Shown here piece after piece: positions 1-64,000 of a DNA stretch of 64,000 nucleotides. The DNA is taken from positions 58,855 to 122,854 of IMG/VR virus record IMGVR_UViG_3300027747_004524; one strand, 5' to 3'. The notes beneath the pieces are model-generated. The model was not told the DNA's origin. It saw only the letters and a program-made list of their open reading frames with translations, and searched no databases. The DNA is from a virus. The position numbers were made by a program, and so were the translations under genes. Position 1 is the first letter of the stretch. Each line of letters starts with the position of its first letter.

Positions 1-744
1 CATGGAGGGCTGTCTGTTGGGGGTGAAGCTTTTGTAGAAAGTTCTTGGGAAGATCTATTAAATGTTGATTTAAATTTTAGTTTTAACATTACCTTTATTG
101 AGGCGGTGCAATCATTTAAGCAACCAACTGCTACTTTAGTAGGAGCTTCTTCGACAATATCAACTTTGTGTGGATCTTGCACTTCTATGCCATCTACAAT
201 GTATTGTTACACTAATCTAGATAGGTCCTATCTTCTTTCTAGATTGATAGGCAAGAATTCTATAAACTTTCCAAAGTACTTTCCTTTGTATTATAGCACT
301 TTGCTTAAATCTTGGACTTCGAACTATCAGTTCTCAGGCTATGGTGATTCTGGCATAGAAAATTGGAACTTCGTCCTAAGCTGGTCGTGCTTAAATCAAA
401 TAGGCGGTGAAAGCTCAAGTCCTTATTGGAAGTACTCTATGTTTATTAACAGATCACTTTCAAGTAAGGATTTTGATACTAGAATTAATGTTACATTTCC
501 ACCCCAGGAGCTATGCCGTCTTATAAACAATTTGTCTGTAGACCTATCATTTAGTCTTAACACCATCACAGGTTACGTAGACAATAGCACCGTAGACGTC
601 ACAGATCTCGTTTCCATATCAGACAAAATTGGTGTTTTTAAAGATGCCACTTGGACCGCTGATCCTTGGTTGGACGTTAGGATATCTAGGTCAGCAGTTT
701 CTCCGCAATATCAAACTGTTGATTTATCTCCTTTACTTCCCTAA
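1..744 (+). CDS. Unknown protein, C-terminal part (5' end outside window)
   Basis: The reading frame is open from base 1 through a GTG at 106 to the stop at 742-744, so the true start lies to the left. The visible 247 residues are rich in Ser, Thr, aromatic residues and Cys, with alternating hydrophobic stretches that suggest beta structure, and there is no membrane segment in the visible part. A Cys-rich stretch (CGSC near residue 23 from the GTG) and a Trp-rich segment follow. I do not recognise a family. A virion or tail-associated protein is a guess from composition only. It is followed after 25 bp by a small membrane protein. Confidence 0.7.
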   Translation, partial: HGGLSVGGEAFVESSWEDLLNVDLNFSFNITFIEAVQSFKQPTATLVGASSTISTLCGSCTSMPSTMYCYTNLDRSYLLSRLIGKNSINFPKYFPLYYSTLLKSWTSNYQFSGYGDSGIENWNFVLSWSCLNQIGGESSSPYWKYSMFINRSLSSKDFDTRINVTFPPQELCRLINNLSVDLSFSLNTITGYVDNSTVDVTDLVSISDKIGVFKDATWTADPWLDVRISRSAVSPQYQTVDLSPLLP

Positions 745-769
745 AATATAGTTTAGGAGTCTATACTTT

Positions 770-1033
770 ATGGTGAACGTAAGTTATTGGGTTTTATCCC
801 TATTTTTTGTTTTATCTTTTTCAAATTTGGTCATTTTGTTTTTTGTTTCTGCTTTTTTAGTGCGATTTAGGCTGGATTTAATGAGCTTTTTAGCTGATTC
901 CTTACGTGTAAAGCAGCATCCTGTTTCACAAGAATTAGTAGACGCAAAACCTAAAACATGGGATGAGAAATACGAAGAAGAGGTTGAAATTGTTTCAAGA
1001 AGACTACGGCAGAGTGCTGATGGTGAATTGTGA
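770..1033 (+). CDS. Small single-pass membrane protein
   Basis: An 87-residue protein with one strongly hydrophobic segment at about residues 5-32, followed by a charged cytoplasmic-looking tail rich in Glu, Lys and Arg. It starts with ATG about 10 nt after TTTAGGAG. Its stop overlaps the GTG start of the amidoligase gene (GTGA), so the two are probably translationally coupled. No family is recognised; phage membrane proteins of this shape can be holin-like, but nothing here shows that. Confidence 0.75.
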   Translation: MVNVSYWVLSLFFVLSFSNLVILFFVSAFLVRFRLDLMSFLADSLRVKQHPVSQELVDAKPKTWDEKYEEEVEIVSRRLRQSADGEL

Positions 1034-1995
1034 AATATACTTCGGTAAAATATTTAGATCTTAGGTCTAAAAGGAGGTTCGGTGTTGAGCTAGAAATGGG
1101 TCACACCGTTCCTAAATCTAGGGTGTCTAATATCATTAAAAGCTTTTCCGACAAGCCTGTTGTTTGCACTGGTTACAAGTTAAGTTCTAACAACAATTAC
1201 TGGCATGTTAAAGACGATTCAACTTGCGGCATATTTGGCAAAAACGGTCCTAAGGGCGTTGAAGTTGCATCGTACGTTGGTGAGAGTTTAGATGACATAG
1301 ACCACATTTCTTTTGTCGGAAGAATGTTGTCTATGTCTGGGTGCAAAACAAACTCTAATTGTGGATACCACATTCACGCAGAAGTAAAAGACTTCGATAT
1401 TAACAATGCTGGTATTTTATTGGCTAGATGGTTAAAAATTGAACCTTGGGTTGAAAGCATGATTTCGCCTCAAAGGAGAAATAGTAAATATTGTAGGTCT
1501 CTTTGTGGGCTAAAAACTTTTGACAAGTCTAAGCTTTGGAAGCCTCATGATCTTTTTGTTTTATTTGCTCCTAAAAATTTAGCCACGTTTGAAAATGAAG
1601 AAAGAAGAGTTTGTTTGAATTTAGTCAACTATGTAAAATACGTCCTTTTCCCAGAAGCAAGCAACCCTAGAGGAACCTTAGAGCTTAGATGTCCAGAGGG
1701 AACACTAGATTATAACGAGATAAAGAATTGGCTTTACTTTTTTTTAAACTTTATAGAGTGCTGTAAAGATGAACCTATGCCTTCCGATCTTGTTCCTTGC
1801 TCCACAATAGATGATTTTCTTTCATTTGTTGGATTGAATCATAAGGACAACAATTTCTTCATATTCAGCAAAGATCTTTTCGATACTAGAAATTGGTTGC
1901 TTAATCGTTTGGTCCTAAACGCCCCAGAGTTCTATAAAAAAAAGGCTAAAAAAAAGTTGTCTTTTTTGAATGAACAGGCACTAGATACTAAGTAA
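1030..1995 (+). CDS. Amidoligase-family enzyme (ATP-dependent carboxylate-amine ligase)
   Basis: The 321 residues carry the ordered motifs of the Amidoligase_2 family, a branch of the glutamine synthetase/GCS fold: FGVELEM at 17-23 (metal-binding acidic residues), WHVKDDS at 58-64, GVEVAS at 76-81, CGYHIHAEV at 111-119 and TLELRCPEG at 216-224. Enzymes of this family form amide or peptide bonds with ATP and are thought to modify peptides, proteins or cell-wall components; in phages the substrate is mostly unknown. The start is a GTG overlapping the upstream stop. The last 20 residues are Lys-rich. Family assignment is firm, substrate unknown. Confidence 0.85.
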   Translation: MKYTSVKYLDLRSKRRFGVELEMGHTVPKSRVSNIIKSFSDKPVVCTGYKLSSNNNYWHVKDDSTCGIFGKNGPKGVEVASYVGESLDDIDHISFVGRMLSMSGCKTNSNCGYHIHAEVKDFDINNAGILLARWLKIEPWVESMISPQRRNSKYCRSLCGLKTFDKSKLWKPHDLFVLFAPKNLATFENEERRVCLNLVNYVKYVLFPEASNPRGTLELRCPEGTLDYNEIKNWLYFFLNFIECCKDEPMPSDLVPCSTIDDFLSFVGLNHKDNNFFIFSKDLFDTRNWLLNRLVLNAPEFYKKKAKKKLSFLNEQALDTK

Positions 1996-2034
1996 ACTTT
2001 TACTAACTTTAACTAAAATTAACTAAGGAGAACT

Positions 2035-2307
2035 ATGATAAATGACTTAATTATTGACAATATATACTTTGCTGACCTATTGGCTGCTGATTTCAAAAAG
2101 AGGTTTTATTTAGTATCTTATGATGAACTCCAAGCCGCAGCCTATCTTGGATTGGTAGAGGCAGCAAACAAGTTTAAATCAAACCCAAATAATGGGTTTA
2201 GGTCTTTTGCTAAATTCAGAATAATTGGAGCAATGAGAGACTATCTAAGAGAAATAAGATGGGGTTCTAGAAGGAAGCCGGTCGTTTTTGAATCTATAGA
2301 GTCTTGA
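2035..2307 (+). CDS. Sigma-70 region 2-only protein
   Basis: The 90-residue product matches only region 2 of sigma-70/FliA-type factors: YDELQAAAYLGLVEAANKF (about residues 29-47) corresponds to region 2.1-2.2 (core RNA polymerase binding), and FRSFAKFRIIGAMRDYLRE (about 55-73) to regions 2.3-2.4 (promoter melting and -10 reading). There is no region 3 or 4. A good ribosome site, AAGGAG, lies before the ATG. The gene could encode a minimal sigma, an anti-termination or co-sigma factor, or a T4 gp55-like late sigma, which also reads only a -10-like element; gp55 itself is about twice as long. Confidence 0.75.
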   Translation: MINDLIIDNIYFADLLAADFKKRFYLVSYDELQAAAYLGLVEAANKFKSNPNNGFRSFAKFRIIGAMRDYLREIRWGSRRKPVVFESIES

Positions 2308-2350
2308 ATTTATCCATGCAATTTACTAGAATACACGCAGGAGAATCACT

Positions 2351-3190
2351 ATGAAAATATTTTACTTTTTGGCTTGCTTTCTGCTCCTTCAACAGTCTTT
2401 TGCCCAAGAAGCTACGCCCAAAGGATCTTCTTCTACCGTAGCAGATGAAGATCCTGAACTTAAGAATTTGCAATGGAACAGATATGTAAAGGGCGATTAC
2501 GTTGTTCTTAGCATCGATGAAAGCCAAGGAAGATGGCTAATTGATAATATTGACCTGGTATCAAAATGGTGTACAGGTAGGTGGGGGTTAAAAGACATAC
2601 CACTATCGAAAGAGTGCAGGATATTTTGTGTTCCCTCTAATCATTTATTAAAGAAACTATTTAACATAGAAGATTCTAAAGCAGAAGTTAGACGAAATAC
2701 GGATGGTTCAATAAGTATTAATGTGATTTGGCTGAGCTTAGAATCTTTTAACAAAGAATCGGTTGCTCCTTACTTAACTCACATACTTTTCTCCCAATCT
2801 TCAAAACCAGTTTGGTTTGTTAGAGGGGCAGAGATAATGAACTCCCCTTTGGCATCTATTAAATCTAAACTTCGTACAAAGGACTTAGGCCTCTCTTGTG
2901 AGAGCATTCTCTCTTTTACAGCAGAACAGTACGGCTCTTTATCTAAAGACAAAAAAGAGTCTTTCGATACGCAGTCTTTACTTCTTTGCCTGATGCTTCG
3001 AAAAGAACTTGGCCAAATTAAGCTGTTGTCTTTTTTAGATGGTTCCGATTTTAATTCCAATATTCGTAAAGTTTATGGATACAAAGACATGGCTGATTTT
3101 GAGTCTAAATATAAAATGTATTGCAATGACTTGTTAACTAAGATTAACACGGTTCCTGACTTTTATTTTATTGTGAAAGGAGTTGATTGA
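2351..3190 (+). CDS. Exported peptidase_MA-like protein, active site lost
   Basis: The protein has a Sec signal peptide (MKIF, hydrophobic core, SFAQ cleavage region at about 16-20), then a 260-residue domain that follows the peptidase MA-like gluzincin layout: a helix at the HExxH position reading PYLTHILFS, a following PVWFVRGAEIMNSP segment like the usual P-W-x-x-E-G-x-A, and a C-terminal helical part (SLLLCLMLRKELG, YGYKDMADFESKY). The first His and the catalytic Glu of HExxH are missing, so it should not cleave peptides. It may act as a periplasmic or envelope binding protein. The overlap TGATG couples it to the next gene. Confidence 0.6.
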   Translation: MKIFYFLACFLLLQQSFAQEATPKGSSSTVADEDPELKNLQWNRYVKGDYVVLSIDESQGRWLIDNIDLVSKWCTGRWGLKDIPLSKECRIFCVPSNHLLKKLFNIEDSKAEVRRNTDGSISINVIWLSLESFNKESVAPYLTHILFSQSSKPVWFVRGAEIMNSPLASIKSKLRTKDLGLSCESILSFTAEQYGSLSKDKKESFDTQSLLLCLMLRKELGQIKLLSFLDGSDFNSNIRKVYGYKDMADFESKYKMYCNDLLTKINTVPDFYFIVKGVD

Positions 3191-3450
3191 TGTTTTATTT
3201 ATTTGGCTGGATTTTGTTCGGTCTTTTAGTAGGGATCGTTGCAAAATACATACATCCTGGAAAGGACCCTGTTGGGATTATCCCTTCTTTGATAGGTGGC
3301 GTGGTCGGCTCCTTTGTAGGAGGTTTAGTCAACTATACGCTGTACGGAACTTTATCGGACTTTAGACCCGCAGGTCTTTTTATGTCTGTTATTGGAGCTG
3401 TTGTGTTTTTTGCTTTTCTTCGTTGGTATTCTTCAAAAAATGTTAACTAA
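3190..3450 (+). CDS. GlsB/YeaQ/YmgE-type small membrane protein
   Basis: An 86-residue protein with three hydrophobic segments (about 2-19, 29-47 and 60-76) and the family signature of short Gly-rich helices: IPSLIGGVVGSFVGG, then RPAGLFMSVIGAVVFF. This family (Transgly_assoc) is common in bacteria under envelope stress; its biochemical role is unclear. I chose the ATG at 3190, overlapping the upstream stop as TGATG, over a TTG one codon earlier. Presence in a phage operon is unusual but the match is clear. Confidence 0.75.
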   Translation: MFYLFGWILFGLLVGIVAKYIHPGKDPVGIIPSLIGGVVGSFVGGLVNYTLYGTLSDFRPAGLFMSVIGAVVFFAFLRWYSSKNVN

Positions 3451-3652
3451 AGACTTAGTAGAAAGCCTTCGACAAAGATATGATGTGCACCCTTTAGTTT
3501 TTAATCGGTGTGTAGGCCGAGCAAAGAACGACGCAGAGCTTTTTGACATGCTCGACTCATTTCCTAAGAAGTTTCCAATAGTTTGGTCTGAAGAGGAATA
3601 CAGGTGGATTACCACAAACGATCCTTACTTATTCCAAGATTTTGATCTATGA
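3440..3652 (+). CDS. Small hypothetical protein
   Basis: A 70-residue soluble protein starting at ATG 3440 inside the end of the upstream gene, and ending in ATGA with the next gene. The start was chosen because residues upstream in this frame are antisense-like hydrophobic sequence overlapping the membrane protein. It is acidic and aromatic, ending in FQDFDL. No family is recognised. Tight overlap on both sides supports a real, translationally coupled gene. Confidence 0.6.
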   Translation: MLTKDLVESLRQRYDVHPLVFNRCVGRAKNDAELFDMLDSFPKKFPIVWSEEEYRWITTNDPYLFQDFDL

Positions 3653-4245
3653 ATGTTTTTGAAGAGTACGCATCTCGTAAAAAAATAAGCTATCCAATAG
3701 CTTATCATACTTCCTCATCTTTGATTATTTTTGAATCAGACAAAAGAAAATGGAACGCAAAATTGTGTGTTTTGACTGTGGTGTGGAATTCTAATCCGCA
3801 TCATCCTGGAATGTACAAAATTTGCTTAAGGTCACCTTATAACAACGTTATTCCGCAAAATCTTTTACACTTAGACAAGACTCATTTTTTTGTTGAAAAA
3901 TCTTGGTTTGAATATGAGGAATTCTTTTACAAATGGAAACCTAGTTTAGAAGGGTTGCGTCCTGTTTATGATAGTGAATCTTTATTATCTGCGTGGGAAA
4001 TTTTTGTTTCTGTAAATGAATGTTTGTTTTTAAACCAATCAACCTTTGTAAAGAAAAAGCTTTTTGAAACTTTAGACCCCACCGCAACCCCCTCAGAAAG
4101 GCTTGCCTCTCTTTCTGAATTGACTTCCTCTTCTTCTTTTGACCATATGCTTGGTGCGTGGAAAAAAGGTTTTCTTGCTCCTATTGAAGAAGATTACATG
4201 AATTGGTATAAAAAGTTTATTGGGCTTTATCATGAAGAGTTTTGA
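3649..4245 (+). CDS. Hypothetical protein, 198 residues
   Basis: A soluble protein with no signal peptide or membrane segment and several Trp/Tyr-rich stretches (HHPGMYKICLRSPYNN near 50-65; WFEYEEFFYKW near 86-96). It overlaps the upstream stop as ATGA and its own end overlaps the thioredoxin start, so it belongs to the 2.3-5.6 kb operon. No family recognised and no catalytic motif can be named. Confidence 0.65.
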   Translation: MNVFEEYASRKKISYPIAYHTSSSLIIFESDKRKWNAKLCVLTVVWNSNPHHPGMYKICLRSPYNNVIPQNLLHLDKTHFFVEKSWFEYEEFFYKWKPSLEGLRPVYDSESLLSAWEIFVSVNECLFLNQSTFVKKKLFETLDPTATPSERLASLSELTSSSSFDHMLGAWKKGFLAPIEEDYMNWYKKFIGLYHEEF

Positions 4246-4525
4246 CAAAAAAAAGTTTGATTCACTTCAAAAGTCTGGCAAGGTCTGCATCCTGCAGTTT
4301 TGGTCTGCTTGGTGTGGCGATTGCTTCGATGTTGAACATCTAGAAAAATTTCAAAAGCACAATAGGGGTGTTTGCGTTTTTAGAGTTAACTTAGAAGACA
4401 ATGAAGAATTCGCAGAGAAGTATCAAGTTAAAATAACTCCTTCTTATCTATTCTTCAAAAACTTTAAGCTTCTTGAAACTCTTGTAGGAGTTCAAACCCA
4501 ATCTTCTCTTGAAAGGTCTTTATGA
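4232..4525 (+). CDS. Thioredoxin-like protein
   Basis: The 97-residue product has the thioredoxin fold signature: ILQFWSAWCGDC with the redox pair Cys-Gly-Asp-Cys (about residues 28-31), then FRVNLEDNEEFAEKYQVKITPSY with the cis-proline motif ITPSYLFF (about 68-75). It is slightly shorter than typical thioredoxins. CGDC in place of CGPC should change the redox potential. The likely roles are reductant for a phage enzyme (ribonucleotide reductase, polymerase partner) or thiol exchange. The ATG at 4232 overlaps the upstream gene; its stop overlaps rmlB-like ATG as ATGA. Confidence 0.85.
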   Translation: MKSFDKKKFDSLQKSGKVCILQFWSAWCGDCFDVEHLEKFQKHNRGVCVFRVNLEDNEEFAEKYQVKITPSYLFFKNFKLLETLVGVQTQSSLERSL

Positions 4526-5565
4526 AAAGAGTGCTATTAACAGGGGCCAGCGGCTTTATAGGAACACATTGCTTAAAGTATTTTATTGAAAATACCGACT
4601 GGTTTGTTGTGGCAATAGACTCTTTTCGTCACAAAGGCACTTACTCCAGGCTTTCCGAAATTGATATTCCAAAAGACAGGGTTTGCATCTTAAATCATGA
4701 TTTGTCGGTTCCACTAGATGAGGTTCTAGAAAACAAGATTTTAGCAAGATCCATCGATCCATCTGGTTTGGTGCTAAGCTCTAAAATAGATTACGTTATA
4801 AACATGGCATCAGATTCTGCCGTGGAAAGATCTGTTTTAAATCCTGGTTCTTGTTGGTCCAATAACTGCAACTTAATTTTTAACGTTCTTGAATTTGCAA
4901 GAAAAGTTAAACCTAAGGTTTTTTTTCAAGTTTCTACTGATGAGGTTTATGGAGATTGCCCTCCCAATAGCTCTCATTTTGAGTGGGACACTATAATTCC
5001 TTCCAATCCATATTCTGCGTCCAAAGCAGCACAGGAAGCTCTTGCTATATCTTACTGGCGTACATACGGTGTTCCTGTTGTTATTACCAACACGATGAAT
5101 ACAATAGGCGAATGGCAAGACAAAGAAAAGTTTTTGCCTAAAATTATATGGAAAGTTGCAACAAACCAAGAAATGGAAATCTACGGCGAAAAGAATCAGT
5201 CAGGACATTACGAAACAGGTACTAGGTTCTACTTGCACGCTCAAAACCATGCTGACGTTTTTGTTTGGTTGGCAGACAAGCCGCTTTCCTCTTATGAAGA
5301 CGGAGACCCATTGCCAGATAGATATAACGTTGTTGGCGATGTTGAATTAAGCAACCTTGATATGGCGGAGCTTGTTTCTGAAATTATGGGAAAGAAGCTT
5401 AAATACCGTATAGTTTCTTCTGAGTCTGTTAGAAAGGGCTACGATAAGCGATATGCCCTTGATGGATCAAAACTCAGGGAAATGGGCTGGACTGCTCCTG
5501 TGCCCTTTCTAAGGGGCTTAGAGAGGATCGTTAGATGGACTTTAGATAACCCTTGGTGGGTTTAA
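4522..5565 (+). CDS. NAD-dependent sugar-nucleotide dehydratase, RmlB-like
   Basis: A 347-residue extended short-chain dehydrogenase. The NAD-binding GASGFIGTH lies at 8-16, the dTDP-glucose dehydratase-type STDEVYG at 138-144, and the catalytic YxxxK as YSASK at 164-168. The substrate-binding region (SNPYSASKAAQEAL, later TRFYLHAQNHADVFVWL) resembles dTDP-glucose 4,6-dehydratase, which makes the 4-keto-6-deoxy sugar precursor of rhamnose. With the RmlC-like epimerase at 16.9 kb this suggests a dTDP-deoxysugar route, though RmlA and RmlD are not in the window. It closes the operon that begins near 2.3 kb. The exact substrate is inferred. Confidence 0.85.
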   Translation: MKRVLLTGASGFIGTHCLKYFIENTDWFVVAIDSFRHKGTYSRLSEIDIPKDRVCILNHDLSVPLDEVLENKILARSIDPSGLVLSSKIDYVINMASDSAVERSVLNPGSCWSNNCNLIFNVLEFARKVKPKVFFQVSTDEVYGDCPPNSSHFEWDTIIPSNPYSASKAAQEALAISYWRTYGVPVVITNTMNTIGEWQDKEKFLPKIIWKVATNQEMEIYGEKNQSGHYETGTRFYLHAQNHADVFVWLADKPLSSYEDGDPLPDRYNVVGDVELSNLDMAELVSEIMGKKLKYRIVSSESVRKGYDKRYALDGSKLREMGWTAPVPFLRGLERIVRWTLDNPWWV

Positions 5566-5598
5566 CAATCCTAATTTTGAATTAGTCAAAATACCCAT

Positions 5599-5626
5599 TT
5601 TACACGCACCCTTTTTCTGTTATACT
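5599..5626 (+). promoter_or_regulatory. Sigma-70 promoter, probably leaderless mRNA
   Basis: TTTACA (5599-5604), 16 bp, TATACT (5621-5626). The only in-frame start compatible with the catalytic motif is the ATG at 5632, five bases after the -10 box, so transcription would begin at or next to the start codon. No ribosome site is visible. Confidence 0.6.
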
Positions 5627-5631
5627 CCAAT

Positions 5632-6381
5632 ATGGCATGGTATTTTACTTCTGACTGGCATCTAAACCACTCTAACATCATTAAGTACTGTAACCGACCC
5701 TTCACAAGCATCGAAGAAAAAGAGCTAATTGAATCTGCTTATAAAGGCTTAATACCCTTAAAGAGCATTAAGATAAGTCAAGAATCTTTAGATAGAATGA
5801 ATAACTCAATAATAGAAGCAACAAACAATGTTGTTTGTGAAACCGATAACTTGGTAATTTTAGGTGACTTTTGTTGGACTTCTACTCCTAAAGATCAAAT
5901 TCGTGATTTAGTGTCTAAGTTAAGATGTAAAAATCTTTATCTGATATGGGGAAATCACGATAACAGACAGACTTTTTTACCTTTTTTTAAGGCAACATAT
6001 GATCAATATGTATTTCACATAGAAGGTCAGCATATATTTGCCATGCACTACCCTTGCAAATCTTGGTATAGATCTTCTTATGGAAGCTGGATGCTTTATG
6101 GCCATGTACACAACCAATTATGTCATCAAGATAATGGGCTTCTATCAGACACAGAGTCTTCTGCTCTTAAAAATGCACTAGAAAGTTTGGTTGGTTCTTC
6201 CTGCCCATCTATTGATGAGTCGTCTATTAACACTGCATATAACTCTATCTCTAGCATATTTCGAAAGAAACTTTTTGCACTCGATGTTGGCGTGGATAAC
6301 CAGAGAGAGGGTGTTCCATTTGGAACCCCTTGGAGCTTCAGTGAAATTAGATGTCACATGGAAAACAAACTTCTTGGTTAG
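5632..6381 (+). CDS. Calcineurin-like metallophosphoesterase
   Basis: The 249-residue protein shows the five metal-binding blocks of the family: DWHLNH (8-13), GDFCW (78-82), GNHD (107-110), HYP (139-141) and GHVH (157-160). It should be a dinuclear-metal phosphoesterase; the variant D-W-H-L-N-H-x-N-I-I-x-Y-C-x-R-P-F at the N-terminus is typical of a phage/bacterial subgroup of unknown substrate. An insertion after the first motif and a C-terminal extension of about 85 residues are not explained. It is a single gene with its own promoter. Confidence 0.85.
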   Translation: MAWYFTSDWHLNHSNIIKYCNRPFTSIEEKELIESAYKGLIPLKSIKISQESLDRMNNSIIEATNNVVCETDNLVILGDFCWTSTPKDQIRDLVSKLRCKNLYLIWGNHDNRQTFLPFFKATYDQYVFHIEGQHIFAMHYPCKSWYRSSYGSWMLYGHVHNQLCHQDNGLLSDTESSALKNALESLVGSSCPSIDESSINTAYNSISSIFRKKLFALDVGVDNQREGVPFGTPWSFSEIRCHMENKLLG

Positions 6382-6460
6382 TTATAAGTCCTTGTTTTAA
6401 AAGCACTTGTAATAAAAACTTGCTTCATTACTTTTTACACCTGTTTTTCCCGATGCGTCC

Positions 6461-6469
6461 TGCTACTAT
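6461..6469 (+). promoter_or_regulatory. Extended -10 promoter of sigma-like gene
   Basis: TGCTACTAT: a TGn extended -10 followed by TACTAT (6464-6469). No good -35 box is correctly spaced (TTTACA at 6434 is 24 bp away). It lies 20 bp before the ATG at 6490. Confidence 0.4.
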
Positions 6470-6489
6470 TGTCTTAGCAGGATACTAAA

Positions 6490-7062
6490 ATGAGTTGCCA
6501 ACCAAAGCCCTGTTACGAACAGAGCCATATAAACGTTGAAGACTACCTTTATATGGTCGAAGCAATATCGAACAAGTTTAACTCCGAACGCGTAAGAAGC
6601 ATTAGAGACTCTGAAATCTACGGATATCTTTCACAAGAGCTGGTCTCCTGCCGTTTAAGATTCAATCCCTCCAAAGCATCCTTTGATAAGTACCTTTCTT
6701 CTCACCTTTTTAACAAAGCCATAGATTTTGTAAGAAGGTCGAAAAGAAAGAAGAGATGTCATGGTTGTTTTTCAATGGACCAAGAAGATATAAACAACCT
6801 TCCCCAGCCTAGTTCAAACAATGTTGTCTCTACTGATTTGCTTCCTACTCTTTTGGCAGAATGTTCTCAAGACTCTCCTAGAGACGTTCAGGACAGAATG
6901 ATTCTTATGGAGCACTACCTCACAGGAAGAAGTGTTGCCGAGCTTTCAAAAAAGTACAATACAACAAGAGTGACGATATACAACAGAATCAAGAAAAGCC
7001 TTAAAAAAATTAGAGAGAACCACAACTTATCTTTTGAAACTGGGGGTGATATTATGTTCTAG
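6490..7062 (+). CDS. Sigma-70-like factor with regions 2 and 4
   Basis: A 190-residue protein. Residues about 47-92 resemble region 2 (YLSQELVSCRLRFNPSKAS, then DKYLSSHLFNKAIDFVRRS), and residues about 135-178 form a region-4 helix-turn-helix: DRMILMEHYLTGRSVAELS followed by KKYNTTRVTIYNRIKKSL. The layout is that of compact ECF-like sigma factors or of phage sigma homologues. It is presumed to redirect host RNA polymerase. Expressed from an extended -10 promoter; no RBS stronger than AGGATA precedes it. One of four sigma-like proteins in the window. Confidence 0.75.
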   Translation: MSCQPKPCYEQSHINVEDYLYMVEAISNKFNSERVRSIRDSEIYGYLSQELVSCRLRFNPSKASFDKYLSSHLFNKAIDFVRRSKRKKRCHGCFSMDQEDINNLPQPSSNNVVSTDLLPTLLAECSQDSPRDVQDRMILMEHYLTGRSVAELSKKYNTTRVTIYNRIKKSLKKIRENHNLSFETGGDIMF

Positions 7063-7129
7063 TTCCTTGCTTTTATTGTTACTTCGTTAATTCACACTCA
7101 ATTTCACAATTTAGAATCGGAGATTTAAA

Positions 7130-7507
7130 ATGTCCCACTTTGAACCCAGACCTAACGTTAATCCGCCCTTTAAGGTAGATCTTTGTTGCAACGTCAACAT
7201 CGAAGTTCATGTTGCAATGAGACTTGGTGAACTTATTAAGGCATCGAGAACAGAAGACAAACAGCTTATGGCCTTGGGCCATAGACTCGCTTCTGCGATG
7301 ACTCATCTCATTGACCAATTAGACAACAGGCAGTTTGAAAGACTATCGCAGCATATGGACGAGCAGTCTGATGACTCCTACGAGTCTAATGATTCCGATT
7401 CTTATGTTACAAAGGCTAGACGCTCTTTTCCAAACTCAATGGATTACGTTAAGGGTTCCATGGATATGAAGGATTTTGTTTCGGCTGTTGCGTCTAAAAA
7501 AGAGTAA
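7130..7507 (+). CDS. Hypothetical protein, 125 residues
   Basis: A soluble protein with a helical middle (about 28-75, MRLGELIKASRTEDKQLMAL) and a Ser/Asp-rich acidic linker (DDSYESNDSDSY, about 85-97). A weak RBS CGGAGA precedes the ATG. The gene is closed by a strong intrinsic terminator at 7531. No family recognised. Confidence 0.65.
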   Translation: MSHFEPRPNVNPPFKVDLCCNVNIEVHVAMRLGELIKASRTEDKQLMALGHRLASAMTHLIDQLDNRQFERLSQHMDEQSDDSYESNDSDSYVTKARRSFPNSMDYVKGSMDMKDFVSAVASKKE

Positions 7508-7528
7508 AGCTACCTATTTTTAGATCTC

Positions 7529-7563
7529 AAAAACCCCTGCCCTAAAAAGGCAGGGGTTTTTTT
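7529..7563 (+). terminator. Intrinsic terminator
   Basis: An 11-bp GC-rich stem (AAACCCCTGCC / GGCAGGGGTTT) with a short A-rich loop and a run of seven Ts, directly after the 7130-7507 gene. Confidence 0.9.
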
Positions 7564-7565
7564 GT

Positions 7566-7594
7566 TTGACAATCAGCTACTTTTTACTTATTTT
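7566..7594 (+). promoter_or_regulatory. Sigma-70 promoter
   Basis: TTGACA (7566-7571), 17 bp, TATTTT (7589-7594), directly after the terminator. The gene it serves is either the doubtful 45-residue ORF at 7596 or, with a second promoter, the gene at 7779. Confidence 0.45.
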
Positions 7595-7595
7595 T

Positions 7596-7733
7596 ATGGA
7601 ATGTGGCCTTACAGATGACGACCAAACTCTATTTTTGATGAACGTTAGAAGGCAACCTTCATTATACAAACTTTTATTTGTTCCTCCTCTTGCTTGGTCT
7701 GCGGGCTTTTACCTATTTTCAAAAAGCATTTGA
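7596..7733 (+). CDS. Possible 45-residue membrane peptide
   Basis: A short ORF from ATG 7596 to TGA 7731-7733 between two promoters. It begins MECGLTDDDQTLFLM and has a hydrophobic end (LLFVPPLAWSAGFYLF). No RBS is visible and the start lies almost on the -10 box of the preceding promoter. It could equally be an untranslated spacer. Confidence 0.25.
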   Translation: MECGLTDDDQTLFLMNVRRQPSLYKLLFVPPLAWSAGFYLFSKSI

Positions 7734-7757
7734 CGCATGGCTTTTATATGTTAAAAT
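7730..7757 (+). promoter_or_regulatory. Sigma-70 promoter of the MGMFD gene
   Basis: TTGACG (7730-7735), 16 bp, TAAAAT (7752-7757), followed by the ribosome site AAGAGG at 7765-7770 and the ATG at 7779. Confidence 0.65.
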
Positions 7758-7778
7758 ACTTTTTAAGAGGATTCTTTT

Positions 7779-8459
7779 ATGGGTATGTTTGATCGAATAG
7801 AAGTCCACAAGGAAATTGCTCTTCCTTATCCTAACGATTTTGGAAATTTCGATTTTTCTGAACTTGAATTCCAAACAAAATGTTTAGAAAACTGCCTTTC
7901 TGATTACATTCTTAAAAAAGATGGATTGTACTTGCTAGAAGACGGCAAACTAGTCAATAAGCAGTTTCATGGAGTCCTAGACTTTGGTGCGTATTACACA
8001 ACTGACTTAATTGATTACTTGATCGATTTTAGAGCAAAATACACAGACGGTACCTTAGTAGAAGTTAAATTACATAGATTCCAAAAGTTTTTTCATGAAA
8101 GCACAAAAGAAAAATTTAAGATTTTGAAGGATAGGGAAGAGAAAAGAAGAAAAAATATTTTTTTAAGACTGCAATCATTCTTTGTCCGCTTTATTGGGTT
8201 GAAGTCTAAATGGCTTGGTGTCTTCGAAAAAGATAACACTATAATTTCTTTGTACTCGCCCAAATTGATACTTCTTAGAAAAAGAGATTTTAGAGGTTGC
8301 TATTCTTATGGACTAATGCTAGAAAACTTTGACTTTGGTTTTAAGTTCAGCTTTAGTCATCACGATAATGTTTTTTGCATTAAGTTTTTTGGATTTGGCT
8401 TTGAACTAAGAAAGTTTTTAAGTCCACTTTTCGAAGATTTTATAAATGAAAAGACTTAA
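7779..8459 (+). CDS. MGMFD-type conserved phage protein
   Basis: The N-terminus MGMFDRIEVHKEIALPYPND followed by LEFQTKCLENCLSDYILKKDG matches a small family widespread in phages and prophages (start M-G-M-F-D, then F-Q-T-K-x-L, then a short strand-turn-strand). The family has no known function. Here the protein is longer (226 residues), with a Lys-rich middle (about 108-128) and a Phe-rich C-terminal half. The next gene starts inside its last codons. Confidence 0.7.
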   Translation: MGMFDRIEVHKEIALPYPNDFGNFDFSELEFQTKCLENCLSDYILKKDGLYLLEDGKLVNKQFHGVLDFGAYYTTDLIDYLIDFRAKYTDGTLVEVKLHRFQKFFHESTKEKFKILKDREEKRRKNIFLRLQSFFVRFIGLKSKWLGVFEKDNTIISLYSPKLILLRKRDFRGCYSYGLMLENFDFGFKFSFSHHDNVFCIKFFGFGFELRKFLSPLFEDFINEKT

Positions 8460-8709
8460 AGAGGGAGATAAGGTAAGGGTTTCTGGCGGACCTTACTATC
8501 TCACTAAAGAAGGAAAGAAAATTAAATTGGGCGAGAGGGGAGTCGGTACGTTCATGGGGATGCACCCAGACGGAAACGGAGCTCTCATAGCTTTTAACGG
8601 CGACAAGTCTTCTAGCTACGTTTACGTAGGTCCAACCCATGTGTCCCCCATAACAGGAACAACTATGACCTCCCACAAAATATCTAAAAAGAGATATCGT
8701 AGGTCTTAA
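8446..8709 (+). CDS. Small basic SH3-barrel-like protein
   Basis: An 87-residue basic protein with short beta-like stretches: DKVRVSGGPYY, GERGVGTFMG, GALIAFNGDKSSSYVYV. This pattern resembles KOW/SH3-like nucleic-acid-binding barrels; the assignment is by pattern only. It overlaps the end of the upstream gene by 14 bp and is convergent with the large repeat gene. Confidence 0.55.
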   Translation: MKRLKEGDKVRVSGGPYYLTKEGKKIKLGERGVGTFMGMHPDGNGALIAFNGDKSSSYVYVGPTHVSPITGTTMTSHKISKKRYRRS

Positions 8710-8716
8710 TCTATTT

Positions 8717-11700
8717 TTAACTACATGTACCTGTAGTATTACAGGTTACTGTTCCTGAAACGGTTCCTATATTATTGGACGCATTATTAAAGGTAGCATT
8801 TCCGTTGATAGTTCCCTCGTTAACTGATGTGCCATTAAATATAGCGTTACCATTAACAATTGAAGTTCCGTCGTAGTTAACAGAATTATCATAGAAAGTA
8901 GCATTTCCGTTAACAACTCCTCCAAGGTAACGAACGTTGTTGTCTCTATAATTTTTTGAATTATCATAGAATGAGGTTATTCCATTTGTAAAGCCATGGT
9001 TGTTATTGTAGGTGTAAAACCGAGCCGCTCCTGTAACGATTCCAATGTTTGATGTATTACGAAACTCCCAAGTAGTAATCTCTGCATCCCCACCACCAGC
9101 ATTATTAACATAAGTTAGTCCTCCAACACTTCCGTTTGCATAGCCAGTAACATCTACCGCAACACCATATTCGTTCGAAGTCAAATAATTAAATGTAACG
9201 TTTCCATTAACTTGTCCTAAGTTTATTGCAGAATCATTAAAAGTAGCGTTTCCTGCTACTACTCCACAATTTCCTACCTCAAAGTCTCGTCCAATGCGAG
9301 AGCTGTTATTAAATGTTGCATTACCTTGAACTGTACCGTAATTAAAAACAGAGGTATCGTTGAAGGTTGCATTTTGATTAACAGTTACATAATTTACGTC
9401 ACTAACTCCGCCATTATACGTCCCAGCAGCAGAGCTGTTGTTAAATGTTGCGTCTCCTTCTATTACACCGCCTATCCAAGGCTCACCACCGTTGTTACCA
9501 CCAAAACCTGCACATGAATTGTCATTAAATGTTGCATTTCCTTTAACTCTTCCGTTCATAATAGAGTTGTTATTAAATGTAGCGTTACCATTTATTATGC
9601 CATAAAAGTTATCTCCGTGTTCGTTCGATAGCGAGGCATCGTTGTTAAAGGTTGCATTTCCCGATACAGTGCCTTGACACACTGCGTTGTCGTTAAATAT
9701 TGCGTCACCGACTATAGGGTAATCGTTGGTCACTATAGAAACGCACTTTGAACTATCGTTAAAGACAACAGGATTGTTTATCATGTATAATTTTCCATAG
9801 TTTGCTCCGTCGCCAGAAAGTAATGCGTTGTTGTTGAAGTTAGCTGTGCCATTAACCGTTAAACCTATCGCGAGCTCAGCGTTTACAACCAAGTTTAGAA
9901 TTGTAGGTGGTGTTATACTACTAGTGTGAGTTAAAGGAGAATCTACTACAACTAAACCTGTATACTGATCTGGTGCCGACGTCGAAACTGTATGGGCAGC
10001 ATCAGAGTACCAATTGGACGCGTTCCATGAACCCCCCGATCCCGCACTTCCTGTCCAGAAGTATCTTTCTACTAAATCGCAAGGTGGAGCTCCTATATCA
10101 ATCTGTCCAGACTCATATTGAACATGGTTTATGCAACCGTCACCATTTTGGTCTAGGGTTGTTGGGGATCCGTTTATATAATAAGTGCTGTCACATAAAC
10201 TATAACCACTGTCGTAGTCGCCGTTAGATGGATCGAATGTTAAACTTCCGCCTGAGTAGCTCTTTCCTTCCCAACATCCGTTACCAGTAGAGTCTAGTGT
10301 TGTTTCAACGTTATCAATGTAATAATAATAACTATTCCATCCTGTTGGTTGAATGTTTCCTTGATAATAAGGGTGATAGAAGACGAGGTCGGGACCGTTC
10401 CAAACTCCGTTTCCGTTAGAGTCTAGAGTTGTTTCAACGCTATTAATGTAATAATAATAACCATTCCATCCTGTTGGTTGACTGTTTCCTTGATAATATG
10501 CGGAAGTATTCCAGTATCCACTTCCATTAGAATCTAGCGTTGTTTCAACGCTATTAATGTAATAATAATAACCATTCCATCCTGTTGTTTGACTGTTTCC
10601 TTGATAATAAGGACTACCGTTCCAAACTCCGTTTCCGTTAGAGTCTAGTGTTGTTGCTTGTCCACTAACGTAATAAGTGCTGTCACATGTGAAATAACCA
10701 GTACCACTCGATGAATCAAATGTTAAACTTCCGCCTGAATAGCTCTTTCCGTCCCAACATCCGTCACCATTCTGGTCTAGAGTTGTTTCAGTATTGCCGA
10801 CATAATAATAATAACCATTCCAACCTGTTTGTTGACTGTTTCCTTGATAATATGCGGAAGTATTCCAGTATCCACTTCCATTAGCATCTAGAGTTGTTGC
10901 TTGGCCGCTAATGTAGTAAGTGCTGTCACATGAGAAATAGCCTGTACCATTGGATGAATCAAATGTAACTACTCCGGCTGAGTAGCTCTTTCCGTCCCAA
11001 CATCCTATTCCAAAAGAGTCTAGTGTTGTTGTTTGGCCGCTAATGTAATAAGTGCTATCGCAACTATTAAACCCTGTGCCGTTATTTGGGTCAAAATCAA
11101 TATTACCACCTGAGTAGTGAGCGTTATTCCAACATCCATCGCCATTCTGGTCTAGTGTTGTTTCAGTATTGCTGATATAATAATAATAACTATTCCAACC
11201 TGTTTGTTGAGTGTTTCCTTCATAATATGCTTGAGAACTCCAGTATCCACTTCCATTAGAATCTAGCGTGGTAATTTGTCCATCTTTATAATAAACTCCT
11301 GTGCACGAATTCCAACCATTATAAACTAAAGACGCTGTTGGCATTCCATTTTGATAGTCGGTGCTGTTTAAGCAGCCATTGCCACTACTATCCAATGCAG
11401 TTGCTTGGCCGCTAATGTAGTACACATCGTCACAAATGTTGTAACCGTTGTCTGTTGAAGGGTTGAAGAGAACCGAAGCAGGAGTTGCACCATTAAGTCC
11501 ATATAGAATATTATTCCAACATCCAGATCCATTAAAGTCTAGTGTTGTTGCTTGGCCGTTAATGTAGTAAATGCTGTTCCAATAACCGGATCCATTAAAG
11601 TCTAGTGTTGTTGCTTGTCCATCTATATAGTATGTGTTTCCATCCCAGCCATTCTCAAAAGGTGTAGGTGAAGGTGTAGGAGAGATACCTGTAGGTGAAG

Positions 11701-11785
11701 GCGTGGGAGAAACACCTCCTGCTACTCTGTTAAAAAAAGCTTTTTTAACACTATCATCATATCTAATAATCTTTGGGTTTGGCAT
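8717..11785 (-). CDS. Giant repetitive appendage or adhesin protein
   Basis: The 1022-residue product is built from two different repeat arrays. After a short N-terminus and a Pro/Thr-rich TPSPT linker (about 25-43) come about 17 copies of a 25-35-residue repeat with the core YYI-G-TTLD-NGSGYWN (about 45-560). A bridging segment containing YFWTGSAGSGGSW (about 565) follows. The C-terminal 400 residues repeat GNATFNDNS every 15-30 residues, as in right-handed beta-helices. Both arrays suggest an elongated fibre or decoration protein. The C-terminus ends in a Cys-Asn-Thr-rich tail. A TAAATA late-promoter-like motif lies 31 bp upstream. No homologous family named; virion location is inferred. 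Confidence 0.8.
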   Translation of the reverse strand: MPNPKIIRYDDSVKKAFFNRVAGGVSPTPSPTGISPTPSPTPFENGWDGNTYYIDGQATTLDFNGSGYWNSIYYINGQATTLDFNGSGCWNNILYGLNGATPASVLFNPSTDNGYNICDDVYYISGQATALDSSGNGCLNSTDYQNGMPTASLVYNGWNSCTGVYYKDGQITTLDSNGSGYWSSQAYYEGNTQQTGWNSYYYYISNTETTLDQNGDGCWNNAHYSGGNIDFDPNNGTGFNSCDSTYYISGQTTTLDSFGIGCWDGKSYSAGVVTFDSSNGTGYFSCDSTYYISGQATTLDANGSGYWNTSAYYQGNSQQTGWNGYYYYVGNTETTLDQNGDGCWDGKSYSGGSLTFDSSSGTGYFTCDSTYYVSGQATTLDSNGNGVWNGSPYYQGNSQTTGWNGYYYYINSVETTLDSNGSGYWNTSAYYQGNSQPTGWNGYYYYINSVETTLDSNGNGVWNGPDLVFYHPYYQGNIQPTGWNSYYYYIDNVETTLDSTGNGCWEGKSYSGGSLTFDPSNGDYDSGYSLCDSTYYINGSPTTLDQNGDGCINHVQYESGQIDIGAPPCDLVERYFWTGSAGSGGSWNASNWYSDAAHTVSTSAPDQYTGLVVVDSPLTHTSSITPPTILNLVVNAELAIGLTVNGTANFNNNALLSGDGANYGKLYMINNPVVFNDSSKCVSIVTNDYPIVGDAIFNDNAVCQGTVSGNATFNNDASLSNEHGDNFYGIINGNATFNNNSIMNGRVKGNATFNDNSCAGFGGNNGGEPWIGGVIEGDATFNNSSAAGTYNGGVSDVNYVTVNQNATFNDTSVFNYGTVQGNATFNNSSRIGRDFEVGNCGVVAGNATFNDSAINLGQVNGNVTFNYLTSNEYGVAVDVTGYANGSVGGLTYVNNAGGGDAEITTWEFRNTSNIGIVTGAARFYTYNNNHGFTNGITSFYDNSKNYRDNNVRYLGGVVNGNATFYDNSVNYDGTSIVNGNAIFNGTSVNEGTINGNATFNNASNNIGTVSGTVTCNTTGTCS

Positions 11786-11816
11786 GTCTTTCCTTTTTGT
11801 GCACTTACTATTACTT

Positions 11817-11823
11817 TATTTAC
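11817..11823 (-). promoter_or_regulatory. Late-promoter-like TAAATA motif
   Basis: GTAAATA on the minus strand, 31 bp before the ATG of the giant repeat gene. It resembles the T4 late promoter core TATAAATA and recurs before other virion-like genes of this window. Confidence 0.35.
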
Positions 11824-11904
11824 GGACTTTTCGCCTAATTTTGAATTAGCTTTGGTAGGTTTTTGGTAATTTGGGTAGTTTATTCGATATCTTCAGCCAT
11901 TGAT

Positions 11905-11932
11905 TTTACTTTTCTGCTTTTTGAGCTATAAT
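11905..11932 (+). promoter_or_regulatory. Sigma-70 promoter with conserved GTTCG leader
   Basis: TTTACT (11905-11910), 16 bp, TATAAT (11927-11932). Eight bases later the transcript would begin with GTTCG (11941), and the leader ends with AAGAAAGGATCTTT before the ATG. The same start and end recur at 14866, 20640 and 24171. Confidence 0.7.
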
Positions 11933-11968
11933 ACTTGGGTGTTCGTAACTCTCTAAGAAAGGATCTTT

Positions 11969-12460
11969 ATGAAACCTTGTTTTTTTGCTTTGATGATTGC
12001 CCTGACTACTCAGGTTCTTGCTGCTGATTCGACTTCTCTTACCACTCCTGACAATACCAAGAGTATTCTGACAACCGAGCAAGCTCAGACCGCTCAGGCC
12101 GCCCCTGCACAGCAAACCACTGCATCGGCACAGCCTTGTGCTTGTACCTCTAAATGCAGTTGCAATGCTCCTACCCTCTCTTATAGGGGCAAGGACAAGA
12201 TTGCTCCATGTGCTGTCCAAAAGGCGGGTTGTCTGTCTTTCTGTGAGAAGAGCACAGACGCTTGCTGCAACACAACCTCGCAGAGAGTTAGTGTCGAGGT
12301 TCCTATTTGTGCTCCTGCTTGCCCAACTAAGGAGTCTGTTACCAGAAGCCGAAACGGAAAGAGAGCCGTGTACGACTACGGCAGATATGAAGCCGTTCTT
12401 CGTGCAGATGATTCTGGTAACGTAGAAGTCAGATATAGAAAGAGATTGTTGGACCGATAG
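11969..12460 (+). CDS. Secreted Cys-rich protein
   Basis: A 163-residue protein with a Sec signal peptide (MKPCFFALMIALTTQVLAA, cleavage near 19). The mature part has an Ala/Gln/Thr-rich spacer and about a dozen cysteines in CxC and CC patterns (PCACTSKCSCN near 56-66; DACCN near 97-101), then a Cys-free basic end with VYDYGRYEAVLRADD and VEVRYRKRLLDR. It should act in the periplasm or at the envelope with disulfides. G+C-rich codons and a consensus promoter with leader suggest strong expression. No family named. Confidence 0.7.
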   Translation: MKPCFFALMIALTTQVLAADSTSLTTPDNTKSILTTEQAQTAQAAPAQQTTASAQPCACTSKCSCNAPTLSYRGKDKIAPCAVQKAGCLSFCEKSTDACCNTTSQRVSVEVPICAPACPTKESVTRSRNGKRAVYDYGRYEAVLRADDSGNVEVRYRKRLLDR

Positions 12461-12487
12461 TTCCAACAATACTATTAATTGAAGTAA

Positions 12488-12519
12488 GCAGGCCATGGGA
12501 AACCATGGCCTGCTTTTTT
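12488..12519 (+). terminator. Intrinsic terminator
   Basis: A perfect 11-bp stem GCAGGCCATGG / CCATGGCCTGC with a GAAA tetraloop and six Ts, 27 bp after the secreted protein gene. Confidence 0.9.
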
Positions 12520-12922
12520 ATGTGCTTACACAGACTTTTACACATCCACCACTGCCGCTTCCACCACCACCACCACCACCACCACCACCACCACTACCAC
12601 TACCATCGCCTTGGGAGCTTATTACAGTTGAGTATTCTTTTCCTGGTTGAGGTCTGCAACTTGATGGCGAGTTTTCACCACCACCAGAACCGGGATCACC
12701 ATATCCATTACATCCAAATGATATTGTAACTTTTACATTGCCTTTATTTGAAGACCAAGAAGGTGTTTGTGTAACCGATTTAGAGGGTACACATTCTCCG
12801 CTGTTGTTGCCTCCATTGTCTCCATTACCTCCGCCTTTACACGGTCTTTTAGACGGAGAGCATGATGATTGGCTCTTTAGTTGATTGTTCCAAGTTATTC
12901 TCTCTAGAAACTTAACGTCCAC
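12518..12922 (-). CDS. Gly-rich Cys-containing protein, virion-like
   Basis: A 134-residue protein with GTG start and ribosome site AAAGGAG. It is low complexity: Ser/Asn/Gly segments, a run of 11 glycines near the C-terminus, and scattered cysteines ending in GGCVKVCVST. It resembles the Pro/Thr/Gly-rich protein at 56971 in style (both Cys-bearing, both encoding poly-GGT or poly-CCA tracts). It may be a surface spike or decoration. A CATAAATA motif lies 16 bp upstream. Confidence 0.6.
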   Translation of the reverse strand: MDVKFLERITWNNQLKSQSSCSPSKRPCKGGGNGDNGGNNSGECVPSKSVTQTPSWSSNKGNVKVTISFGCNGYGDPGSGGGENSPSSCRPQPGKEYSTVISSQGDGSGSGGGGGGGGGGGSGSGGCVKVCVST

Positions 12923-12938
12923 ATTATCTCCTTTGTTC

Positions 12939-12946
12939 TATTTATG
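12939..12946 (-). promoter_or_regulatory. Late-promoter-like CATAAATA motif
   Basis: CATAAATA on the minus strand, 16 bp before the GTG of the Gly-rich protein gene, with an AAAGGAG ribosome site between. It is identical in core to motifs at 51738 and 63132. Confidence 0.45.
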
Positions 12947-12969
12947 TAGAAACTAAGGAGATGTTAAAG

Positions 12970-13042
12970 AGCCGATGGTCGGAGTCGAACCGACGACAGG
13001 CAGTTTACAAAACTGCTACTCTACCAACTGAGTTACATCGGC
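12970..13042 (-). tRNA. tRNA-Thr(TGT)
   Basis: A 73-nt cloverleaf on the minus strand. The acceptor stem GCCGATG / CATCGGC is perfect with discriminator U; the D arm has ACTC and GGTAGAGT, the anticodon stem GCAGT / ACTGC encloses the loop TTTGTAA (anticodon TGT, reads ACA), and the T arm is GTCGG TTCGACT CCGAC. No CCA is encoded, so the 3' end must be added enzymatically; a CCA-adding enzyme is encoded at 53.2 kb. Confidence 0.93.
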
Positions 13043-13162
13043 ATAAGCGTTTCGTATTCTCGATCTTGAGAAATTGTGAAAACCAAGATGTCTTAGATTA
13101 TACCACCTTTTTGACGCTGACACAATTCTTCTTCGCTTTTGTCAAAAAGGTGGTAAAAACGC

Positions 13163-13169
13163 CTAAATA
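13163..13169 (+). promoter_or_regulatory. Late-promoter-like CTAAATA motif
   Basis: CTAAATA, 49 bp before the ATG of the glycosyltransferase at 13219. Weak on its own; listed because of the recurrent position before virion-related genes. Confidence 0.25.
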
Positions 13170-13218
13170 TAGATAGTGGGCATGTACCCAATTTTAAAAC
13201 AACAACATTACCTTAACA

Positions 13219-14049
13219 ATGAATAATTCAACCACACTAATCGTCGCAACTTGGGCTCGTCAAGATTCGCTGGATATTTCCAAAAGTATGTTGGTTAGAT
13301 CTTTTAAGAAACATAATCCTTTAGATTCTATTTATCATATTCATTTTAATCGTATCAACTACGCAGCATTAGAGCTAGAGTTTGCTGGTAAGTATGGGTA
13401 TCAATTTGAGTTCATACTTTATAGAATTTTTCTTCTTAGAGATGCTTTGAAAAAGGCCTACTTAAAAGAAGACTTTGAAAGAGTTGTTTTTTGCGACACA
13501 TCAGATGTGATTTGCCAGGGTTCTATTCAAGATATACCTAACAGTTTCGACTTGGATTCTTATGTGATATTCGGAGCAGAAAAGAATCAATGGCCCGGTG
13601 TAGAGGCAAAGAAACAATGGGCTAACTATAACGATTATTCTTCTTTTGATCTTAATAATCGTTATTTCATTAATGCTGGGGTTGTTTTGTCTAAACTCGA
13701 ATTATTCATTGACTTATTGGATCAATGTGTTTATAAGGCGCTTCCTACATTCCCTCGTTCATTAAATACTCTTGCTTATGCTGGAGATCAAGGCGTTTAC
13801 ACATATTATTACAACAACTTGAATTCTAAAGCAGTAACTCCTAAAATAAAATTAGATTATGGTAATTTTTTGGCACTCAATACGTTTTCAACATCTTTGG
13901 ACGATTACTACTTTCACAATGAAAAGGTTTACTCAAATCATACTGGGGTCGCACCAGTTTTTGTGCATGATAATGGTTGCAATCACCATGGGAGCCCAAG
14001 ACTCACTCAGGTGTTCAATCTAAACAAATTGTACGAGGATGAAACATGA
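13219..14049 (+). CDS. Glycosyltransferase, PLOD/GT25-like
   Basis: The 276 residues follow the glycosyltransferase domain seen in procollagen lysyl hydroxylases and related viral enzymes: VVFCDTSDVICQGS (about 90-103, with the Asp-x-x-Asp metal site), FGAEKNQWP (about 117-125), RYFINAGVVLSK (about 148-159), DQGVYTYYY (about 189-197) and PVFVHDNGCN near the end. It should transfer a sugar from a nucleotide donor; a collagen-like phage fibre is a plausible but unproven acceptor. Its stop overlaps the next ATG (ATGA). Confidence 0.75.
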   Translation: MNNSTTLIVATWARQDSLDISKSMLVRSFKKHNPLDSIYHIHFNRINYAALELEFAGKYGYQFEFILYRIFLLRDALKKAYLKEDFERVVFCDTSDVICQGSIQDIPNSFDLDSYVIFGAEKNQWPGVEAKKQWANYNDYSSFDLNNRYFINAGVVLSKLELFIDLLDQCVYKALPTFPRSLNTLAYAGDQGVYTYYYNNLNSKAVTPKIKLDYGNFLALNTFSTSLDDYYFHNEKVYSNHTGVAPVFVHDNGCNHHGSPRLTQVFNLNKLYEDET

Positions 14050-14279
14050 ATGTTTGGCTTAAGTTCAATAGAGCCAGAAAGATAGCAGAGTTCTTACAAA
14101 AAAAGTACTTTGATATGCACTACGGCGATCCAGATGACCCCTTAGAATTTAAAATTCTAGAAGATCTTTGGAGTCATCCTCTGCACACCGTAGATATGTC
14201 TCTAAATATAGTTTGGGACGATAGAGATCGTCTTGTTTGGCTTCAGGTAGGAGTGAGAGAAGGATCGGTCCCCAGATAA
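14046..14279 (+). CDS. Small hypothetical protein
   Basis: A 77-residue protein coupled by ATGA overlap to the glycosyltransferase. It is Trp/Asp-rich (MHYGDPDDPLEFKILEDLW, about 24-42; IVWDDRDRLVWLQVG, about 55-69). No family recognised. A terminator-like hairpin follows. Confidence 0.6.
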   Translation: MNVWLKFNRARKIAEFLQKKYFDMHYGDPDDPLEFKILEDLWSHPLHTVDMSLNIVWDDRDRLVWLQVGVREGSVPR

Positions 14280-14316
14280 GGCTTTGACGCATCCGCCATG
14301 TGTGGAAGGCGATCTT

Positions 14317-14348
14317 GGGTCGTCAATTTTGGCGACCCTTGCATTTTT
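14317..14348 (+). terminator. Probable intrinsic terminator
   Basis: Stem GGGTCG / CGACCC with a 10-base loop followed by TTGCATTTTT. The T run is interrupted, so strength is uncertain. Confidence 0.55.
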
Positions 14349-14372
14349 ATTGTTTTGTGCTAAATTTGGTGC

Positions 14373-14630
14373 ATGGAAAAAGAGTTAATAGATCAATTTA
14401 TCCGTAGATTTGCCTACGGAAAAGAAATTAAGCAAATAGATTCTTTTGGAGCCCATAGTGGGTCTCCTTTTTACTTCTATTGCGAAGATTGTGGTATACC
14501 TACTGAAGCTTTCCCCGAACAACCAATAGTCGATCCCATCAAATCATGCAGCCAATGCGTTTTCCTTTCTGAAAAAAGAATGCTAGATCAAGCAAAAGCA
14601 GTGGCAAAAAAGTTTTTTGGTTTTGAGTAG
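14373..14630 (+). CDS. Small zinc-finger-like protein
   Basis: An 85-residue protein with two Cys pairs, CEDC (about 33-36) and CSQC (about 54-57), spaced like a treble-clef or zinc ribbon, and a C-terminal amphipathic helix. TGCTAAATT (extended -10-like) ends six bases before the ATG, and no ribosome site is seen, so the mRNA may be leaderless. Function unknown. Confidence 0.6.
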   Translation: MEKELIDQFIRRFAYGKEIKQIDSFGAHSGSPFYFYCEDCGIPTEAFPEQPIVDPIKSCSQCVFLSEKRMLDQAKAVAKKFFGFE

Positions 14631-14638
14631 GTGCTAAA

Positions 14639-14833
14639 TTGGAAGAGAAGTCTTTGTCTGAAATTTCGGCTGTTTTTTCTTTGGTTCTTCTGATTTTGAT
14701 TTTTGCTTTTCCTATGAACTTTTTGTGGAACAGCGTTTTGTTGGACCTATTTGGTCTTTCTCCTTCTACGTATTGGAAAATGGTGGGCCTTAGTTTCTTT
14801 GTGTATTTTTTTTCTAAGATAGCTAGGGCTTGA
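14639..14833 (+). CDS. Small two-helix membrane protein
   Basis: A 64-residue protein from a TTG start with two hydrophobic helices (about 10-31 and 46-62). The segment NFLWNSVLLDLFGLSP then TYWKMVGLSFF matches a common bacterial and phage small-membrane-protein pattern (LWNWLMPDLFGL, then a YWQALGL-like helix) of unknown role. The -35 box of the next promoter overlaps its stop. Confidence 0.6.
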   Translation: MEEKSLSEISAVFSLVLLILIFAFPMNFLWNSVLLDLFGLSPSTYWKMVGLSFFVYFFSKIARA

Positions 14834-14858
14834 CAAAACACTCTATTTTTTTTATGAT
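14830..14858 (+). promoter_or_regulatory. Consensus sigma-70 promoter with GTTCG leader
   Basis: TTGACA (14830-14835), 17 bp, TATGAT (14853-14858). The leader begins GTTCGGAAACTTT at 14866 and ends GAAAGGAAACAAA before the ATG at 14896, as in the leaders at 11941, 20640 and 24171. Confidence 0.8.
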
Positions 14859-14895
14859 TGAATTAGTTCGGAAACTTTGCACGAAAGGAAACAAA

Positions 14896-15132
14896 ATGAC
14901 AAGTAACATTTTCTGGCAGCAGAAGGATTCCAAGACCTGCTGCAACTCTAACACCACAGCTCAGCTGGACGCTTCTTCTGAGATTAGTGCAACCAGCGGG
15001 GGTTGCTGCTCAATGTCTTCCTCAAAAGAAGACATTATTAGAGAAAGAGCATATTTTCTTTGGGAAGAAGCCGGTCGTCCCGAAGGAGATGGAATCGATT
15101 TTTGGATCGAAGCAGAGAAACAGTTTGTCTGA
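14896..15132 (+). CDS. DUF2934-like small protein
   Basis: A 78-residue protein. The last 30 residues (IRERAYFLWEEAGRPEGDG then DFWIEAEKQF) match the DUF2934 signature I-R-x-R-A-Y-x-x-W-x-x-A-G-R-P-x-G with W-x-x-A-E. The N-terminal half is Cys/Ser-rich (TCCNSN, GGCCSMSS). The start is set by the ribosome site AAAGGAA and the promoter; in-frame codons further upstream overlap the promoter. Function of DUF2934 is unknown. A strong terminator follows. Confidence 0.75.
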   Translation: MTSNIFWQQKDSKTCCNSNTTAQLDASSEISATSGGCCSMSSSKEDIIRERAYFLWEEAGRPEGDGIDFWIEAEKQFV

Positions 15133-15158
15133 TTTTCTATAAAACTCACTGTTTGAAA

Positions 15159-15194
15159 ATAGGATAGGAACATAGTTCCTGTCCTATTTTTTTT
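15159..15194 (+). terminator. Intrinsic terminator
   Basis: A 12-bp stem ATAGGATAGGAA / TTCCTGTCCTAT (one G-U pair), 5-base loop, then eight Ts. Confidence 0.9.
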
Positions 15195-15288
15195 GATCCT
15201 TTCATGTGCTTAGGAACGTAGGGGCAATTTCTGCACCTGTTCCCACAACATTGTTTTCTTGACGCCAATTCTTCTCTGGACATTGGCT

Positions 15289-15648
15289 TTATTTCTTTAT
15301 GTGCTTTATGCTCCATGGTTCTCCTTCACCGTTGTTTGCTGCAAAATTGCTGTTCTTTTTAAGATGGCTTGGTTCTCCTTTTATGTGTTTTATATTCCAT
15401 CTTCCACCTTCTCCGCTGTTCATTCTTTTCGGTGGGCTTCCTGGTATGTGCGTTATGTCGAATTGTCCTCCATCATTATTCTTAAATATTCTCTCGTCAA
15501 TTGACATATAAAATATTGCATCTGCACTTCTTGTGGGATACCACTGTGGAGGATACAAGCCTATCCCACCATAACCTAATGGATATAGCCCTGTTTTTGC
15601 ACCAGCGTTGGTTCCTTCGCTAATTAACCAATCTTTGAACTTTAACAT
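15289..15648 (-). CDS. Virion-associated protein with capsid-targeting-like N-terminus
   Basis: A 119-residue protein starting MLKFKDWLISEG, which fits the pattern F-K-x-W-L-x-x-E seen at four other N-termini in this window and recalls the T4 capsid-targeting peptide (MKTYQEFIAE). It continues with a Gly/Tyr/Pro-rich motif, GLYPLGYGGIGLYPPQWYP (about 21-39), SADAIFYMSIDER (about 42-54), and three imperfect repeats of a 25-residue unit ending in WNIKHIKG-type sequence (about 62-119). No enzyme motif. Likely packaged or structural; inference from the N-terminus. Confidence 0.6.
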   Translation of the reverse strand: MLKFKDWLISEGTNAGAKTGLYPLGYGGIGLYPPQWYPTRSADAIFYMSIDERIFKNNDGGQFDITHIPGSPPKRMNSGEGGRWNIKHIKGEPSHLKKNSNFAANNGEGEPWSIKHIKK

Positions 15649-15653
15649 ATTTT

Positions 15654-15660
15654 TATTTAG
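15654..15660 (-). promoter_or_regulatory. Late-promoter-like CTAAATA motif
   Basis: CTAAATA on the minus strand, five bases before the ATG at 15648. If used, the transcript would be leaderless. Confidence 0.3.
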
Positions 15661-15689
15661 TCATTCTTTCCTAAATATGATTAGAATTT

Positions 15690-15718
15690 TTGACTCTCTT
15701 GATCGATTCTTGTATATT
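15690..15718 (+). promoter_or_regulatory. Sigma-70 promoter of HNH gene
   Basis: TTGACT (15690-15695), 17 bp, TATATT (15713-15718); ATG at 15742. Confidence 0.65.
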
Positions 15719-15741
15719 ATTACCTATCGAAAGGTTAGCTT

Positions 15742-16353
15742 ATGGTTGGTACTATCCAACAATCGAAAGTTTTAGTTCTGAATAGGTCGTGGCTTGCTAT
15801 AGGGATAACCACTTTAGAGGTTGCCATAGCCCGCGTCATGTCCGTTTACGCAGACGGAACTCCTAAGGCAAAAATCGTTGATCCTGTAAATGATTTTAGA
15901 TCTTTTGATTGGACTGATTGGACAAAAATGAGACCGACTGCTGGTGAAAAAGGTATAAGAACTGTGAACTACGTTCTTAGAGTACCTGAGGTGATACAAT
16001 TTACAAAATATGACAAGATGCCATCTAGAAAAATACATTACAACCGAAGAACAATTTACTTAAGAGATAACAACCAATGTCAATATTGCTCTTCAAAGAA
16101 CGATCTTTCATTGGACCACATTATCCCTAGATGCCAAGGTGGATTGACTACATGGGATAATATTGTTGTTGCCTGTGTTAAATGCAATCTCAAAAAGGCC
16201 GGAAGAACCCCTCAGGAAGCAGGCATGAAACTTTTAAAAGTTCCATCAAAGCCTAAATCCAATCTTTTTGTGACTACTGTAAAAGTTAAGTCCTGGGAAG
16301 CATTTTTAGGCGAAGCATACTGGATGACGGAACTAGACCACGACCACGATTGA
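15742..16353 (+). CDS. HNH endonuclease
   Basis: A 203-residue protein of the common bacterial/phage HNH group: an N-terminal VLVLNRSWLAI (about 11-21), a zinc pair CQYCSS (about 113-118), the HNH core LSLDHIIPRCQGG then TTWDNIVVACVKCNLKK (about 122-152), and RTPQEAGMKLL (about 154-164). The His, Asn and His/Lys positions are present. It is free-standing with its own promoter. It could be a mobile homing nuclease or a packaging-type HNH; no target can be read. Confidence 0.85.
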   Translation: MVGTIQQSKVLVLNRSWLAIGITTLEVAIARVMSVYADGTPKAKIVDPVNDFRSFDWTDWTKMRPTAGEKGIRTVNYVLRVPEVIQFTKYDKMPSRKIHYNRRTIYLRDNNQCQYCSSKNDLSLDHIIPRCQGGLTTWDNIVVACVKCNLKKAGRTPQEAGMKLLKVPSKPKSNLFVTTVKVKSWEAFLGEAYWMTELDHDHD

Positions 16354-16919
16354 ATAATAAAATGACACCGGCACCAATTTATACATTTTTAGTTAATAAC
16401 ATAGATTATGAGATCATATACTCTCAGCCACTTCCTAGTAGTATAGAGAATGTGATAGGCAATCTTAACGAACAAGCCGTTTATGTACCTTACATAAACA
16501 AGCCATTAAAGAATGGCGATGCTTTTACTCTTTATGGCAAGAGGGCACAAATAGTTTATGATATGTTCATTGGTAAACGTCCAAAGATTTTGGAACTTTT
16601 AGCCACAACAGATCATATTCCTACCTTGATAACAAAAGATTTAGAGTTTGATAAGGTTTCTTTGCCTATAAAATCTGCTATTTCTTCTAGCTATAAAGCC
16701 ACCATAATAAATCGTTCTAGTCGTGAGGCTTTCTTTATTACAAAGGCATTTGACTCAAATGGTGATTCTATAAACATTTCTTTGAGCTCAAACGAGAGTT
16801 TAGACCCTTCTTCTCCTTCTGAATCGTTCTCCGTAAGTGTAGTTGGTGGAGCTATTTTAGAGCTAAAACTTCAAGCTTCTGAAAAGTTCTATTTCACATA
16901 CAATGAACTAACTTTTTAA
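16350..16919 (+). CDS. Hypothetical protein, beta-rich
   Basis: A 189-residue protein from a TTG overlapping the HNH stop (an ATG at 16362 is the alternative start). Alternating Ser/Thr and hydrophobic residues suggest beta sandwich structure; the end (ISLSSNESLDPSSPSES) is Ser-rich. Its stop abuts the ATG of the RmlC-like gene. No family recognised. Confidence 0.55.
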   Translation: MNNKMTPAPIYTFLVNNIDYEIIYSQPLPSSIENVIGNLNEQAVYVPYINKPLKNGDAFTLYGKRAQIVYDMFIGKRPKILELLATTDHIPTLITKDLEFDKVSLPIKSAISSSYKATIINRSSREAFFITKAFDSNGDSINISLSSNESLDPSSPSESFSVSVVGGAILELKLQASEKFYFTYNELTF

Positions 16920-17428
16920 TGACTTCTTTAGAAACCAACGTTAAAGATTGTTTCATAATCTCTCCTAATAGGATTCGAGATGACAGGGGGTTTTTTCAAG
17001 AAACCTTTGAAAAAGAAAAATACAGTTTTTTACCTGACTTAAATTGGGTTCAATCTAATTGGTCTTCGAGTAAAAAAAATGTTTTAAGAGGCATTCATTG
17101 TGCTTCATATTCTAAATTGGTTACTTGCGTTAAGGGTTCTGTGTGGGACGTTGTTATCGACTTAAGAAGAGATTCGTTTAGCTTTAAGGAGTTTTTCTTT
17201 GCCGAGTTAAGCGAATCAAATGGCAGACAGATTTATGTCCCCAAAGGTTGTGGTCATGGTTTTCTTTCTCTAGAAGACGAATCTTGTGTATTTTATCTTC
17301 AATCTGGTCTTTACTCTGTTTTAGGAGAAGAAACTTTTAAGTACGATAGTTTTGGTGTTGACTGGCCTAAGAATGGCGAATATATTTTGTCTGAGCGTGA
17401 TTCTCTAGCAAACCCTTTTAAAGATTAA
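16919..17428 (+). CDS. rmlC: dTDP-4-dehydrorhamnose 3,5-epimerase, RmlC-like
   Basis: The 169 residues give the cupin epimerase pattern: RDDRGFFQETF (about 20-30), W-x-QSNWSSSKKNVLRGIHC (about 41-60, with the catalytic His), KLVTCVKGSVWDVVIDLR (about 65-82), and PKGCGHGFLSL (about 105-115, second catalytic His region). RmlC isomerises the 4-keto sugar made by RmlB. RmlB is at 4.5 kb; RmlA and RmlD would have to come from the host or elsewhere in the phage. The enzyme may instead make another 6-deoxy-hexose. Confidence 0.85.
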   Translation: MTSLETNVKDCFIISPNRIRDDRGFFQETFEKEKYSFLPDLNWVQSNWSSSKKNVLRGIHCASYSKLVTCVKGSVWDVVIDLRRDSFSFKEFFFAELSESNGRQIYVPKGCGHGFLSLEDESCVFYLQSGLYSVLGEETFKYDSFGVDWPKNGEYILSERDSLANPFKD

Positions 17429-17431
17429 AAT

Positions 17432-18607
17432 ATGTGGTCCGCTATTTTTGCTTTTTTTGCTTCTTTGGTAGGCGTATGGGCAATATTTAAGTACGTACTT
17501 CTTATAGAAGTTAGAATAGACACTAATACTTTTAAGACTCTCTATGAGCTTTGCAAAGAAGAAAAAAAAATAATTCTTCATGAAGAGCTCACCATGGAGA
17601 ATAGGCATCCTGTGTCTTTTGCGGCATTCTGCTTTTTTAAGGGGGCCCCATGGTTCTACATAGACAGAAATGAACGACTCATGCAGGCCGGTTGGAATGG
17701 AAAAGATCATGTAACCAATGTTACCTGCCTTCGATGGAAATACAAACTTCTTAAGAACTACTTTAACCAAAAAATAAAAGACATGCAGCTAGAAGCTCTT
17801 GGTGTGCCTGTTGAGCTGATGCTTCCTTATGGGACTGATAAAATAGGTTCTATTAAGAAGAGTTATCCTGAGCCCGTTGTAGAAGATCATCTTTGGAAAG
17901 ACTTTGAAAAAGAAGTAGAAGAGGTTTCACAAGGTGCTAGAAACAAAACTAGTGCTTTGCTATATGGCTTGCCAGGTAACGGGAAAACTAGCTTTGTTAA
18001 GCATCTAGCAACAAAGCACAGGTTGCCGATAATGATTTTCACTTTAGACCCAGAATGGAACAATCATGATCTACTCCTGTTGTTTTCTCAGATACCTAAA
18101 AGATGTATTGTTTTATTTGAAGATTTTGATAATTATTTTGATAAAAGAAAATGTATCATGGGCGGTGAGAACAAGTTTGTTAAGTTTACCTTTGATATTA
18201 TATTGAATGGTCTAGATGGAGTTTATACAACTCATGAGAACGTAGTCTTTGTGATGACCGTTAATGATATATCTAAAGTTGATTCTGCTTTAAGAAACAG
18301 ACCTTCTCGCTTTAAGTACACAAGACATTTTGATAACCCCCCAATCGAAGTTAGGAAAAAAATTCTTCCTGATGATTGGGCAAATTCCACCGAAGGTCTA
18401 AACCTAGACCAAGTTTTTAGAATGGCAGAGTATAGAAAAAGAGGTCTCTCAGTTGTTGACTCTTTGAACATGTTGGAAAAGGAACTGAACAAAAGCGATA
18501 TAGAAGCTATAGCTTACGAACGTTTCAAGCACAGAGAATCACTATCCATAGAAGGATCTGCTGAAGAAGATTGGGATTACGCAATCGACTTTCTTAAATC
18601 AAAGTAA
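17432..18607 (+). CDS. BCS1-like AAA ATPase with N-terminal membrane helix
   Basis: A 391-residue protein. Residues about 3-24 form one membrane helix. The AAA module has Walker A GLPGNGKTS (179-187), Walker B VLFEDFDN (227-234), a sensor 1 region FVMTVND (about 273-279) and the arginine-finger segment RNRPSRFKY (about 288-296). The architecture of a single N-terminal helix, a linker domain and an AAA domain is that of BCS1-type chaperones and related bacterial proteins, which move folded proteins across membranes. Its role in a phage is not known. Confidence 0.75.
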   Translation: MWSAIFAFFASLVGVWAIFKYVLLIEVRIDTNTFKTLYELCKEEKKIILHEELTMENRHPVSFAAFCFFKGAPWFYIDRNERLMQAGWNGKDHVTNVTCLRWKYKLLKNYFNQKIKDMQLEALGVPVELMLPYGTDKIGSIKKSYPEPVVEDHLWKDFEKEVEEVSQGARNKTSALLYGLPGNGKTSFVKHLATKHRLPIMIFTLDPEWNNHDLLLLFSQIPKRCIVLFEDFDNYFDKRKCIMGGENKFVKFTFDIILNGLDGVYTTHENVVFVMTVNDISKVDSALRNRPSRFKYTRHFDNPPIEVRKKILPDDWANSTEGLNLDQVFRMAEYRKRGLSVVDSLNMLEKELNKSDIEAIAYERFKHRESLSIEGSAEEDWDYAIDFLKSK

Positions 18608-19499
18608 AGTCTATGAATTGGGTTTCTAAAATTTCTCTGGGGAATAAAGCACCAGATGCCAGTTCTGGTGTTTCGCTGTTCTTCCATTTGGATTTAATTC
18701 TTCTAAGTATCTCTGGCGTGTGAGTAAAAAACATTTCTATTGGTTGAGTTGTTACATGTTCCTTTATAATGCTAAATCCTGACTCCCTTATTATTTTTTT
18801 GTAAAAACTGATTGGATCTAGAATTTTTAAAGTCCTCATCTCTTCCAGACCCATGGAAATAAGCTCCTCCTCAGTAAATACCAAATGCAGATAAGCTTTG
18901 TTTAACTGCTTGTAGATATGTGTTCCATGTCTGCTTGACCATGGATGAATTCTTAATATTACTTTTCCTGTTTGTGGTTTTTTAACGCTTTGTATCTTTG
19001 CTAGTTCTTCTTTTGGATTCTTCGTGTGATCTAATACGTCATTAACTAGAATTATGTCGAATGGGCCTAGCTTCTCTACATCTTCCCAATTGCTTGTAAG
19101 TGTGAGTTTGCTTGGTTTGTCGAAATGTTCCCATTCTTGGTTTTTTAAGTCATACCCGACTGATTGTTCTGCCTCTTGGTTTGCAACAACGTATGGTATG
19201 TGTCCCTCTCCACATCCAAAATCTAAAAAGCTTTTTTCTTTTAAGCTTTCTCCTATAAACTCCTCAACGATACCATTTGCTCTAGATATTTTGTCTTCTT
19301 CTGAATCTCCACATATTAGGTCTTTAGGAACTGCTTCTGGCCAAATGCCAGACTTCGAAAGCATCCTAAGCTCGGTAATCTCAGAAAGCTTGTCCACCGG
19401 TTCTGGTATTACTCTATTTTCTTCATCTAGAAGTGTTTTAAGAAAGTCACTTATGTGATTTAAGGCTCTTATATACTCTTTAATGTTTTTTTGGTTCAT
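18594..19499 (-). CDS. SAM-dependent methyltransferase
   Basis: A 301-residue class I methyltransferase. The SAM-binding motif I FLDFGCGEGHIPYVVA lies at about 90-105, the acidic residue of motif II in SVGYDL (about 113-118) and motif IV in FDIILVNDVLDH (about 146-157). The N-terminal 85 residues are helical. Substrate not readable; its neighbours (glycosyltransferases) suggest sugar or glycan methylation. It is convergent with, and overlaps by 14 bp, the ATPase gene, and is divergent from the next glycosyltransferase. Confidence 0.75.
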   Translation of the reverse strand: MNQKNIKEYIRALNHISDFLKTLLDEENRVIPEPVDKLSEITELRMLSKSGIWPEAVPKDLICGDSEEDKISRANGIVEEFIGESLKEKSFLDFGCGEGHIPYVVANQEAEQSVGYDLKNQEWEHFDKPSKLTLTSNWEDVEKLGPFDIILVNDVLDHTKNPKEELAKIQSVKKPQTGKVILRIHPWSSRHGTHIYKQLNKAYLHLVFTEEELISMGLEEMRTLKILDPISFYKKIIRESGFSIIKEHVTTQPIEMFFTHTPEILRRIKSKWKNSETPELASGALFPREILETQFIDFTLI

Positions 19500-19506
19500 T
19501 TTTACT

Positions 19507-19523
19507 CTCTTATAATATAAGAG
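19507..19523. promoter_or_regulatory. Palindromic divergent promoter/operator region
   Basis: CTCTTATA-A-TATAAGAG is a perfect 8+1+8 palindrome in the 44-bp gap between two divergent genes, with TATAAT inside it on the plus strand. It may serve as -10 boxes for both directions or as an operator. No good -35 box is seen. Confidence 0.4.
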
Positions 19524-19543
19524 TTATCCTAATTAATTTACAT

Positions 19544-20326
19544 ATGGAAGATAAAAAGAATACTATATCTAGAACTATAGAAAGAAAACAGTTTGATGGC
19601 GACGTTGAGATAATAGTGCCTTTTTACGGCAAACACTCTAACGTAAGCAAATTGTTGCAATCTATATTTAACAGCATCCACTCTAACCGGTATCTTATTA
19701 CCTTGGTTGACGATGCTTCAAAGAACGACAACTACTACTCACAGATTCAGAAAGCAAATCTACCCGGCGTTAGAATTCTTAGAAAAACCACTAACGGTGG
19801 TTTTGGATCAGCCGTTAATTTTGCCCTAAAAAATCCATTTAAATTTTCTGAACCTGAAAGGGTAATTCCGTATGTTGTCATAATGCACTCAGACGTTTTG
19901 CCTTCTTCTAAAGACTGGCTTTTTAATTTAGGATCTTCTTTAGAGAGAATGAAGGCAGACGGTGTTAAGATGGTTTCTCCTCTTACCGACAATCCTGTGG
20001 ACCCAATAGAACGCTTGGTCTCTAAAACAATGAATCCGAATGAAGACGATTTTGTTTTAACAGAAGAAGAATTTTTACCAATGTATTGTTCTATATGCCA
20101 TAGAGACTTATTTAAGTATGTAAGTATTCCCGAGTTGCCGTCTCATGTTGGTTTAGAAGCAAAAGAGTTCGCTCAAGGAATGAGAGCTAGAGGCTTTTTT
20201 CAAGGAGTTTGTTGTAAGAGCTGGGTTCACCATGAAGGAGGATCGACATTAAAGCTGTTTGAGAAAAAAAGGCGTAGGCTCAATAATGTTGCCAAAAATC
20301 AAGGAACTGACGGCACAAACGTTTAA
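19544..20326 (+). CDS. Family 2 glycosyltransferase
   Basis: A 260-residue GT-A fold enzyme: VEIIVPFYGKHSNVSKLLQS (about 21-40), ITLVDDASKND (about 51-61), TNGGFGSAVNFAL (about 82-94) and VVIMHSDVLPSS (about 109-120, the DxD equivalent being HSD). It would transfer a sugar onto a glycan or protein. The HSD in place of DxD is unusual and may affect metal binding. No membrane anchor. Confidence 0.75.
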   Translation: MEDKKNTISRTIERKQFDGDVEIIVPFYGKHSNVSKLLQSIFNSIHSNRYLITLVDDASKNDNYYSQIQKANLPGVRILRKTTNGGFGSAVNFALKNPFKFSEPERVIPYVVIMHSDVLPSSKDWLFNLGSSLERMKADGVKMVSPLTDNPVDPIERLVSKTMNPNEDDFVLTEEEFLPMYCSICHRDLFKYVSIPELPSHVGLEAKEFAQGMRARGFFQGVCCKSWVHHEGGSTLKLFEKKRRRLNNVAKNQGTDGTNV

Positions 20327-20346
20327 TTCAGTTTCTATTTTTACTA

Positions 20347-20352
20347 TATAAT
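20347..20352 (+). promoter_or_regulatory. -10 box of small gene
   Basis: TATAAT at 20347-20352, 37 bp before the ATG at 20390, with AAGGAGG between. No clear -35 box. Confidence 0.4.
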
Positions 20353-20389
20353 TTAGTAATGGATTATTCATTCAAGGAGGATTTTTTCA

Positions 20390-20545
20390 ATGAAATGCAA
20401 AAAACCAGACGGAACCTATACGGTAGCTTCTATGAAGTACTACTACCCACGTTGCAGTAGAATTCTTCAGTCTTTAGGCATTTGCAATGGTAAGGCTGGA
20501 GCATGGGTTGCAGCCGTAACTGTTTGTGCACAAAGACTCTTCTAA
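20390..20545 (+). CDS. Small Cys/Tyr-rich protein, 51 residues
   Basis: A short gene with a near-perfect ribosome site AAGGAGG (20374-20380) and a following intrinsic terminator, which makes it a well-delimited single-gene unit. The product starts MKCKKPDGTYTVASMKYYYP and ends WVAAVTVCAQRLF, with four cysteines and a short hydrophobic helix near the end. No family recognised. Confidence 0.7.
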   Translation: MKCKKPDGTYTVASMKYYYPRCSRILQSLGICNGKAGAWVAAVTVCAQRLF

Positions 20546-20574
20546 TGTTTCATAAAATTTGAACACAAAAAAGG

Positions 20575-20606
20575 AGCCGCTGGGTAACCCCTGGCGGCTT
20601 TTTTTT
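20575..20606 (+). terminator. Intrinsic terminator
   Basis: Stem AGCCGC(TGGG) / (CCC)TGGCGGCT with a small loop and eight Ts; the T run overlaps the -35 box of the csrA promoter. Confidence 0.85.
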
Positions 20607-20633
20607 GACAATTTTCTTTTTTCTTGGTACAAT
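20605..20633 (+). promoter_or_regulatory. Consensus sigma-70 promoter of csrA
   Basis: TTGACA (20605-20610), 17 bp, TACAAT (20628-20633). The leader starts GTTCCGAAACTTT at 20640 and ends GAAAGGGACTTT before the ATG; the GGGA overlapping the ribosome site is a possible CsrA site. Confidence 0.8.
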
Positions 20634-20674
20634 TTTTTTGTTCCGAAACTTTCTTTCAACATGAAAGGGACTTT

Positions 20675-20875
20675 ATGTTGGTGCTTAGCAGAAAAAAGAA
20701 TGAAAATATAGTTATTGGTGACGATGTAAAAGTTTATGTTGTAGACATTCGAGGCGACACTGTGAGGCTTGGCATAGTTGCACCCGACAATGTTCCGGTC
20801 CACAGAAACGAAGTTTACGAAGCAATCAAAGAACAACACTATGACCGCCCTTCAGCCCAAAGAAGAAGACATTAA
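20675..20875 (+). CDS. csrA: Carbon storage regulator CsrA
   Basis: A 66-residue protein with the complete CsrA signature: MLVLSRKKNENIVIG at the N-terminus, then VVDIRGDTVRLGIVAPDNVPVHRNEVY. The RNA-contacting Leu4 and Arg (RLGI region and the PVHRNEVY strand, R44 equivalent) are present. CsrA dimers bind GGA motifs in 5' leaders and block or aid translation. The start is the ATG at 20675, set by the promoter and ribosome site. Its end overlaps the start of the SprT-like gene. A second CsrA is encoded at 24926. Confidence 0.93.
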   Translation: MLVLSRKKNENIVIGDDVKVYVVDIRGDTVRLGIVAPDNVPVHRNEVYEAIKEQHYDRPSAQRRRH

Positions 20876-21494
20876 GATTGTTTCTTTTTTAGAAAAAATT
20901 TCTGAAGAAGTAAGTTATCGCTTTTTTGGAAAGAAACTTTATTTAAGCATAAAGCCTAGGTTTGAAAAAAACCTGGGCTTTATGTCCTTAAACGATACAC
21001 TGTTTTTTGGGCCAAAGATTTTTTCTTTGACCCCCACACAGATTGTAATTGAAACTTTTCACGAGATGGTGCATCGTGAAAATGAAAAGAGAGGAAACAA
21101 GGACGTTGGAACAAACTGCTATCACAACAAGCATTTTCTTAAGGAATGCGTTCAACGTGGGTTTTTTGTTATAAAGCACAGAAATCAAGGTTGGTCATTG
21201 CTATCTCTTTTGCCACCTAGAAACGTAGTTGAAATCAATTCCCTAAAAAATCCAGAGAAAGTCACGAACACAGAAGCGAGCAAAGCGGTAAATGAGATTG
21301 TTGAAGAAATTTGTTGGAAATATTTTTACAACTGTAGGTCTTCTATTCCTTCAAAACGAGAATATACCTACAAGTATACATGCTCATGTCCTTCTCCATT
21401 CAATAGCATACGCTCAGGTCGTGGCCCAACTAGCATGAACCCACCTAAAATTGTGTGCATGGTATGTGGACAGATGTTTACCCCAGCTGAATAG
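20841..21494 (+). CDS. SprT-like zinc metalloprotease
   Basis: A 217-residue protein (start ATG 20841, inside the csrA 3' end). The metal site HEMVH is at 74-78, followed by the third ligand region CYHNKHFLKECVQRG, as in SprT and phage SprT-like proteins. A C-terminal zinc ribbon is seen in YTCSCPSP and IVCMVCGQMF. Relatives include DNA-protein crosslink proteases, so a role in DNA repair or host takeover is possible. Metal and protease chemistry are inferred from motif only. Confidence 0.75.
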   Translation: MTALQPKEEDIKIVSFLEKISEEVSYRFFGKKLYLSIKPRFEKNLGFMSLNDTLFFGPKIFSLTPTQIVIETFHEMVHRENEKRGNKDVGTNCYHNKHFLKECVQRGFFVIKHRNQGWSLLSLLPPRNVVEINSLKNPEKVTNTEASKAVNEIVEEICWKYFYNCRSSIPSKREYTYKYTCSCPSPFNSIRSGRGPTSMNPPKIVCMVCGQMFTPAE

Positions 21495-21518
21495 GCAGAC
21501 TGGGCAAAATGGGAAGAA

Positions 21519-22235
21519 ATGCCCTTTTTTGGGCGGTTTTACAACGCCAAAAACGCTGTTAAACTTAGGGCATCCCTCTACTTGGTGGCATGGTGCGTCG
21601 TGAGAATAATTTACCCCCCTAGACCTAAAGGCAGGATGCTTCCTTCCGATTTGCCTTCTTATGAGGCGACCGGTCAATGGGTTGCCCAAAGGAAGTTTAG
21701 GGGTTCTAGGATAGTAGTTTATATTGGCAAGGATAGGAGCATAACGGTAGGTTCAAGGCACGGCAAGCCTTTCGCAAATTTCGAATTTACTCCTCAGCAA
21801 AAAGATGAGCTAATTTCAACGTTGAACTTAGAAGAGGGAAAAGATTACTGGCTGGATGGGGAGCTTATGAACAAAGATGTAGGCTCCACAAAAGAGGTAA
21901 TATTTTTTGATATTCTTCAAGCGGGCAAGTACTTGTTCTATCGCCCAGCACAGATCGAGAGATTCCAGCTTTTAACCAACATTTGTAACTCTCCTTCAAA
22001 GTTGTGCAAGGCAGGGATTGCATTGGAAATCTCGAAAAACTTTTGGCTTGCTGAATTATTTGACAAGAATTTCGAAGACCGTTATAAAGAGAGCCTTCAA
22101 AATCCACAACTTGAGGGGTTGGTTCTTCGTAAAAAGAATGTTGGTCTAGACTTTACTGGAGAAAAGGAATACGAAACCTCTTCTCTTTTAAGGTGCAGGA
22201 AGCCCTTTTCTGAAGATAAGGGTTACGAGTTTTGA
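21519..22235 (+). CDS. ATP-dependent polynucleotide ligase, catalytic domain
   Basis: Nucleotidyltransferase motifs of ATP-dependent ligases are in order: motif I KFRGSR (Lys59), motif III WLDGEL (111-116), motif IV LEGLVLRK (198-205) and motif V LRCRK (224-228). The protein is only the adenylation domain; the OB-fold domain is absent. The first 27 residues are hydrophobic and unlike a ligase, so the true start may be the GTG at 21600. It may be a DNA or an RNA ligase; the small size is like minimal viral ligases. Confidence 0.75.
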   Translation: MPFFGRFYNAKNAVKLRASLYLVAWCVVRIIYPPRPKGRMLPSDLPSYEATGQWVAQRKFRGSRIVVYIGKDRSITVGSRHGKPFANFEFTPQQKDELISTLNLEEGKDYWLDGELMNKDVGSTKEVIFFDILQAGKYLFYRPAQIERFQLLTNICNSPSKLCKAGIALEISKNFWLAELFDKNFEDRYKESLQNPQLEGLVLRKKNVGLDFTGEKEYETSSLLRCRKPFSEDKGYEF

Positions 22236-22293
22236 AAAACTGATTGTTTTTTTTGTTTTCTTTTCTTCTTACTCGTGAAAAGGGATTTTTTCG

Positions 22294-23739
22294 ATGAAAA
22301 AAGCTAGTGGTGTCGAACAACTTCACGGCAACTTCTACAAAGTTCCATTTTCGTCAATTCTGACCCCAGATAAAACTGAAGATTCTAGCGACTACTCTTT
22401 CTCTAATCCTAGGCTGCTTACTCAGACCGGTCTTAACGCCCTTACTGATAAAAAAGTTTCTTCTGATCTGCGTGAAGATATCAAGAAAAGAACTCTTCTC
22501 ACAGCTTTAATTTGTAGATGGGTCGATCATAATGGAGAGCTAAGGCCACAGCTTGTTGGTGGCGACCGTAGATATAGAGCTTTGGATTACCTCATTAAAA
22601 GAAAAGAAGAGGTTGTTGATCCAAGAACTCAAGGTACTTCCAAAGCTACCGCAGATGTTGCATACGAGCACATCGTATGCCAGATCTTTTCTTGTGAAAC
22701 CGACTTGGATGCAGCAGTTCTGTCTTGGGCAGAAAACAAGAATAGAGTAGACTTAACAGAAGGTCATGAAATTGCTGCTGTCATGGAACTTAGAAAGTTC
22801 AATGTTCCTGATGATAGAATCTTAGAGGTTCTGCAAAAAGACTCTAAATGGTTAAAAGAGACGGATGATCTGATTGAATCTTTAGATCAAGAATCTTTGA
22901 ACCTTCTTTGTGAAGACAAGCTCAAAAGAGGAGCTGCCATTCACGTTGCAAAGATAGACGTAGAAAAGCGGCCAGCTGTTCTCAAGGCTGCTTTAGAAAG
23001 GTCCGAGGAAATCCACGATAGAAAAATCGAAGCCCTCGACAAGCAACTTGTTTCTGTTAACAAAAAGAAAGACAGAGCAGAGACAAAAAAGGTAATAGCT
23101 GAAGGCTGTGGCGATAAAAAGCTTCTGGAAAGAGCACAAAAAGTCCTCAATAGGTCTGAGGAAAGAGAAAAAGAAATAGCAGAAAAGCGTTCTAAGTCAA
23201 AGCCAATAGCCTCCAAAAAAATGGTAGAGGTTGCTTGTAAGGAGGTTGGCGTTGATGTTGATGAGTCCAAAAAAGCCGGGAAGAAATCCATCAGAAAGGT
23301 CATGGATCAAATTCAAGAAATAATTGAGAAAGAAGGCGAAATCTCCTTCCTGGAAGGCGAGAGCATCTTTCTTGATGTAACTTTCCTTGAGTTGATCAAG
23401 ATGGTTTTGGACAAGCACGCTTTGAACGACTCCATAGACTTTGCAGAAACTTTGTCTGAGTGGCGAGATCTCTTTCCAGAAGAAGGTTCCGTTGCTACAG
23501 AAGATGAGGAAGAAGAAGATCAAGACGAGGAAGAATCTTCTTTGACCGATCAAGACAATGAAGATGAAGACGAAGATGAAGACAAAGATGAAGACAAAGA
23601 TGAAGACGAAGATGAAGATAATGAAGACGAAGAAGACGAAGGTGGAGACGATCAAGCTGTAGAAGACAACTATTCTGAGGATAATTATCCTGAGGATTGC
23701 GACTTCTATAATGAAGAAGACTCAGAAGACGATGACTGA
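22294..23739 (+). CDS. ParB/Srx-like nuclease-fold protein with acidic tail
   Basis: A 481-residue protein. The N-terminal region holds a ParB-type box (LRPQLVGGDRRYRALDYLI, about 83-101) and a following NKNRVDLTEGHEIAAVMEL segment (about 149-167) like ParB helix-turn-helix linkers. The middle is a Lys/Glu-rich coiled coil (about 225-310). The last 90 residues are almost pure Asp/Glu with a (EDEDKDED)-type repeat. A DNA-binding partition, transcription or DNA-mimic function is possible; acidic tails of this kind often bind basic proteins. It has an RBS AAAGGGA. Confidence 0.65.
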   Translation: MKKASGVEQLHGNFYKVPFSSILTPDKTEDSSDYSFSNPRLLTQTGLNALTDKKVSSDLREDIKKRTLLTALICRWVDHNGELRPQLVGGDRRYRALDYLIKRKEEVVDPRTQGTSKATADVAYEHIVCQIFSCETDLDAAVLSWAENKNRVDLTEGHEIAAVMELRKFNVPDDRILEVLQKDSKWLKETDDLIESLDQESLNLLCEDKLKRGAAIHVAKIDVEKRPAVLKAALERSEEIHDRKIEALDKQLVSVNKKKDRAETKKVIAEGCGDKKLLERAQKVLNRSEEREKEIAEKRSKSKPIASKKMVEVACKEVGVDVDESKKAGKKSIRKVMDQIQEIIEKEGEISFLEGESIFLDVTFLELIKMVLDKHALNDSIDFAETLSEWRDLFPEEGSVATEDEEEEDQDEEESSLTDQDNEDEDEDEDKDEDKDEDEDEDNEDEEDEGGDDQAVEDNYSEDNYPEDCDFYNEEDSEDDD

Positions 23740-23768
23740 GTAAAAAATAGTCATATAATTTGGAAAAA

Positions 23769-23806
23769 AAGAAGGGGTGGTAGGCTAACGCTTACCGCCC
23801 CTTCTT
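23769..23806 (-). terminator. Hairpin, terminator-like on minus strand
   Basis: Stem AAGAAGGGGTGGTA / TACCGCCCCTTCTT. On the plus strand no T run follows; on the minus strand seven Ts follow. It separates the ParB-like gene and the next gene and may still stop or process plus-strand transcripts. Confidence 0.5.
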
Positions 23807-23807
23807 G

Positions 23808-23815
23808 CATAAATA
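23808..23815 (+). promoter_or_regulatory. Late-promoter-like CATAAATA motif
   Basis: CATAAATA, ending five bases before the ATG at 23821. If used it would give a leaderless mRNA. Confidence 0.3.
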
Positions 23816-23820
23816 GTTAT

Positions 23821-24111
23821 ATGATTAGTTTATGTCCAAACTGTGGGCACAAGTTGAGCAAAGAGCTTTTAGACGGTATTACACAATGCTGTCATTGCAA
23901 CAGGGTAGTGTCTACTACCATTCTAAACGAGCTGCTCTCGGCAGCATGGGACGCCCGTAAAAACGACCTTTCAGCGGAAGCCATCCAATGGCAGACCAAA
24001 CTTGACAAAGATTTTTCTAATTTGGTTTATTATTTCATTTGCGTTCTTGGCTACTCTCACGATGAGTTTTTAAATCTCATGCGAAAATTCCACCTAATAA
24101 ACAAATCCTGA
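23821..24111 (+). CDS. Zinc-ribbon protein, 96 residues
   Basis: The N-terminus holds a four-Cys zinc ribbon: CPNCGHKL (5-12) and CCHCNRVV (23-30). A helical rest follows with WDARKNDLSAEAIQWQTKL. No ribosome site is visible upstream. Such small ribbons bind nucleic acid or protein; the function here is unknown. Confidence 0.65.
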   Translation: MISLCPNCGHKLSKELLDGITQCCHCNRVVSTTILNELLSAAWDARKNDLSAEAIQWQTKLDKDFSNLVYYFICVLGYSHDEFLNLMRKFHLINKS

Positions 24112-24132
24112 AAAAAAATTTAAAAAATGGGT

Positions 24133-24160
24133 TTGCGAAAAAGATTTTTTCTGCTATACT
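24133..24160 (+). promoter_or_regulatory. Sigma-70 promoter with GTTCG leader
   Basis: TTGCGA (24133-24138), 16 bp, TGCTATACT extended -10 (TATACT 24155-24160). The leader carries GTTCGGTTCCTTT at 24171 and CAAGAAAGGCTTT before the ATG. Confidence 0.65.
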
Positions 24161-24205
24161 GAATCCGTTGGTTCGGTTCCTTTTTAGCAAGAAAGGCTTT
24201 AAGCT

Positions 24206-24421
24206 ATGGCTAGAGTTAAGAAAGAGACCCAGGAAAAAGTTTCTGCAATTATGAAGGAGGCTTCTTTTATCTGGCAAGAGATTCACCCGAAGCTCGACCA
24301 GATTCAGAAGCAGTTCAACGAGATTGGTGATGGAGCAACCACCAGAAACAAGAAGCTTGAAAGAGTAATCAAATACTTTTCGAACTTTGTTGGTGATTCC
24401 AAGACTCCTTCCAACGACTGA
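24206..24421 (+). CDS. Small helical hypothetical protein
   Basis: A 71-residue basic, helical protein (MARVKKETQEKVSAIMKEA). It has a promoter with the conserved leader and ribosome site AGAAAGG, so it is probably expressed early and well. The next gene starts 10 bp after its stop with AGGTGATAAG before the ATG. No family recognised. Confidence 0.65.
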   Translation: MARVKKETQEKVSAIMKEASFIWQEIHPKLDQIQKQFNEIGDGATTRNKKLERVIKYFSNFVGDSKTPSND

Positions 24422-24430
24422 GGTGATAAG

Positions 24431-24925
24431 ATGCCCAAGGGCAAAAAAACATGTCCTGAATGCGGCATCGAGAGCGGTGTCCGTACCTCTACATGTGGGT
24501 GCGGACACCGCTTTTCTTTCAAACAACCTTCTGTGGATCAATCTCAAAAAGCTATCCACACAGCAAATACTGGTGTAAACATCGGTGCAAATACTGCTGT
24601 AAAGGTAGAACAAACAATAGTTGAAAGACCCGCACAAAGTCCTAGGCTATTCTCTTCTATCTCTTGTCCGCTTGTTCAAACCCCAGCAGGAAGATGTCCT
24701 ACAAAGCCACAGGGCTTCATTAAAAAGGACTGGCCCGATGGACCCGCTACCACTGAGGCTGTTGAGTCTTGGGCACTCAAAGTCTTTTCTAGCGGCAACT
24801 ACCTCCCAGATGCAGTCATATACTGGATTCATGAGTTTTGGGACATGAATCTTAATTATGGCGAAGAATACAAGAGAGTAAAATCAATTGTTCTAAGAAC
24901 TTTGTGCGGAAGTCAACAAGAATAA
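24431..24925 (+). CDS. Zinc-finger protein, 164 residues
   Basis: The N-terminus has CPECGIESGVRTSTCGCGHRF (Cys at 8, 11, 22, 24), a short ribbon seen in small phage and bacterial proteins. After a Thr/Val/Asn-rich linker (about 42-70) there is a helical C-terminal domain with Trp residues (DAVIYWIHEFWDMNL, about 126-140). Function unknown. It is convergent with the second csrA, whose stop abuts this one. Confidence 0.65.
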   Translation: MPKGKKTCPECGIESGVRTSTCGCGHRFSFKQPSVDQSQKAIHTANTGVNIGANTAVKVEQTIVERPAQSPRLFSSISCPLVQTPAGRCPTKPQGFIKKDWPDGPATTEAVESWALKVFSSGNYLPDAVIYWIHEFWDMNLNYGEEYKRVKSIVLRTLCGSQQE

Positions 24926-25135
24926 TTATACATTCTTTGTTACTTCTTTGCTATCAGATCTAATATCCGATCTACTTGATAGCTCACTTCTTAGTACTGT
25001 GATTTCTTTGTCTGCTTCTATTCCAACTCTTACTTTATTCTTATTGTCTATTCTAACAATAGTTATCTTGATATCGTCCATATTTGGACCTCTTAAGATA
25101 ATTGTCTCGTCTTTCTTTCTGCTCAGAACTAACAT
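24926..25135 (-). CDS. csrA: Second carbon storage regulator CsrA
   Basis: A 69-residue CsrA homologue: MLVLSRKKDETIILRG at the N-terminus, ITIVRIDNKNKVRVGIEAD in the middle, then EITVLRSEL. The protein diverges from the first CsrA in the middle loop (an extra GPNMDD stretch) and carries a longer Ser/Arg-rich tail. The ATG at 25135 is preceded by AAAGGAG. It is on the strand opposite to the first csrA and may have different RNA targets. Confidence 0.9.
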   Translation of the reverse strand: MLVLSRKKDETIILRGPNMDDIKITIVRIDNKNKVRVGIEADKEITVLRSELSSRSDIRSDSKEVTKNV

Positions 25136-25279
25136 CCTATTTCTCCTTTTCTTTTTCAAGCAGCTAATCTAAATTTTGCTTTAGCACATAAACCCTTTGT
25201 TTGTTTGTGCTTAGTCCTAAATCAATATAGTGGCAGGCTTTTATTTTTCACCTGTTCGCAAAAAAAAATAAACCTTGGT

Positions 25280-25308
25280 TTTACAATCCTACTTTTTTGG
25301 CGTACACT
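25280..25308 (+). promoter_or_regulatory. Sigma-70 promoter
   Basis: TTTACA (25280-25285), 17 bp, TACACT (25303-25308), serving the basic protein operon at 25395. Confidence 0.65.
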
Positions 25309-25334
25309 TCTTATAGAGACAAAAGACTTTGAGT

Positions 25335-25381
25335 AAAAAGCCCTTGCTCAAAGATTCTTTTTGAAAATAGAAGGGCTTTTT
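25335..25381 (+). promoter_or_regulatory. Leader hairpin, possible attenuator
   Basis: AAAAAGCCCTT / AAGGGCTTTTT, an 11-bp stem enclosing an inner hairpin, lies within the leader between promoter and ATG. It ends in five Ts like a weak terminator and may set read-through or mRNA stability. Confidence 0.55.
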
Positions 25382-25394
25382 GGGAGATTGAAAC

Positions 25395-25844
25395 ATGCCT
25401 GCTAAAGGTTTTTCGTCCCTTGAAAAGAAGCTTCAGAAGACGGCCACTAGTCTTGAAGAACTTTTCAATGCCCTTGGCGATTTCGTCTCTGTCAACTTTG
25501 AAAGAGTGACAGATACGGTGGTCAAGGCCGGTAATAAGAAGGTTGTTCGTAAGGCCGCGAAGAAGGCTAAGGTTCAAAAGACCACCAAGGCCAAATCTTC
25601 GGGAACCAAGAGAGGCCGTCGTGCCGGTGGTGGTTTAAAGGAAGCACTTGTTGAAATCTGCTCTGAGGCTGGTAGTCCGCTTACTGAAGCGGAGATTGCT
25701 ACCAAACTCTTGGCCGATCAAACCAAGTACAAGTGGAACAAGAATGAAAGCACTCTCTATCAGACCCTTCGCAGGGCCGTCAAAGAGAAGCTGATTTCTG
25801 ATTCTGGTAGAGATAAGAACTCCAAGACCTATCAGGTCGCTTAA
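25395..25844 (+). CDS. Histone H1-like basic winged-helix protein
   Basis: A 149-residue protein: an N-terminal helix (about 5-40), a Lys/Ala-rich basic linker (KKVVRKAAKKAKVQKTTKAK, about 48-67, then RGRR), and a C-terminal domain (LKEALVEICSEAGSPLTEAE, about 81-100, then TLYQTLRRAVKEKLI) that looks like a winged helix or HARE-type domain. This is a DNA-compacting or nucleoid-associated layout. G+C-rich codons differ from the neighbours and suggest high expression. It forms an operon with the next basic protein. Confidence 0.65.
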   Translation: MPAKGFSSLEKKLQKTATSLEELFNALGDFVSVNFERVTDTVVKAGNKKVVRKAAKKAKVQKTTKAKSSGTKRGRRAGGGLKEALVEICSEAGSPLTEAEIATKLLADQTKYKWNKNESTLYQTLRRAVKEKLISDSGRDKNSKTYQVA

Positions 25845-25852
25845 AGAAAGGA

Positions 25853-26245
25853 ATGGTGGCATCTATGGCCGTTGCAGAAAAGTCTGGTAAAAGCAAGCCG
25901 AGCAAGGCTAGTATTGCTCGTGACTTCATGAAGAAGATCGGAGCATTCACCAAGAATCCACCCGAGAATTGGGTGGAGAAGGTTGAAGGACACTTGAAGG
26001 ACCAAGGTTTTTCCTTACCGGCTTCAAGCAGGGTCCAGATCTATGCCATTAAGAGCAAAGCAATGAAGAAAAGCTCGAAAAGTTCGAGCAAAACTTCTGC
26101 CAAAGCTTCTAAGAAGAAACATACCGGAAGTTTGCAGAAAGTGTCCATATCGGACCTGTCTGCTGCTAAAAAGTATGCCTCTTCTAATGGTGGCGTAGAG
26201 AAGTGCATTGATATCTTTAAGGCACTTCAGCTGCTTTCGAAATAA
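25853..26245 (+). CDS. Basic hypothetical protein
   Basis: A 130-residue protein with helical N- and C-terminal parts joined by a Ser/Lys-rich linker (KSSSKTSAKASKKK, about 75-88). The ATG at 25853 sits only one base after the AAAGGA site, so ATG 25865 may be the true start. The C-terminal region (LSAAKKYASSNGGVEKCID) resembles a small helical domain of unknown role. It is closed by a strong terminator and is probably a DNA-binding partner of the upstream protein. Confidence 0.6.
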   Translation: MVASMAVAEKSGKSKPSKASIARDFMKKIGAFTKNPPENWVEKVEGHLKDQGFSLPASSRVQIYAIKSKAMKKSSKSSSKTSAKASKKKHTGSLQKVSISDLSAAKKYASSNGGVEKCIDIFKALQLLSK

Positions 26246-26270
26246 GCTTTAATCAGCTTCTTTAAAAGAG

Positions 26271-26302
26271 AACCCTGCTGAGCTTGCTCAGCAGGGTTTT
26301 TT
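26271..26302 (+). terminator. Intrinsic terminator
   Basis: Perfect 13-bp stem AACCCTGCTGAGC / GCTCAGCAGGGTT with a TT loop, followed by Ts. It lies between convergent genes and may work in both directions. Confidence 0.9.
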
Positions 26303-26870
26303 ATTTGTTGTTTTTAGTGCTTTCCATTAGATCTTTTACATTGTCTTTACAGAAGCCATGCTTGCCTCTTTCAATGAATTCATAGATAACACCTGTTAGT
26401 TGACTTGGCTTTGTAAAAACTTGTGTTAATCCTGGACATGTTAGTGGTTTATTTGAGGAGAACTCTGCATAACCCTTTGTTCGCCATTCTTCCATCGTCT
26501 TCTCTACACTTTCTACCTGATATGCTATATGATGAACTCCTCCTACATTGTCTCTTCTAGCAACCCACTGTCCTACTATAGATTCTGGGTCACCGTCTGA
26601 TACGAATATTTCAGGAGGTAAGTGATATTCGGCAAACTTTGTCTCATCAATATCTCTGTTTGTGTTTGGTCCCACGTATTGTCTTATTAGCCAATGTAAT
26701 TCATCAACTACTGGCTTTTCTGGTGGTTCTAGTGCTATGCACTTAGCACAAGTTCCATCTGCAAAGTTAATGTCGAATTCTGTTTGAATTCTATAGCCCA
26801 ATGCATCAATGAAGAATTGGGCTGTTTTTTTTCTATCCAAGGCTCTATATGCAATGTGGTCTAGCCTCAT
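26301..26870 (-). CDS. VOC-superfamily (glyoxalase-fold) protein
   Basis: A 189-residue protein with two beta-alpha-beta units of the vicinal-oxygen-chelate fold: MRLDHIAYRALDRKKTAQFF at the start, VHHIAYQVESVEKTMEEW (about 109-126) in the middle and VIYEFIER near the end. His and Glu residues sit at the usual metal positions. The two-half layout recalls 4-hydroxyphenylpyruvate dioxygenase or methylmalonyl-CoA epimerase. Substrate unknown. It is followed in the same direction by no other gene, and preceded by a 2OG oxygenase gene. Confidence 0.75.
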   Translation of the reverse strand: MRLDHIAYRALDRKKTAQFFIDALGYRIQTEFDINFADGTCAKCIALEPPEKPVVDELHWLIRQYVGPNTNRDIDETKFAEYHLPPEIFVSDGDPESIVGQWVARRDNVGGVHHIAYQVESVEKTMEEWRTKGYAEFSSNKPLTCPGLTQVFTKPSQLTGVIYEFIERGKHGFCKDNVKDLMESTKNNK

Positions 26871-26922
26871 GTTATTATCCCCTTTTTATAGTTAACCTTC
26901 AACTATAAAATAGTATTTTCTA

Positions 26923-27444
26923 TCAATTATCCAACGACCAATGCATAAAAAGTTTGGTCGTCCACTGGTCAGGCAAACACACCAAATCATCCCGCCAATG
27001 TTCCATAGTGCGGCCCAGCATCATGGCACCATCACCATCTTCAACATTAAGAACAACTGTATTCCCCTTTTTGTCTATGCAATAAAGAGGCCATTCGTTT
27101 GTTAATGTAGACTTTAATGATATTGATAGGGTGTAATCTAACCCAACCCTATCGACATGTTTTTTTAATCGCCCGCCGTTGTAGTAAATTCTTCCGTAAG
27201 TATTAGCAGGCTTTATTTTTATTTGAAGCTTTTTTGCTATTTGTGGTGTTAAGGCTCTTAAATATTGTTCAAACTCCGGGCAGTTTCCTCCATATGATTC
27301 TCCGTAGTGATCGGAGGCACCGCTCTCATGCTTCAGCATGTTTTCATTCTTCATCCGAAAAAGAATGTCCGTAAAATGCTGACAGATAGAAGGAGGTAAT
27401 ATGCCTTTTACATAAACGTAACCAAGATCGCTAAAGTGCTGCAT
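26923..27444 (-). CDS. 2-oxoglutarate/Fe(II)-dependent oxygenase-like protein
   Basis: A 173-residue jelly-roll enzyme. YGRIYYNGGRLKKHVDRVG (about 83-101) supplies the first His and Asp of the HxD...H triad, and MMLGRTMEHWRDD (about 141-153) the second His. Enzymes of this kind hydroxylate proteins, nucleic acids or small molecules. It is probably co-transcribed with the VOC protein, which is also often iron-dependent. Substrate not known; prolyl-hydroxylase-like action on collagen-like fibres would be speculation. Confidence 0.7.
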   Translation of the reverse strand: MQHFSDLGYVYVKGILPPSICQHFTDILFRMKNENMLKHESGASDHYGESYGGNCPEFEQYLRALTPQIAKKLQIKIKPANTYGRIYYNGGRLKKHVDRVGLDYTLSISLKSTLTNEWPLYCIDKKGNTVVLNVEDGDGAMMLGRTMEHWRDDLVCLPDQWTTKLFMHWSLDN

Positions 27445-27466
27445 GTTGGTCTCATGATAAATTAAA

Positions 27467-27538
27467 TGGGACGTGAGGGAATCGAACCCCCGACCAAAAG
27501 ATATGAGTCTGTCTCACAGTTTCTCCTTTTGGCGTCCA
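27467..27538 (-). pseudogene. tRNA-like element or degenerate tRNA(CAT)
   Basis: The 3' part is good: T arm GGGGG TTCGATT CCCTC and acceptor strand ACGTCCC with discriminator A. The 5' strand offers only GGACG to pair with CGTCC. Between them CCAAAAG / CTTTTGG enclose a hairpin instead of a D arm, and GACTCATATC resembles a CAT anticodon loop with one A lost. Either a decayed tRNA-Met/Ile or a tRNA-like RNA. Confidence 0.4.
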
Positions 27539-27570
27539 CAACATTATATGCAAAAATCTTTTTTTTTCAA

Positions 27571-27587
27571 CGTAGCTCAGTTGGTTA
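27571..27587 (+). pseudogene. tRNA 5' fragment (D arm)
   Basis: CGTAGCTCAGTTGGTTA is the consensus start and D arm of a tRNA, but no anticodon or T arm follows on this strand; the ATG of the HNH gene lies 34 bp later. Confidence 0.4.
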
Positions 27588-27620
27588 TTATTTTTTGATT
27601 AGACCATACTATATAAAAGT

Positions 27621-28187
27621 ATGGAATACGATAAGTTAAAGGGTTATCTTGATAAGAACATGACTCTAAGGCAAATTTCAATCGAAAGCAAAAAATGTCT
27701 TGCTTCTGTTCGTTATTGGATGAAAAAACATGGGTTTAAACCTAATTTTGCGAACTTTAAGGGAGGCTATAAACCTGGTCAAAAAATAATTGGCAATGAC
27801 AGATATTGTCCTTCTTGCAAAGTTTATAGAAACATAAACGATTTTTACTCAAGAAGGAAAACTAACTGCACGGGCTACTGTAAGACTTGTATATCTAAAA
27901 AGACTACTGAACGACAAAGAAAAATTAAGAAGGAGATGGTCGAATACAAAGGGGGCAAATGTCAAAACCCGAAGTGCTCCACGCCAGGAGGATATAGTCG
28001 TTCAATAAATGGTTTGGACTTTCATCATATAGATCCTTTGAAAAAAGAATTTAGTATTTCTCAAATAAGGCTTACTAAGATGAACAAAAAAATTAAAAAA
28101 GAGTTGGATAAATGTATTTTGCTTTGTGCCAACTGCCATAGAGAAAGACATGAAGAGCTGCTTCTTGAAAGAAAAAAAAGCACCTGA
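27621..28187 (+). CDS. HNH endonuclease with zinc fingers, tRNA-flanked
   Basis: A 188-residue protein. The N-terminus is a helix-turn-helix-like segment (MTLRQISIESKKCLASVRYW, about 14-33), then a zinc pair CPSCKVYRN (about 62-70) with CKTC, and the HNH core NGLDFHHIDPLKKEF (about 130-144) with ILLCANCHRERHEE (about 167-180). TACTAT and TATAAA lie just before the ATG without a ribosome site. It sits between tRNA relics and the intron-bearing tRNA and is convergent with that tRNA, as expected for a mobile nuclease. Confidence 0.85.
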   Translation: MEYDKLKGYLDKNMTLRQISIESKKCLASVRYWMKKHGFKPNFANFKGGYKPGQKIIGNDRYCPSCKVYRNINDFYSRRKTNCTGYCKTCISKKTTERQRKIKKEMVEYKGGKCQNPKCSTPGGYSRSINGLDFHHIDPLKKEFSISQIRLTKMNKKIKKELDKCILLCANCHRERHEELLLERKKST

Positions 28188-28193
28188 AAACAG

Positions 28194-28478
28194 TCCGAGA
28201 GGTGGGGCACGATCCCACAACCCACAGATTATGCAATCCACTTCGGCTTTCGCCGCCAGAACTTCTTCTGTTCGTGGTCTGGACTATGCCTTCACCTTTG
28301 TTGTTGCCAACTTTAGGTGGGTGATTATAGTCTCTACACGTTCCCTTTCGGGCTTCGCTCGGCGTTGGGTCGTCCTTTTGAGACAGGCCGTTCACCGAAT
28401 TTACACCTGACTAACCACCCGTTTCCAGATGGCCGACCCGTAAAAGTCTGTTGCTCTAACCAATTGAGCTACTCTCGG
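28194..28478 (-). tRNA. tRNA(CAT), probably Ile2, split by a group I intron
   Basis: On the minus strand the 5' exon (28478-28445) and 3' exon (28233-28194) join to a 74-nt cloverleaf: acceptor CCGAGAG / CTCTCGG, discriminator A, D arm GCTC-AATTGGTTA-GAGC, anticodon stem ACAGA / TCTGT with loop CTCATAA (anticodon CAT after splicing), T arm GTGGG-ATCGTGC-CCCAC. The T loop is atypical (ATCGTGC instead of TTCRANY). No CCA is encoded. The D stem 11:24 pair is C:G, against an initiator. With tilS 7 bp upstream, Ile2 (lysidine-modified) is the best reading; elongator Met is the alternative. Confidence 0.8.
28234..28444 (-). ncRNA. Group I intron (211 nt) in the anticodon loop
   Basis: Inserted after U33. 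The 5' exon end GACT pairs with GGTC in the intron (P1) with the expected U-G at the splice site, and the intron ends in G. Core elements: AAATTCGGTGAAC (P-like), ACCCAACGCCGAGC (Q-like), GTAGAGACTATA (R) and GAAGGCATAGTCC (S), the last two pairing as P7. Size and setting match small IC3-type tRNA introns. No ORF inside. Confidence 0.8.
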
Positions 28479-28485
28479 AATGTTT

Positions 28486-29145
28486 TCAGACGCTCTTTTG
28501 TGTGATCACCTCTTCAACCAATGACTCAATTTTTTTCTTTGCAAACTTTTCCAAAGACAGTTCGTTTTTTGCCATCTCTGGAATTATTCTTTGACGAACC
28601 CAATTTCTTCTGCTGCCCTTGACTGCAGAGTTGGTTTCGTCCTCTACAATATAATGCTTTAATTTGTTTCTGTCAACGTACTGTTGAAAATCTTTTTTCT
28701 TCGTTAGAAGAAATGGGTGCACAACCTTATAGTTTGGAAATAGACTCCACAAGGGAATTGGTTCGTGATCTGGTTTCCCCCTGAAACAGTTCAGAAGGTA
28801 GCTTTCAATCCAATCGTTTAAGTGGTGGGCCGTTATTAGAATTCCTTCTTCCTCTTTGAAAATAGTAGAATAGAATTCAACTCTAGCTCTTCTGCATTCT
28901 GATTCTGTGTTTAGATTATTGCCATATCCACAAATTCCTTTTATGTGAAATTCTTCGCAAAACTTTTGGAAATTTTTTTCCATTTCATCGTTTTGTTCTC
29001 TGATTTTGTGGTTAAAGTGTACTCCAACAACCTTGTATCCTTTCCACATTAACCAATGCAAAGATGCTAAACTGTCTACTCCCATAGAAACTGTAACGTA
29101 AACAGTTTTTTCTTTGTTGAGTAATTGCTTTATGATCTTTATCAT
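28486..29145 (-). CDS. tilS: tRNA(Ile)-lysidine synthase
   Basis: A 219-residue TilS N-terminal catalytic domain. The PP-loop reads VTVSMGVDSLASLHWL (17-32; SMGVDS replaces SGGxDS). Then HFNHKIREQNDEME (about 44-57), ESECRRARVEFYSTIF (about 82-97), ITAHHLNDWIESYLLNCFRG (about 104-123), VHPFLLTKKKDFQQYV (about 141-156) and ETNSAVKGSRRNWVRQRIIP (about 168-187). TilS converts C34 of tRNA-Ile2(CAU) to lysidine so that it reads AUA. The gene ends 8 bp before the tRNA(CAT), in the same direction. The C-terminal domain of larger TilS enzymes is absent, as in short forms. Confidence 0.92.
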   Translation of the reverse strand: MIKIIKQLLNKEKTVYVTVSMGVDSLASLHWLMWKGYKVVGVHFNHKIREQNDEMEKNFQKFCEEFHIKGICGYGNNLNTESECRRARVEFYSTIFKEEEGILITAHHLNDWIESYLLNCFRGKPDHEPIPLWSLFPNYKVVHPFLLTKKKDFQQYVDRNKLKHYIVEDETNSAVKGSRRNWVRQRIIPEMAKNELSLEKFAKKKIESLVEEVITQKSV

Positions 29146-29194
29146 GTTCCTATTTCCGAATTTTGAATTTGCCTAATTTCTTTTTGGGCAAGGC

Positions 29195-29223
29195 TTTACA
29201 TCTTGAAACCTACGTGTTATCAT
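29195..29223 (+). promoter_or_regulatory. Sigma-70 promoter of clpX
   Basis: TTTACA (29195-29200), 17 bp, TATCAT (29218-29223). AGGAGA precedes the ATG at 29283. Confidence 0.65.
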
Positions 29224-29282
29224 TAGGTTGTGTAGGCTAAGTATGGGCTTAACAAGTACAAAATTTAGAATAGGAGATCTAA

Positions 29283-30554
29283 ATGGCTAAGAAAACTATG
29301 AGTTGCGACTTTTGCGGCAAACCAAACAAGGCGGTAGGAACTTTAATCGAATCACCTTCTTTTGACAAGGAGGTAAACGGAAGACCAAAGGGAACTAATT
29401 TTTTCATCTGCTATGGTTGCGTTGAATTAGCTCATAAGATGGCAAGACAAGACAACAAGAAACAAAACAACCAGCAGAAGCAAACAGAGACTTCGGCCTA
29501 TCCTGTTTCTCCTAATCCCAAAAAAGTTGTTGAGTTTCTTGATCAATATATTATTGGACAAGATTTGGCAAAGAAAACTCTTGCCGTTTCTGTTTGTAAT
29601 CATTATAAGCGTCTTATTTCTCAAGAAGACGATGATGTTAACATTGAAAAGTCTAACGTGCTTCTAATTGGCCCAACCGGATCGGGTAAAACTCTTTTTG
29701 CAAAAACCTTAGCAAAATATTTGAACGTTCCTTTTGCGATTGGAGACGCTACAACCCTAACAGAAGCGGGCTATGTGGGGGAAGACGTAGAGAACCTTGT
29801 TCTAAAGCTTCTTCATGCTTCTGACTTTGATGTTGAGGCCGCACAGAGAGGCATCATTTACATAGACGAAATAGACAAGATAGGCAGAACAAACAATAAC
29901 GTCTCCATCACTAGAGACGTTTCTGGCGAAGGTGTTCAACAGTCTTTGTTGAAGTTGGTAGAAGGAACTGTTTGCAATGTCCCTCCAGCAGGAGGCAGAA
30001 AGCATCCCGAACAACAGTTTATTCATGTTGATACCACCAACATTCTGTTTATCTGTGGTGGTACATTTACTGGTTTAAATGACATAATCAAGAAGAGAAT
30101 TGGTAAAACCGCTATTGGGTTTAACAACTCCTCTTCGGATAATATCGAAGACAAAGATCTCTCATTTCAGGTTGTTGAAGAAGACTTGGTTGAGTTTGGC
30201 CTGATTCCAGAGTTGATTGGTAGGCTTCCTTGCATCACTCCCTTGAAGCAGTTTGACATTGAATCTCTTGTTAGCGTTTTGTGTGATCCGAAGGACTCTC
30301 TAATCATGCAATACAAGAAGCTGTTTAGGTTTGATAACGTGGAATTAGACTTCACAAGGGAAGCTTTAGAGGCTATTGCCAAAAATGCCCTTGATAAGGG
30401 CACTGGAGCTCGCGGCCTTAGAAGTTCTATGGAGAAAATACTCCTTGAACTGATGTACGAAGCCTCCGATCATAGGGGAGAATCGATTGTGATAACCGAT
30501 GGCGTCGTTTTAGGTAAGGAAAAGCCTTGTTTTGCCAAAAATAAGGCTGCATAA
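29283..30554 (+). CDS. clpX: Clp protease ATPase subunit ClpX
   Basis: A full-length 423-residue ClpX. The N-terminal zinc-binding domain has CDFC (8-11) and CYGC (43-46), which recruits substrates. The AAA+ core has Walker A GPTGSGKT (130-137), pore-1 loop GYVG (163-166), Walker B YIDEIDK (193-199), the RKH loop (239-241), sensor region GRLP and sensor 2 GTGARGLR. The ClpP-docking IGF loop is intact (278-280), so it should work with host ClpP. Phage ClpX could redirect proteolysis or unfold host proteins. Confidence 0.95.
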
Positions 30555-30566
30555 CTAATTTAAGTT

Positions 30567-31130
30567 ATGCGAGTTTTTACCTATTTCGATAGCAATCTTT
30601 GGGATCTCCACAACAAAGGTTGGCGAAAGCTTGGTAGCATCGATGCTGTGGCATTGATGTCTCCTGACTTAGATGCGGATGACAGGAGGGAAATAGAACG
30701 CTTGTTTCCCTCCTGTCATCTTATTGATACATCTTTCTATGATATGTGCAATTTTATCCTTAGCCAAGTTAAGGACGGCCAAGAGTATTTATTTACATCC
30801 CCTGCCAACTACCCTCCTTTTGAATTTCCCACAAACAAAGATGCATTTTGTAGATCAAAGGAAGACGCTTCTTTAGACCTTAAAATGCAGCTTTCTGAAC
30901 CAATAACAAGTCTTTTGAATAAAGTAGACCTGATAAAAAGCACAGAGGTTGTGTTGGATTCATCCTTGATTTTCGGCACAACAGATTTTTGGGTTGCTTT
31001 TGTCGGCTTCCAGAATTATTTGAAGCAAGCTGGCTACTTTACCAACACAGTTAACGCAAAATATGGTGATTTAGTACTGAGTCTTTTTTATCGTAATTCT
31101 TCTTCCTTTTCTACAGAAATCCAGAAATGA
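30567..31130 (+). CDS. Hypothetical protein, 187 residues
   Basis: A soluble protein starting MRVFTYFDSNLWDLHNKGWR. It has a MSPDLDADDRREIERLFP segment (about 31-48) and no membrane part. It follows clpX by 12 bp and overlaps the next start as ATGA, so it belongs to the clpX operon. No family recognised. Confidence 0.65.
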   Translation: MRVFTYFDSNLWDLHNKGWRKLGSIDAVALMSPDLDADDRREIERLFPSCHLIDTSFYDMCNFILSQVKDGQEYLFTSPANYPPFEFPTNKDAFCRSKEDASLDLKMQLSEPITSLLNKVDLIKSTEVVLDSSLIFGTTDFWVAFVGFQNYLKQAGYFTNTVNAKYGDLVLSLFYRNSSSFSTEIQK

Positions 31131-31540
31131 CAACCCCTATATTTGTTTATGGAACGTTAAAAAGCGGTCACTCTAGGAACACTCTTCTAAAGGACCAGAG
31201 ATATCTCGGTACAGCATCAACAATTCCAAAGTATAAAATTTACAGATACAGCTCTTTTCCTGCATTGGTTTCTGACGATGATGGTAAGAGCATATTTGGT
31301 GAATTGTATGAAGTTTCTGATTCCTGCTTGGTTGAGTTAGATGAGGTTGAAGGCACAAAGTTTGGATTGTTCTCTAGGGGTACGATTCTTCTGAAAGAAA
31401 CTACATTTTTTTCTTTACCTCTATATAAGAGATCTTCAGACATGCTAATGGAAAACTCTGCGATAGCTTATTTTTTTGTTAACAAGGAAAAATTGTCTGC
31501 TTTAAAAGATTGTGGGAACAATTGGACCATTATGGAGTAG
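31127..31540 (+). CDS. Gamma-glutamylcyclotransferase-like protein
   Basis: A 137-residue protein of the GGCT/AIG2 (BtrG) fold: FVYGTLKSGHSRN (about 5-17), the substrate-cavity YRYSSFPALV (about 39-48), IFGELYEVSD (about 55-64, including the catalytic Glu) and LVELDEVEG (about 67-75). These enzymes release 5-oxoproline from gamma-glutamyl amines; an amidoligase (gamma-glutamyl-type chemistry) also occurs in the window at 1 kb, so the two could act on related bonds, but they are far apart. Confidence 0.8.
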   Translation: MTTPIFVYGTLKSGHSRNTLLKDQRYLGTASTIPKYKIYRYSSFPALVSDDDGKSIFGELYEVSDSCLVELDEVEGTKFGLFSRGTILLKETTFFSLPLYKRSSDMLMENSAIAYFFVNKEKLSALKDCGNNWTIME

Positions 31541-31544
31541 AGCA

Positions 31545-31940
31545 GTGAACCAACAATACTATTTCTTCTACCCCCTCCTTTCTATCTTAGTTTTGTTCTG
31601 TTTAAGATTTATCTTCTTACTTAGGAAAGAGAATAACAGGCTTTATTCTTTAAATAAAGAATTGGATATTAAATTAAAAAACGATATAGAAGATACTCTG
31701 GGGCTTGCTACATCCGAGCAGCTTGTAAAGCAATTAAGGATAAGAACAAACATGCCTTTTATACTTCTCTTACCGATAAAAGAGAGAGACTATAATGGGA
31801 TTACGATAGAGTCCCACGGCATAAATCAAACTTCTTGTTTTGCAATTCTTCATTTAGCAAAAGCTATAACTGCACAGAATTTTAAAAAAAATGGCATGGA
31901 GCCTCCTAAGCTTCCTCCTTTAAATGATTATTTTGAGTAA
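31545..31940 (+). CDS. Membrane-anchored hypothetical protein
   Basis: A 131-residue protein from GTG 31545 (GGAG about 9 nt upstream). An N-terminal membrane helix (about 7-26) is followed by a charged region and a C-terminal domain with LLPIKERDYNGITIESHG and a Pro-rich end. The longer frame upstream overlaps the GGCT gene and is not preferred. No family recognised. Confidence 0.6.
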   Translation: MNQQYYFFYPLLSILVLFCLRFIFLLRKENNRLYSLNKELDIKLKNDIEDTLGLATSEQLVKQLRIRTNMPFILLLPIKERDYNGITIESHGINQTSCFAILHLAKAITAQNFKKNGMEPPKLPPLNDYFE

Positions 31941-31946
31941 TCTCTA

Positions 31947-31973
31947 TTTACTCAAGAGAAGTTTTCATATAAA
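31947..31973 (+). promoter_or_regulatory. Weak sigma-70-like promoter
   Basis: TTTACT (31947-31952), 15 bp, TATAAA (31968-31973), before the sigma gene at 32000. Spacing is short. Confidence 0.35.
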
Positions 31974-31999
31974 ATTCTTTCTATCAAAAGGAAGAATTT

Positions 32000-32860
32000 A
32001 TGAAAACTCTAAAAGACAGACATAGCAAAGCTAAAAACTATTGTGAGCGTGTTTTTGCTCACGACAACTTTAAAAGCACAAAAGAAGTCAAAAAGTTTAT
32101 ATCTAGAGTTTTTGACTTTTCTTCTCCAAACCTTCTTTCGCAAGAAGATGAGATTATTCTTTTTAAGAAGATGAATTATTTTAAGTTTAAGGCAAAGCGT
32201 TTGCTTGAGGTGGAAGATATTTCTGAGAAGAGACTTTTAAAGGCTGAGTCGTTCATAAAAGAAGCAAAAAATATTAGGAACTTTATTGCTGAGTGCAACT
32301 TTCGTCTTGCTAACCAAGTTTTGAAATGCAATATTTCGTACTATAAAAAGAACAGTTTGGTAGATTCCCTTTTGTCCGATGCCTACTTCGACATCATAAA
32401 GTCTGTTGACTACTTCAATTGGACCCTGGGCAATAGGTTCAGCACTTACGCCACATGGGTTGTTAAGAAAAACTTTTTCAGGGAATCGAAAGAAAACCAA
32501 AAGAGATCCAAAAAAGTTGTTCATCTGGAAGACTTTGATTCTTCTCTTATGAAGGAGGGTGAAAGCTCATTAAAGATAGAGCTTGATCATAAAAGCCATA
32601 AACAGGTGGTTTCAATTCTTCTTTCAATGTTGGAAACAGGAGACTGTGCTAAAGATCAAAAAAGGCAGGTTTTTATACTAGAGCATTATTTTGGCCTTAA
32701 TGGACAAGACGATTGTACACTTGAGGAAATAAGCCACAAACTTGGAATTACTAAGGAGCGAGTAAGACAGTTAAAGGAGAAAGGGCTCGATTGGCTTAGG
32801 GGCCAAATAGCACATATGAATTTAAATTACGATTCTATTTTCGAGTCTGTGAGGTATTGA
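32000..32860 (+). CDS. RpoD-type sigma-70 factor
   Basis: The most complete sigma of the window (286 residues): region 1.2-like LLSQEDEIILFKKMNY (about 45-60), region 2 (ANQVLKCNISYYKKNSLVDS, about 106-125, then DIIKSVDYFNWTLGNRFSTY and ATWVVKKNFFRE), and region 4 (YFGLNGQDDCTLEEISHKLG, about 234-253, then ITKERVRQLKEKGLDWLR). The region-4 recognition helix TKERVRQLKEKGL matches the -35-reading helix of housekeeping sigma factors. A dedicated phage sigma is likely. Confidence 0.88.
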   Translation: MKTLKDRHSKAKNYCERVFAHDNFKSTKEVKKFISRVFDFSSPNLLSQEDEIILFKKMNYFKFKAKRLLEVEDISEKRLLKAESFIKEAKNIRNFIAECNFRLANQVLKCNISYYKKNSLVDSLLSDAYFDIIKSVDYFNWTLGNRFSTYATWVVKKNFFRESKENQKRSKKVVHLEDFDSSLMKEGESSLKIELDHKSHKQVVSILLSMLETGDCAKDQKRQVFILEHYFGLNGQDDCTLEEISHKLGITKERVRQLKEKGLDWLRGQIAHMNLNYDSIFESVRY

Positions 32861-32885
32861 CAAACTAATTAATTTAGATCATAAT
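32857..32885 (+). promoter_or_regulatory. Sigma-70 promoter
   Basis: TTGACA (32857-32862), 17 bp, CATAAT (32880-32885), overlapping the stop of the sigma gene and serving the gene at 32925. Confidence 0.7.
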
Positions 32886-32924
32886 AGGACCCTCGTCCAG
32901 AACACAAGAACAAGGGGGTTGCCT

Positions 32925-33167
32925 ATGCTAAGAAGATATAAAATAATTAGCGGAGAATTTTCATTGGTCCTTAAAGAGGCCGATTGTGAAAAAGCTGCTT
33001 ATGAGGCTATACGTCTTCATAGTGAGAGCAGACACCACTCCCAGCTTGGTCAATTAACAATGGTGGAGTGCAAGCAAGAAGATGTTAAGTTTTTTTTCAC
33101 TCAAAACATTTTAGACGATCTTATTTATGAGCCAACAGCAGTAGCAAAAAATCTCTCCCGCTTTTAA
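32925..33167 (+). CDS. Small hypothetical protein, 80 residues
   Basis: ATG 32925 follows CAAGGGGG by about 10 bases. The product is soluble, with a short two-part layout (MLRRYKIISGEFSLVLKEAD, then HSESRHHSQLGQLTMV). No family recognised. The 70-bp gap after it holds several GC-rich short inverted repeats (CGGG / CCCG near 33193-33210) of unknown role. Confidence 0.6.
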   Translation: MLRRYKIISGEFSLVLKEADCEKAAYEAIRLHSESRHHSQLGQLTMVECKQEDVKFFFTQNILDDLIYEPTAVAKNLSRF

Positions 33168-33238
33168 TTGTGGATTTATATGACATTGCGAACGGGTCAA
33201 TCGTCCCGCTGTACCGTGATCCGGTTCTTGATTAGCCT

Positions 33239-33997
33239 ATGATCTGCTACACGCGTAATTTCGAAGATGTTATTTTACAAAGAGTTTTTTCTGAAGTTGT
33301 TCAGGGCAGTTATTTAGACGTTGGTGCCTCTTCGCCCGTCTTGGATAGCAACACTTACGCTCTTTATGAAAAGGGCTGGCGAGGTGTTGCTATAGAGCCC
33401 ATCCCAGACTATAAAGACTCATGGGAGAAATATAGACCTCACGACATTCTGATAAATTCTGCCGTTGGTTCTTCCAAAAAAAATTTAACTCTACACATAT
33501 ACGATCAGGCCCCACAATGCTCTAGTGCCTCTAAAGATGTGCAAATTCACTTAGAATCTGCCGGTCTACAAAAAACTCGTACGTTAACAGTTTCTGTTTT
33601 GTCTTTAGATGATCTAGTAAACAAATACTTTTTACAAAAAGTTTTGCATCTTCTTTCCATCGATGTAGAAGGAATGGAAAAAGAAGTGCTGCAAAGTTTA
33701 GACTTAAGAGTTAATCGCCCTTGGGTTGTGATTTTGGAGGCAACTCTTCCTGGAACTTCAAAGCCTACCCACCACGCTTGGGAACCTTATTTGTTAAACA
33801 ATGGTTACTTGTTGACTTATTTTGATGGGGTAAATCGTTTTTATCTTGCCCAAGAACATAGGCGTCTTTTGGTGCATTTTGCTCTGCCCCCAAACGTTTG
33901 GGATGGGTTTCGCTCTATAAAGGAGCTAAATCTAGAGAGCCAAGTCCAACAACTAAAAGCCCAAGTCCAGAGTTTGCAAACGCAAATTTTGAATTAA
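33239..33997 (+). CDS. FkbM-type methyltransferase with coiled-coil tail
   Basis: A 252-residue protein. SYLDVGASSPVLDSN (about 24-38) is the SAM-binding motif, then GWRGVAIEPIPDY (about 46-58), NSAVGSSKKNLTL and LLSIDVEGMEKEVL (about 138-151) complete the FkbM pattern. FkbM enzymes O-methylate sugars. The last 22 residues form a heptad coiled coil (ESQVQQLKAQVQSLQTQIL). It fits the sugar and glycosyltransferase genes of the window. Confidence 0.85.
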   Translation: MICYTRNFEDVILQRVFSEVVQGSYLDVGASSPVLDSNTYALYEKGWRGVAIEPIPDYKDSWEKYRPHDILINSAVGSSKKNLTLHIYDQAPQCSSASKDVQIHLESAGLQKTRTLTVSVLSLDDLVNKYFLQKVLHLLSIDVEGMEKEVLQSLDLRVNRPWVVILEATLPGTSKPTHHAWEPYLLNNGYLLTYFDGVNRFYLAQEHRRLLVHFALPPNVWDGFRSIKELNLESQVQQLKAQVQSLQTQILN

Positions 33998-34034
33998 GGC
34001 TATTCTTAAACTTAGCTTTAGCTGGGCAAAATCA

Positions 34035-34055
34035 TTGTACCCTATAAGGGTGTGC
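34035..34055 (+). promoter_or_regulatory. Shared palindromic element ACCCTATAAGGGT
   Basis: TTGTACCCTATAAGGGTGTG contains a perfect 5+3+5 inverted repeat. The same sequence with one change recurs at 42858, again upstream of a promoter and of a well-expressed-looking gene. Confidence 0.5.
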
Positions 34056-34084
34056 CTCGGAGCTAAAGGCTTCCAAAAACTGGT

Positions 34085-34112
34085 TTTACAACGGTTTTTT
34101 GGTTGCTATGCT
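34085..34112 (+). promoter_or_regulatory. Sigma-70 promoter with structured leader
   Basis: TTTACA (34085-34090), 16 bp, TATGCT (34107-34112). The leader (to 34202) contains the hairpin GGGACTCACAA / TTTGTGAAGTCCC and ends with CTAGGAG before the ATG. Confidence 0.6.
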
Positions 34113-34202
34113 TAAGGTACCAAGAGAGTCAATCATTCTCTGGGACTCACAACGTTTGTGAAGTCCCTGAATTTAGAATGGCAACTTTCTAGGAGTAATG
34201 TT

Positions 34203-35144
34203 ATGTCTGCTGCTAAAAAGAATGTAACTGGTAAGTCTGCTCCTTCGAAGAGAGCCACGCTTTCTTCCATGGAAGTTCTGGCAAAGCTTCAGGATGATAA
34301 CGTTGATCTCAAGTCAACCGTTAAAAAGACCGAATCCAACAAGGAAAAGTGGGAGCTTCCGCTTGATGACTCCTCTAAGGAAGTCGCAAGTCAGTGGGTT
34401 TGTGCTAAGACTATAGCTGACATTGTCAATGCTAGGATGAACAATGTCAAAGAGCAGTTTTGCTCGTATGCTATCGAGAAGATGGCTGAGAAGATCTTTT
34501 CGATGAGATGTCATCCTGGAAATCCGAACGTTGTTCTCAAGAACAGCTTGGGTAAAGATGACCACAAGTTCATCCTCGTCATGCAGGATAACTTTAAGGT
34601 AGAAGTTCCCAAGAACTTCCCTGATGGAGTTAATCAGGTTGAGTGGCTGAAGGATCATTTCAAGGAACTTCTTCAGCAGGTTGGCTTGAGGAAGGACAAC
34701 GCAAGCAGCTTGGTTGAAAACGAGATGGAAGTTTTCCCCGTGACCGGTATTAGGAGCCTCACAGAACTTCTTGATGGTCACTATGGCGAGAAGAGGGTTT
34801 GGTTCGACAGCAGTGAAGAGGAAAAGGAAGCTGGCACGAGGCTTGCTGCCCTGCTTATGTGGGACGGAAGTTCGCCTACTCCCGATCCCCTTTCTGCTTC
34901 GGACAAGTCCATTGTTGTTCGTCGGGATACCACTGTTACGATGAAGAGCGACTTCTATAGTAGAGTTGCCCTTTATTGTGATAATGTCGAACAGCTTAAG
35001 GGTGTCTTGACGATTATCAAGCCCATCACGTTCCCGAGTTATAGTAAGTTTGCTATAAGCGATAGCGAGATGGATCGCACCAAGAGAAAGATCGAGGCTG
35101 CTGCTGAGATTCTTGGGTCTGGTTCTAATCTGGAATCTAACTGA
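34203..35144 (+). CDS. Abundant unknown protein, 313 residues
   Basis: The start ATG 34203 follows CTAGGAG; an earlier GTG at 34158 lies within the structured leader and is not preferred. The basic, Ser/Lys-rich N-terminus (about 1-25) precedes a mixed alpha/beta body with VASQWVCAKTIADIVNARMN (about 61-80) and KFILVMQDNFKVEVPKNFP. The Asp/Glu-rich middle and G+C-rich codon choice suggest strong expression. It has its own promoter, operator-like palindrome and terminator. No family recognised; not a chimallin by length or sequence. Confidence 0.7.
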   Translation: MSAAKKNVTGKSAPSKRATLSSMEVLAKLQDDNVDLKSTVKKTESNKEKWELPLDDSSKEVASQWVCAKTIADIVNARMNNVKEQFCSYAIEKMAEKIFSMRCHPGNPNVVLKNSLGKDDHKFILVMQDNFKVEVPKNFPDGVNQVEWLKDHFKELLQQVGLRKDNASSLVENEMEVFPVTGIRSLTELLDGHYGEKRVWFDSSEEEKEAGTRLAALLMWDGSSPTPDPLSASDKSIVVRRDTTVTMKSDFYSRVALYCDNVEQLKGVLTIIKPITFPSYSKFAISDSEMDRTKRKIEAAAEILGSGSNLESN

Positions 35145-35152
35145 TCTGTTGT

Positions 35153-35208
35153 TTTGGCTAGGTGCGTGTGGTTTTCCTCCTTTTGCCCACGCACCTAGCC
35201 AAACTTTT
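35153..35208 (+). terminator. Long hairpin between genes, loop complementary to next RBS
   Basis: A 16-bp stem TTTGGCTAGGTGCGTG / CACGCACCTAGCCAAA with a 19-base loop and CTTTTT after it. The loop has CCTCC (35176-35180), complementary to the GGAGG ribosome site (35210-35214) of the next gene. Confidence 0.75.
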
Positions 35209-35222
35209 TGGAGGACATAACT

Positions 35223-35223
35223 A
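35223..35223 (+). other. Start-deciding site for next gene
   Basis: GGAGG at 35210-35214 places the start at ATG 35223 rather than at an earlier non-ATG codon in the same frame. Confidence 0.6.
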
Positions 35224-36143
35224 TGGAAGGCAGTAAATTTGACTTTGGTGGATACAGACACACCAAAGAGAACGCTATGCTTATAAAGCAGCGTAGACAA
35301 CGCATTTTAGAGATGAGAGATTCTGGTCTTTCATTTGATGAGATTTCAAAGGCATTTGGCTTATCAAAAGCCAGATGTAGGAAGATTTACTCGACCGCTT
35401 CTAACGGTAAAAAGCCAAAATCTTTGAATGTGTCTTTCTATGTTAGAGATGTTTTAAGAAGTCACCTTCCCCTTTTGATTCTCAAGGAAGGCTCATATGT
35501 AAAAATGAATTATCCTTTGCTGTTTATTGTTCTTGAGTCTAAGAACGACTACTTCAGGCAGAAAAAAGCAAAGCAATACATTAGAATGATAGTCCACTCC
35601 TCCAGGCAGGAGTTGTTGAATGCTTACAACAACCTTTTGCTTCGTTTTGGTCACAACAACCCTGCTAAGAAGTGGATTAGATCTGAGGGTGCTGTTGTTC
35701 CATCTTGCTTTTGGAACAATAAAGAAATCGAATCTTTTTTGCTTTCATGTTTGTCGATAAAGCATCCCTCACAGGACGCGGTCGATGTGGTTCTTCAGAA
35801 GGTAAAACAGATTCTTGATGTTTCTCCTGATTTCTCTTTGACAGATGATGAAAACGCTAAAGAAACTAAACTCGATCTTGACAACAAAACACTACCTAGC
35901 GATTTGCTAAACAAGTCGGACGAGCTTGTTTCTTATATTGAGATTATTAAGTCTGATGAGTCTCTAAAGAGAGAAGACTACATTTTTGTTTTGGATTCTG
36001 CTTTGGATTGTTTGAAGTCATTTAGGAGCATGTTTTCTTCGCCTGTGGTTGAAAAAGAGCCTGAAGAAGAGCCCGTTAAAGAAAAGGATAAGGAACCTAT
36101 TAAAGAAAAGCCAAAAGCGTTTTGGCCTAAACCTAAGTTTTAA
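35223..36143 (+). CDS. Helix-turn-helix protein, 306 residues
   Basis: The N-terminus holds a resolvase/sigma-4-like helix-turn-helix: RRQRILEMRDSGLSFDEISK then AFGLSKARCRKIY (about 24-57). A central helical domain of about 150 residues follows (SFYVRDVLRSHLPLLILKEG), and the C-terminus is a Glu/Lys/Pro-rich tail ending KPKAFWPKPKF. It may be a transcription or packaging-linked DNA-binding protein. It is the first gene of a run of small coupled genes. Confidence 0.6.
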   Translation: MEGSKFDFGGYRHTKENAMLIKQRRQRILEMRDSGLSFDEISKAFGLSKARCRKIYSTASNGKKPKSLNVSFYVRDVLRSHLPLLILKEGSYVKMNYPLLFIVLESKNDYFRQKKAKQYIRMIVHSSRQELLNAYNNLLLRFGHNNPAKKWIRSEGAVVPSCFWNNKEIESFLLSCLSIKHPSQDAVDVVLQKVKQILDVSPDFSLTDDENAKETKLDLDNKTLPSDLLNKSDELVSYIEIIKSDESLKREDYIFVLDSALDCLKSFRSMFSSPVVEKEPEEEPVKEKDKEPIKEKPKAFWPKPKF

Positions 36144-36159
36144 TTTTGGAGGACTACTC

Positions 36160-36672
36160 ATGAAAAAGTTCATTTTAACGTTTTTGATTGTGGTTCTTGG
36201 AACCCCTCTTGCAGAGGCCCAGACAAAGACCCAGGCTAAGACAGACAAGGCACAAGAGGGCGTTAACGCTGCTATGCTTCGCAATTTTGAAGCCTGTAAT
36301 CGAGAGGACATTAATGCGGTTATGGACTCTTGTTCTATGGAAATGCCCGATAGGGACAAGTTTGAGAAAGAGACTTTGACTGTTTTTAAGGACAAGGACA
36401 TATATTATCGGCTTCTTGATTGCGAGCTGTTGGAGGTTAAGTTTCCTTATGCACTCGCAAGAATTAGGCAGCAGACTCTTTTAGAAGACAGAACTGCTAA
36501 CGACCAGGGCCAGAAGCTCTATAGGAATTCGAGTGCTCTTATACCGGACGAACACGTAGAATACCTTAACACCTTTAAGTATGAAAATGGCGAGTGGAAA
36601 CTCTTGGTTATTGTTAGCGAAATGAGGCCCTTTAATCCTGACAACTCTGATAAGAAAGAGACTGAGAAATGA
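36160..36672 (+). CDS. Exported NTF2/SnoaL-like protein
   Basis: ATG 36160 follows GGAGGACTACTC. A Sec signal peptide (KKFILTFLIVVLGTPLAEAQ, residues 2-21) is followed by a linker and an NTF2-like fold of about 120 residues (NREDINAVMDSCSMEMPDRD, about 47-66; YYRLLDCELLEVKFPYALAR; YLNTFKYENGEWKLLVIVS near the end). The export suggests action in the periplasm. A paralogue-like gene lies at 37514. Its stop overlaps the HU start. Confidence 0.65.
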   Translation: MKKFILTFLIVVLGTPLAEAQTKTQAKTDKAQEGVNAAMLRNFEACNREDINAVMDSCSMEMPDRDKFEKETLTVFKDKDIYYRLLDCELLEVKFPYALARIRQQTLLEDRTANDQGQKLYRNSSALIPDEHVEYLNTFKYENGEWKLLVIVSEMRPFNPDNSDKKETEK

Positions 36673-36980
36673 GTGCCACAAAGAAAGATATAGCGAAAAT
36701 ATTTGCAGAAAAGACTTCTATTCATCCATCTACATCACTTAAAATGATCGATCAACTTTTTGATTCAATCACAGATGTTCTTGTGGAATCGGGTAGGATA
36801 GAAATAAGAAACTTTGGTGTGTTTGAGACAAAGAAAACCTTGCCTAGAAAGGCAAGAAATCCTAAAACTGGTGCTGTTATTTTCACCATTGAAGGACATA
36901 AGGTTAAGTTCAAAGCTGGAAAAGAGATGTTGGTCAAGTTGAACAACAAACCCGTACTTGTGAACGATCATGCAAACTAA
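36669..36980 (+). CDS. HU/IHF-family DNA-binding protein
   Basis: A 103-residue HU homologue: KKDIAKIFAEKTSIHPST (about 5-22), RIEIRNFGVFETKKTLPRKA (about 43-62), and RNPKTGAVIFTIEGHKVKFK (about 63-82), with the DNA-contacting arm and K-x-K-A-G-K-x-M at the end. It should bend or compact phage DNA. The overlap with the SnoaL-like stop (ATGA) and with the next gene shows it is in an operon. Confidence 0.93.
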   Translation: MSATKKDIAKIFAEKTSIHPSTSLKMIDQLFDSITDVLVESGRIEIRNFGVFETKKTLPRKARNPKTGAVIFTIEGHKVKFKAGKEMLVKLNNKPVLVNDHAN

Positions 36981-37521
36981 TTCCTTTGATATCAAAACCT
37001 TTGCGTCTTTTACCTCTCCTCTGGAGCGTTGTTCCTTTTTATGGGAGCATTATCTGTCGAGAAAGAGGCAAGACAACTTTGAACCATTGTGGGTTCTTAA
37101 ACCCTATTCTTTGGTTAAAAGCTTCTTAGACCTTGAAGGAAAGACAGAAGGTGTTTTTACCGAACAGGATTATTTTGTTCTTAATGAAACGATCAAGAGT
37201 CATGTTCAAAGAGACGGCACAGAGGTTCCCATAAAGACTGGCTTTCCAAATGAGGGATCACGCATAATGCATGACTGCTGGAAAGCTGGTAGTTTTTCTT
37301 GGTTGTTTATGGGAAGGATAGCCGCTCAAGACATATTTGAACACAAAGGATTCGTTGTTTTGAGTAGAGCTTTGCCCGACCACCTGTACGATCTTTTGGA
37401 TAAAGACTTTGCACCCCAAACATTGTTTGCTGCCTATAGTGTTGAGAATGATTCTAAGAACATTGGACCCGCTGTTTGCGTCGATGATCTTTTACAAGAA
37501 TTGGAGGATAAGCATGTTTAA
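36970..37521 (+). CDS. Hypothetical protein, 183 residues
   Basis: A soluble protein that overlaps the HU stop. It is Trp/Phe-rich (WKAGSFSWLFMGRIAAQDIF, about 101-120) with no recognised family. It ends in an overlap with the next exported protein. Confidence 0.6.
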   Translation: MQTNSFDIKTFASFTSPLERCSFLWEHYLSRKRQDNFEPLWVLKPYSLVKSFLDLEGKTEGVFTEQDYFVLNETIKSHVQRDGTEVPIKTGFPNEGSRIMHDCWKAGSFSWLFMGRIAAQDIFEHKGFVVLSRALPDHLYDLLDKDFAPQTLFAAYSVENDSKNIGPAVCVDDLLQELEDKHV

Positions 37522-38116
37522 TCGAACCGCTATACTGTTCTGCTTGATGGCCTCTGTTTGCCACGCTGAAACCAACCCAGAGATTGCCGACTTTTTAAGT
37601 AATGTTGTGCAAGACTTTAACAGCCAAGACTGCGCAGCATACTCTTCTCATTTTGTTGAGTCTAACAGACAAAAGAAGAGAAGAGAGTCTGGGCTCTATT
37701 TTGCTTCAAACGATCACACCATGAAGTTGAAAGAGAACCATATTCTCTCAGAATCAGAAGATTCCGCCGAAGTTGCCGTTGCTTATTCTATAAAGGATTC
37801 TGACTATGTCTCTAGAGTTTTTCTTTCGAAGGAAGATGGTAGCTGGAAAATAAGCAAAGAGTTAGTTGTGCGTAATGAGTCTCCCTATTCGGACTCTGAT
37901 TCCGACTACCAGCCGGTTGTTCAAACTGGATCGAGACAAGTTTATACATCTAATCCTTTCTCTAACAGGCCTCTCCCGCCTCAGAATAACAATGTTCAAA
38001 ACTGCCCAGGCGGAAAATGTGGTGGCCCACAAGCACCATTTAGTACCTTAAAGGCCTGTAGGGACTATGGTTTTGAGCCAATTCCTTGTAGAAATGGAAA
38101 CTGCTCTATTAGATAG
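37514..38116 (+). CDS. Exported NTF2-like protein with Cys/Pro tail
   Basis: ATG 37514 overlaps the upstream stop. The signal peptide is MFNRTAILFCLMASVCHAE. An NTF2-like domain follows (VVQDFNSQDCAAYSSHFVES, about 31-50; VAVAYSIKDSDYVSRVFLSK, about 91-110; WKISKELVV). The C-terminus is Asn/Pro/Gly-rich with NCPGGKCGGP and Cys-rich (CRDYGFEPIPCRNGNC). It shares its layout with the 36160 product. Probably periplasmic. Confidence 0.65.
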   Translation: MFNRTAILFCLMASVCHAETNPEIADFLSNVVQDFNSQDCAAYSSHFVESNRQKKRRESGLYFASNDHTMKLKENHILSESEDSAEVAVAYSIKDSDYVSRVFLSKEDGSWKISKELVVRNESPYSDSDSDYQPVVQTGSRQVYTSNPFSNRPLPPQNNNVQNCPGGKCGGPQAPFSTLKACRDYGFEPIPCRNGNCSIR

Positions 38117-38119
38117 AGC

Positions 38120-38818
38120 ATGAGAGTAGCTGTAGTAACGCCGACGATAGGGACTGCATTTTTAAAAGAATGTCTACAATCGGTAGCAGACCAGTCCTAC
38201 AAAAACATAAGCCACTATATCTTTGTTGATGGTAAAGACCATTTCAATAAGGTCCGCAGAATAGCATCTTCTTTTCAAACAAAAAAGGTTCTATTAGAGG
38301 AAAATACCGGTGCAAATGGGTGGTTGGGACATCGGGTTTATGCTTCTTGCTCTTTTTTAGTAGATGCTGACTTAATTTGCTATTTAGATGAAGATAACTG
38401 GATAGAGCATTCTCACATAAGCTCTCTTGTAGATAAAATAAACCAAGGTAACGATTGGGCTTTTTCTTTGAGAAAGGTCTACTCCAAATCTGGGGAATAC
38501 CTTTTTGAAGACAATTGCGAATCCCTTGGTAAGTGGCCTGTCTACAATAACCCAGCTCTTTACCATGTAGACACCTCTGCCTACATGGTAAAGACAGATG
38601 TGGCATTAAAAATTGGTCACATGTGGTGCAAGAAATGGGACGCGGACAGGCAGTTTTTTGCTAATTTAAAGCATTTCTTTCCAAAGTTTGATTGCACTGG
38701 GCAATATACTCTTTGCTACAGGCTTGGTGGAAATACTAATTCTGTATCTAAAGATTTTCTTGAGATGGGAAACCTTTTAAACAAAAACAAATATAATAAA
38801 TTTCCTTGGTCTTTATGA
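38120..38818 (+). CDS. Family 2 glycosyltransferase
   Basis: A 232-residue enzyme starting VAVVTPTIGTAFLKECLQSV (about 3-22), with the nucleotide-binding ADQSYKNISHYIFVDGKD region and LICYLDEDNWIE (about 88-99) with a D-E-D metal site. Aromatic residues in the C-terminal half may bind the acceptor. It begins three bases after the preceding gene. No membrane helix. Confidence 0.75.
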   Translation: MRVAVVTPTIGTAFLKECLQSVADQSYKNISHYIFVDGKDHFNKVRRIASSFQTKKVLLEENTGANGWLGHRVYASCSFLVDADLICYLDEDNWIEHSHISSLVDKINQGNDWAFSLRKVYSKSGEYLFEDNCESLGKWPVYNNPALYHVDTSAYMVKTDVALKIGHMWCKKWDADRQFFANLKHFFPKFDCTGQYTLCYRLGGNTNSVSKDFLEMGNLLNKNKYNKFPWSL

Positions 38819-38828
38819 TATTTTTCTA

Positions 38829-38857
38829 TTGACCTACGTACTGTTTTGCTTTAAATT
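38829..38857 (+). promoter_or_regulatory. Sigma-70-like promoter
   Basis: TTGACC (38829-38834), 17 bp, TAAATT (38852-38857). ATG at 38880 with GGAGCAAAAC before it. Confidence 0.5.
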
Positions 38858-38879
38858 AATTATGATTTGGAGCAAAACT

Positions 38880-39140
38880 ATGAAAAATCTGTTACCAAGA
38901 GTCGATCCATCTGTAGGTGGTTCTTTAGAACACGAACTAGCTAATAAAGCTGATAAGGTTTATATTCAGGAGCAATTAGCTATTATAAAAGAAGAAAATC
39001 CTGTAATATCTTTCTGGATTGAAAACTTTTCTAAAAAGACTAGAGACAAAAAAGGGGCAATGTTTTGTGGCCTTATGGTTTTTAGACTACTAAATATACA
39101 GGCTGAATGTAATAAAATGAAAGAGGATATAAGGTTGTGA
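38880..39140 (+). CDS. Small hypothetical protein, 86 residues
   Basis: A soluble helical protein (MKNLLPRVDPSVGGSLEHEL). The start is set by the ribosome site and promoter; the preceding codons in frame encode promoter sequence. It abuts the HNH gene ATG at 39141. No family recognised. Confidence 0.6.
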   Translation: MKNLLPRVDPSVGGSLEHELANKADKVYIQEQLAIIKEENPVISFWIENFSKKTRDKKGAMFCGLMVFRLLNIQAECNKMKEDIRL

Positions 39141-40019
39141 ATGAATAAGGTTTCTTATAAGCTAAATTTTAATACGGATTTATCAGAGAATAGTATAAAT
39201 CTTCTTATAAAAAATATTGAAGCAAGATTATCTTCCAATAAGAGTTTGTTTGAAATAAACTCTACTTTAGATTTTGAAGCTCTAAACCCCAAATCTAGAG
39301 TTCGTGTTTTTGAAGTTTCTGTGGAAGAAGTTTTAGAAAATTTGTCTGATGGCAAAAGGTCTTTTGTTTTTGAGGATAAAAGTTATTTGGTTAAGATGAA
39401 CGCACAGCGTTACTTTATGTTCAAAGAGAACCGTCGCTGTGTTTGCTGTGGCCTAAAAGGCACAAGGATGTTTCTTGAATATCACCCTTATGACATGACT
39501 CCTCATTTTAATCTTTATGGGGAATTAGATGACGGTCTTGTTTTGATGACAAAGGATCATATTCTTGCCAAGGCTTCTGGTGGAGATGACAGACACTCAA
39601 ACTATCAAACAATGTGTGCCATTTGTAATGGACTAAAAGGTCATACTTCTTTAACTCTAGAGTCTCTAAGAATGTTAAGAAGGTTTTTTGATGAAGCCAA
39701 GCTCAGTATGACAAAGAAACAGCTGCACACTTCCTTGGAAGGACAAAAACTTCGACTAAGAAAGAAAGAAAAACGATCTAGGCCTAAAAAGCCTAAGAAA
39801 GGATCTGTTTTCTTAAGTTGTGATATAGCCTGTTATGTTGATGCCAAAGGAGGGCTTTACGGTAGGCACATTTATGAGAAGAATTCTGACAAAAGAGTTG
39901 GTTGCATGAAAAAAGGTCTAATTTTGGATCCTATATTGGAATATCGTGGAGAAATTATTTGTTCTCTTGGCGAAAAAAGTTCTATAAGGATATTAAAGCA
40001 CAACCTTTGTCACGGTTAG
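39141..40019 (+). CDS. HNH endonuclease-like protein
   Basis: A 292-residue protein. The HNH core lies at about 95-170: a CVCCGLKGTRM zinc pair (about 98-108), LVLMTKDHILAKASGGDD (about 133-150, with DH), NYQTMCAICNGLKG (about 153-166, with N and the second Cys pair). The C-terminal third is Lys/Arg-rich (RKKEKRSRPKKPKKG, about 206-220). The 95-residue N-terminus is unlike known HNH proteins. A repair or packaging nuclease or a mobile nuclease; undecided. Confidence 0.75.
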   Translation: MNKVSYKLNFNTDLSENSINLLIKNIEARLSSNKSLFEINSTLDFEALNPKSRVRVFEVSVEEVLENLSDGKRSFVFEDKSYLVKMNAQRYFMFKENRRCVCCGLKGTRMFLEYHPYDMTPHFNLYGELDDGLVLMTKDHILAKASGGDDRHSNYQTMCAICNGLKGHTSLTLESLRMLRRFFDEAKLSMTKKQLHTSLEGQKLRLRKKEKRSRPKKPKKGSVFLSCDIACYVDAKGGLYGRHIYEKNSDKRVGCMKKGLILDPILEYRGEIICSLGEKSSIRILKHNLCHG

Positions 40020-40705
40020 TAGACTTTGTTGGATCCGAGTAATGTAAAGTGCTTTGCAACTAAAGTTTCAATAATTGCTTCGCCTAGATAACCCCCTGTC
40101 CGCTCAGCAATTCTGTCACTTTCTCTCATTTCATGAACTATCTCTATCTGAATAGAGCTTACTCGCACATCTAGGTACCATTTTCTGAACAGTTGGTTCA
40201 TATTGTTTTTTGACCAACCTGCCATAGAGCTGCCTTGTGAAGCCTCGTATGTTGTAAACCCTAGGTTCTCTAGCCTATCTATAAAAAAGTTTTTTTTCCA
40301 AAGGTCGAAGGTTATGCTGTGTGGAATTCCGACCCCATACCCCAAAACCATATCCATCATGGGATCGTTTGCTAAGATTCTATGTCTATTCGACATGCCA
40401 TGAATGTAGAAGATGTTAACTTCATTGGTGCCACCCGACAGAATTTTATTTTTGAATCTGATTATTGGGTCAAAAAACTCTTCTCTCACAACGTCCTCGT
40501 GACAATGCAGAACATTGTTGCAGTCCGCATAATCGTTCATAAAGTCTACTTTTTCGCCTTTTTGCCACCCCATGTTGATTACGGCGTATGACTTCGTCTC
40601 CTTGGCAGCCTTTTCTGCCACCAAAGCCGTTCTTTCATCGTCAGCCCCGTGTGGGGCAATGATAATAATAGGCGTTCTCCCTTGGATTATTTTTACTCTT
40701 TCCAC
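40016..40705 (-). CDS. N-formylglutamate amidohydrolase-like zinc hydrolase
   Basis: A 229-residue protein. PIIIIAPHGADDERTAL (about 12-28) holds the first metal His (H19) and acidic residues. VDFMNDYADCNNVLHCHEDV (about 53-72) and NIFYIHGMSNRHR (about 97-109) supply further His ligands, as in the N-formylglutamate amidohydrolase / poly-gamma-glutamate hydrolase group. It could act on gamma-glutamyl or peptide amide bonds; related to the amidoligase and GGCT theme only by chemistry. Overlaps the HNH gene convergently. Confidence 0.7.
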   Translation of the reverse strand: MERVKIIQGRTPIIIIAPHGADDERTALVAEKAAKETKSYAVINMGWQKGEKVDFMNDYADCNNVLHCHEDVVREEFFDPIIRFKNKILSGGTNEVNIFYIHGMSNRHRILANDPMMDMVLGYGVGIPHSITFDLWKKNFFIDRLENLGFTTYEASQGSSMAGWSKNNMNQLFRKWYLDVRVSSIQIEIVHEMRESDRIAERTGGYLGEAIIETLVAKHFTLLGSNKVY

Positions 40706-40748
40706 AAATTATTTATCAGCAACGCACAAAAAAGTAGATTATTGCATA

Positions 40749-40754
40749 TATAAT
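40749..40754 (+). promoter_or_regulatory. -10 box, probably leaderless
   Basis: TATAAT (40749-40754), five bases before the ATG at 40760, the same geometry as the promoter at 5599. No ribosome site or clear -35 box. Confidence 0.35.
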
Positions 40755-40759
40755 TTTCT

Positions 40760-40918
40760 ATGGGGAAAAAATGCAAGTCATCTCACACAAACTCTAATTA
40801 CCCCAAGGTTAGATTTGATCTCTCTAAAAAGCCACCGCTCGAAATAGTTCATCTTATTTCTGTTTTAAAGAAGCTGGAAAAACAAGGAAAAATAAAAATA
40901 AAAGAGCTTCAAAATTAA
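40760..40918 (+). CDS. Small basic protein, 52 residues
   Basis: A short ORF from ATG 40760 to TAA 40918, MGKKCKSSHTNSNYPKVRFD at the start and a Lys-rich amphipathic helix at the end (HLISVLKKLEKQGKIKIKEL). It lies between divergently oriented genes, with a -10 box five bases before the start. No family recognised. Confidence 0.5.
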   Translation: MGKKCKSSHTNSNYPKVRFDLSKKPPLEIVHLISVLKKLEKQGKIKIKELQN

Positions 40919-40946
40919 CTCTGATATTGATACCTTGGAGGAAATC

Positions 40947-41858
40947 ATGTCAGACTTTTTAATCACTGGTGGTACCGGTATGGTGGGTTCTGCACTAAGA
41001 ACCATTTTGCCCGATGCTTTATGTATTGACCGAGAATCTTTGCATAATTCTTCTTACAATGTAGAGCAAAAGGTTGTTGTTCATTTGGCTGCTAGAGTTG
41101 GAGGGGTCAAAGCGAACACTGACTATGTTGGTGACTTTTATTTTGAAAACTCGATAATCAATCAAAAAGTTTTAGAAAAAGCTAGAGTCGGGAAAGCAAA
41201 AAAAGTCGTTTCTATGTTGTCAACATGTGTCTACCCTGACGCACAGTACGTCACCTATCCACTAACAGAGGACCAGCTTCACATGGGTCCTCCTCATGAT
41301 TCTAACTTTGGATATGCCTATTCAAAAAGAATGTTAGACGTTATGTCAAGAGCATATCGACATCAATATGGTTGTGACTTTATAACTGTCATTCCTAACA
41401 ATCTTTATGGATTTAATGATAATTTTGATTTAAATAGTGGTCATGTTATACCTTCTCTTATAAGAAAAGTTTTTGAAGCAAAGATATCAAGGCAACCTTT
41501 TGTGGAAGTTTGGGGAGATGGTTCTCCTTTACGAGAGTTCACGTTTTCGATGGATGTAGCAAAGATTCTTCTCTTTGTTACAGAGAAATACTCAGGAGCA
41601 GATCCCGTAAACATAGGCAACTCTGAAGAACACACAATAAAACAAGTTATCGAAGAAATATGTCGTTATATGGAATACAGTGGCAGCATACATTGGAAAA
41701 CTAATTTCCCAAACGGTCAGGCTAGAAAACCTAGTAGCAATAAAAAACTTATCGATCTCGGTTGGAAAGAAAATGATTTTACTCCTCTAAAAGAAGGACT
41801 AAGACTTACCTGTAAATGGTTTGTTGAAAACTATCCAAATTTAAGAGGTATTTCATGA
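40947..41858 (+). CDS. fcl: GDP-L-fucose synthase, Fcl/WcaG-like
   Basis: A 303-residue extended SDR. The NADP-binding GGTGMVGSA lies at 8-16, LAARVGGVKAN (about 47-57), the catalytic region STCVYPDAQ (about 93-101), GYAYSKRMLDVM (about 122-133, with YxxxK) and IPNNLYGFNDNFD (about 150-162). It converts GDP-4-keto-6-deoxymannose to GDP-L-fucose by epimerisation and reduction. The TTGGAGGAAATC before ATG 40947 sets the start. Its stop overlaps the gmd start (ATGA). The pair gives a complete GDP-mannose to GDP-fucose path. Confidence 0.88.
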   Translation: MSDFLITGGTGMVGSALRTILPDALCIDRESLHNSSYNVEQKVVVHLAARVGGVKANTDYVGDFYFENSIINQKVLEKARVGKAKKVVSMLSTCVYPDAQYVTYPLTEDQLHMGPPHDSNFGYAYSKRMLDVMSRAYRHQYGCDFITVIPNNLYGFNDNFDLNSGHVIPSLIRKVFEAKISRQPFVEVWGDGSPLREFTFSMDVAKILLFVTEKYSGADPVNIGNSEEHTIKQVIEEICRYMEYSGSIHWKTNFPNGQARKPSSNKKLIDLGWKENDFTPLKEGLRLTCKWFVENYPNLRGIS

Positions 41859-42823
41859 AAACCGCAATCATAACAGGAGTCACCGGCCAAGATGGCTCCT
41901 ACTTGGCAGAACTTCTTCTTTCTAAGGGATATAAAGTTATTGGTCTAAAAAGAAGAACTTCTTTGATTTGCACCACAAGAATAGATGGTCTTTTAGACAA
42001 CCCCAACTTTGTTCTTGAATACTTTGACCTGAATGACTCTGGCTCTATAGAACGCTTGCTAATGAGATATAAACCCGAAGAGCTTTACCATCTAGCAGCA
42101 CAGTCGCATGTTAAGGTCTCCTTTGAAATACCTGAATCCACGATTGAGAGTATTGTTATGGGAACCACCAAAATATTAGAGTCTATAAGGAACTCTCTTC
42201 CATCTTGTAAGTTTTATCAAGCTTCTTCTTCTGAGATGTTCGGAGACAATCCAAACTATCCTTACAATGAAGATTCAAGATTCATGCCAGCTTCTCCCTA
42301 CGCAGCTGCTAAAGTCTTTGCTCATAACCTTGTAAGAAATTATCGCAAGTCTTATGGCATGTTTTGTTGCTCTGGTGTTTTATTCAATCATGAATCTCCT
42401 CGTAGAGGAGAAACTTTTGTCACTCGCAAAATAACCATAGGAGCAGCAGAGATAGCTCTTGGTAAGAGAAAAGAGCTCTTCTTGGGAAATATGGATGCTT
42501 TTAGAGATTGGGGTTTTGCTGGTGATTATGTTTATGCAATGTGGCTCATGATGCAACACGATAAGCCTGATGACTTTGTTGTAGCCACTGGCCAAGCTTA
42601 TTCTGTAAGAGACTTTTGCAAGATGGTTTTTGATTACTCGGGATTAGGTGACTATAAAAATTTTGTTAAGCAAGACCCCAAGTACTTGAGACCACATGAA
42701 GTTCCATATCTTCTTGGTGATAACTCTAAGGCTAGACTTGAGTTAAATTGGGAACCAAAACACAGCTTACAAGACCTTGTTAAAATAATGTATGACTTTG
42801 ATTATAATCGAATGAAAGTCTAG
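41855..42823 (+). CDS. gmd: GDP-mannose 4,6-dehydratase
   Basis: A 322-residue dehydratase: GVTGQDGSYLAELLL (8-22, nucleotide-binding), YHLAAQSHVKVSFE (about 78-91), QASSSEMFG (about 122-130), and SPYAAAKVFAHN (about 147-158, with YxxxK). FNHESPRRGETFVTRK (about 168-183) is diagnostic for Gmd. It makes GDP-4-keto-6-deoxymannose, the substrate for Fcl encoded just upstream. The gene order Fcl-Gmd in one operon is unusual but coherent. Confidence 0.95.
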   Translation: MKTAIITGVTGQDGSYLAELLLSKGYKVIGLKRRTSLICTTRIDGLLDNPNFVLEYFDLNDSGSIERLLMRYKPEELYHLAAQSHVKVSFEIPESTIESIVMGTTKILESIRNSLPSCKFYQASSSEMFGDNPNYPYNEDSRFMPASPYAAAKVFAHNLVRNYRKSYGMFCCSGVLFNHESPRRGETFVTRKITIGAAEIALGKRKELFLGNMDAFRDWGFAGDYVYAMWLMMQHDKPDDFVVATGQAYSVRDFCKMVFDYSGLGDYKNFVKQDPKYLRPHEVPYLLGDNSKARLELNWEPKHSLQDLVKIMYDFDYNRMKV

Positions 42824-42857
42824 CTTCAATTTCAAAGTTAAAATTCACCAACTTCTT

Positions 42858-42878
42858 TGTACCCTATAACGGTGTGCT
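42858..42878 (+). promoter_or_regulatory. Shared element, copy 2 (ACCCTATAACGGT)
   Basis: TTGTACCCTATAACGGTGTG differs by one base from the copy at 34035. The stem of the palindrome is imperfect here. Confidence 0.5.
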
Positions 42879-42905
42879 TGACAAGTGCCGGATTCCTGTT
42901 ATGCT
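42878..42905 (+). promoter_or_regulatory. Sigma-70 promoter with structured leader
   Basis: TTGACA (42878-42883), 16 bp, TATGCT (42900-42905). The leader folds with CCTGTTATG pairing with CATAGCAGG around GGGCC-ATTA-GGCCC, then AGGAGG (42953-42958) before ATG 42969. Confidence 0.65.
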
Positions 42906-42968
42906 TGTGAATGGGCCATTAGGCCCCACATAGCAGGAGACGGTCTACCCACAGGAGGTCCTTAACCC

Positions 42969-43976
42969 ATGTTAACCAGCGAACTGCCGGTAGTGATGCT
43001 GACTGCATCCCAAAAAGCCTTTGTCAAAAGTGAGCTTCTGAAGGTGACATCCTGTCTTGAACACTGGCAGGAAACATACAACCAAACTTTTTCGCCTGAG
43101 AAGCCGATCTCAATCTCGGGAATCAAGAAGAAGATTCTTGATTCTTCTCTTGAGGAAACTTTCCCACAGATCGTGCAGGCTAAAGCTCTGCTGAACAGTT
43201 TCATAAACGACCATGTGAATTCCCTTGGTGCTCCGCTAGAGTACACTGTTATATGTTCTTTTTCCGCCATGTGTATATCGTTGGCTAGAAGCAGATCGCA
43301 GAAAGTTTCTGCAGACCTTAATGTAGATCCTCAAAGTGTGTACGAAGACATCCTGCAGGATGCCTACGCTAGTGTGCATCACGCAATGTACTACTTCACT
43401 CAAAGCAACATACAGCTCTCTACTTTTGTTCTGAATGCCGTCAAGAGAAGTATTGAGAGATGTTCTCACTATAAGTACTCAAAGCTTTCCCCGATGTCTC
43501 CTGACGACATTCGAGACGTATACAAGTGTCGAACCGCAATGGGCGAAGACCCAGGAATGACTGTTGAGGAGTTGGCTCAAGAAGTTGGTTTAACACCCGA
43601 CAGAGCGGAAGAAGTTCTGTCTTACATGACAAAAGTTGTCAGATCATCGCAAAGTACTTCGTCCAATGATTCTTTCGACGTAGTTTCCAACATTCCACAA
43701 GATTCGTCTTCGTTGGAAGAAGTTGATAACATCGACACCGTAGACTTCTTGAAAAAGATCTTTGACCAGACTGATCATACAATGCTCTCTCTTTCGAAGG
43801 AGGAAAAAGAAGTCATTGCAGCTGCTGTCTTTTACCGCTTTGAAAGAGGATGGCAATCCACCTTTGCAAAGCAGTACATCAATCAGTCAACTGGTAGGCC
43901 CTACACAAGAGCCCGTATAGGTCAATTCTTTAGTTCTGCTTTAACAAAGATCAAGGCCCATTTGGAGGCCGCGTAA
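42969..43976 (+). CDS. Sigma-70-like factor with regions 2, 3 and 4
   Basis: A 335-residue protein. Region 2 is seen in EDILQDAYASVHHAMYYF (about 125-142) with STFVLNAVKRSIERC, a region-3-type helix in TVEELAQEVGLTPDRAEEVL (about 199-218), and a region-4-like end in SLSKEEKEVIAAAVFYR then YTRARIGQFFSSALTKIKAHL. The N-terminal 120 residues are unusual. The gene has a promoter, operator-like palindrome and structured leader. It is followed by a TAATG overlap into the SNF2 helicase gene. Confidence 0.75.
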   Translation: MLTSELPVVMLTASQKAFVKSELLKVTSCLEHWQETYNQTFSPEKPISISGIKKKILDSSLEETFPQIVQAKALLNSFINDHVNSLGAPLEYTVICSFSAMCISLARSRSQKVSADLNVDPQSVYEDILQDAYASVHHAMYYFTQSNIQLSTFVLNAVKRSIERCSHYKYSKLSPMSPDDIRDVYKCRTAMGEDPGMTVEELAQEVGLTPDRAEEVLSYMTKVVRSSQSTSSNDSFDVVSNIPQDSSSLEEVDNIDTVDFLKKIFDQTDHTMLSLSKEEKEVIAAAVFYRFERGWQSTFAKQYINQSTGRPYTRARIGQFFSSALTKIKAHLEAA

Positions 43977-46129
43977 TGTCTGTTTTCCCAAATAAGTTTC
44001 CGTGCTTTTGTTCTAACAAATCTTGCTCTAAAAGATTAGGAGTAGGAGAAGGGTTGGTTCAAAGATTAGATCAAGGTTATGTTCCTTGGTGTAGAGATTG
44101 CGTTCCCGTTCGGATTGGGGCTCCTACAACCAAATCAACTATGAACGATAATTTTGAGATATTCACTCAATACGATCCTTCTATTGTGGCCCTGATAAAA
44201 TCTTTGCCAAAGTCCAAATGGAACCCCGATAAAAAGTGTTGGTCTGTTAGCAAGGAACTTTCAGATAGACCTAGAATATTGGAAGTTGCTGACTACCTAG
44301 GTATCGCTGTTCCCTCTTCCATAAAAGAGGTAGACACGACTAAAGCATTAGACCCAGCCCTTGTCACCGCTATAAACTCCAGCCCAATGTACCCCTTCCA
44401 GAAGGAAGGGTCTTTGTTCTGTGCGTCAAAAGACAAGTCTCTTTTAGGCGACGAAATGGGTCTTGGGAAAAGCGTCCAAGCCCTTATGTCCGTTCCCGGT
44501 TCCGCTCCTGCGGTGATCGTCTGTAGGGCAGGAATCAAATACAATTGGGTTGAAGAGGTTTCTAAATGGAGACCAGACTTAAAGCCCACAGTTGTTTCTG
44601 GCAAAGATGGTTTTTATTGGCCCGATGCTGGTGAGGTTGTAATAGTAAATCATGATATTTTACCTAAGATTTTTACGACTCCGTCCAAGATTGTTGGCGA
44701 AAGCAAGCCTCGATACGCAGAGAGGCTAAAGACTTTTAGGAAAGAATTGCTGTCTCTTAATCCTCAAGCGTCCTCTACATATCTGATTGTTGATGAAGCA
44801 CATGACTTTAAGAACTATGCTTCTCAAAGAAGCAAGAAGCTTAAAGAGATGTGTAAGCTTGTAAAAAAGGTGGTTGGCTTGACCGGTTCACCTCTTACAA
44901 ATAGACCGCCTGAGCTTTATGGTGTTTTTGATGTTTTGGGAATAGCTGGTGAAACTTTTGGTTCTTTTGAGAACTTTAAGAAGCTTTTTAATGCAACTGA
45001 AGAAACAGTTAACAAATCCGGTCAAAGAATGATTGTTTGGGGGATGCCAAAGCCCATAGTTCCGGAGCTTCTTAAAAGGACTATGTTAAGGCGATTGAGG
45101 AGTAACGTTCTTCCTGATCTTCCTCAAAAGACTTACACAACGATATTTACCGATCTTAATGACAAATGCCTTCTAAAGAAAATGGATGGTCTCCTAGGTG
45201 ATTGGGAAGATGTTATTAACAAGGGAGAGTTGCCGCCGTTCTCTTCTTTTAGTGAGATAAGAAAGAAGCTTGCTGAGAACAGAATTCCTCAAATGATAGA
45301 GTTCATTGAAGATGCTGAAGACCAGGGTATCCCTCTTGTTGTCTTTAGTGCTCATCTTCCTCCTTTAGATGCCCTCTTAACAAGAGAGGGCTGGGCTGTT
45401 ATTTCTGGAGATACACCTCCCGAAAGCAGACAAAAGATTGTTAACCTCTTTCAACAGAACAAACTTAAGGGGGTAGGCGTAAGCATTAGGGCAGGTGGCG
45501 TTGGAATAACTCTGACCAACGCATGGAAGGCTCTTTTTGTTGACTTAGACTGGACCCCCGCCGCAAACTGGCAGGCAGAAGACAGGATCGCAAGAATTGG
45601 TCAAAAGTCTAACAAGGTAGAAATAGTTAGGATGGTGGCTAATCATCCCTTGGACATTCATGTTAACAAACTCCTTTGCCACAAAATAAAGGTCATACAG
45701 GATTCGATTGATAACAACATAAAGGTTTGTGTTAGCGGCTCTGAGACCGAATATGAGTTTAAGACTCGTATGGATAAACTCTTAACTGAGCAGGAGTCTG
45801 AGAAGAAGGCAAAGATATCCGTTAAGGTTGCTCACATACATGAAAAAGAAGTTGCTAAGTCCAAAGGATTGGACTTATCTTGTTGTTCATCAAAAGCAGA
45901 CGTAATAAGACATGCGTTTAAACACATGCTATCGGTTTGTGATGGTGCACTTCAACGTGATGGAATGGGTTTCAATAAACCGGATTCGATTATCGCTCAT
46001 TGGGTCCTTTCTTCTGGTCTTAATGAGTTATTTGAATTGGAAGCGGCTTTTCTTATTCTCTCTAGGTACAAAAGACAGTTGAAAAAGAGTTTTCCGTCGC
46101 TTTTTGAAGAAGAAAAGATCGTCTTATGA
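43976..46129 (+). CDS. SNF2/SMARCAL1-like helicase
   Basis: A 717-residue SF2 ATPase. The N-terminus has CFCSNKSC (10-17) and C-R-D-C (39-42), a zinc-binding region, then a HARP-like region. The helicase core has GDEMGLGKS (158-166, motif I), VDEAHD (272-277, motif II DEAH), GLTGSPLTNRP (motif III) and, in the second RecA lobe, GVSIRAGGVGITLTNAWKAL then EDRIARIGQKSNKVEIVRMV (motifs V and VI). It remodels DNA or anneals it during replication and repair. Confidence 0.9.
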   Translation: MSVFPNKFPCFCSNKSCSKRLGVGEGLVQRLDQGYVPWCRDCVPVRIGAPTTKSTMNDNFEIFTQYDPSIVALIKSLPKSKWNPDKKCWSVSKELSDRPRILEVADYLGIAVPSSIKEVDTTKALDPALVTAINSSPMYPFQKEGSLFCASKDKSLLGDEMGLGKSVQALMSVPGSAPAVIVCRAGIKYNWVEEVSKWRPDLKPTVVSGKDGFYWPDAGEVVIVNHDILPKIFTTPSKIVGESKPRYAERLKTFRKELLSLNPQASSTYLIVDEAHDFKNYASQRSKKLKEMCKLVKKVVGLTGSPLTNRPPELYGVFDVLGIAGETFGSFENFKKLFNATEETVNKSGQRMIVWGMPKPIVPELLKRTMLRRLRSNVLPDLPQKTYTTIFTDLNDKCLLKKMDGLLGDWEDVINKGELPPFSSFSEIRKKLAENRIPQMIEFIEDAEDQGIPLVVFSAHLPPLDALLTREGWAVISGDTPPESRQKIVNLFQQNKLKGVGVSIRAGGVGITLTNAWKALFVDLDWTPAANWQAEDRIARIGQKSNKVEIVRMVANHPLDIHVNKLLCHKIKVIQDSIDNNIKVCVSGSETEYEFKTRMDKLLTEQESEKKAKISVKVAHIHEKEVAKSKGLDLSCCSSKADVIRHAFKHMLSVCDGALQRDGMGFNKPDSIIAHWVLSSGLNELFELEAAFLILSRYKRQLKKSFPSLFEEEKIVL

Positions 46130-46455
46130 AAAATTACTCAGATTTAGACTATTTTATCTTAGAGTCTTGTCGGAAGAGCCTTCTTTCGAAAGGTTTGGAT
46201 CTTTCTCATAAGCAGATACTGAAAAAGATCAAAAAGCTTCATAAGCTTTACGACAAGTTTAACTTCACACAACACAGTTTATTTCATCTTTGGAACATGT
46301 ATAATACTGATCCGCCTCATCCCCCTTATAACTACTTTTTTGAAACTCAAAATGAAGCGGCTAGTTTTGCGAAGAAGGCTAAAGAGAAGTACAATGTTAA
46401 ATGTGAAATAACCCCACAGAACAGTGTTTGGAAACTAACGGGTAAAAATGAATGA
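46126..46455 (+). CDS. Small hypothetical protein
   Basis: A 109-residue basic, helical protein that overlaps the helicase stop (ATGA) and the next start. Aromatic and Lys-rich (KQILKKIKKLHKLYDKFNF, about 28-46). No family recognised. Confidence 0.6.
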   Translation: MKNYSDLDYFILESCRKSLLSKGLDLSHKQILKKIKKLHKLYDKFNFTQHSLFHLWNMYNTDPPHPPYNYFFETQNEAASFAKKAKEKYNVKCEITPQNSVWKLTGKNE

Positions 46456-46891
46456 AGCAGACATAGAAGATTACAAAAAAATTGGTGTAGATGTAATACG
46501 GATTTATAAATCTGGGGGCCGCTGGCTTTTTAAGAAAGACGGCCACGAATACAACATGGCCCCAGCAGATGCGGTAGGGGCTTCTCTTTCTCCTACTGTT
46601 TTAGGAGCCAACCGTGTTATAGAACACGGTTGTAATATTAAAGGCATAAAAAACCCTGAAAAAGGTTTTTATTTGCTTTTTTCTACTCAATACTTTCCTA
46701 ATTCTGACGTCAAACTTACTTTCAAAGAGATTAAGTTCGACGGTTGGGTTTATAGTCTGGAAAGTATGTCTCTACAAGTTCCAAAAATTGTAGAATCAAT
46801 ATGGGTTTGTCCCTATTTGGGTGTTTATTATGCAAAAGGTGCCCCCAAAAACTTATATTTGAGGATTCTCCCAGATGAAAATTCAAATTAG
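46448..46891 (+). CDS. DUF6717-like protein
   Basis: A 147-residue beta-rich protein. I-R-I-Y-K-S-G-G-R-W-L-F-K-K (about 17-30), SLSPTVLGANRVIEHG (about 46-61) and WVCPYLGVYYAKGAPKNLYL (about 117-136) follow the pattern of DUF6717 (P-Y-x-x-G-x-W-V-F, then W-x-C-P-x-L). The function of that family is unknown. It overlaps both neighbours. Confidence 0.6.
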   Translation: MNEADIEDYKKIGVDVIRIYKSGGRWLFKKDGHEYNMAPADAVGASLSPTVLGANRVIEHGCNIKGIKNPEKGFYLLFSTQYFPNSDVKLTFKEIKFDGWVYSLESMSLQVPKIVESIWVCPYLGVYYAKGAPKNLYLRILPDENSN

Positions 46892-47072
46892 TGTAGAAAT
46901 ACTCAATAAGGGCCATTCTCTGACAGCTAAAGATTTAAAGGTCTTTGGAGCCATCTCTTTTATTAAACGCCTTCCAAAGGTGATTAAGAAGGCTATAAAG
47001 GTAGTCTGCTGGCCTTTTGATGCAACCGTACAGGTTCGCATATTAGATGTTCCGAAGGTGATTAATAAATAA
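46875..47072 (+). CDS. Small basic protein
   Basis: A 65-residue basic protein (MKIQISVEILNKGHSLTAKD; RLPKVIKKAIKVVCW). It overlaps the previous gene by 17 bp. No family recognised. Confidence 0.5.
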   Translation: MKIQISVEILNKGHSLTAKDLKVFGAISFIKRLPKVIKKAIKVVCWPFDATVQVRILDVPKVINK

Positions 47073-47075
47073 CTT

Positions 47076-47384
47076 ATGAATTCTCAAAAATCAGTGGGTC
47101 TTTTTAGCGTTTTTCTTTTGTTCTTGTCCTTGGTAAGACTGTGGGATCGTGACGTTCTTGGATCCATTTTATTCTTCGTTTTTTCTGCTTTGTTTTTCTT
47201 TTCCTATTTTATGGAAAAACAAAGACTTGTGAAGCAAGAAGAATCGGACCAAAGAAAGAAGGTATTCACAAACCTCGCATCACCTAAAATAATATCAAAG
47301 AATGAGGGAAATTCTCAAATTACAACTTTAATTGTACCTTCCCTTGAGCTTTTTAACGAGATGAGAAAAGATGCAAATATATAA
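47076..47384 (+). CDS. Two-helix membrane protein
   Basis: A 102-residue protein with hydrophobic segments at about 6-20 and 28-47, then a charged cytoplasmic part (QRLVKQEESDQRKK). ATG three bases after the preceding stop; its end overlaps the next ATG. No family recognised. Confidence 0.6.
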   Translation: MNSQKSVGLFSVFLLFLSLVRLWDRDVLGSILFFVFSALFFFSYFMEKQRLVKQEESDQRKKVFTNLASPKIISKNEGNSQITTLIVPSLELFNEMRKDANI

Positions 47385-47721
47385 GATAAAGCAACCTAGC
47401 TCGCACAAATTGTATGTAGCCTTGTCACAGGACGATGACACGCTTAACTTAAGCGAACTGTTGTTGGCTGGACACACTACGGATGAATCCATAAAAGTTA
47501 AAAAAGAGGATGTAGAAATCGTTTCTAATCCTTCTCCACCTTGGAAAGCTGCTTTCTTGGTTTGGAAAAACTCATTAATTATGAGCGAGATAGAGGACCA
47601 AGAATTTCGAAAAAGAGTTAAGTACAAGAAAAAGATCGTAGAACTGCTATCACACAAATACCAGATTGACATTGACATTCTTACCCAAATAGTTCACGAG
47701 CTTGAAGAAGCAGAGTATTAA
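47371..47721 (+). CDS. Hypothetical protein, 116 residues
   Basis: A soluble acidic protein (MQIYKIKQPSSHKLYVALSQ) with a helical C-terminus (KKIVELLSHKYQIDIDILTQ). It overlaps the membrane protein gene and meets the convergent glycosyltransferase gene. No family recognised. Confidence 0.6.
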   Translation: MQIYKIKQPSSHKLYVALSQDDDTLNLSELLLAGHTTDESIKVKKEDVEIVSNPSPPWKAAFLVWKNSLIMSEIEDQEFRKRVKYKKKIVELLSHKYQIDIDILTQIVHELEEAEY

Positions 47722-48686
47722 TCATCTTCTTTTCTGTCTAAGAAGTACTGCTTTACACGTTGGTTGTATTCTTTTGTGTTCTTCCAATGCATTAGCTTGT
47801 CTGGGTCTTTACACATAAACATTCTTGGATTTTCGCAAATAGCGTCAGGGATGTAGTCTTTCCTTCTTTGGTAATTTCTATTTTTGAAGGTTCCATGGTA
47901 GAGGTGATAGACTGTACTGTCTCTTAAGAACCCCACTCTTAAATTATTTTTTTCTACGTTATACGCATACTTCTTATAATTATCTGACCGTGTGCATGGT
48001 AGGTCTGCTTTTTTCTTTATTAGGCTGTTGACGAAGCATATGTCTCCCTCTCCCATTGAAACCCAATCATAGAAGCCATTTATTTTCTGAAAAACTTCTT
48101 TTCTGAAACACCAAGCGAAGCCCGGGTGGTAATACTGCTGCTCAAATTCTACCTTTTTAAAGATACCTACAGATGATGCTATCTGTCCTGTCTTTATAGT
48201 TTTTCTGTTTTTGTTAAACCATTTACACGTATCAAACGGTTGTACTACGTCATAGTAATCTAAAAGCCTGGACGATTCATCGTACCAATTTTCATTGTCA
48301 AAAATTATGTCACTATCTATAAAACATATTTTTTGAAAGTTTTCTTTTGAGCCTAGGATGTTGTACAAGTTCTCCTTGTAGAACATAAAAGAATCAGACT
48401 CGCCCCAGTAGTCAGCATCTACATTCTTTTTTTGCCCTGGGAACAATAGAGATATTGTCTTAAAAGGTATCCCATCAGACTTTAGCTTGTTTGTAACCTT
48501 AATCCAGTTTTCTATTGGCCTTTTGTATTCGACTATAGAAAAAAAACACATGCATACCAAAAGGTCTTTCTTGGTACAATTATACTTTGTGTTCTCTACC
48601 TTCTCTATTGGAATAGACTCTTGTAGCTTTTCAATTGAACGAGTCAGCCACTCATCATCTGGTTCTTTTACAACACCCATTTCCAT
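47718..48686 (-). CDS. Glycosyltransferase (GT-A type)
   Basis: A 322-residue enzyme. LLVCMCFFSIVEYKRPIENW (about 42-61) begins the domain, KICFIDSDIIFDNENW (about 118-133) gives the metal site DSD, HPGFAWCFRKEVFQKINGFY (about 186-205) and MGEGDICF mark the acceptor side. YHLYHGTFKNRNYQRR (about 262-277) is a motif frequent in phage glycosyltransferases. Precise sugar unknown. Overlaps a small membrane protein gene upstream. Confidence 0.75.
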   Translation of the reverse strand: MEMGVVKEPDDEWLTRSIEKLQESIPIEKVENTKYNCTKKDLLVCMCFFSIVEYKRPIENWIKVTNKLKSDGIPFKTISLLFPGQKKNVDADYWGESDSFMFYKENLYNILGSKENFQKICFIDSDIIFDNENWYDESSRLLDYYDVVQPFDTCKWFNKNRKTIKTGQIASSVGIFKKVEFEQQYYHPGFAWCFRKEVFQKINGFYDWVSMGEGDICFVNSLIKKKADLPCTRSDNYKKYAYNVEKNNLRVGFLRDSTVYHLYHGTFKNRNYQRRKDYIPDAICENPRMFMCKDPDKLMHWKNTKEYNQRVKQYFLDRKEDD

Positions 48687-48877
48687 AAAAAGTTAAGTAT
48701 GGTGCAGATACCAGAAGCAAAGCATATAGCATAGAAAACTACTAACAGGCAACCTGTAGCCACTACGAATTGTGCTTCGACCTCATTTCTCTTCTTTCTT
48801 TTTTGATATACGATATATCCTAATGAGGCCAAGAAGACCACCAAAATCACCCAGAAGTTTTGTGATATCAATTCCAT
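48668..48877 (-). CDS. Small two-helix membrane protein
   Basis: A 69-residue protein with hydrophobic stretches at about 7-24 and 38-64. Stop overlaps the start of the glycosyltransferase gene, and it lies one base from the DUF3445-like gene, so the three form a minus-strand operon. No family recognised. Confidence 0.6.
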   Translation of the reverse strand: MELISQNFWVILVVFLASLGYIVYQKRKKRNEVEAQFVVATGCLLVVFYAICFASGICTILNFLWKWVL

Positions 48878-48878
48878 G

Positions 48879-49622
48879 CTATTCCTTATTTAAATAATTT
48901 ATTAGGTTAGAACAATTAACAAGGCCCTTGTACTCTTTCTGCTGCTCATCCATTCCCTCTATGGCTTTTACAAGTAGCTTCTTGTCTATGTTCTCTTCTT
49001 TAATTATATATTGCCTTAGTAGGAACAAACAGAATTTTTCTTTTGTAAATCCCACGGTAACCTGTCTTTCAACCTTAATTAGCACCTTTGGTTCATTTGG
49101 ATCAAATTTCTTTTCCGGGAACCTTGGGTGAAAGTTGTACTTATCCTCATAGACCACGCTCCAGACAAATCTTTCAAACATACCGTTGTTTATTATGGCC
49201 TCAACGAGTTTTTTGCTGTTCTTCAGGTTCATTGGTACCGGTTTATGTATTTCTTCAAAAGATGTGCCAATCTTTTTTTCGGGCAACCAATGGCTTGCAA
49301 AAACCACATGGGCAGAACACATATAATCTCTGTCTTGATCAATTCTGTGTATTATGAGGTCTTCGTCTATTTCTTTTGCTATATCAAGATACTTGCTGCT
49401 TTTAAGCTTTATTGGGTAGTTCTGTAGTATAAATTCTTCACATATTTCGTAAAACCTTGGTTCGTTTTGGCTCTCAAAGAAGTACTTTTGGTTTTTGAGA
49501 CCCTCTTGCTTTTCATCTTGTATTCTTTGTGATTCTTCTCTGTTGGTCTCGAATACTTCGCTTTTTGATACTTTTTTAAGGTTTGGGAGGGTGCTGTATC
49601 CTTGTTTGTATGGGTGGAACAT
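48879..49622 (-). CDS. DUF3445-like (heme-dependent N-demethylase-type) protein
   Basis: A 247-residue protein. CSAHVVFASHWLPEKKIGTS (102-121) and FEEIHKPVP (122-130) match the DUF3445 signature (c-x-a-x-x-x-P-x-x-W-x-x-x-E-K-x-G ... I-H-x-P-V-P), the family of the alpha subunit of heme-dependent oxidative N-demethylase. FERFVWSV follows at about 150-157. KVERQVTVGF (about 183-192) is also conserved. The host-derived or phage role is unknown; metabolic enzyme in a phage would be an auxiliary gene. Confidence 0.7.
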   Translation of the reverse strand: MFHPYKQGYSTLPNLKKVSKSEVFETNREESQRIQDEKQEGLKNQKYFFESQNEPRFYEICEEFILQNYPIKLKSSKYLDIAKEIDEDLIIHRIDQDRDYMCSAHVVFASHWLPEKKIGTSFEEIHKPVPMNLKNSKKLVEAIINNGMFERFVWSVVYEDKYNFHPRFPEKKFDPNEPKVLIKVERQVTVGFTKEKFCLFLLRQYIIKEENIDKKLLVKAIEGMDEQQKEYKGLVNCSNLINYLNKE

Positions 49623-49653
49623 TAAATAACCTCCTTTTTTCTTCTATTCTACG

Positions 49654-49660
49654 CTAAATA
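49654..49660 (+). promoter_or_regulatory. Late-promoter-like CTAAATA motif
   Basis: CTAAATA, 24 bp before the ATG at 49685, with no sigma-70 promoter and no ribosome site nearby. Confidence 0.35.
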
Positions 49661-49684
49661 GATGAGTAAACATGGAACATTATT

Positions 49685-50323
49685 ATGACTGAATCCTTTA
49701 AAGAGTGGTTAAAAAACGAAGAGTTAAACGAACAAGGTTTAACTCGTAGAAAACTTTTGTCTGGTGGGGCCGCCGCTCTTGTAGGAGCATTAGGTTTAAA
49801 CAAGGCCATGGGAGCCAACACATCAGCTAATTCACCTGGAGTTACAGCACCAGAGGATTCGGTTGGAATGATTCCACAGATAAGAAATTGGTCTGATAGA
49901 GATGGTACATTCTCTAAACAAGGTCATTTAGAGAGTTTAGACAAAAGCTTTGCTTACATAAGATTCACTGATAGCCCTGATAAGCTTACAAGAATACCAA
50001 GGAATTGGTTGTCTGACGAGGACAAGGAATACTTATCAATGTTTGAACAAGGAAGAAGAACACATCCAGCAGGCGATGCACAAGTTCAAAATGGTCCCTC
50101 AACGGTTCAACAAGGACAGGCAGAGAAGAAACCATTTAATCCAAAGTTTGGACCAAAGCCTTCTACAAAGAATCCAACACCGATGCAAGTGTATAGGCAT
50201 CAAGTAAGAATAGCTAGAGATGGAGCACATCAAGTTAGTCTAGGAAAGAAACCTCCTGTTGATTACCTGATTCTTTATAGATACTACAACGGTATTATGC
50301 CCGACCCTCCAGAGGATGAGTAA
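49685..50323 (+). CDS. Virion/exported protein: targeting peptide, Tat signal, SHD1-like domain
   Basis: A 212-residue protein with three parts. Residues 1-18 (TESFKEWLKNEELNEQG) look like the T4-type capsid-targeting peptide. TRRKLLSGGAAALVGALG (20-37) is a twin-arginine signal, RR-x-L-L with a hydrophobic core. Residues about 67-112 (RNWSDRDGTFSKQGHLESLD, YIRFTDSPDKLTRIPRNWLS, DEDKEYL) match SLA1 homology domain 1 (W-S/T-D-x-D-G ... L-S-x-x-D-x-x-Y). The end is Pro/Thr-rich. It may be packaged, injected and then exported. SHD1-like domains are frequent in planctomycetes. Confidence 0.65.
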   Translation: MTESFKEWLKNEELNEQGLTRRKLLSGGAAALVGALGLNKAMGANTSANSPGVTAPEDSVGMIPQIRNWSDRDGTFSKQGHLESLDKSFAYIRFTDSPDKLTRIPRNWLSDEDKEYLSMFEQGRRTHPAGDAQVQNGPSTVQQGQAEKKPFNPKFGPKPSTKNPTPMQVYRHQVRIARDGAHQVSLGKKPPVDYLILYRYYNGIMPDPPEDE

Positions 50324-50966
50324 CATGAATTTTAAAGAATGGTTTGAAATAAACGAAGTAAAAGATGCCTGTTACCATAAAGTTAAAAAAAGGTATAAAG
50401 TGTTCCCATCTGCTTATGCCTCAGGGGCTCTGGTAAAGTGTCGTAAAAAAGGAGCGAAAAATTGGGGCAACTCTAAGAAGAAGAAAAAGAAAATGTACAA
50501 GGAAGATATTAATGAGGCTCTAAAAGATAGAAAGCAATACGATGATGCTACAAAGGCAATGATGGCTCTTCACTATAGTGGTTTTGATGTAGAAAATGCA
50601 TCTGCAAAAGAAATAGAAGTTGCTCTTGAAAAAATGGGTAAGAACCCAACAGAGGGAGCTTCTCCCGGACTTTTTGCAGCAAGGGTAAAGTCTGTTGCAA
50701 AAGGCACAGTTCAGCCAGAAGACTTTAAAGAAGGTACTTTTGACCTTGAAAAGAAAAGAGGCTTAAGAGGCTGGTTTGATAGAAATGGAGGAAAAGGTTG
50801 GGTTGATTGTAAGGCTAGCCGAAAAGGAAATATAGTTCCATGTGGAAGAAAGTCTGCTGGTAAAGGAGCAGAGAGAAAATATCCAGCTTGCAGACCAAAT
50901 TTATCAGCTTGTAACAAAAAAGGTACTAAAAGTAAGAAAAGCAGCAAAAGAGTTTCCTGGGATTAG
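50316..50966 (+). CDS. DUF5872-like phage protein with targeting-type N-terminus
   Basis: A 216-residue protein. MNFKEWFEINEVKDAC (about 4-19) resembles a capsid-targeting peptide. YHKVKKRYKVFPSAYASGAL then VKCRKKGAKNWG (about 20-50) and KRGLRGWFDRNGGKGWVDCK (about 147-166) with ERKYPACRP are repeated signatures of a phage protein family of unknown function (DUF5872-like region). The C-terminus is Lys/Ser-rich. Very common in cyanophages and jumbo phages. Confidence 0.7.
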   Translation: MSNMNFKEWFEINEVKDACYHKVKKRYKVFPSAYASGALVKCRKKGAKNWGNSKKKKKKMYKEDINEALKDRKQYDDATKAMMALHYSGFDVENASAKEIEVALEKMGKNPTEGASPGLFAARVKSVAKGTVQPEDFKEGTFDLEKKRGLRGWFDRNGGKGWVDCKASRKGNIVPCGRKSAGKGAERKYPACRPNLSACNKKGTKSKKSSKRVSWD

Positions 50967-51030
50967 GCGAGTTTGGCTCCCTATTTCAGCATATCAGATG
51001 ATAATATGTCTTTATGAGGTAACATGATAA

Positions 51031-51708
51031 ATGAATGATGCTGTGATAGTGAGCGACATACATTTGGGCAGTTCAGTTTGTCAATCCAAGAGGGTGTTGG
51101 AGTTATTAAAGCATATTGAAACTGGTGTTATTGAAACAAAAGAAATTATAATTAATGGGGATTTGTTTGATAGTTGGGATTTTAGAAAGCTTAGAGGTTC
51201 TCATTGGAAAGTTTTGTCTAAAATGCGAAGTCTTGCTAAAAGCAAACATATTGTGTGGATAAATGGTAATCATGATGGTCCGGCGGAAATAATATCTCAC
51301 TTAATTGGGGTTGATTTTGTGGATGAGTATGTGCTTGTGAGTGAGAATAAAAAAATATTAATTTTACATGGAGATAAATTTGATAAATTTATAGTAGATC
51401 ATCCTATTTTCACAAAGATCGCAGACCTAACATACAGAGCTATACAAAAGATAGACAATAGCTTTTATTTAGCTAAATTGGCCAAAAGAAGCAGCAAGAC
51501 ATTTCTAAGATGTTCGGAGCAGATTATGGACAGGGCCAAGATTTATGCAGAGAGCAAAGGTGTTGATGTTGTGTGTTGTGGTCACACCCACATGATTATG
51601 CAAAACGAAAAAGATAAGGTTTGGTATTACAATAGTGGTTGTTGGACTGAAGATCCTTGTCATTATATATTAATTAATAAAGGACTAGCTAGTATAAATC
51701 AATTTTAA
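51031..51708 (+). CDS. LpxH-like UDP-diacylglucosamine phosphatase / metallophosphoesterase
   Basis: A 225-residue calcineurin-fold enzyme: SDIHLGSS (8-15), INGDLFDSW (about 41-49), NGNHDG (about 78-83), LHGDKFD (about 112-118) and GHTHM (about 186-190). The extended VWYYNSGCWTEDPCHY near the end is typical of the LpxH / UDP-2,3-diacylglucosamine pyrophosphatase-like group that acts on lipid A precursors. The substrate is inferred from motif spacing only. It is preceded by a short intergenic spacer. Confidence 0.75.
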   Translation: MNDAVIVSDIHLGSSVCQSKRVLELLKHIETGVIETKEIIINGDLFDSWDFRKLRGSHWKVLSKMRSLAKSKHIVWINGNHDGPAEIISHLIGVDFVDEYVLVSENKKILILHGDKFDKFIVDHPIFTKIADLTYRAIQKIDNSFYLAKLAKRSSKTFLRCSEQIMDRAKIYAESKGVDVVCCGHTHMIMQNEKDKVWYYNSGCWTEDPCHYILINKGLASINQF

Positions 51709-51737
51709 AACTTACTAACAAAATTCTAACAATTGAG

Positions 51738-51745
51738 CATAAATA
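51738..51745 (+). promoter_or_regulatory. Late-promoter-like CATAAATA motif
   Basis: CATAAATA, 20 bp before ATG 51766, with AGAGGGAA as ribosome site between. No sigma-70 promoter in the spacer. Confidence 0.4.
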
Positions 51746-51765
51746 CTTTAAAAGAGGGAATCTTT

Positions 51766-52020
51766 ATGCAAAATTTTAGATTGATTTTAAGATGTTTGTT
51801 TTTTGGGTGTTTCACTTGTTGGATGGTGGTTTCTATGTTGAGCACGGAGCTACAAATACTAACCAACAGTGGATTTTCCGAGTTTATGGCAAAGGATCTT
51901 TATTATGGCTATTTGTCTGTGAGAGTGTTTTATGAAAACATATGTTTCATATCGATAATTAGTTTTTGTTGGGGATGTTTGATGGGATTTTTTTGGAGGC
52001 CCAACACATTCAATCTTTGA
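51766..52020 (+). CDS. Two-helix membrane protein
   Basis: An 84-residue protein starting MQNFRLILRCLFFGCFTCWM, with hydrophobic segments at about 6-25 and 54-75. The start ATG 51766 is set by AGAGGGAA; an upstream TTG in frame is not needed. Convergent with the glycosyltransferase at 52203 after a 182-bp gap. Holin-like shape, role unknown. Confidence 0.55.
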   Translation: MQNFRLILRCLFFGCFTCWMVVSMLSTELQILTNSGFSEFMAKDLYYGYLSVRVFYENICFISIISFCWGCLMGFFWRPNTFNL

Positions 52021-52202
52021 TTTTTATATATCTCATCCACATGATTTTGGTTGTTGGAATGAGTATTTCTATGAGCATTATTCCAACTAATATTAATTTA
52101 ATTTCTATATTTTGTTGATTTATTTTTTCAATAAAGTCCATGAGTGCAATGGTTGTTATCAAAAGATAAGAACAAATTAGAAAATATAATTAAAAGTTTA
52201 CG
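52021..52202. other. A/T-rich convergent intergenic region
   Basis: The 182-bp gap between convergent genes is very A/T-rich with no ORF or strong hairpin that I can support. Confidence 0.5.
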
Positions 52203-53132
52203 TCAAGAAGCTGCTAAAGCTATAGCCGCAAGGTCTCCATTAAAGGCATAAGATCCAATGTGCTTGGTTTTCATCCAAGGACACAGGAAAACTTTACCAC
52301 CGATCTTTCTCCACATCTGACAGAACATATAGTCTTCGCTTAAGTACCTATCTGTGCCACCACCGGTTATGCTGTCTTGGGTGTCTATGACTGTATCAAA
52401 ATAAGCATGGATATATCTCGAACCATCAAAGTTTTCTTGTCCTACATGATCTGGTTTGTATTGTATCTGGGGTAATTTTTGATTCATTGCCTCAAAAACC
52501 TGTCTCTTTATCATCATGTAGCCGGTTCCTATTTCTAAAACTTCTGTTGGATCGTATATCAAAAGCTTCTTTTCTCCTCTTCCAACTGGTGAGTTTTTGT
52601 CTAGGTTGAAAACGAAGGTTCCAACAAGTTTTTCTAGTTCCTTTGGAGGTAGTTCTGGATTTCTTCTTGCTGCTTCTGCGATTGCTTCCCAGTTAATTGC
52701 CTTCTTTGGATAGGGCCCACCTACTAAATCTTTTTCTAGTGCCAATAGTGCAAGCACATCGTGTGGATCAACTTGAACGTCTGCGTCTATAAATAGCAAG
52801 TGGGTGCAATCTGATCTAAGAAACTCATCAACTAGGTAATTTCTAGCTCTTGTTATGAGCGACTCATTGAACAGGAACGAGAATCTAACCTCCACATTAT
52901 TGGCAGTCATAAGGTTTTGAATACCGAGGCATGACATTAAGAAAAGTCCGTGTGCCATCCCTCCATACATTGGGCACGCAACAAACAGCTTATACTTTTT
53001 TTCTCTTACACCCGCTAAAGCTGCTTTGAGGGAATCTTCGGTCAAAGAAAGCTTCTCTTCAGATGATTGTGCTTCGGTTTGTGCCTGGGGCTGTACAATT
53101 TCTTGGCTTTCTTTCTTTTTCTTTTTGGCCAT
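52203..53132 (-). CDS. Glycosyltransferase, phage-type (GT2-like)
   Basis: A 309-residue enzyme with a Lys/Glu/Gln-rich N-terminus (about 1-30). LFVACPMYGGMAHGLFLMS (about 49-67), THLLFIDADVQVDPHDVL (about 109-126, DAD metal site) and LVGGPYPKKAINWEAIAEAA (about 135-154) characterise a phage-common glycosyltransferase. LEIGTGYMMIKRQVFEAM (about 198-215) is a typical late motif. It may decorate virion proteins or DNA. Confidence 0.8.
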   Translation of the reverse strand: MAKKKKKESQEIVQPQAQTEAQSSEEKLSLTEDSLKAALAGVREKKYKLFVACPMYGGMAHGLFLMSCLGIQNLMTANNVEVRFSFLFNESLITRARNYLVDEFLRSDCTHLLFIDADVQVDPHDVLALLALEKDLVGGPYPKKAINWEAIAEAARRNPELPPKELEKLVGTFVFNLDKNSPVGRGEKKLLIYDPTEVLEIGTGYMMIKRQVFEAMNQKLPQIQYKPDHVGQENFDGSRYIHAYFDTVIDTQDSITGGGTDRYLSEDYMFCQMWRKIGGKVFLCPWMKTKHIGSYAFNGDLAAIALAAS

Positions 53133-53190
53133 TTTTATGGTCTCCTTTTTTTTACGACACCAATATATATTAATTAACAGGAGTTTATAA

Positions 53191-54450
53191 TTGCAAAATT
53201 TTAAATTATTTTTTGAGAGCTTATCTGAGGCTGCTGATTTAAAAAGCCAAATACTTGAGAGTTCCTTTTTAAAAGAAATACGGTATATGGGCGGAAGGCT
53301 CTACTTCGTTGGGGGGGCTACAAGAGACCATTATCTTGGCACCCCCTCAAAAGATATTGACGTAATTATATCAAACATTCCCGCAGACCAACTTACAAAC
53401 ATACTGAAAAAGCATGGAACAGTGAGTAGTGTTGGAGAATCTTTTGGAGTTATAAAGTTTATTCCTAATGAGTTTAAAGTTAGTGAGCCTATAGACATAG
53501 CTTTACCAAGAAAAGAACGTCCTATGACGGCTGAGGAGAGAGAAAACTATAAGCAAAAATATGGAAAATACCCCTCTGCCTACCAGGCTTTTACCGTAGA
53601 ACCAGACCACTTTTTAAAGATAGAAGACGATCTACTTAGAAGAGACTTTACGATAAACGCTATCGCCCACGATCATCTTGGGAATAGTGTGGATCCTCAT
53701 GGAGGAGTGAGAGACATTAAAAACAAAGTAATTAGAATGGTCTCTGCGAAAAACTTCTCAGAAGATCCTCTTAGGATGCTAAGAGGCGTACAGTTTGCTT
53801 CACGCTTTGGATTCAAGATTGAGTCTAAAACATTCGATGCTATCAAAAAAAATGCTTCTCTCATAAATGGCATACCAGGCGAACGCATACTCGTTGAACT
53901 AGAAAAGATAGTTAAAAAAGGAAATCAACTTTTGGGTGCAAAATTGCTTTGTGAAACAAGCTTATGGCAGGAGATATCAAGCTTATCTTGTAAAGACCAT
54001 AGCAAGGATGCCGCTTTATTTGAAGAAAGCGAAAAGTCTAAAACCGTAGCAGAGTTTTTGTTTTTAATGATGTTCAATGTCGCATCCTCTCAAGAAGCTT
54101 CTTCTTTGATTAAGAGATTAAAATGCGAAATCATCACCGAGAAGCAGATAAAAGGATTGTATTACGCATGGGAGAGTGATGACAATCCTCATTTAGTTGT
54201 TTTTAATCTTAACAGAATTCACCCAACATGTTTGCGGTTACTTGTTCTACCCCAGCATGTTAAGAATTCTATTTCTTCTGATATGCCTAAAAGTGTTAAA
54301 GACCTACAAATAAACGGCAGCGATTTAATGAGCTTGGGCTATAAAGGAGAAGACATATCAAGTGCTTTTAGTAATATTTTAAGGCAAATATTTAATGGAT
54401 CTATAGGTAACTCAAAAGAAGAAATAATTGACTTTCTTCAAAGCAATTAA
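53191..54450 (+). CDS. cca: CCA tRNA nucleotidyltransferase with targeting-like N-terminus
   Basis: A 419-residue class II CCA-adding / poly(A)-polymerase-type enzyme (TTG start, ribosome site AGGAG). Motifs: GGATRDHYLG (41-50), the metal pair DID (55-57), DLLRRDFTINAIAHD (147-161), DPHGGVRDIKNKVIRMV (about 168-184) and EDPLRMLRGVQFASRFG (about 191-207). The first 13 residues (QNFKLFFESLSEA) resemble the T4 capsid-targeting peptide. It would add or repair CCA on phage tRNAs, which lack an encoded CCA, and might be packaged. Confidence 0.9.
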   Translation: MQNFKLFFESLSEAADLKSQILESSFLKEIRYMGGRLYFVGGATRDHYLGTPSKDIDVIISNIPADQLTNILKKHGTVSSVGESFGVIKFIPNEFKVSEPIDIALPRKERPMTAEERENYKQKYGKYPSAYQAFTVEPDHFLKIEDDLLRRDFTINAIAHDHLGNSVDPHGGVRDIKNKVIRMVSAKNFSEDPLRMLRGVQFASRFGFKIESKTFDAIKKNASLINGIPGERILVELEKIVKKGNQLLGAKLLCETSLWQEISSLSCKDHSKDAALFEESEKSKTVAEFLFLMMFNVASSQEASSLIKRLKCEIITEKQIKGLYYAWESDDNPHLVVFNLNRIHPTCLRLLVLPQHVKNSISSDMPKSVKDLQINGSDLMSLGYKGEDISSAFSNILRQIFNGSIGNSKEEIIDFLQSN

Positions 54451-56420
54451 AGATTCCATTTTATTTCTTGACCGTATGCCTCTAAATCAAAGTCCTTGTA
54501 TTTGTTAACAAAAGTCTTTCTGCAAGTTTCCATGTATTCGTTGAGTTTGTTTCTTGTGGTCGATCTTCCTTTGTGGATATAAACACATTTAGGTTCATAT
54601 AAGATTTTAAGATTTAGTAAATGAGCCCGATACTGCCAGTCTGTGTCTTCAAAATAAAGTGGCTTAAAGTTTTCATCTAGTAGCCCAACTTTATTAATTG
54701 CGTCTCTTCTTAGGTATAATAAAGAGCCAGAACAATATCCAACAAACTTTCTTATATTATGCTCTTTTTTGTTTGGGTCGTCATCTCTTCCAAAGTTATG
54801 TCCATAGCCGTTATTAAAAACCATACTACCCGCTTCTTCTAGTAGTCCATTTTCCATTATTGCCTTCCCCCCACAGCAGGCGATCTCCCCAGCAATGTAG
54901 GCGCTATCCTGTATTATGCTCATCCAGCATTTAGTTGTAATAACAGTATCATCGTTTAACAAGATTATGTCTGAGCTCTTGAATCTTTCTATAACTTTGT
55001 TGTGAGGCCTAGAAAAGTATTCATTTTCTTCGTTTCTTACGTATTCTATCTTCATCTTTCTAAACTTGTACTTTTGCACTATACTCTCTACCGCATCCTC
55101 AGAACCGTTGTCTGTTACTACTACTTGAAAGTTTTTATAATCTGTATTTTTTTCTATAGAGTCTAAACAAGAGTCTAGTATTTCTTGGTTTTTGTAGGTT
55201 ACTATCGACACCACTACATGCGGCTCTGGGTTTGTTATTTTTTTAAGAATAGTCCTAGCTGATTCTTTTGAAACCAAGTTTATTGTTTTATTAAATGCTT
55301 TTGTTGTAATTTCTTTTATAAGATCATCATTTAGAGAATATATTTGCTTTAAACAGCCTATAAACTCTCTATCGTTATTTGCAACGAAGCAGTCTTCAAA
55401 GTTATTAAGATCAAACCCTTCGATTCCTATTCTACTTGTTAACACAGGAACTTTATTCATTATCGCTTCGCAGATTTTGCCTTTTATGCCAGCCCCCCAT
55501 GTAAGAGGAGCTATCAAGACTCTTGCTTTTTTAAGATATTCTCTTATGTCCTCCACATATCCAGTAACAAATACATCCTTATTGTCTGCTAGGCTTTTAA
55601 TTTCTTCTGTTGGTGCGTCACCTACTATGTACAAAGAGCATTTCTCTTTAGACTCTCTTTTAAACTTTTGATATATATCATAGGTTCTTATTGCTGCTAT
55701 TATATTTGGTTGGTGAATGAAACCTCCAATAAATACGATATCATTCCCGCCTTGGAATTTGTCTTTTTGTTCCTCATGTATGTTCGACAGCACCCGAACG
55801 TTACTCAGCCTGCATTCATTTTCGATTTCGATTCTGTCGTTATGAGTTACTGAAAGTACAATGTCACACGACTTGTAGAATAGCTTTTCTGACTCTTTCC
55901 TTTCAAAACTTGGAGCCCTTCCTCGTTCCTCTCTCAGCCAATGCACATCTACACTGTCTCCTACAATTTTGGTATTTGGTAATATAGATTTAACCACATT
56001 GACATAATAACCGGACTCCCACCAAGAAAAAAAAGCAGATGAGAACTTCAAACCTTTTTTCTCAAAGTCTTTCAGCTTTTCTGCTACATCTATACCATAG
56101 CAAAAATGTTTTATTCCTAAACTATCAAGTTTTCTTTCGTACTCTTTATTTGGCCCTTCATTAACAAAATAATAAACGTTATTATTTTCAGACAATATAG
56201 ATAAGATCTCTAGCAACCTCTTGCCACCGGAGTTTCTGTTGTAGTACGGCCACTGTGGAGAAAAATATAGTATATTATTCTTTTGCTTTTCTCTAAAAGA
56301 TCTGTTTTCTTTATGACCTATTGTAAGATAATGTAAGGTCGCTTGAGAACCATCGAGATGCATCAGATCGGGATTGCATCTTTTATAAGATTCTGCATTG
56401 AAGTCTAAGGGCAAAGCCAT
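54447..56420 (-). CDS. Two-domain glycosyltransferase (GT4 plus GT2)
   Basis: A 657-residue protein. The N-terminal 40 residues (FNAESYKRCNPDLMHLDGS) are a small domain that often precedes glycosyltransferases. Residues about 48-395 form a GT4-type domain (IVFIGGFIHQPNIIAAIRTY, about 230-249; LIAPLTWGAGIKGKICEAIM, about 302-321), and about 400-657 a GT2-type domain (VSIVTYKNQEILDSCLDSI, FQVVVTDNGSEDAVESI, IILLNDDTVITTKCW with DDT). It may build a two-sugar unit. Overlaps the CCA gene convergently. Confidence 0.8.
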   Translation of the reverse strand: MALPLDFNAESYKRCNPDLMHLDGSQATLHYLTIGHKENRSFREKQKNNILYFSPQWPYYNRNSGGKRLLEILSILSENNNVYYFVNEGPNKEYERKLDSLGIKHFCYGIDVAEKLKDFEKKGLKFSSAFFSWWESGYYVNVVKSILPNTKIVGDSVDVHWLREERGRAPSFERKESEKLFYKSCDIVLSVTHNDRIEIENECRLSNVRVLSNIHEEQKDKFQGGNDIVFIGGFIHQPNIIAAIRTYDIYQKFKRESKEKCSLYIVGDAPTEEIKSLADNKDVFVTGYVEDIREYLKKARVLIAPLTWGAGIKGKICEAIMNKVPVLTSRIGIEGFDLNNFEDCFVANNDREFIGCLKQIYSLNDDLIKEITTKAFNKTINLVSKESARTILKKITNPEPHVVVSIVTYKNQEILDSCLDSIEKNTDYKNFQVVVTDNGSEDAVESIVQKYKFRKMKIEYVRNEENEYFSRPHNKVIERFKSSDIILLNDDTVITTKCWMSIIQDSAYIAGEIACCGGKAIMENGLLEEAGSMVFNNGYGHNFGRDDDPNKKEHNIRKFVGYCSGSLLYLRRDAINKVGLLDENFKPLYFEDTDWQYRAHLLNLKILYEPKCVYIHKGRSTTRNKLNEYMETCRKTFVNKYKDFDLEAYGQEIKWNL

Positions 56421-56421
56421 G

Positions 56422-56610
56422 TTACTCTGACTTTTTCTTTTTTGTTGTTTTCTTCTTTGTGGCTTTCTTAGCCTTCTTTTTCACTGACTTCTTTTTTACT
56501 TCTTCGGTTTTTTTTGTGCTTTCAACTGAAGGTTCTATCGAAGGTTCTTCTTGTTGTTCACAAGGCTTTTGAACGGTAAAAAATTTCTTTATAAGTTCAA
56601 CTAAATTCAA
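56422..56610 (-). CDS. Small Lys-rich protein
   Basis: A 62-residue protein with a short hydrophobic start, an acidic middle (QQEEPSIEPSVEST) and a basic C-terminus of almost only Lys, Thr and Ala (KKAKKATKKKTTKKKK). Overlaps the next gene start and abuts the glycosyltransferase gene. Possible DNA-binding or packaging peptide; no family. Confidence 0.5.
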   Translation of the reverse strand: MNLVELIKKFFTVQKPCEQQEEPSIEPSVESTKKTEEVKKKSVKKKAKKATKKKTTKKKKSE

Positions 56611-56984
56611 CTTGACGCCTTTCTTGGATGGATTAAAAAAGATTCTTCACCTATTGTGAGATAGATGGAGTGCTCTTTTATAATATAGCAAATTGAAGAA
56701 AGAAATTTAACGAACTTTTTTAGGTTATTTTGGCCTTTAAAAGATACTTCGTATCTTTCGTGCTTATCTTTTATAACTTCATCGTCTTTAGACCAAAAGC
56801 CATGTATTTTACTGGTTTCATGTGTATAAGCGTAATAATTGTTAACAAAGAAGTCATGGATTTTACCCCTGACTTCTTTGTTCAATTTTTTGACAGGTAT
56901 ATAGAATGTGGCTACTTTGCCTATGTGCTTAACATTAAGCTCTTGTTTTATCCATTTTTTGAAATTGATCTTATCTAACGCCAT
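56607..56984 (-). CDS. Hypothetical protein with targeting-like N-terminus
   Basis: A 125-residue protein. INFKKWIKQELNV (about 6-18) resembles the capsid-targeting-like peptides of other genes here. The rest is a mixed alpha/beta domain (KVATFYIPVKKLNKEVRGKI; FFVNNYYAYTHETSKIHGFW). No family recognised. Overlaps both neighbours. Confidence 0.55.
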   Translation of the reverse strand: MALDKINFKKWIKQELNVKHIGKVATFYIPVKKLNKEVRGKIHDFFVNNYYAYTHETSKIHGFWSKDDEVIKDKHERYEVSFKGQNNLKKFVKFLSSICYIIKEHSIYLTIGEESFLIHPRKASS

Positions 56985-57666
56985 ATTTCTTTGCCATGCC
57001 AGCCTTGCTGTTAAGCATACCCATATAAGGTGGTGTTGACGTTGGAGTTGGCACCGTTGGGGTTGGAGTGCAATCTGGAGGCGACTCAGATGGACAATTT
57101 AGTGAGGCACAAGATGATCCTTCTTGGAAGTTTTGTACCTGATCTGCAGCATTACCTGAGGTCCAATCACCTAAGCTTCCTGAAGCACAACCGCTTATGT
57201 AGAATTTACCATCGCAGCCAAGGCTGCCAGTGCACCAAGCTCCTGACTTTCCACCAGGTGGTGGTGGTGGTGGTGGCGGTGGCGGTGGTGGTGTTGGACC
57301 AGGTGTTGCCGTTGGACCAGGTGTTGCCGTTGGACCAGGTGTTGCCGTTGGACGAGGTGTTGCTGTAGGACGAGGTGTTGCTGTAGGACGAGGTGTTGCT
57401 GTAGGAATTGGAGTTGGCATTTGAGGGCAATCTGCTCCTGAGCATTCGCAGTTGCCGTTGTTGCATGAAAAAGAAACGTCGCCATCTAGTGGTCCGCCGT
57501 TAGCTTTTTCTGCTGCTTCTTGACATTGTAGGTTGTTATAGCAAGGACCACTGCCACCATTTTGTTTTGCTTCGGTTTCCATTTTAGGACCACCAGCACT
57601 AACTGATCCGCCCTTTACTTGTACTCTGAAGCTACCTCCGCTAAATGAACCCTTTATGTCAGGCAT
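56971..57666 (-). CDS. Pro/Thr/Gly-rich Cys-containing virion-like protein
   Basis: A 231-residue low-complexity protein. Residues about 86-125 are about seven PTATPRP / PTATPGP repeats, followed by a run of 12 prolines and GGK. Cysteines occur in pairs at both ends (CNNGNCECSGADC; CGWT-type SLGCDGKFYISGC; NCPSESPPDC). Such a layout suits an extended stalk or decoration protein with disulfide heads. It resembles the 12518 protein. No family recognised. Confidence 0.6.
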   Translation of the reverse strand: MPDIKGSFSGGSFRVQVKGGSVSAGGPKMETEAKQNGGSGPCYNNLQCQEAAEKANGGPLDGDVSFSCNNGNCECSGADCPQMPTPIPTATPRPTATPRPTATPRPTATPGPTATPGPTATPGPTPPPPPPPPPPPPGGKSGAWCTGSLGCDGKFYISGCASGSLGDWTSGNAADQVQNFQEGSSCASLNCPSESPPDCTPTPTVPTPTSTPPYMGMLNSKAGMAKKYGVR

Positions 57667-57682
57667 GATCCTCCGTTATATG

Positions 57683-58336
57683 CTAAAGATGATTTTTAAT
57701 TATATACCATCTGTCAAAATTATTTCTGTATTTTTTAAGTGTTTCTTTTGGTAGATTTTTTGTTAACACACTTTTTTCTGTAGAAAGGTATGCTTGTATC
57801 TCGTCCATCAAAACCTTTTCACAGTAACCCCACTTTTTTAGTTCGGTCTTAATGGCCTTAAGCTTTTTAACGCTGATTAATTTTGTAATTTGGTCCATGC
57901 TTTTTTTATATTCTTTGTTTGTGTAGTACAAAGCATGAGCTACTTCATGCTTAAAAATACTAGATTCTATTGAGTCTACTCCTAACAAGTACGCTTTTTT
58001 AACATCTGTCATTTTGCATATTTTGTTTAAAGATTTATTCATTTCCCGGTCATAGGGGGTTTCAATTTTGCTCACCCCTTTGCATTTTATTGCCACTTTT
58101 AAAGGCACATTAAATCCAGACCAATCAGAAGTATAGGTGAAATTTCCTTTTTTTATAGAGGAATACCACTCTTTATAGTCCCAAAAAGAGAACTTTTTGC
58201 CTTTAAATCTTCTATTTTTTGACTCATAAAACTCTTGTATTCTTAGAAAGAGCATTGCTCTAATATAATTGTCTGGAACAATAAATACAAATACTTTTGG
58301 AAATAATTCTGTTATTTTGTACTCTATATTAGGCAT
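57683..58336 (-). CDS. Zinc metalloprotease-like phage protein (HEVAH)
   Basis: A 217-residue protein with HEVAH at 130-134 followed by ALYYTN-x-x-YKK, a signature of a phage protein family with a zincin core. The N-terminal 120 residues hold aromatic and Lys-rich stretches (FSFWDYKEWYSSIKKGNFTY). It could process a virion protein or act on the host. Starts just upstream of a divergent small membrane protein; the ATG is overlapped by the ATG of that gene on the other strand within 10 bp. Confidence 0.7.
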   Translation of the reverse strand: MPNIEYKITELFPKVFVFIVPDNYIRAMLFLRIQEFYESKNRRFKGKKFSFWDYKEWYSSIKKGNFTYTSDWSGFNVPLKVAIKCKGVSKIETPYDREMNKSLNKICKMTDVKKAYLLGVDSIESSIFKHEVAHALYYTNKEYKKSMDQITKLISVKKLKAIKTELKKWGYCEKVLMDEIQAYLSTEKSVLTKNLPKETLKKYRNNFDRWYIIKNHL

Positions 58337-58498
58337 ATGGATAAAAATAAGAAGAGATTCATAGGTACTATAGTTTCAACTCCTTTATTTATTTGGTTGT
58401 TTCAAATAATTTTAGGTGGGATGCTTCAAGCAATAGTTATGTTTTTTACAAAGAACAAACTAGAAGAAATGAAAGAAAAGAAAGAAAAAGATGTCTAA
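58337..58498 (+). CDS. Small membrane protein, 53 residues
   Basis: ATG 58337 to TAA 58498. One hydrophobic segment (IGTIVSTPLFIWLFQIILGG, about 9-28, continuing to 40) between Lys-rich ends. Its stop overlaps the start of the next gene. Short A/T-rich context and no clear ribosome site; the coupling to the tail-fibre-like gene supports it. Confidence 0.5.
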   Translation: MDKNKKRFIGTIVSTPLFIWLFQIILGGMLQAIVMFFTKNKLEEMKEKKEKDV

Positions 58499-59126
58499 CA
58501 CAATCAGAGACTTAAGTGAGCTTTTAACACTTTTTGCGGACAACAACTCGAACCAGATTACCGCACAAGATTTAAGAGACCTTATAGTCACAACAGATTC
58601 CTGGAGATTTAGTGGCGACTACAATGATTTGGAAAACCTTCCCACTCTTGGAACCTTAAGCTCACAAAATGCTAACAATGTAAATATAACTGGTGGCAAT
58701 CTAAGCAACATAACAGTATCGGGTTCTTTCAATACAGGTTTAGATCTTTATCCTTATAGCTTTTCTACATCAAAGCTAAGTATTCGTTCTGCTATAGTAG
58801 ACCTTAAACAGATTGCTGAGAATGAAATATTCACGGTGCCAGCAAGTCATATTTTTTTGATTGATAGCATGGAGATCCTAACCACCATTATATCAGGAAC
58901 GAATAATACACTACAAGCAAGGTTTGGAAACAGTATAGATCCACAGGAATATTATCTTCCTTCACAGATCAACAACTTTAATTCTGGAGACAGACATATA
59001 ATTGAGGTTGCTCAAAATGCTTCTCTTTCTGGCACCACAATAACTTTTGGAGTTGTAACCCCATCATCAGCAGACTACCATGAAGGCTTTGGTTTAATTC
59101 ACGGAAGTTTGATAAAAGTTATCTAA
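58491..59126 (+). CDS. Tail-fibre-like protein, short paralogue
   Basis: A 211-residue protein. The N-terminus MSNTIRDLSELLTLFADNNS and DLRDLIVTTDSWRFSGDYND resemble tail-fibre attachment segments, then LGTLSSQNANNVNITGG, the linker seen in the large fibre. The C-terminal 115 residues (SIRSAIVDLKQIAENEIFTV, IFLIDSMEILTTIISG, RFGNSIDPQEYY, FGVVTPSSADYHEGFG) are homologous to the C-terminus of the 1275-residue fibre just downstream, so the two share a receptor-binding or knob domain. Confidence 0.8.
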   Translation: MSNTIRDLSELLTLFADNNSNQITAQDLRDLIVTTDSWRFSGDYNDLENLPTLGTLSSQNANNVNITGGNLSNITVSGSFNTGLDLYPYSFSTSKLSIRSAIVDLKQIAENEIFTVPASHIFLIDSMEILTTIISGTNNTLQARFGNSIDPQEYYLPSQINNFNSGDRHIIEVAQNASLSGTTITFGVVTPSSADYHEGFGLIHGSLIKVI

Positions 59127-59129
59127 GTT

Positions 59130-59159
59130 TTGACTTTTGATAAAAAATGTCTTTATAGT
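59130..59159 (+). promoter_or_regulatory. Sigma-70-like promoter of the large tail fibre
   Basis: TTGACT (59130-59135), 18 bp, TATAGT (59154-59159). The long leader (to 59227) has a CTTAAGGAG ribosome site. A second A/T motif (GATAAATTACAG) may be the late promoter instead. Confidence 0.45.
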
Positions 59160-59227
59160 CTACAAAAAAAATTTTTTGAGATCTATAGATAAATTACAGT
59201 CAAAGCACTTTTAACTTAAGGAGTAAG

Positions 59228-62200
59228 ATGGGACAAGCTTATGTAGAACGTAAGAAAGTTGTCATTACTGGCGGATCTCCGTACGCCATAGACATATCAG
59301 GCAATTCTAAAGTCGGAGTAATAACAAATGGTACATGGAACGGTAGTTCAGTAGGAATCAACTATGGTGGTACAGGAGCCGCCACAGCATCCAATGCAAG
59401 AACCAACCTTGGTCTAGCAATAGGATCGAATGTACAAGCCTACAGCTCAACTCTTGATCAAGTTGCAAATGGAACTTATGTTGGTTCGGGCAACACAACA
59501 ACGGTTGGCACAGTAACAACTGGTACTTGGAATGCTTCTGTAATTGGAGTTCCTTATGGTGGAACTGGAGCCAACACCTTGACTGGATATGTTAAGGCTA
59601 ACGGCACAAATCCAATGACAGCAAGCTCAACAATCCCAGCAACAGACGTTGATGGGTTCAGCAATGCAGTTTCAAACTTGGTCTCCACAGTTTTGGCCGT
59701 TTCACCAGAACTAAGCTTAACTTATGATTCTGGCAATGACACTGTTACTATAGCCATAGACGATCCTACGCTCTTGGCAGTATCAAACGGAACATACACA
59801 GGCGACGATAGCATCACAACACTAGGAACAGTAACAACTGGTACATGGAATGCTTCAACCGTAGCAATCGCTTACGGTGGCACAGGTGCAACAACTGCTT
59901 CTGGTGCTAGAACAAACCTTGGATTGGCAATTGGAACAAACGTTCAGGCTTATGACGCTGAACTTGCTGCTCTTGCTGGTGTTACATCTGCTGCTGATAA
60001 GGTTCCATACTTCACAGGAAGTGGAACAGCCAATGTTGCGACTTTCACATCATATGGTAGAAGCTTGGTAGCCACAGCTAACTCAGCTGATGCCAGAACT
60101 ACACTTGGTGTGGTAATTGGAACAGATGTTCAGGCTTATGACGCTGAACTTGCTGCTCTTGCTGGTGTAACATCTGCCGCTGACAAGCTCCCATACTTTA
60201 CAGGAAGTGGAACAGCCAATGTTACAACACTAACTTCATATGGTAGAGATGTAATTGGTGCTGCCAACGCAGCTGGATTAATAAACACACTTGGCCTTGG
60301 AACAATGTCCTTGCAAAATGCAAACAATGTTTCTATAAGTGGTGGAACAATCACAGCCAATAGCGTCACAGTTAGTGGAAACCTTGTTGTCAATGGTACA
60401 ACAACAACCTTAAATTCAACTGAGCTCTCGGTTGATGATAAGAATATTACGCTTGCTGACACAGCAAGCCCAAGTGATGCATCAGCTGATGGTGGTGGTA
60501 TAACCCTAAAGGGTACAACCGACAAGACCTTTAACTGGGTTAGCTCAACAGGTTCTTGGACTGCAAGTGAGAATATGGACGTTGCCGCAGGCAAAGTCTA
60601 TAAGATCGGTGGAACATCAGTTCTAAGCAATACAACTCTTGGAAGCGGTGTTGTCAACTCATCGCTCACATCAGTTGGAACATTAACATCTGGTACATGG
60701 AATGCTTCAACAGTAGCCATAGCTTATGGTGGCACAGGTGCAACAACTGCTTCTGGTGCTAGAACCAACCTTGGTCTAGTAATTGGAACAGATGTTCAGG
60801 CTTATGACGCTGAACTTGCTGCTCTTGCTGGTGTTACATCTGCTGCTGATAAGGTTCCATACTTCACAGGAAGTGGAACAGCTAATGTTGCTACTTTCAC
60901 ATCATATGGTAGAAGCTTGGTAGCCACAGCTAACTCAGCTGATGCCAGAACTACACTTGGTGTGGTAATTGGAACAGATGTTCAAGCATACGACGCAGAA
61001 CTTGCTGCTCTTGCTGGTGTAACATCTGCTGCTGATAAGGTTCCATACTTCACAGGAAGTGGAACAGCCAATGTTGCAACTTTTACATCATACGGTAGAA
61101 GCTTAGTAGCCACAGCTAACTCAGCTGACGCCAGAACTACACTTGGTGTGGTAATTGGAACAGATGTTCAAGCATACGACGCAGAACTTGCTGCTCTTGC
61201 TGGAGTAACATCTGCTGCTGATAAGGTTCCATACTTCACAGGAAGTGGAACAGCCAATGTTGCAACTTTTACATCATACGGTAGAAGCTTAGTAGCCACA
61301 GCTAACTCAGCTGATGCCAGAACCACTCTAGGATTAGTGATCGGAACAGATGTTCAAGCATATAATTCTAACCTTTCTAATGTAGCTAGCGGTTCTTACG
61401 TGGGTTCAAGCAGCATCACAACATTGGGAACAGTAACAACCGGTACTTGGAATGCTTCGACCGTTGCTGTTAATTATGGTGGTACAGGTGCAACAAATGC
61501 AACTAACGCTAGAACCAACCTTGGTGTAGCAATTGGAACAGATGTTCAAGCATATAACTCCACCCTTTCTAATGTAGCAAACGGTACCTACGTAGGTGCA
61601 AATAGCATTACAACACTAGGAACAGTAACAATTGGTACATGGAATGCTTCAACCGTAGCCATAGCTTACGGTGGCACTGGTGCAACAAATGCTTCTGGTG
61701 CTAGAACAAACCTTGGTCTAGTAATCGGAACAGATGTTCAGGCTTATGACGCTGAACTTGCTGCTCTTGCTGGTGTTACATCTGCTGCTGACAAGGTTCC
61801 ATACTTCACAGGAAGTGGAACAGCCAATGTTGCAACACTAACTTCATACGGTAGAGACGTAATTGGTGCTGCAAATGCTTCTGCTTTGATAAACACACTT
61901 GGCCTCGGAACAATGTCATTGCAAAACGCAAACAATGTTTCTATAAGTGGTGGAACAATCACAGCTAGTAGTGTCACAGTTAGTGGAAACCTTGTTGTCA
62001 ATGGTACAACAACAACCTTGAATTCAACTGAACTATCAGTCGATGACAAGAATATTACGCTTGCTGACACAGCAAGCCCAAGTGATGCATCAGCTGATGG
62101 TGGTGGTATAACCCTAAAGGGTACAACCGACAAGACCTTTAACTGGGTTAGCTCAACAGGTTCTTGGACTGCAAGCGAGAACATGGACGTTGCTGCAGGC

Positions 62201-63055
62201 AAAGTCTATAAGGTTGGTGGAACATCAGTTCTAAGCAATACAACTCTTGGAAGCGGTGTTGTCAACTCATCACTCACATCAGTTGGAATATTAACAAGTG
62301 GCACATGGAATGCTTCAACCGTAGCAATCGCTTACGGTGGTACAGGTGCAAATACTGCATCCGATGCCAGAACAAACCTTGGTCTAGCAATTGGAACCAA
62401 TGTTCAGGCTTACGATGCTGAACTTGCTGCTCTTGCTGGTCTAGCTTCTGCGGCTAATACAGTTCCATACTTCACAGGAAGCGGAACTGCTGCCCTTGCA
62501 ACTTTAACACCTTATGGTAGAGACGTAATCGGTGCTGCAAATTCTTCTGCTTTAATAAGCACACTTGGCCTTGGAACAATGTCTTTGCAAAATGCAAACA
62601 ATGTTGCAGTAACAGGTGGAACGTTAAGCGGAATAACTAATCTAAGCGTAGAAGGTGTGTTCAACTCAGGCGTAAGCTTGGCCACTGATACATACTCAAA
62701 CGCCAAGGTGTCTGTTAGAACACCATTGATTAGCTTCAAGACGGTAGCTGAAACCAACTTGTTCACTGTCCCAGCAGGCTATATGTTCTTGATCGACACC
62801 ATGGAAGTTTTGACCACAGCAATATCTGGAGCAGGAACTGCACCAAATGTTAGATTCGGAAACTCAGGCGACTCATCAGCTTATTACTCAGCTGATACAA
62901 CCTTGAGCAACTCTGCTGGTTCAAGACACGTTATCGATATCCCACAGGATGCTGCAGCCGCAGGCACAGTAGTCACTTTTGGAATATCCAGTGTTTCCTC
63001 GGCTACATCCCACACTGGTTGTGGAATAGTAACAGGATACTTAGTTAAACTATAA
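59228..63055 (+). CDS. Large tail fibre, repetitive
   Basis: A 1275-residue protein. It has repeated units of tail-fibre type: GTWNASTVAIAYGGTGATTA then SGARTNLGLAIGTNVQAYDA, and ELAALAGVTSAADKVPYFTG with SYGRSLVATANSADARTTLG. The motif YDAELAALAG occurs seven times. Two nearly identical blocks with TANSVTVSGNLVVNGTTTT and ITLADTASPSDASADGGG occur at about residues 365-480 and 900-1015. The C-terminal 120 residues are homologous to the gene at 58491. It is a distal fibre with receptor-binding tip. Confidence 0.92.
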   Translation: MGQAYVERKKVVITGGSPYAIDISGNSKVGVITNGTWNGSSVGINYGGTGAATASNARTNLGLAIGSNVQAYSSTLDQVANGTYVGSGNTTTVGTVTTGTWNASVIGVPYGGTGANTLTGYVKANGTNPMTASSTIPATDVDGFSNAVSNLVSTVLAVSPELSLTYDSGNDTVTIAIDDPTLLAVSNGTYTGDDSITTLGTVTTGTWNASTVAIAYGGTGATTASGARTNLGLAIGTNVQAYDAELAALAGVTSAADKVPYFTGSGTANVATFTSYGRSLVATANSADARTTLGVVIGTDVQAYDAELAALAGVTSAADKLPYFTGSGTANVTTLTSYGRDVIGAANAAGLINTLGLGTMSLQNANNVSISGGTITANSVTVSGNLVVNGTTTTLNSTELSVDDKNITLADTASPSDASADGGGITLKGTTDKTFNWVSSTGSWTASENMDVAAGKVYKIGGTSVLSNTTLGSGVVNSSLTSVGTLTSGTWNASTVAIAYGGTGATTASGARTNLGLVIGTDVQAYDAELAALAGVTSAADKVPYFTGSGTANVATFTSYGRSLVATANSADARTTLGVVIGTDVQAYDAELAALAGVTSAADKVPYFTGSGTANVATFTSYGRSLVATANSADARTTLGVVIGTDVQAYDAELAALAGVTSAADKVPYFTGSGTANVATFTSYGRSLVATANSADARTTLGLVIGTDVQAYNSNLSNVASGSYVGSSSITTLGTVTTGTWNASTVAVNYGGTGATNATNARTNLGVAIGTDVQAYNSTLSNVANGTYVGANSITTLGTVTIGTWNASTVAIAYGGTGATNASGARTNLGLVIGTDVQAYDAELAALAGVTSAADKVPYFTGSGTANVATLTSYGRDVIGAANASALINTLGLGTMSLQNANNVSISGGTITASSVTVSGNLVVNGTTTTLNSTELSVDDKNITLADTASPSDASADGGGITLKGTTDKTFNWVSSTGSWTASENMDVAAGKVYKVGGTSVLSNTTLGSGVVNSSLTSVGILTSGTWNASTVAIAYGGTGANTASDARTNLGLAIGTNVQAYDAELAALAGLASAANTVPYFTGSGTAALATLTPYGRDVIGAANSSALISTLGLGTMSLQNANNVAVTGGTLSGITNLSVEGVFNSGVSLATDTYSNAKVSVRTPLISFKTVAETNLFTVPAGYMFLIDTMEVLTTAISGAGTAPNVRFGNSGDSSAYYSADTTLSNSAGSRHVIDIPQDAAAAGTVVTFGISSVSSATSHTGCGIVTGYLVKL
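59930..62470 (+). repeat. Near-identical DNA repeats in the tail fibre gene
   Basis: Units of about 180-190 bp beginning with GTTCAGGCTTATGACGCTGA or its variant recur, four of them (about 59940, 60790, 60980 and 61160) nearly identical. Blocks of about 400 bp at 60300-60720 and 61915-62335 are almost the same. These are substrates for homologous recombination. Confidence 0.8.
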
Positions 63056-63085
63056 TAAGTTTAATTTCTTAAGTTAGAAATAAGG

Positions 63086-63121
63086 TCGGCAATCGGGGAA
63101 ACTCGGTTGCCGATTTTTTTT
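63086..63121 (+). terminator. Intrinsic terminator
   Basis: Stem TCGGCAA / TTGCCGA with an inner CG-GGGAAAC-TCG loop, followed by eight Ts, just after the large tail fibre. Confidence 0.85.
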
Positions 63122-63131
63122 GTACACCGCC

Positions 63132-63139
63132 CATAAATA
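63132..63139 (+). promoter_or_regulatory. Late-promoter-like CATAAATA motif
   Basis: CATAAATA, 29 bp before ATG 63169. The spacer GACGGGATACAG holds a weak ribosome site. No sigma-70 promoter lies here, so this motif is the best candidate promoter. Confidence 0.45.
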
Positions 63140-63168
63140 ATTAAAACAACCTTATAGACGGGATACAG

Positions 63169-64000
63169 ATGCCACCGCCAGACGACATTTATAAGAATGC
63201 AGCTAAAAAAGAGTCCTATGCCAACCAGACTATGGATATAAAAGACTCTGTTAGGGTTGCTACTACCGAAAATATAAATTTAAATGGTTTAATGACAGTT
63301 GATGGCATCTCTTTATCTGAAGACAACCGGGTATTGGTTAAGAATCAAAATAACTCTAGTGATAATGGCATATACCTAGCCAAAAGTGGAAACTGGAAGA
63401 GGTCAAATGATGCAAACAGTAGCTCTAAAGTAAGTTCTGGTCTTTTTGTTTTTGTGGAAGAAGGCTCTACTAATGCTGATTCGGCTTGGTTTCTATCAAC
63501 CAACAACCCTATAGTTTTAGGTACAACGCCTTTGTCTTTTGTGAAATTCGGCCCCGCTAATATATCAGCAGAACTCAAGACCGAACTTTTAGCTGGTACT
63601 GGAATAAACTTAAGCTATGACTCTCAAGCTGATACATTGACTATAAATTCACAAACAACAACAGAACTCGTCGCAGGAGAAGGAATAGATTTAACTTATA
63701 ACTCACAGAGTGATGCTCTCACTATATCGGTCAATGCACAGGGAACAACTGGAGCACAGGGTAGCCAAGGATCATCCGGCAGTCAAGGTGTTCAAGGTTC
63801 ACAAGGTATAACTGGTAGTCAAGGTATAACTGGTAGTCAAGGTATAACTGGTAGTCAAGGTATAACTGGTAGTCAAGGTATAACTGGTAGTCAAGGTATA
63901 ACTGGTAGTCAAGGTATAACTGGTAGTCAAGGTATAACTGGTAGTCAAGGTATAACTGGTAGTCAAGGTATAACTGGTAGTCAAGGTATAACTGGTAGTC
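63169..64000 (+). CDS. Collagen-like tail fibre (3' end outside window)
   Basis: ATG 63169, open to the right edge (277 residues visible). The N-terminal 115 residues follow a phage fibre domain: V-A-T-T-x-N-I-N-L (about 25-33), [20 protein letters not shown] (about 43-62), [19 protein letters not shown] (about 67-85) and FVFVEEGS. A pair of TTTEL-LAGEGI-type segments (about 145-180) leads to a collagen-like array: [15 protein letters not shown] then GSQGIT repeats of Gly-X-Y. The fibre continues beyond the window. Confidence 0.85.
63805..64000 (+). repeat. 18-bp perfect tandem repeat (collagen-like array)
   Basis: GGTATAACTGGTAGTCAA repeats without a mismatch from 63805 to the right edge, about 11 copies, encoding (Gly-Ile-Thr-Gly-Ser-Gln). 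The true copy number is unknown because the array runs out of the window. Confidence 0.9.

Follow-up and report, generated by a model that had tools for sequence, protein, structure and literature searches.

A lysidine synthetase gene (tilS) and a tRNA(CAU) gene interrupted by a group I intron were found side by side in a phage genome, and this locus probably represents a cassette for the decoding of AUA codons, composed of a TilS enzyme reduced to its catalytic domain and of tRNA-Ile2(CAU), in which the intron is a mobile passenger. TilS re-programs its target tRNA to read the AUA codon by means of lysidine at C34. The stretch of DNA analyzed, hereafter the window, comprises 64 kb of a virus record of 122,854 bases; comparable loci on other viral contigs are designated by the letter L and a number.

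Organization of the tilS-tRNA(CAU) locus

Since the window also encodes a tail-fibre gene, a phage helicase and a nucleotidyltransferase of the CCA-adding type, its phage origin is sound. The coordinates of the features discussed in this study are compiled in Table 1. The tRNA gene lies 7 nt downstream of the end of tilS, in the same direction on the minus strand, and no terminator-like site was found. All features on which the original prediction was built, namely the removal of 211 nt, the resulting 74-nt cloverleaf with the loop CTCATAA and the insertion of the intron after U33, were recovered in place, as were the final G of the intron and a P1 helix with U-G at the splice site, formed by GACU and GGUC. 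Likewise, the gene described as a recognisable tilS just upstream proved to be correctly named. Three other tRNA genes (Asn, Pro and Thr) are present in the whole record, whereas a search of the same record for further group I introns yielded no other match.

Table 1. Features of the tilS-tRNA(CAU) locus and associated genes (positions refer to the window).
Feature	Position	Strand	Evidence or remark
tilS, single-domain tRNA(Ile)-lysidine synthetase, 219 aa	28486..29145	-	Profile, structure and motif matches
tRNA(CAU) gene, whole, intron-split	28194-28478	-	285 nt unspliced
tRNA(CAU) 5' exon, 34 nt, last base U33	28445..28478	-	ARAGORN; junction kept in other CAU-intron loci
Group I intron, 211 nt, ORF-less, terminal G at 28234	28234..28444	-	Independent covariance model, covariation, RF00028 (26.2 bits)
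tRNA(CAU) 3' exon, 40 nt, from C34; A73, without encoded CCA	28194..28233	-	ARAGORN, sequence
P1, exon side GACU, U33 at splice site	28445..28448	-	U-G pair kept in 15/16 introns
P1, intron guide sequence GGUC	28435..28438	-	Covariation alignment
P7, 5' strand GACUAU	28327..28332	-	Helix 10, 91.7% of cells paired
P7, 3' strand AUAGUC	28282..28287	-	Covariation alignment
HNH endonuclease gene, convergent, end 6 nt from tRNA 3' end	27621..28187	+	phrog_2255 (2.5e-27)
tRNA nucleotidyltransferase, CCA-adding type	53191..54450	+	phrog_2244 (E 4.3e-54)

The phage TilS consists of the catalytic domain

The tilS product passed the cut-off of TIGR02432, the equivalog model of the TilS N-terminal part (101.1 bits against 93.6), and matched PF01171 (E 6.7e-27) as well as the Aquifex aeolicus TilS (PDB 1wy5, 6e-15). 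Its AlphaFold2 model (pLDDT 93.6) was found by Foldseek to be most similar to TilS 2e21 (E 1e-10), and ranks 1 to 6 were all occupied by TilS/MesJ entries. With SMGVDS as the PP-loop, HHLND, D-ETN and RRN, the set of TilS motifs (NH, HHxxD, D-xN, RN-R) is complete. Comparison of 18 phage TilS proteins furthermore revealed S20, G22, D24, S25, N45, H46, R88, H107, D111, E114, D169, N172, R180, N181 and R184 to be invariant.

Phage TilS proteins are all short, with a median of 198 aa across 160 loci, compared to a median of 432 aa for 79 bacterial TilS. Because the C-terminal tRNA-binding domains CTD1 and CTD2 are absent from the window protein, as they are from its phage relatives, it corresponds to the TilS catalytic domain and not to a type I or type II TilS. 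By family and modelled fold, the protein is thus a TilS comprising the catalytic domain only, for which formation of lysidine is predicted. It shares the N-terminal PP-loop domain, the fold and the motifs with the bacterial enzymes of E. coli (MesJ/TilS, 1ni5), G. kaustophilus (3a2k) and A. aeolicus (1wy5/2e21); however, in bacterial TilS of types I and II, one or two additional domains at the C-terminus touch the tRNA and assist in discriminating tRNA-Ile2 from tRNA-Met (PMC12514573), and the bacterial genes are not located beside tRNAs.

Pairing of tilS with tRNA(CAU) across phages and bacteria

Scanning viral contigs with a single TilS protein returned nothing, whereas alignment-based scans detected 374 and 538 TilS relatives, 80 of each being kept, which formed 25 phage clusters at 70% identity. 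Several matches from isolates labelled as phages (Listeria, Staphylococcus, Enterococcus, Salmonella and others, the majority lacking annotation) were left out, as they probably represent bacterial DNA. Within these clusters, each of the ten tRNAs located at most 150 nt from tilS carried a CAU anticodon and resided on the same strand (9/9 without the window), compared to 9 out of 69 (13%) of the tRNAs located farther away in the same loci (Fisher p 6.4e-8, a value overstating independence because the clusters of the window clade share ancestry). Two of the loci with the pair, L074 and L227, had entered the collection via intron patterns and all others via TilS alone. No tRNA of any kind was found within 150 nt of tilS in 80 bacterial loci.

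The tRNA follows tilS in the window clade, L150, L157, L151 and L074, but precedes it in L146, L210 and L227, suggesting that the pair was assembled more than once. Adjacency is common but not required, since the DNA examined was free of tRNAs in one cluster of 102 loci, which accounts for most phage TilS by count, and the nearest CAU tRNA in the PA5oct group, comprising isolates with tilS, is 7 kb away. The original prediction had regarded the arrangement as confined to a single locus; it turned out to be widespread, recurring in many phage lineages once tilS beside tRNA-CAT was searched for. Judged from these gene neighbourhoods, the tilS-tRNA(CAU) pair has the appearance of a genuine functional unit and the intron that of a passenger.

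Identity of the tRNA and demand for AUA decoding

The spliced tRNA of 74 nt was accepted by ARAGORN as a CAU tRNA. When run in intron mode on the unspliced gene, the program also found a tRNA with a 211-nt intron, with the splice site slid by 3 nt and Lys(TTT) called. This call was rejected, since the intron must end in G and homologous junctions fix CAU: the junction '..CT / CATAA' was found in 42 other loci (45 rows, two of them being re-fetched copies of the window locus). The CAU reading therefore rests on the terminal G of the intron, the P1 helix and the homologous junctions.

Which of the CAU tRNAs is encoded was evaluated from the cloverleaf. It is of the non-initiator type, with C1:G72 paired, the anticodon stem ACAGA/TCTGT and A73; initiator tRNA-Met was rejected on account of the C1:G72 pair and of an anticodon stem without three G:C pairs. 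The main competing explanation is that an elongator tRNA-Met is encoded, tilS acting on other tRNAs, such as the Ile2 tRNA of the host, as part of a general tRNA-processing cluster. In its favour, C4:G69 and C5:G68, the identity pairs needed by E. coli TilS, are missing in the window tRNA, which has A4:U69 and G5:C68 instead. Both pairs do occur in some other tilS-linked phage tRNAs, and the unusual T-loop of the window tRNA (ATCGTGC) is a further point against Ile2. However, the two pairs apply to E. coli, and other TilS orthologues are known to differ in this respect (PMC12514573), so that Ile2 is retained as a candidate identity. The label Met assigned by ARAGORN points in the same direction as the missing pairs, but it is given to every CAU tRNA, and when the spliced tRNA was compared with E. 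coli by BLAST, only weak, partial matches resulted (tRNA-Ile, E 7), which settle nothing between Ile and Met. A general tRNA-processing cluster is disfavoured because other anticodons would then be expected to adjoin tilS, while the tight linkage described above is specific for CAU.

Codon usage also speaks against an elongator tRNA-Met. No Ile codon is used more often in the window than AUA, which accounts for 26.3 of every 1000 codons and for 44% of those specifying Ile, compared to the 36% expected from third-position composition; in E. coli, AUA amounts to 4.9 per 1000 (PMC12514573). Taken together, the elongator explanation is considered unlikely, and the linkage and the codon demand suggest that the tRNA is likely Ile2 rather than Met. 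The original proposal of an enzyme encoded with its own substrate to serve AUA codons is thus supported by the recurrence of the pair in phages, but not bacteria, and by AUA usage, its Ile2 component being likely only. A lysidine-bearing phage tRNA(CAU) has been found earlier in a T4-like Vibrio phage (reviewed in PMC13191261).

Among the tilS-adjacent CAU tRNAs, those at L146:5897-5988 and L074:5769-5850 are 92 and 82 nt long and possess long variable arms like class II tRNAs, which is unusual for a CAU tRNA.

Evidence for a group I intron

The Rfam model RF00028, to which the original prediction had pointed, matched positions 28257-28438 with 26.2 bits (E 8.6e-5 on 401 nt), whereas its gathering score is 50, and the window intron is accordingly missed at the gathering threshold. 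An independent covariance model was built from phage introns gathered by core patterns, of which 14 from CAU tRNAs were aligned, the window intron and its nearest relative being excluded. This model matched positions 28229-28460 with 149.2 bits (E 2.4e-38), which was its sole match in the 64 kb. The low RF00028 score is consequently a property of the Rfam model and not of the RNA, and the predicted intron class held despite the sub-threshold Rfam match.

A hand-written group I structure including the P3-P7 pseudoknot was paired in 90.4% of cells across 16 introns, a percentage somewhat favoured by the structure having been drawn on the window sequence; independent of that choice, 35 of the 55 pairs change on both sides, and the full P1-P9 core covaries. 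Pairing dropped to 31-43% of cells in control structures slid by 1-3 columns, and the observed values were not reached in any of 500 shuffles. On this comparative evidence, the intron is a group I intron of IC3-like type and is predicted to be self-splicing.

The intron as a probable mobile passenger

The original prediction assigned a regulatory role to the intron, as a gate on tRNA maturation; in this reading, its rate of splicing would set when the TilS substrate appears and thereby time AUA decoding. Such a gate would fit the separation of U33 from C34 by the intron, which places modification after splicing, the close and co-directional arrangement of tilS and the tRNA, and the fact that, in the window, L138, L136, L141, L093 and L227, no more than 1 kb separates tilS from an intron-bearing CAU tRNA. 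The order of splicing before lysidine formation is, however, a structural necessity and as such no sign of regulation. Moreover, the pair is intact without an intron in the close relatives L135, L140, L142 and L144, and also in L146, L150, L157 and L210, while most intron-bearing CAU tRNAs have no tilS in their vicinity, and introns of this type occur most often in phage tRNA-Leu(UAA).

A second insertion site was also observed. L136 and L141 carry an Azoarcus-like intron at 36/37, after the anticodon, compared to 33/34 in the window, at a distance between tRNA and tilS of 20 nt in L136 and about 700 nt in L141. These introns presumably are closer to the Azoarcus intron, which is likewise inserted at 36/37, than the window intron is. 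The tRNA genes concerned (L136:6650-6935 and L141:7340-7604) indicate that introns invaded this tRNA on two independent occasions in related phages. As a further sign of mobility, the introns of the window and L138 are 95.6% identical, compared to 58% identity of the TilS proteins.

Furthermore, an HNH gene of the homing type adjoins the intron-bearing tRNA. The window HNH protein is related (tblastn, E 8.6e-7 to 1.1e-8) to antisense ORFs inside the CAU-tRNA introns of L225, L227 and L231, and its relatives are encoded convergently, 28 nt from the intron-bearing tRNA, in L222, L224, L242 and L247. L138 likewise features an HNH gene convergent to the intron-bearing tRNA (7930-8568, -), for which no relation to the window HNH was detectable. 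The location of HNH relatives inside or beside sister introns is the pattern expected of a mobile intron with a neighbouring endonuclease, and the window HNH protein is the probable homing endonuclease partner of the intron. Intronless pairs, the second insertion site, intron-bearing CAU tRNAs without tilS and the adjoining HNH gene argue jointly against intron-gated tRNA maturation, which is regarded as very unlikely.

That the locus is decaying, with a tRNA or a TilS no longer functional, is the least credible explanation and highly improbable: the T-loop ATCGTGC differs from the TTCGANT consensus in positions 54 and 58, that of L138 being normal, and the first G of the PP-loop SGGxDS is replaced by M, but pairing is kept everywhere else in the cloverleaf, the changes in the anticodon stem relative to L138 are compensated, SMG is common to the clade and kept in all eight aligned relatives of 50-59% identity, and the tilS frame is open and confidently modelled.

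Proposed function of the cassette

For the AUA-decoding cassette favoured here, the following course of events is proposed. Both genes, tilS and tRNA-Ile2(CAU), would be transcribed together, and the precursor tRNA would first excise its own group I intron. On structural grounds, TilS should be unable to act before splicing, because the 7-nt anticodon loop is missing and C34 does not lie beside U33. The ends would then be trimmed and CCA added, possibly by the phage's own nucleotidyltransferase, which could complete the tRNA since CCA is not encoded. Subsequently, the phage TilS would turn C34 into lysidine, and the tRNA, charged with Ile, would read AUA, the commonest Ile codon of the phage. 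The intron would stand outside this device, as a mobile IC3-like element which invaded the conserved anticodon loop, which probably owes its spread to the HNH endonuclease encoded convergently beside it and which persists because it is self-excising.

A wider reading, on which we are evenly divided, is that many large phages possess a 'private' AUA unit in which a TilS devoid of C-terminal domains has co-evolved with the neighbouring tRNA(CAU), providing host-independent lysidine under non-cellular recognition rules, and that the tRNA gene was repeatedly invaded by introns at two positions.

Relation to known systems

TilS has been known from phages since the description of MIJ3, there without a tRNA partner. 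Similar to the window, the Wroclawvirus Pseudomonas jumbo phages MIJ3 and PA5oct combine a catalytic-only TilS of approximately 200 aa (28% identical) with CAU tRNAs in a large phage genome; in contrast, their nearest CAU tRNA is 7 kb off and has no intron. The authors explained TilS by maintenance of host viability and not by a tilS-tRNA pair (PMC6892783). Compared to host maintenance, the pair provides a functional reason for a phage tRNA-modification gene.

The intron also has precedents. A group I intron is known from the tRNA-Ile(CAU) of Azoarcus (PMC3984707), and the IC3 intron of the Azoarcus BH72 pre-tRNA-Ile(CAU), about 205 nt long, resembles that of the window in its size of approximately 200 nt, the CAU anticodon loop and a similar core, and is self-splicing; it is chromosomal, whereas the window intron is inserted at 33/34, phage-borne and located beside tilS. 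Cyanobacterial tRNA-Leu(UAA) and tRNA-fMet genes harbour group I introns in the anticodon loop as well, though in a different tRNA. Regarding the endonuclease, the F-CphI/psbA intron of cyanophage S-PM2 represents a comparable case, a group I intron whose endonuclease is encoded separately, next to the interrupted gene (collaborative homing, PMC6083498), but there that gene is psbA and the enzyme features an Endo VII motif, while the window combines a tRNA gene with an HNH protein, a putative endonuclease.

According to a review from 2014, all group I introns observed in phages until then resided in protein genes and none in tRNA genes (PMC3984707), contrary to which such introns are placed here in many phage tRNA genes. 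Azoarcus-type group I introns were detected on viral contigs in at least 119 stretches (L012-L130), mostly in tRNA-Leu(UAA), with some in CAU and other tRNAs. No description of a tilS-tRNA(CAU) pair in phages or of phage tRNA introns on such a scale was found in the literature searched, which covered few subscription journals and no preprints. To this extent the novelty originally claimed for the locus stands with respect to the phage pair, but not with respect to a self-splicing interrupted tRNA-Ile(CAU), given the Azoarcus example.

Cellular TilS needs its C-terminal domains for the choice between Ile2 and Met, whereas the phage enzyme is half the size, has none of them and often has its likely substrate next door. 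The phage pair may thus serve as a natural minimal system for studying how a CAU tRNA commits to Ile or Met. Phage TilS and its tRNA are also candidates for a pair without cross-reactivity towards host enzymes.

Other genes of the phage

A tmRNA was detected in the same phage record outside the window (G000:C1:30267-30618 (+), RF00023, 131 bits), the tag of which, read by eye, would end in ...SYAMAA. The window encodes a ClpX homologue (29283-30554 (+)), so that the phage possesses its own tmRNA and ClpX. Near the cassette, a CsrA homologue (24926-25159 (-)) and a sigma-70-like protein (32000-32860 (+)) are also encoded.
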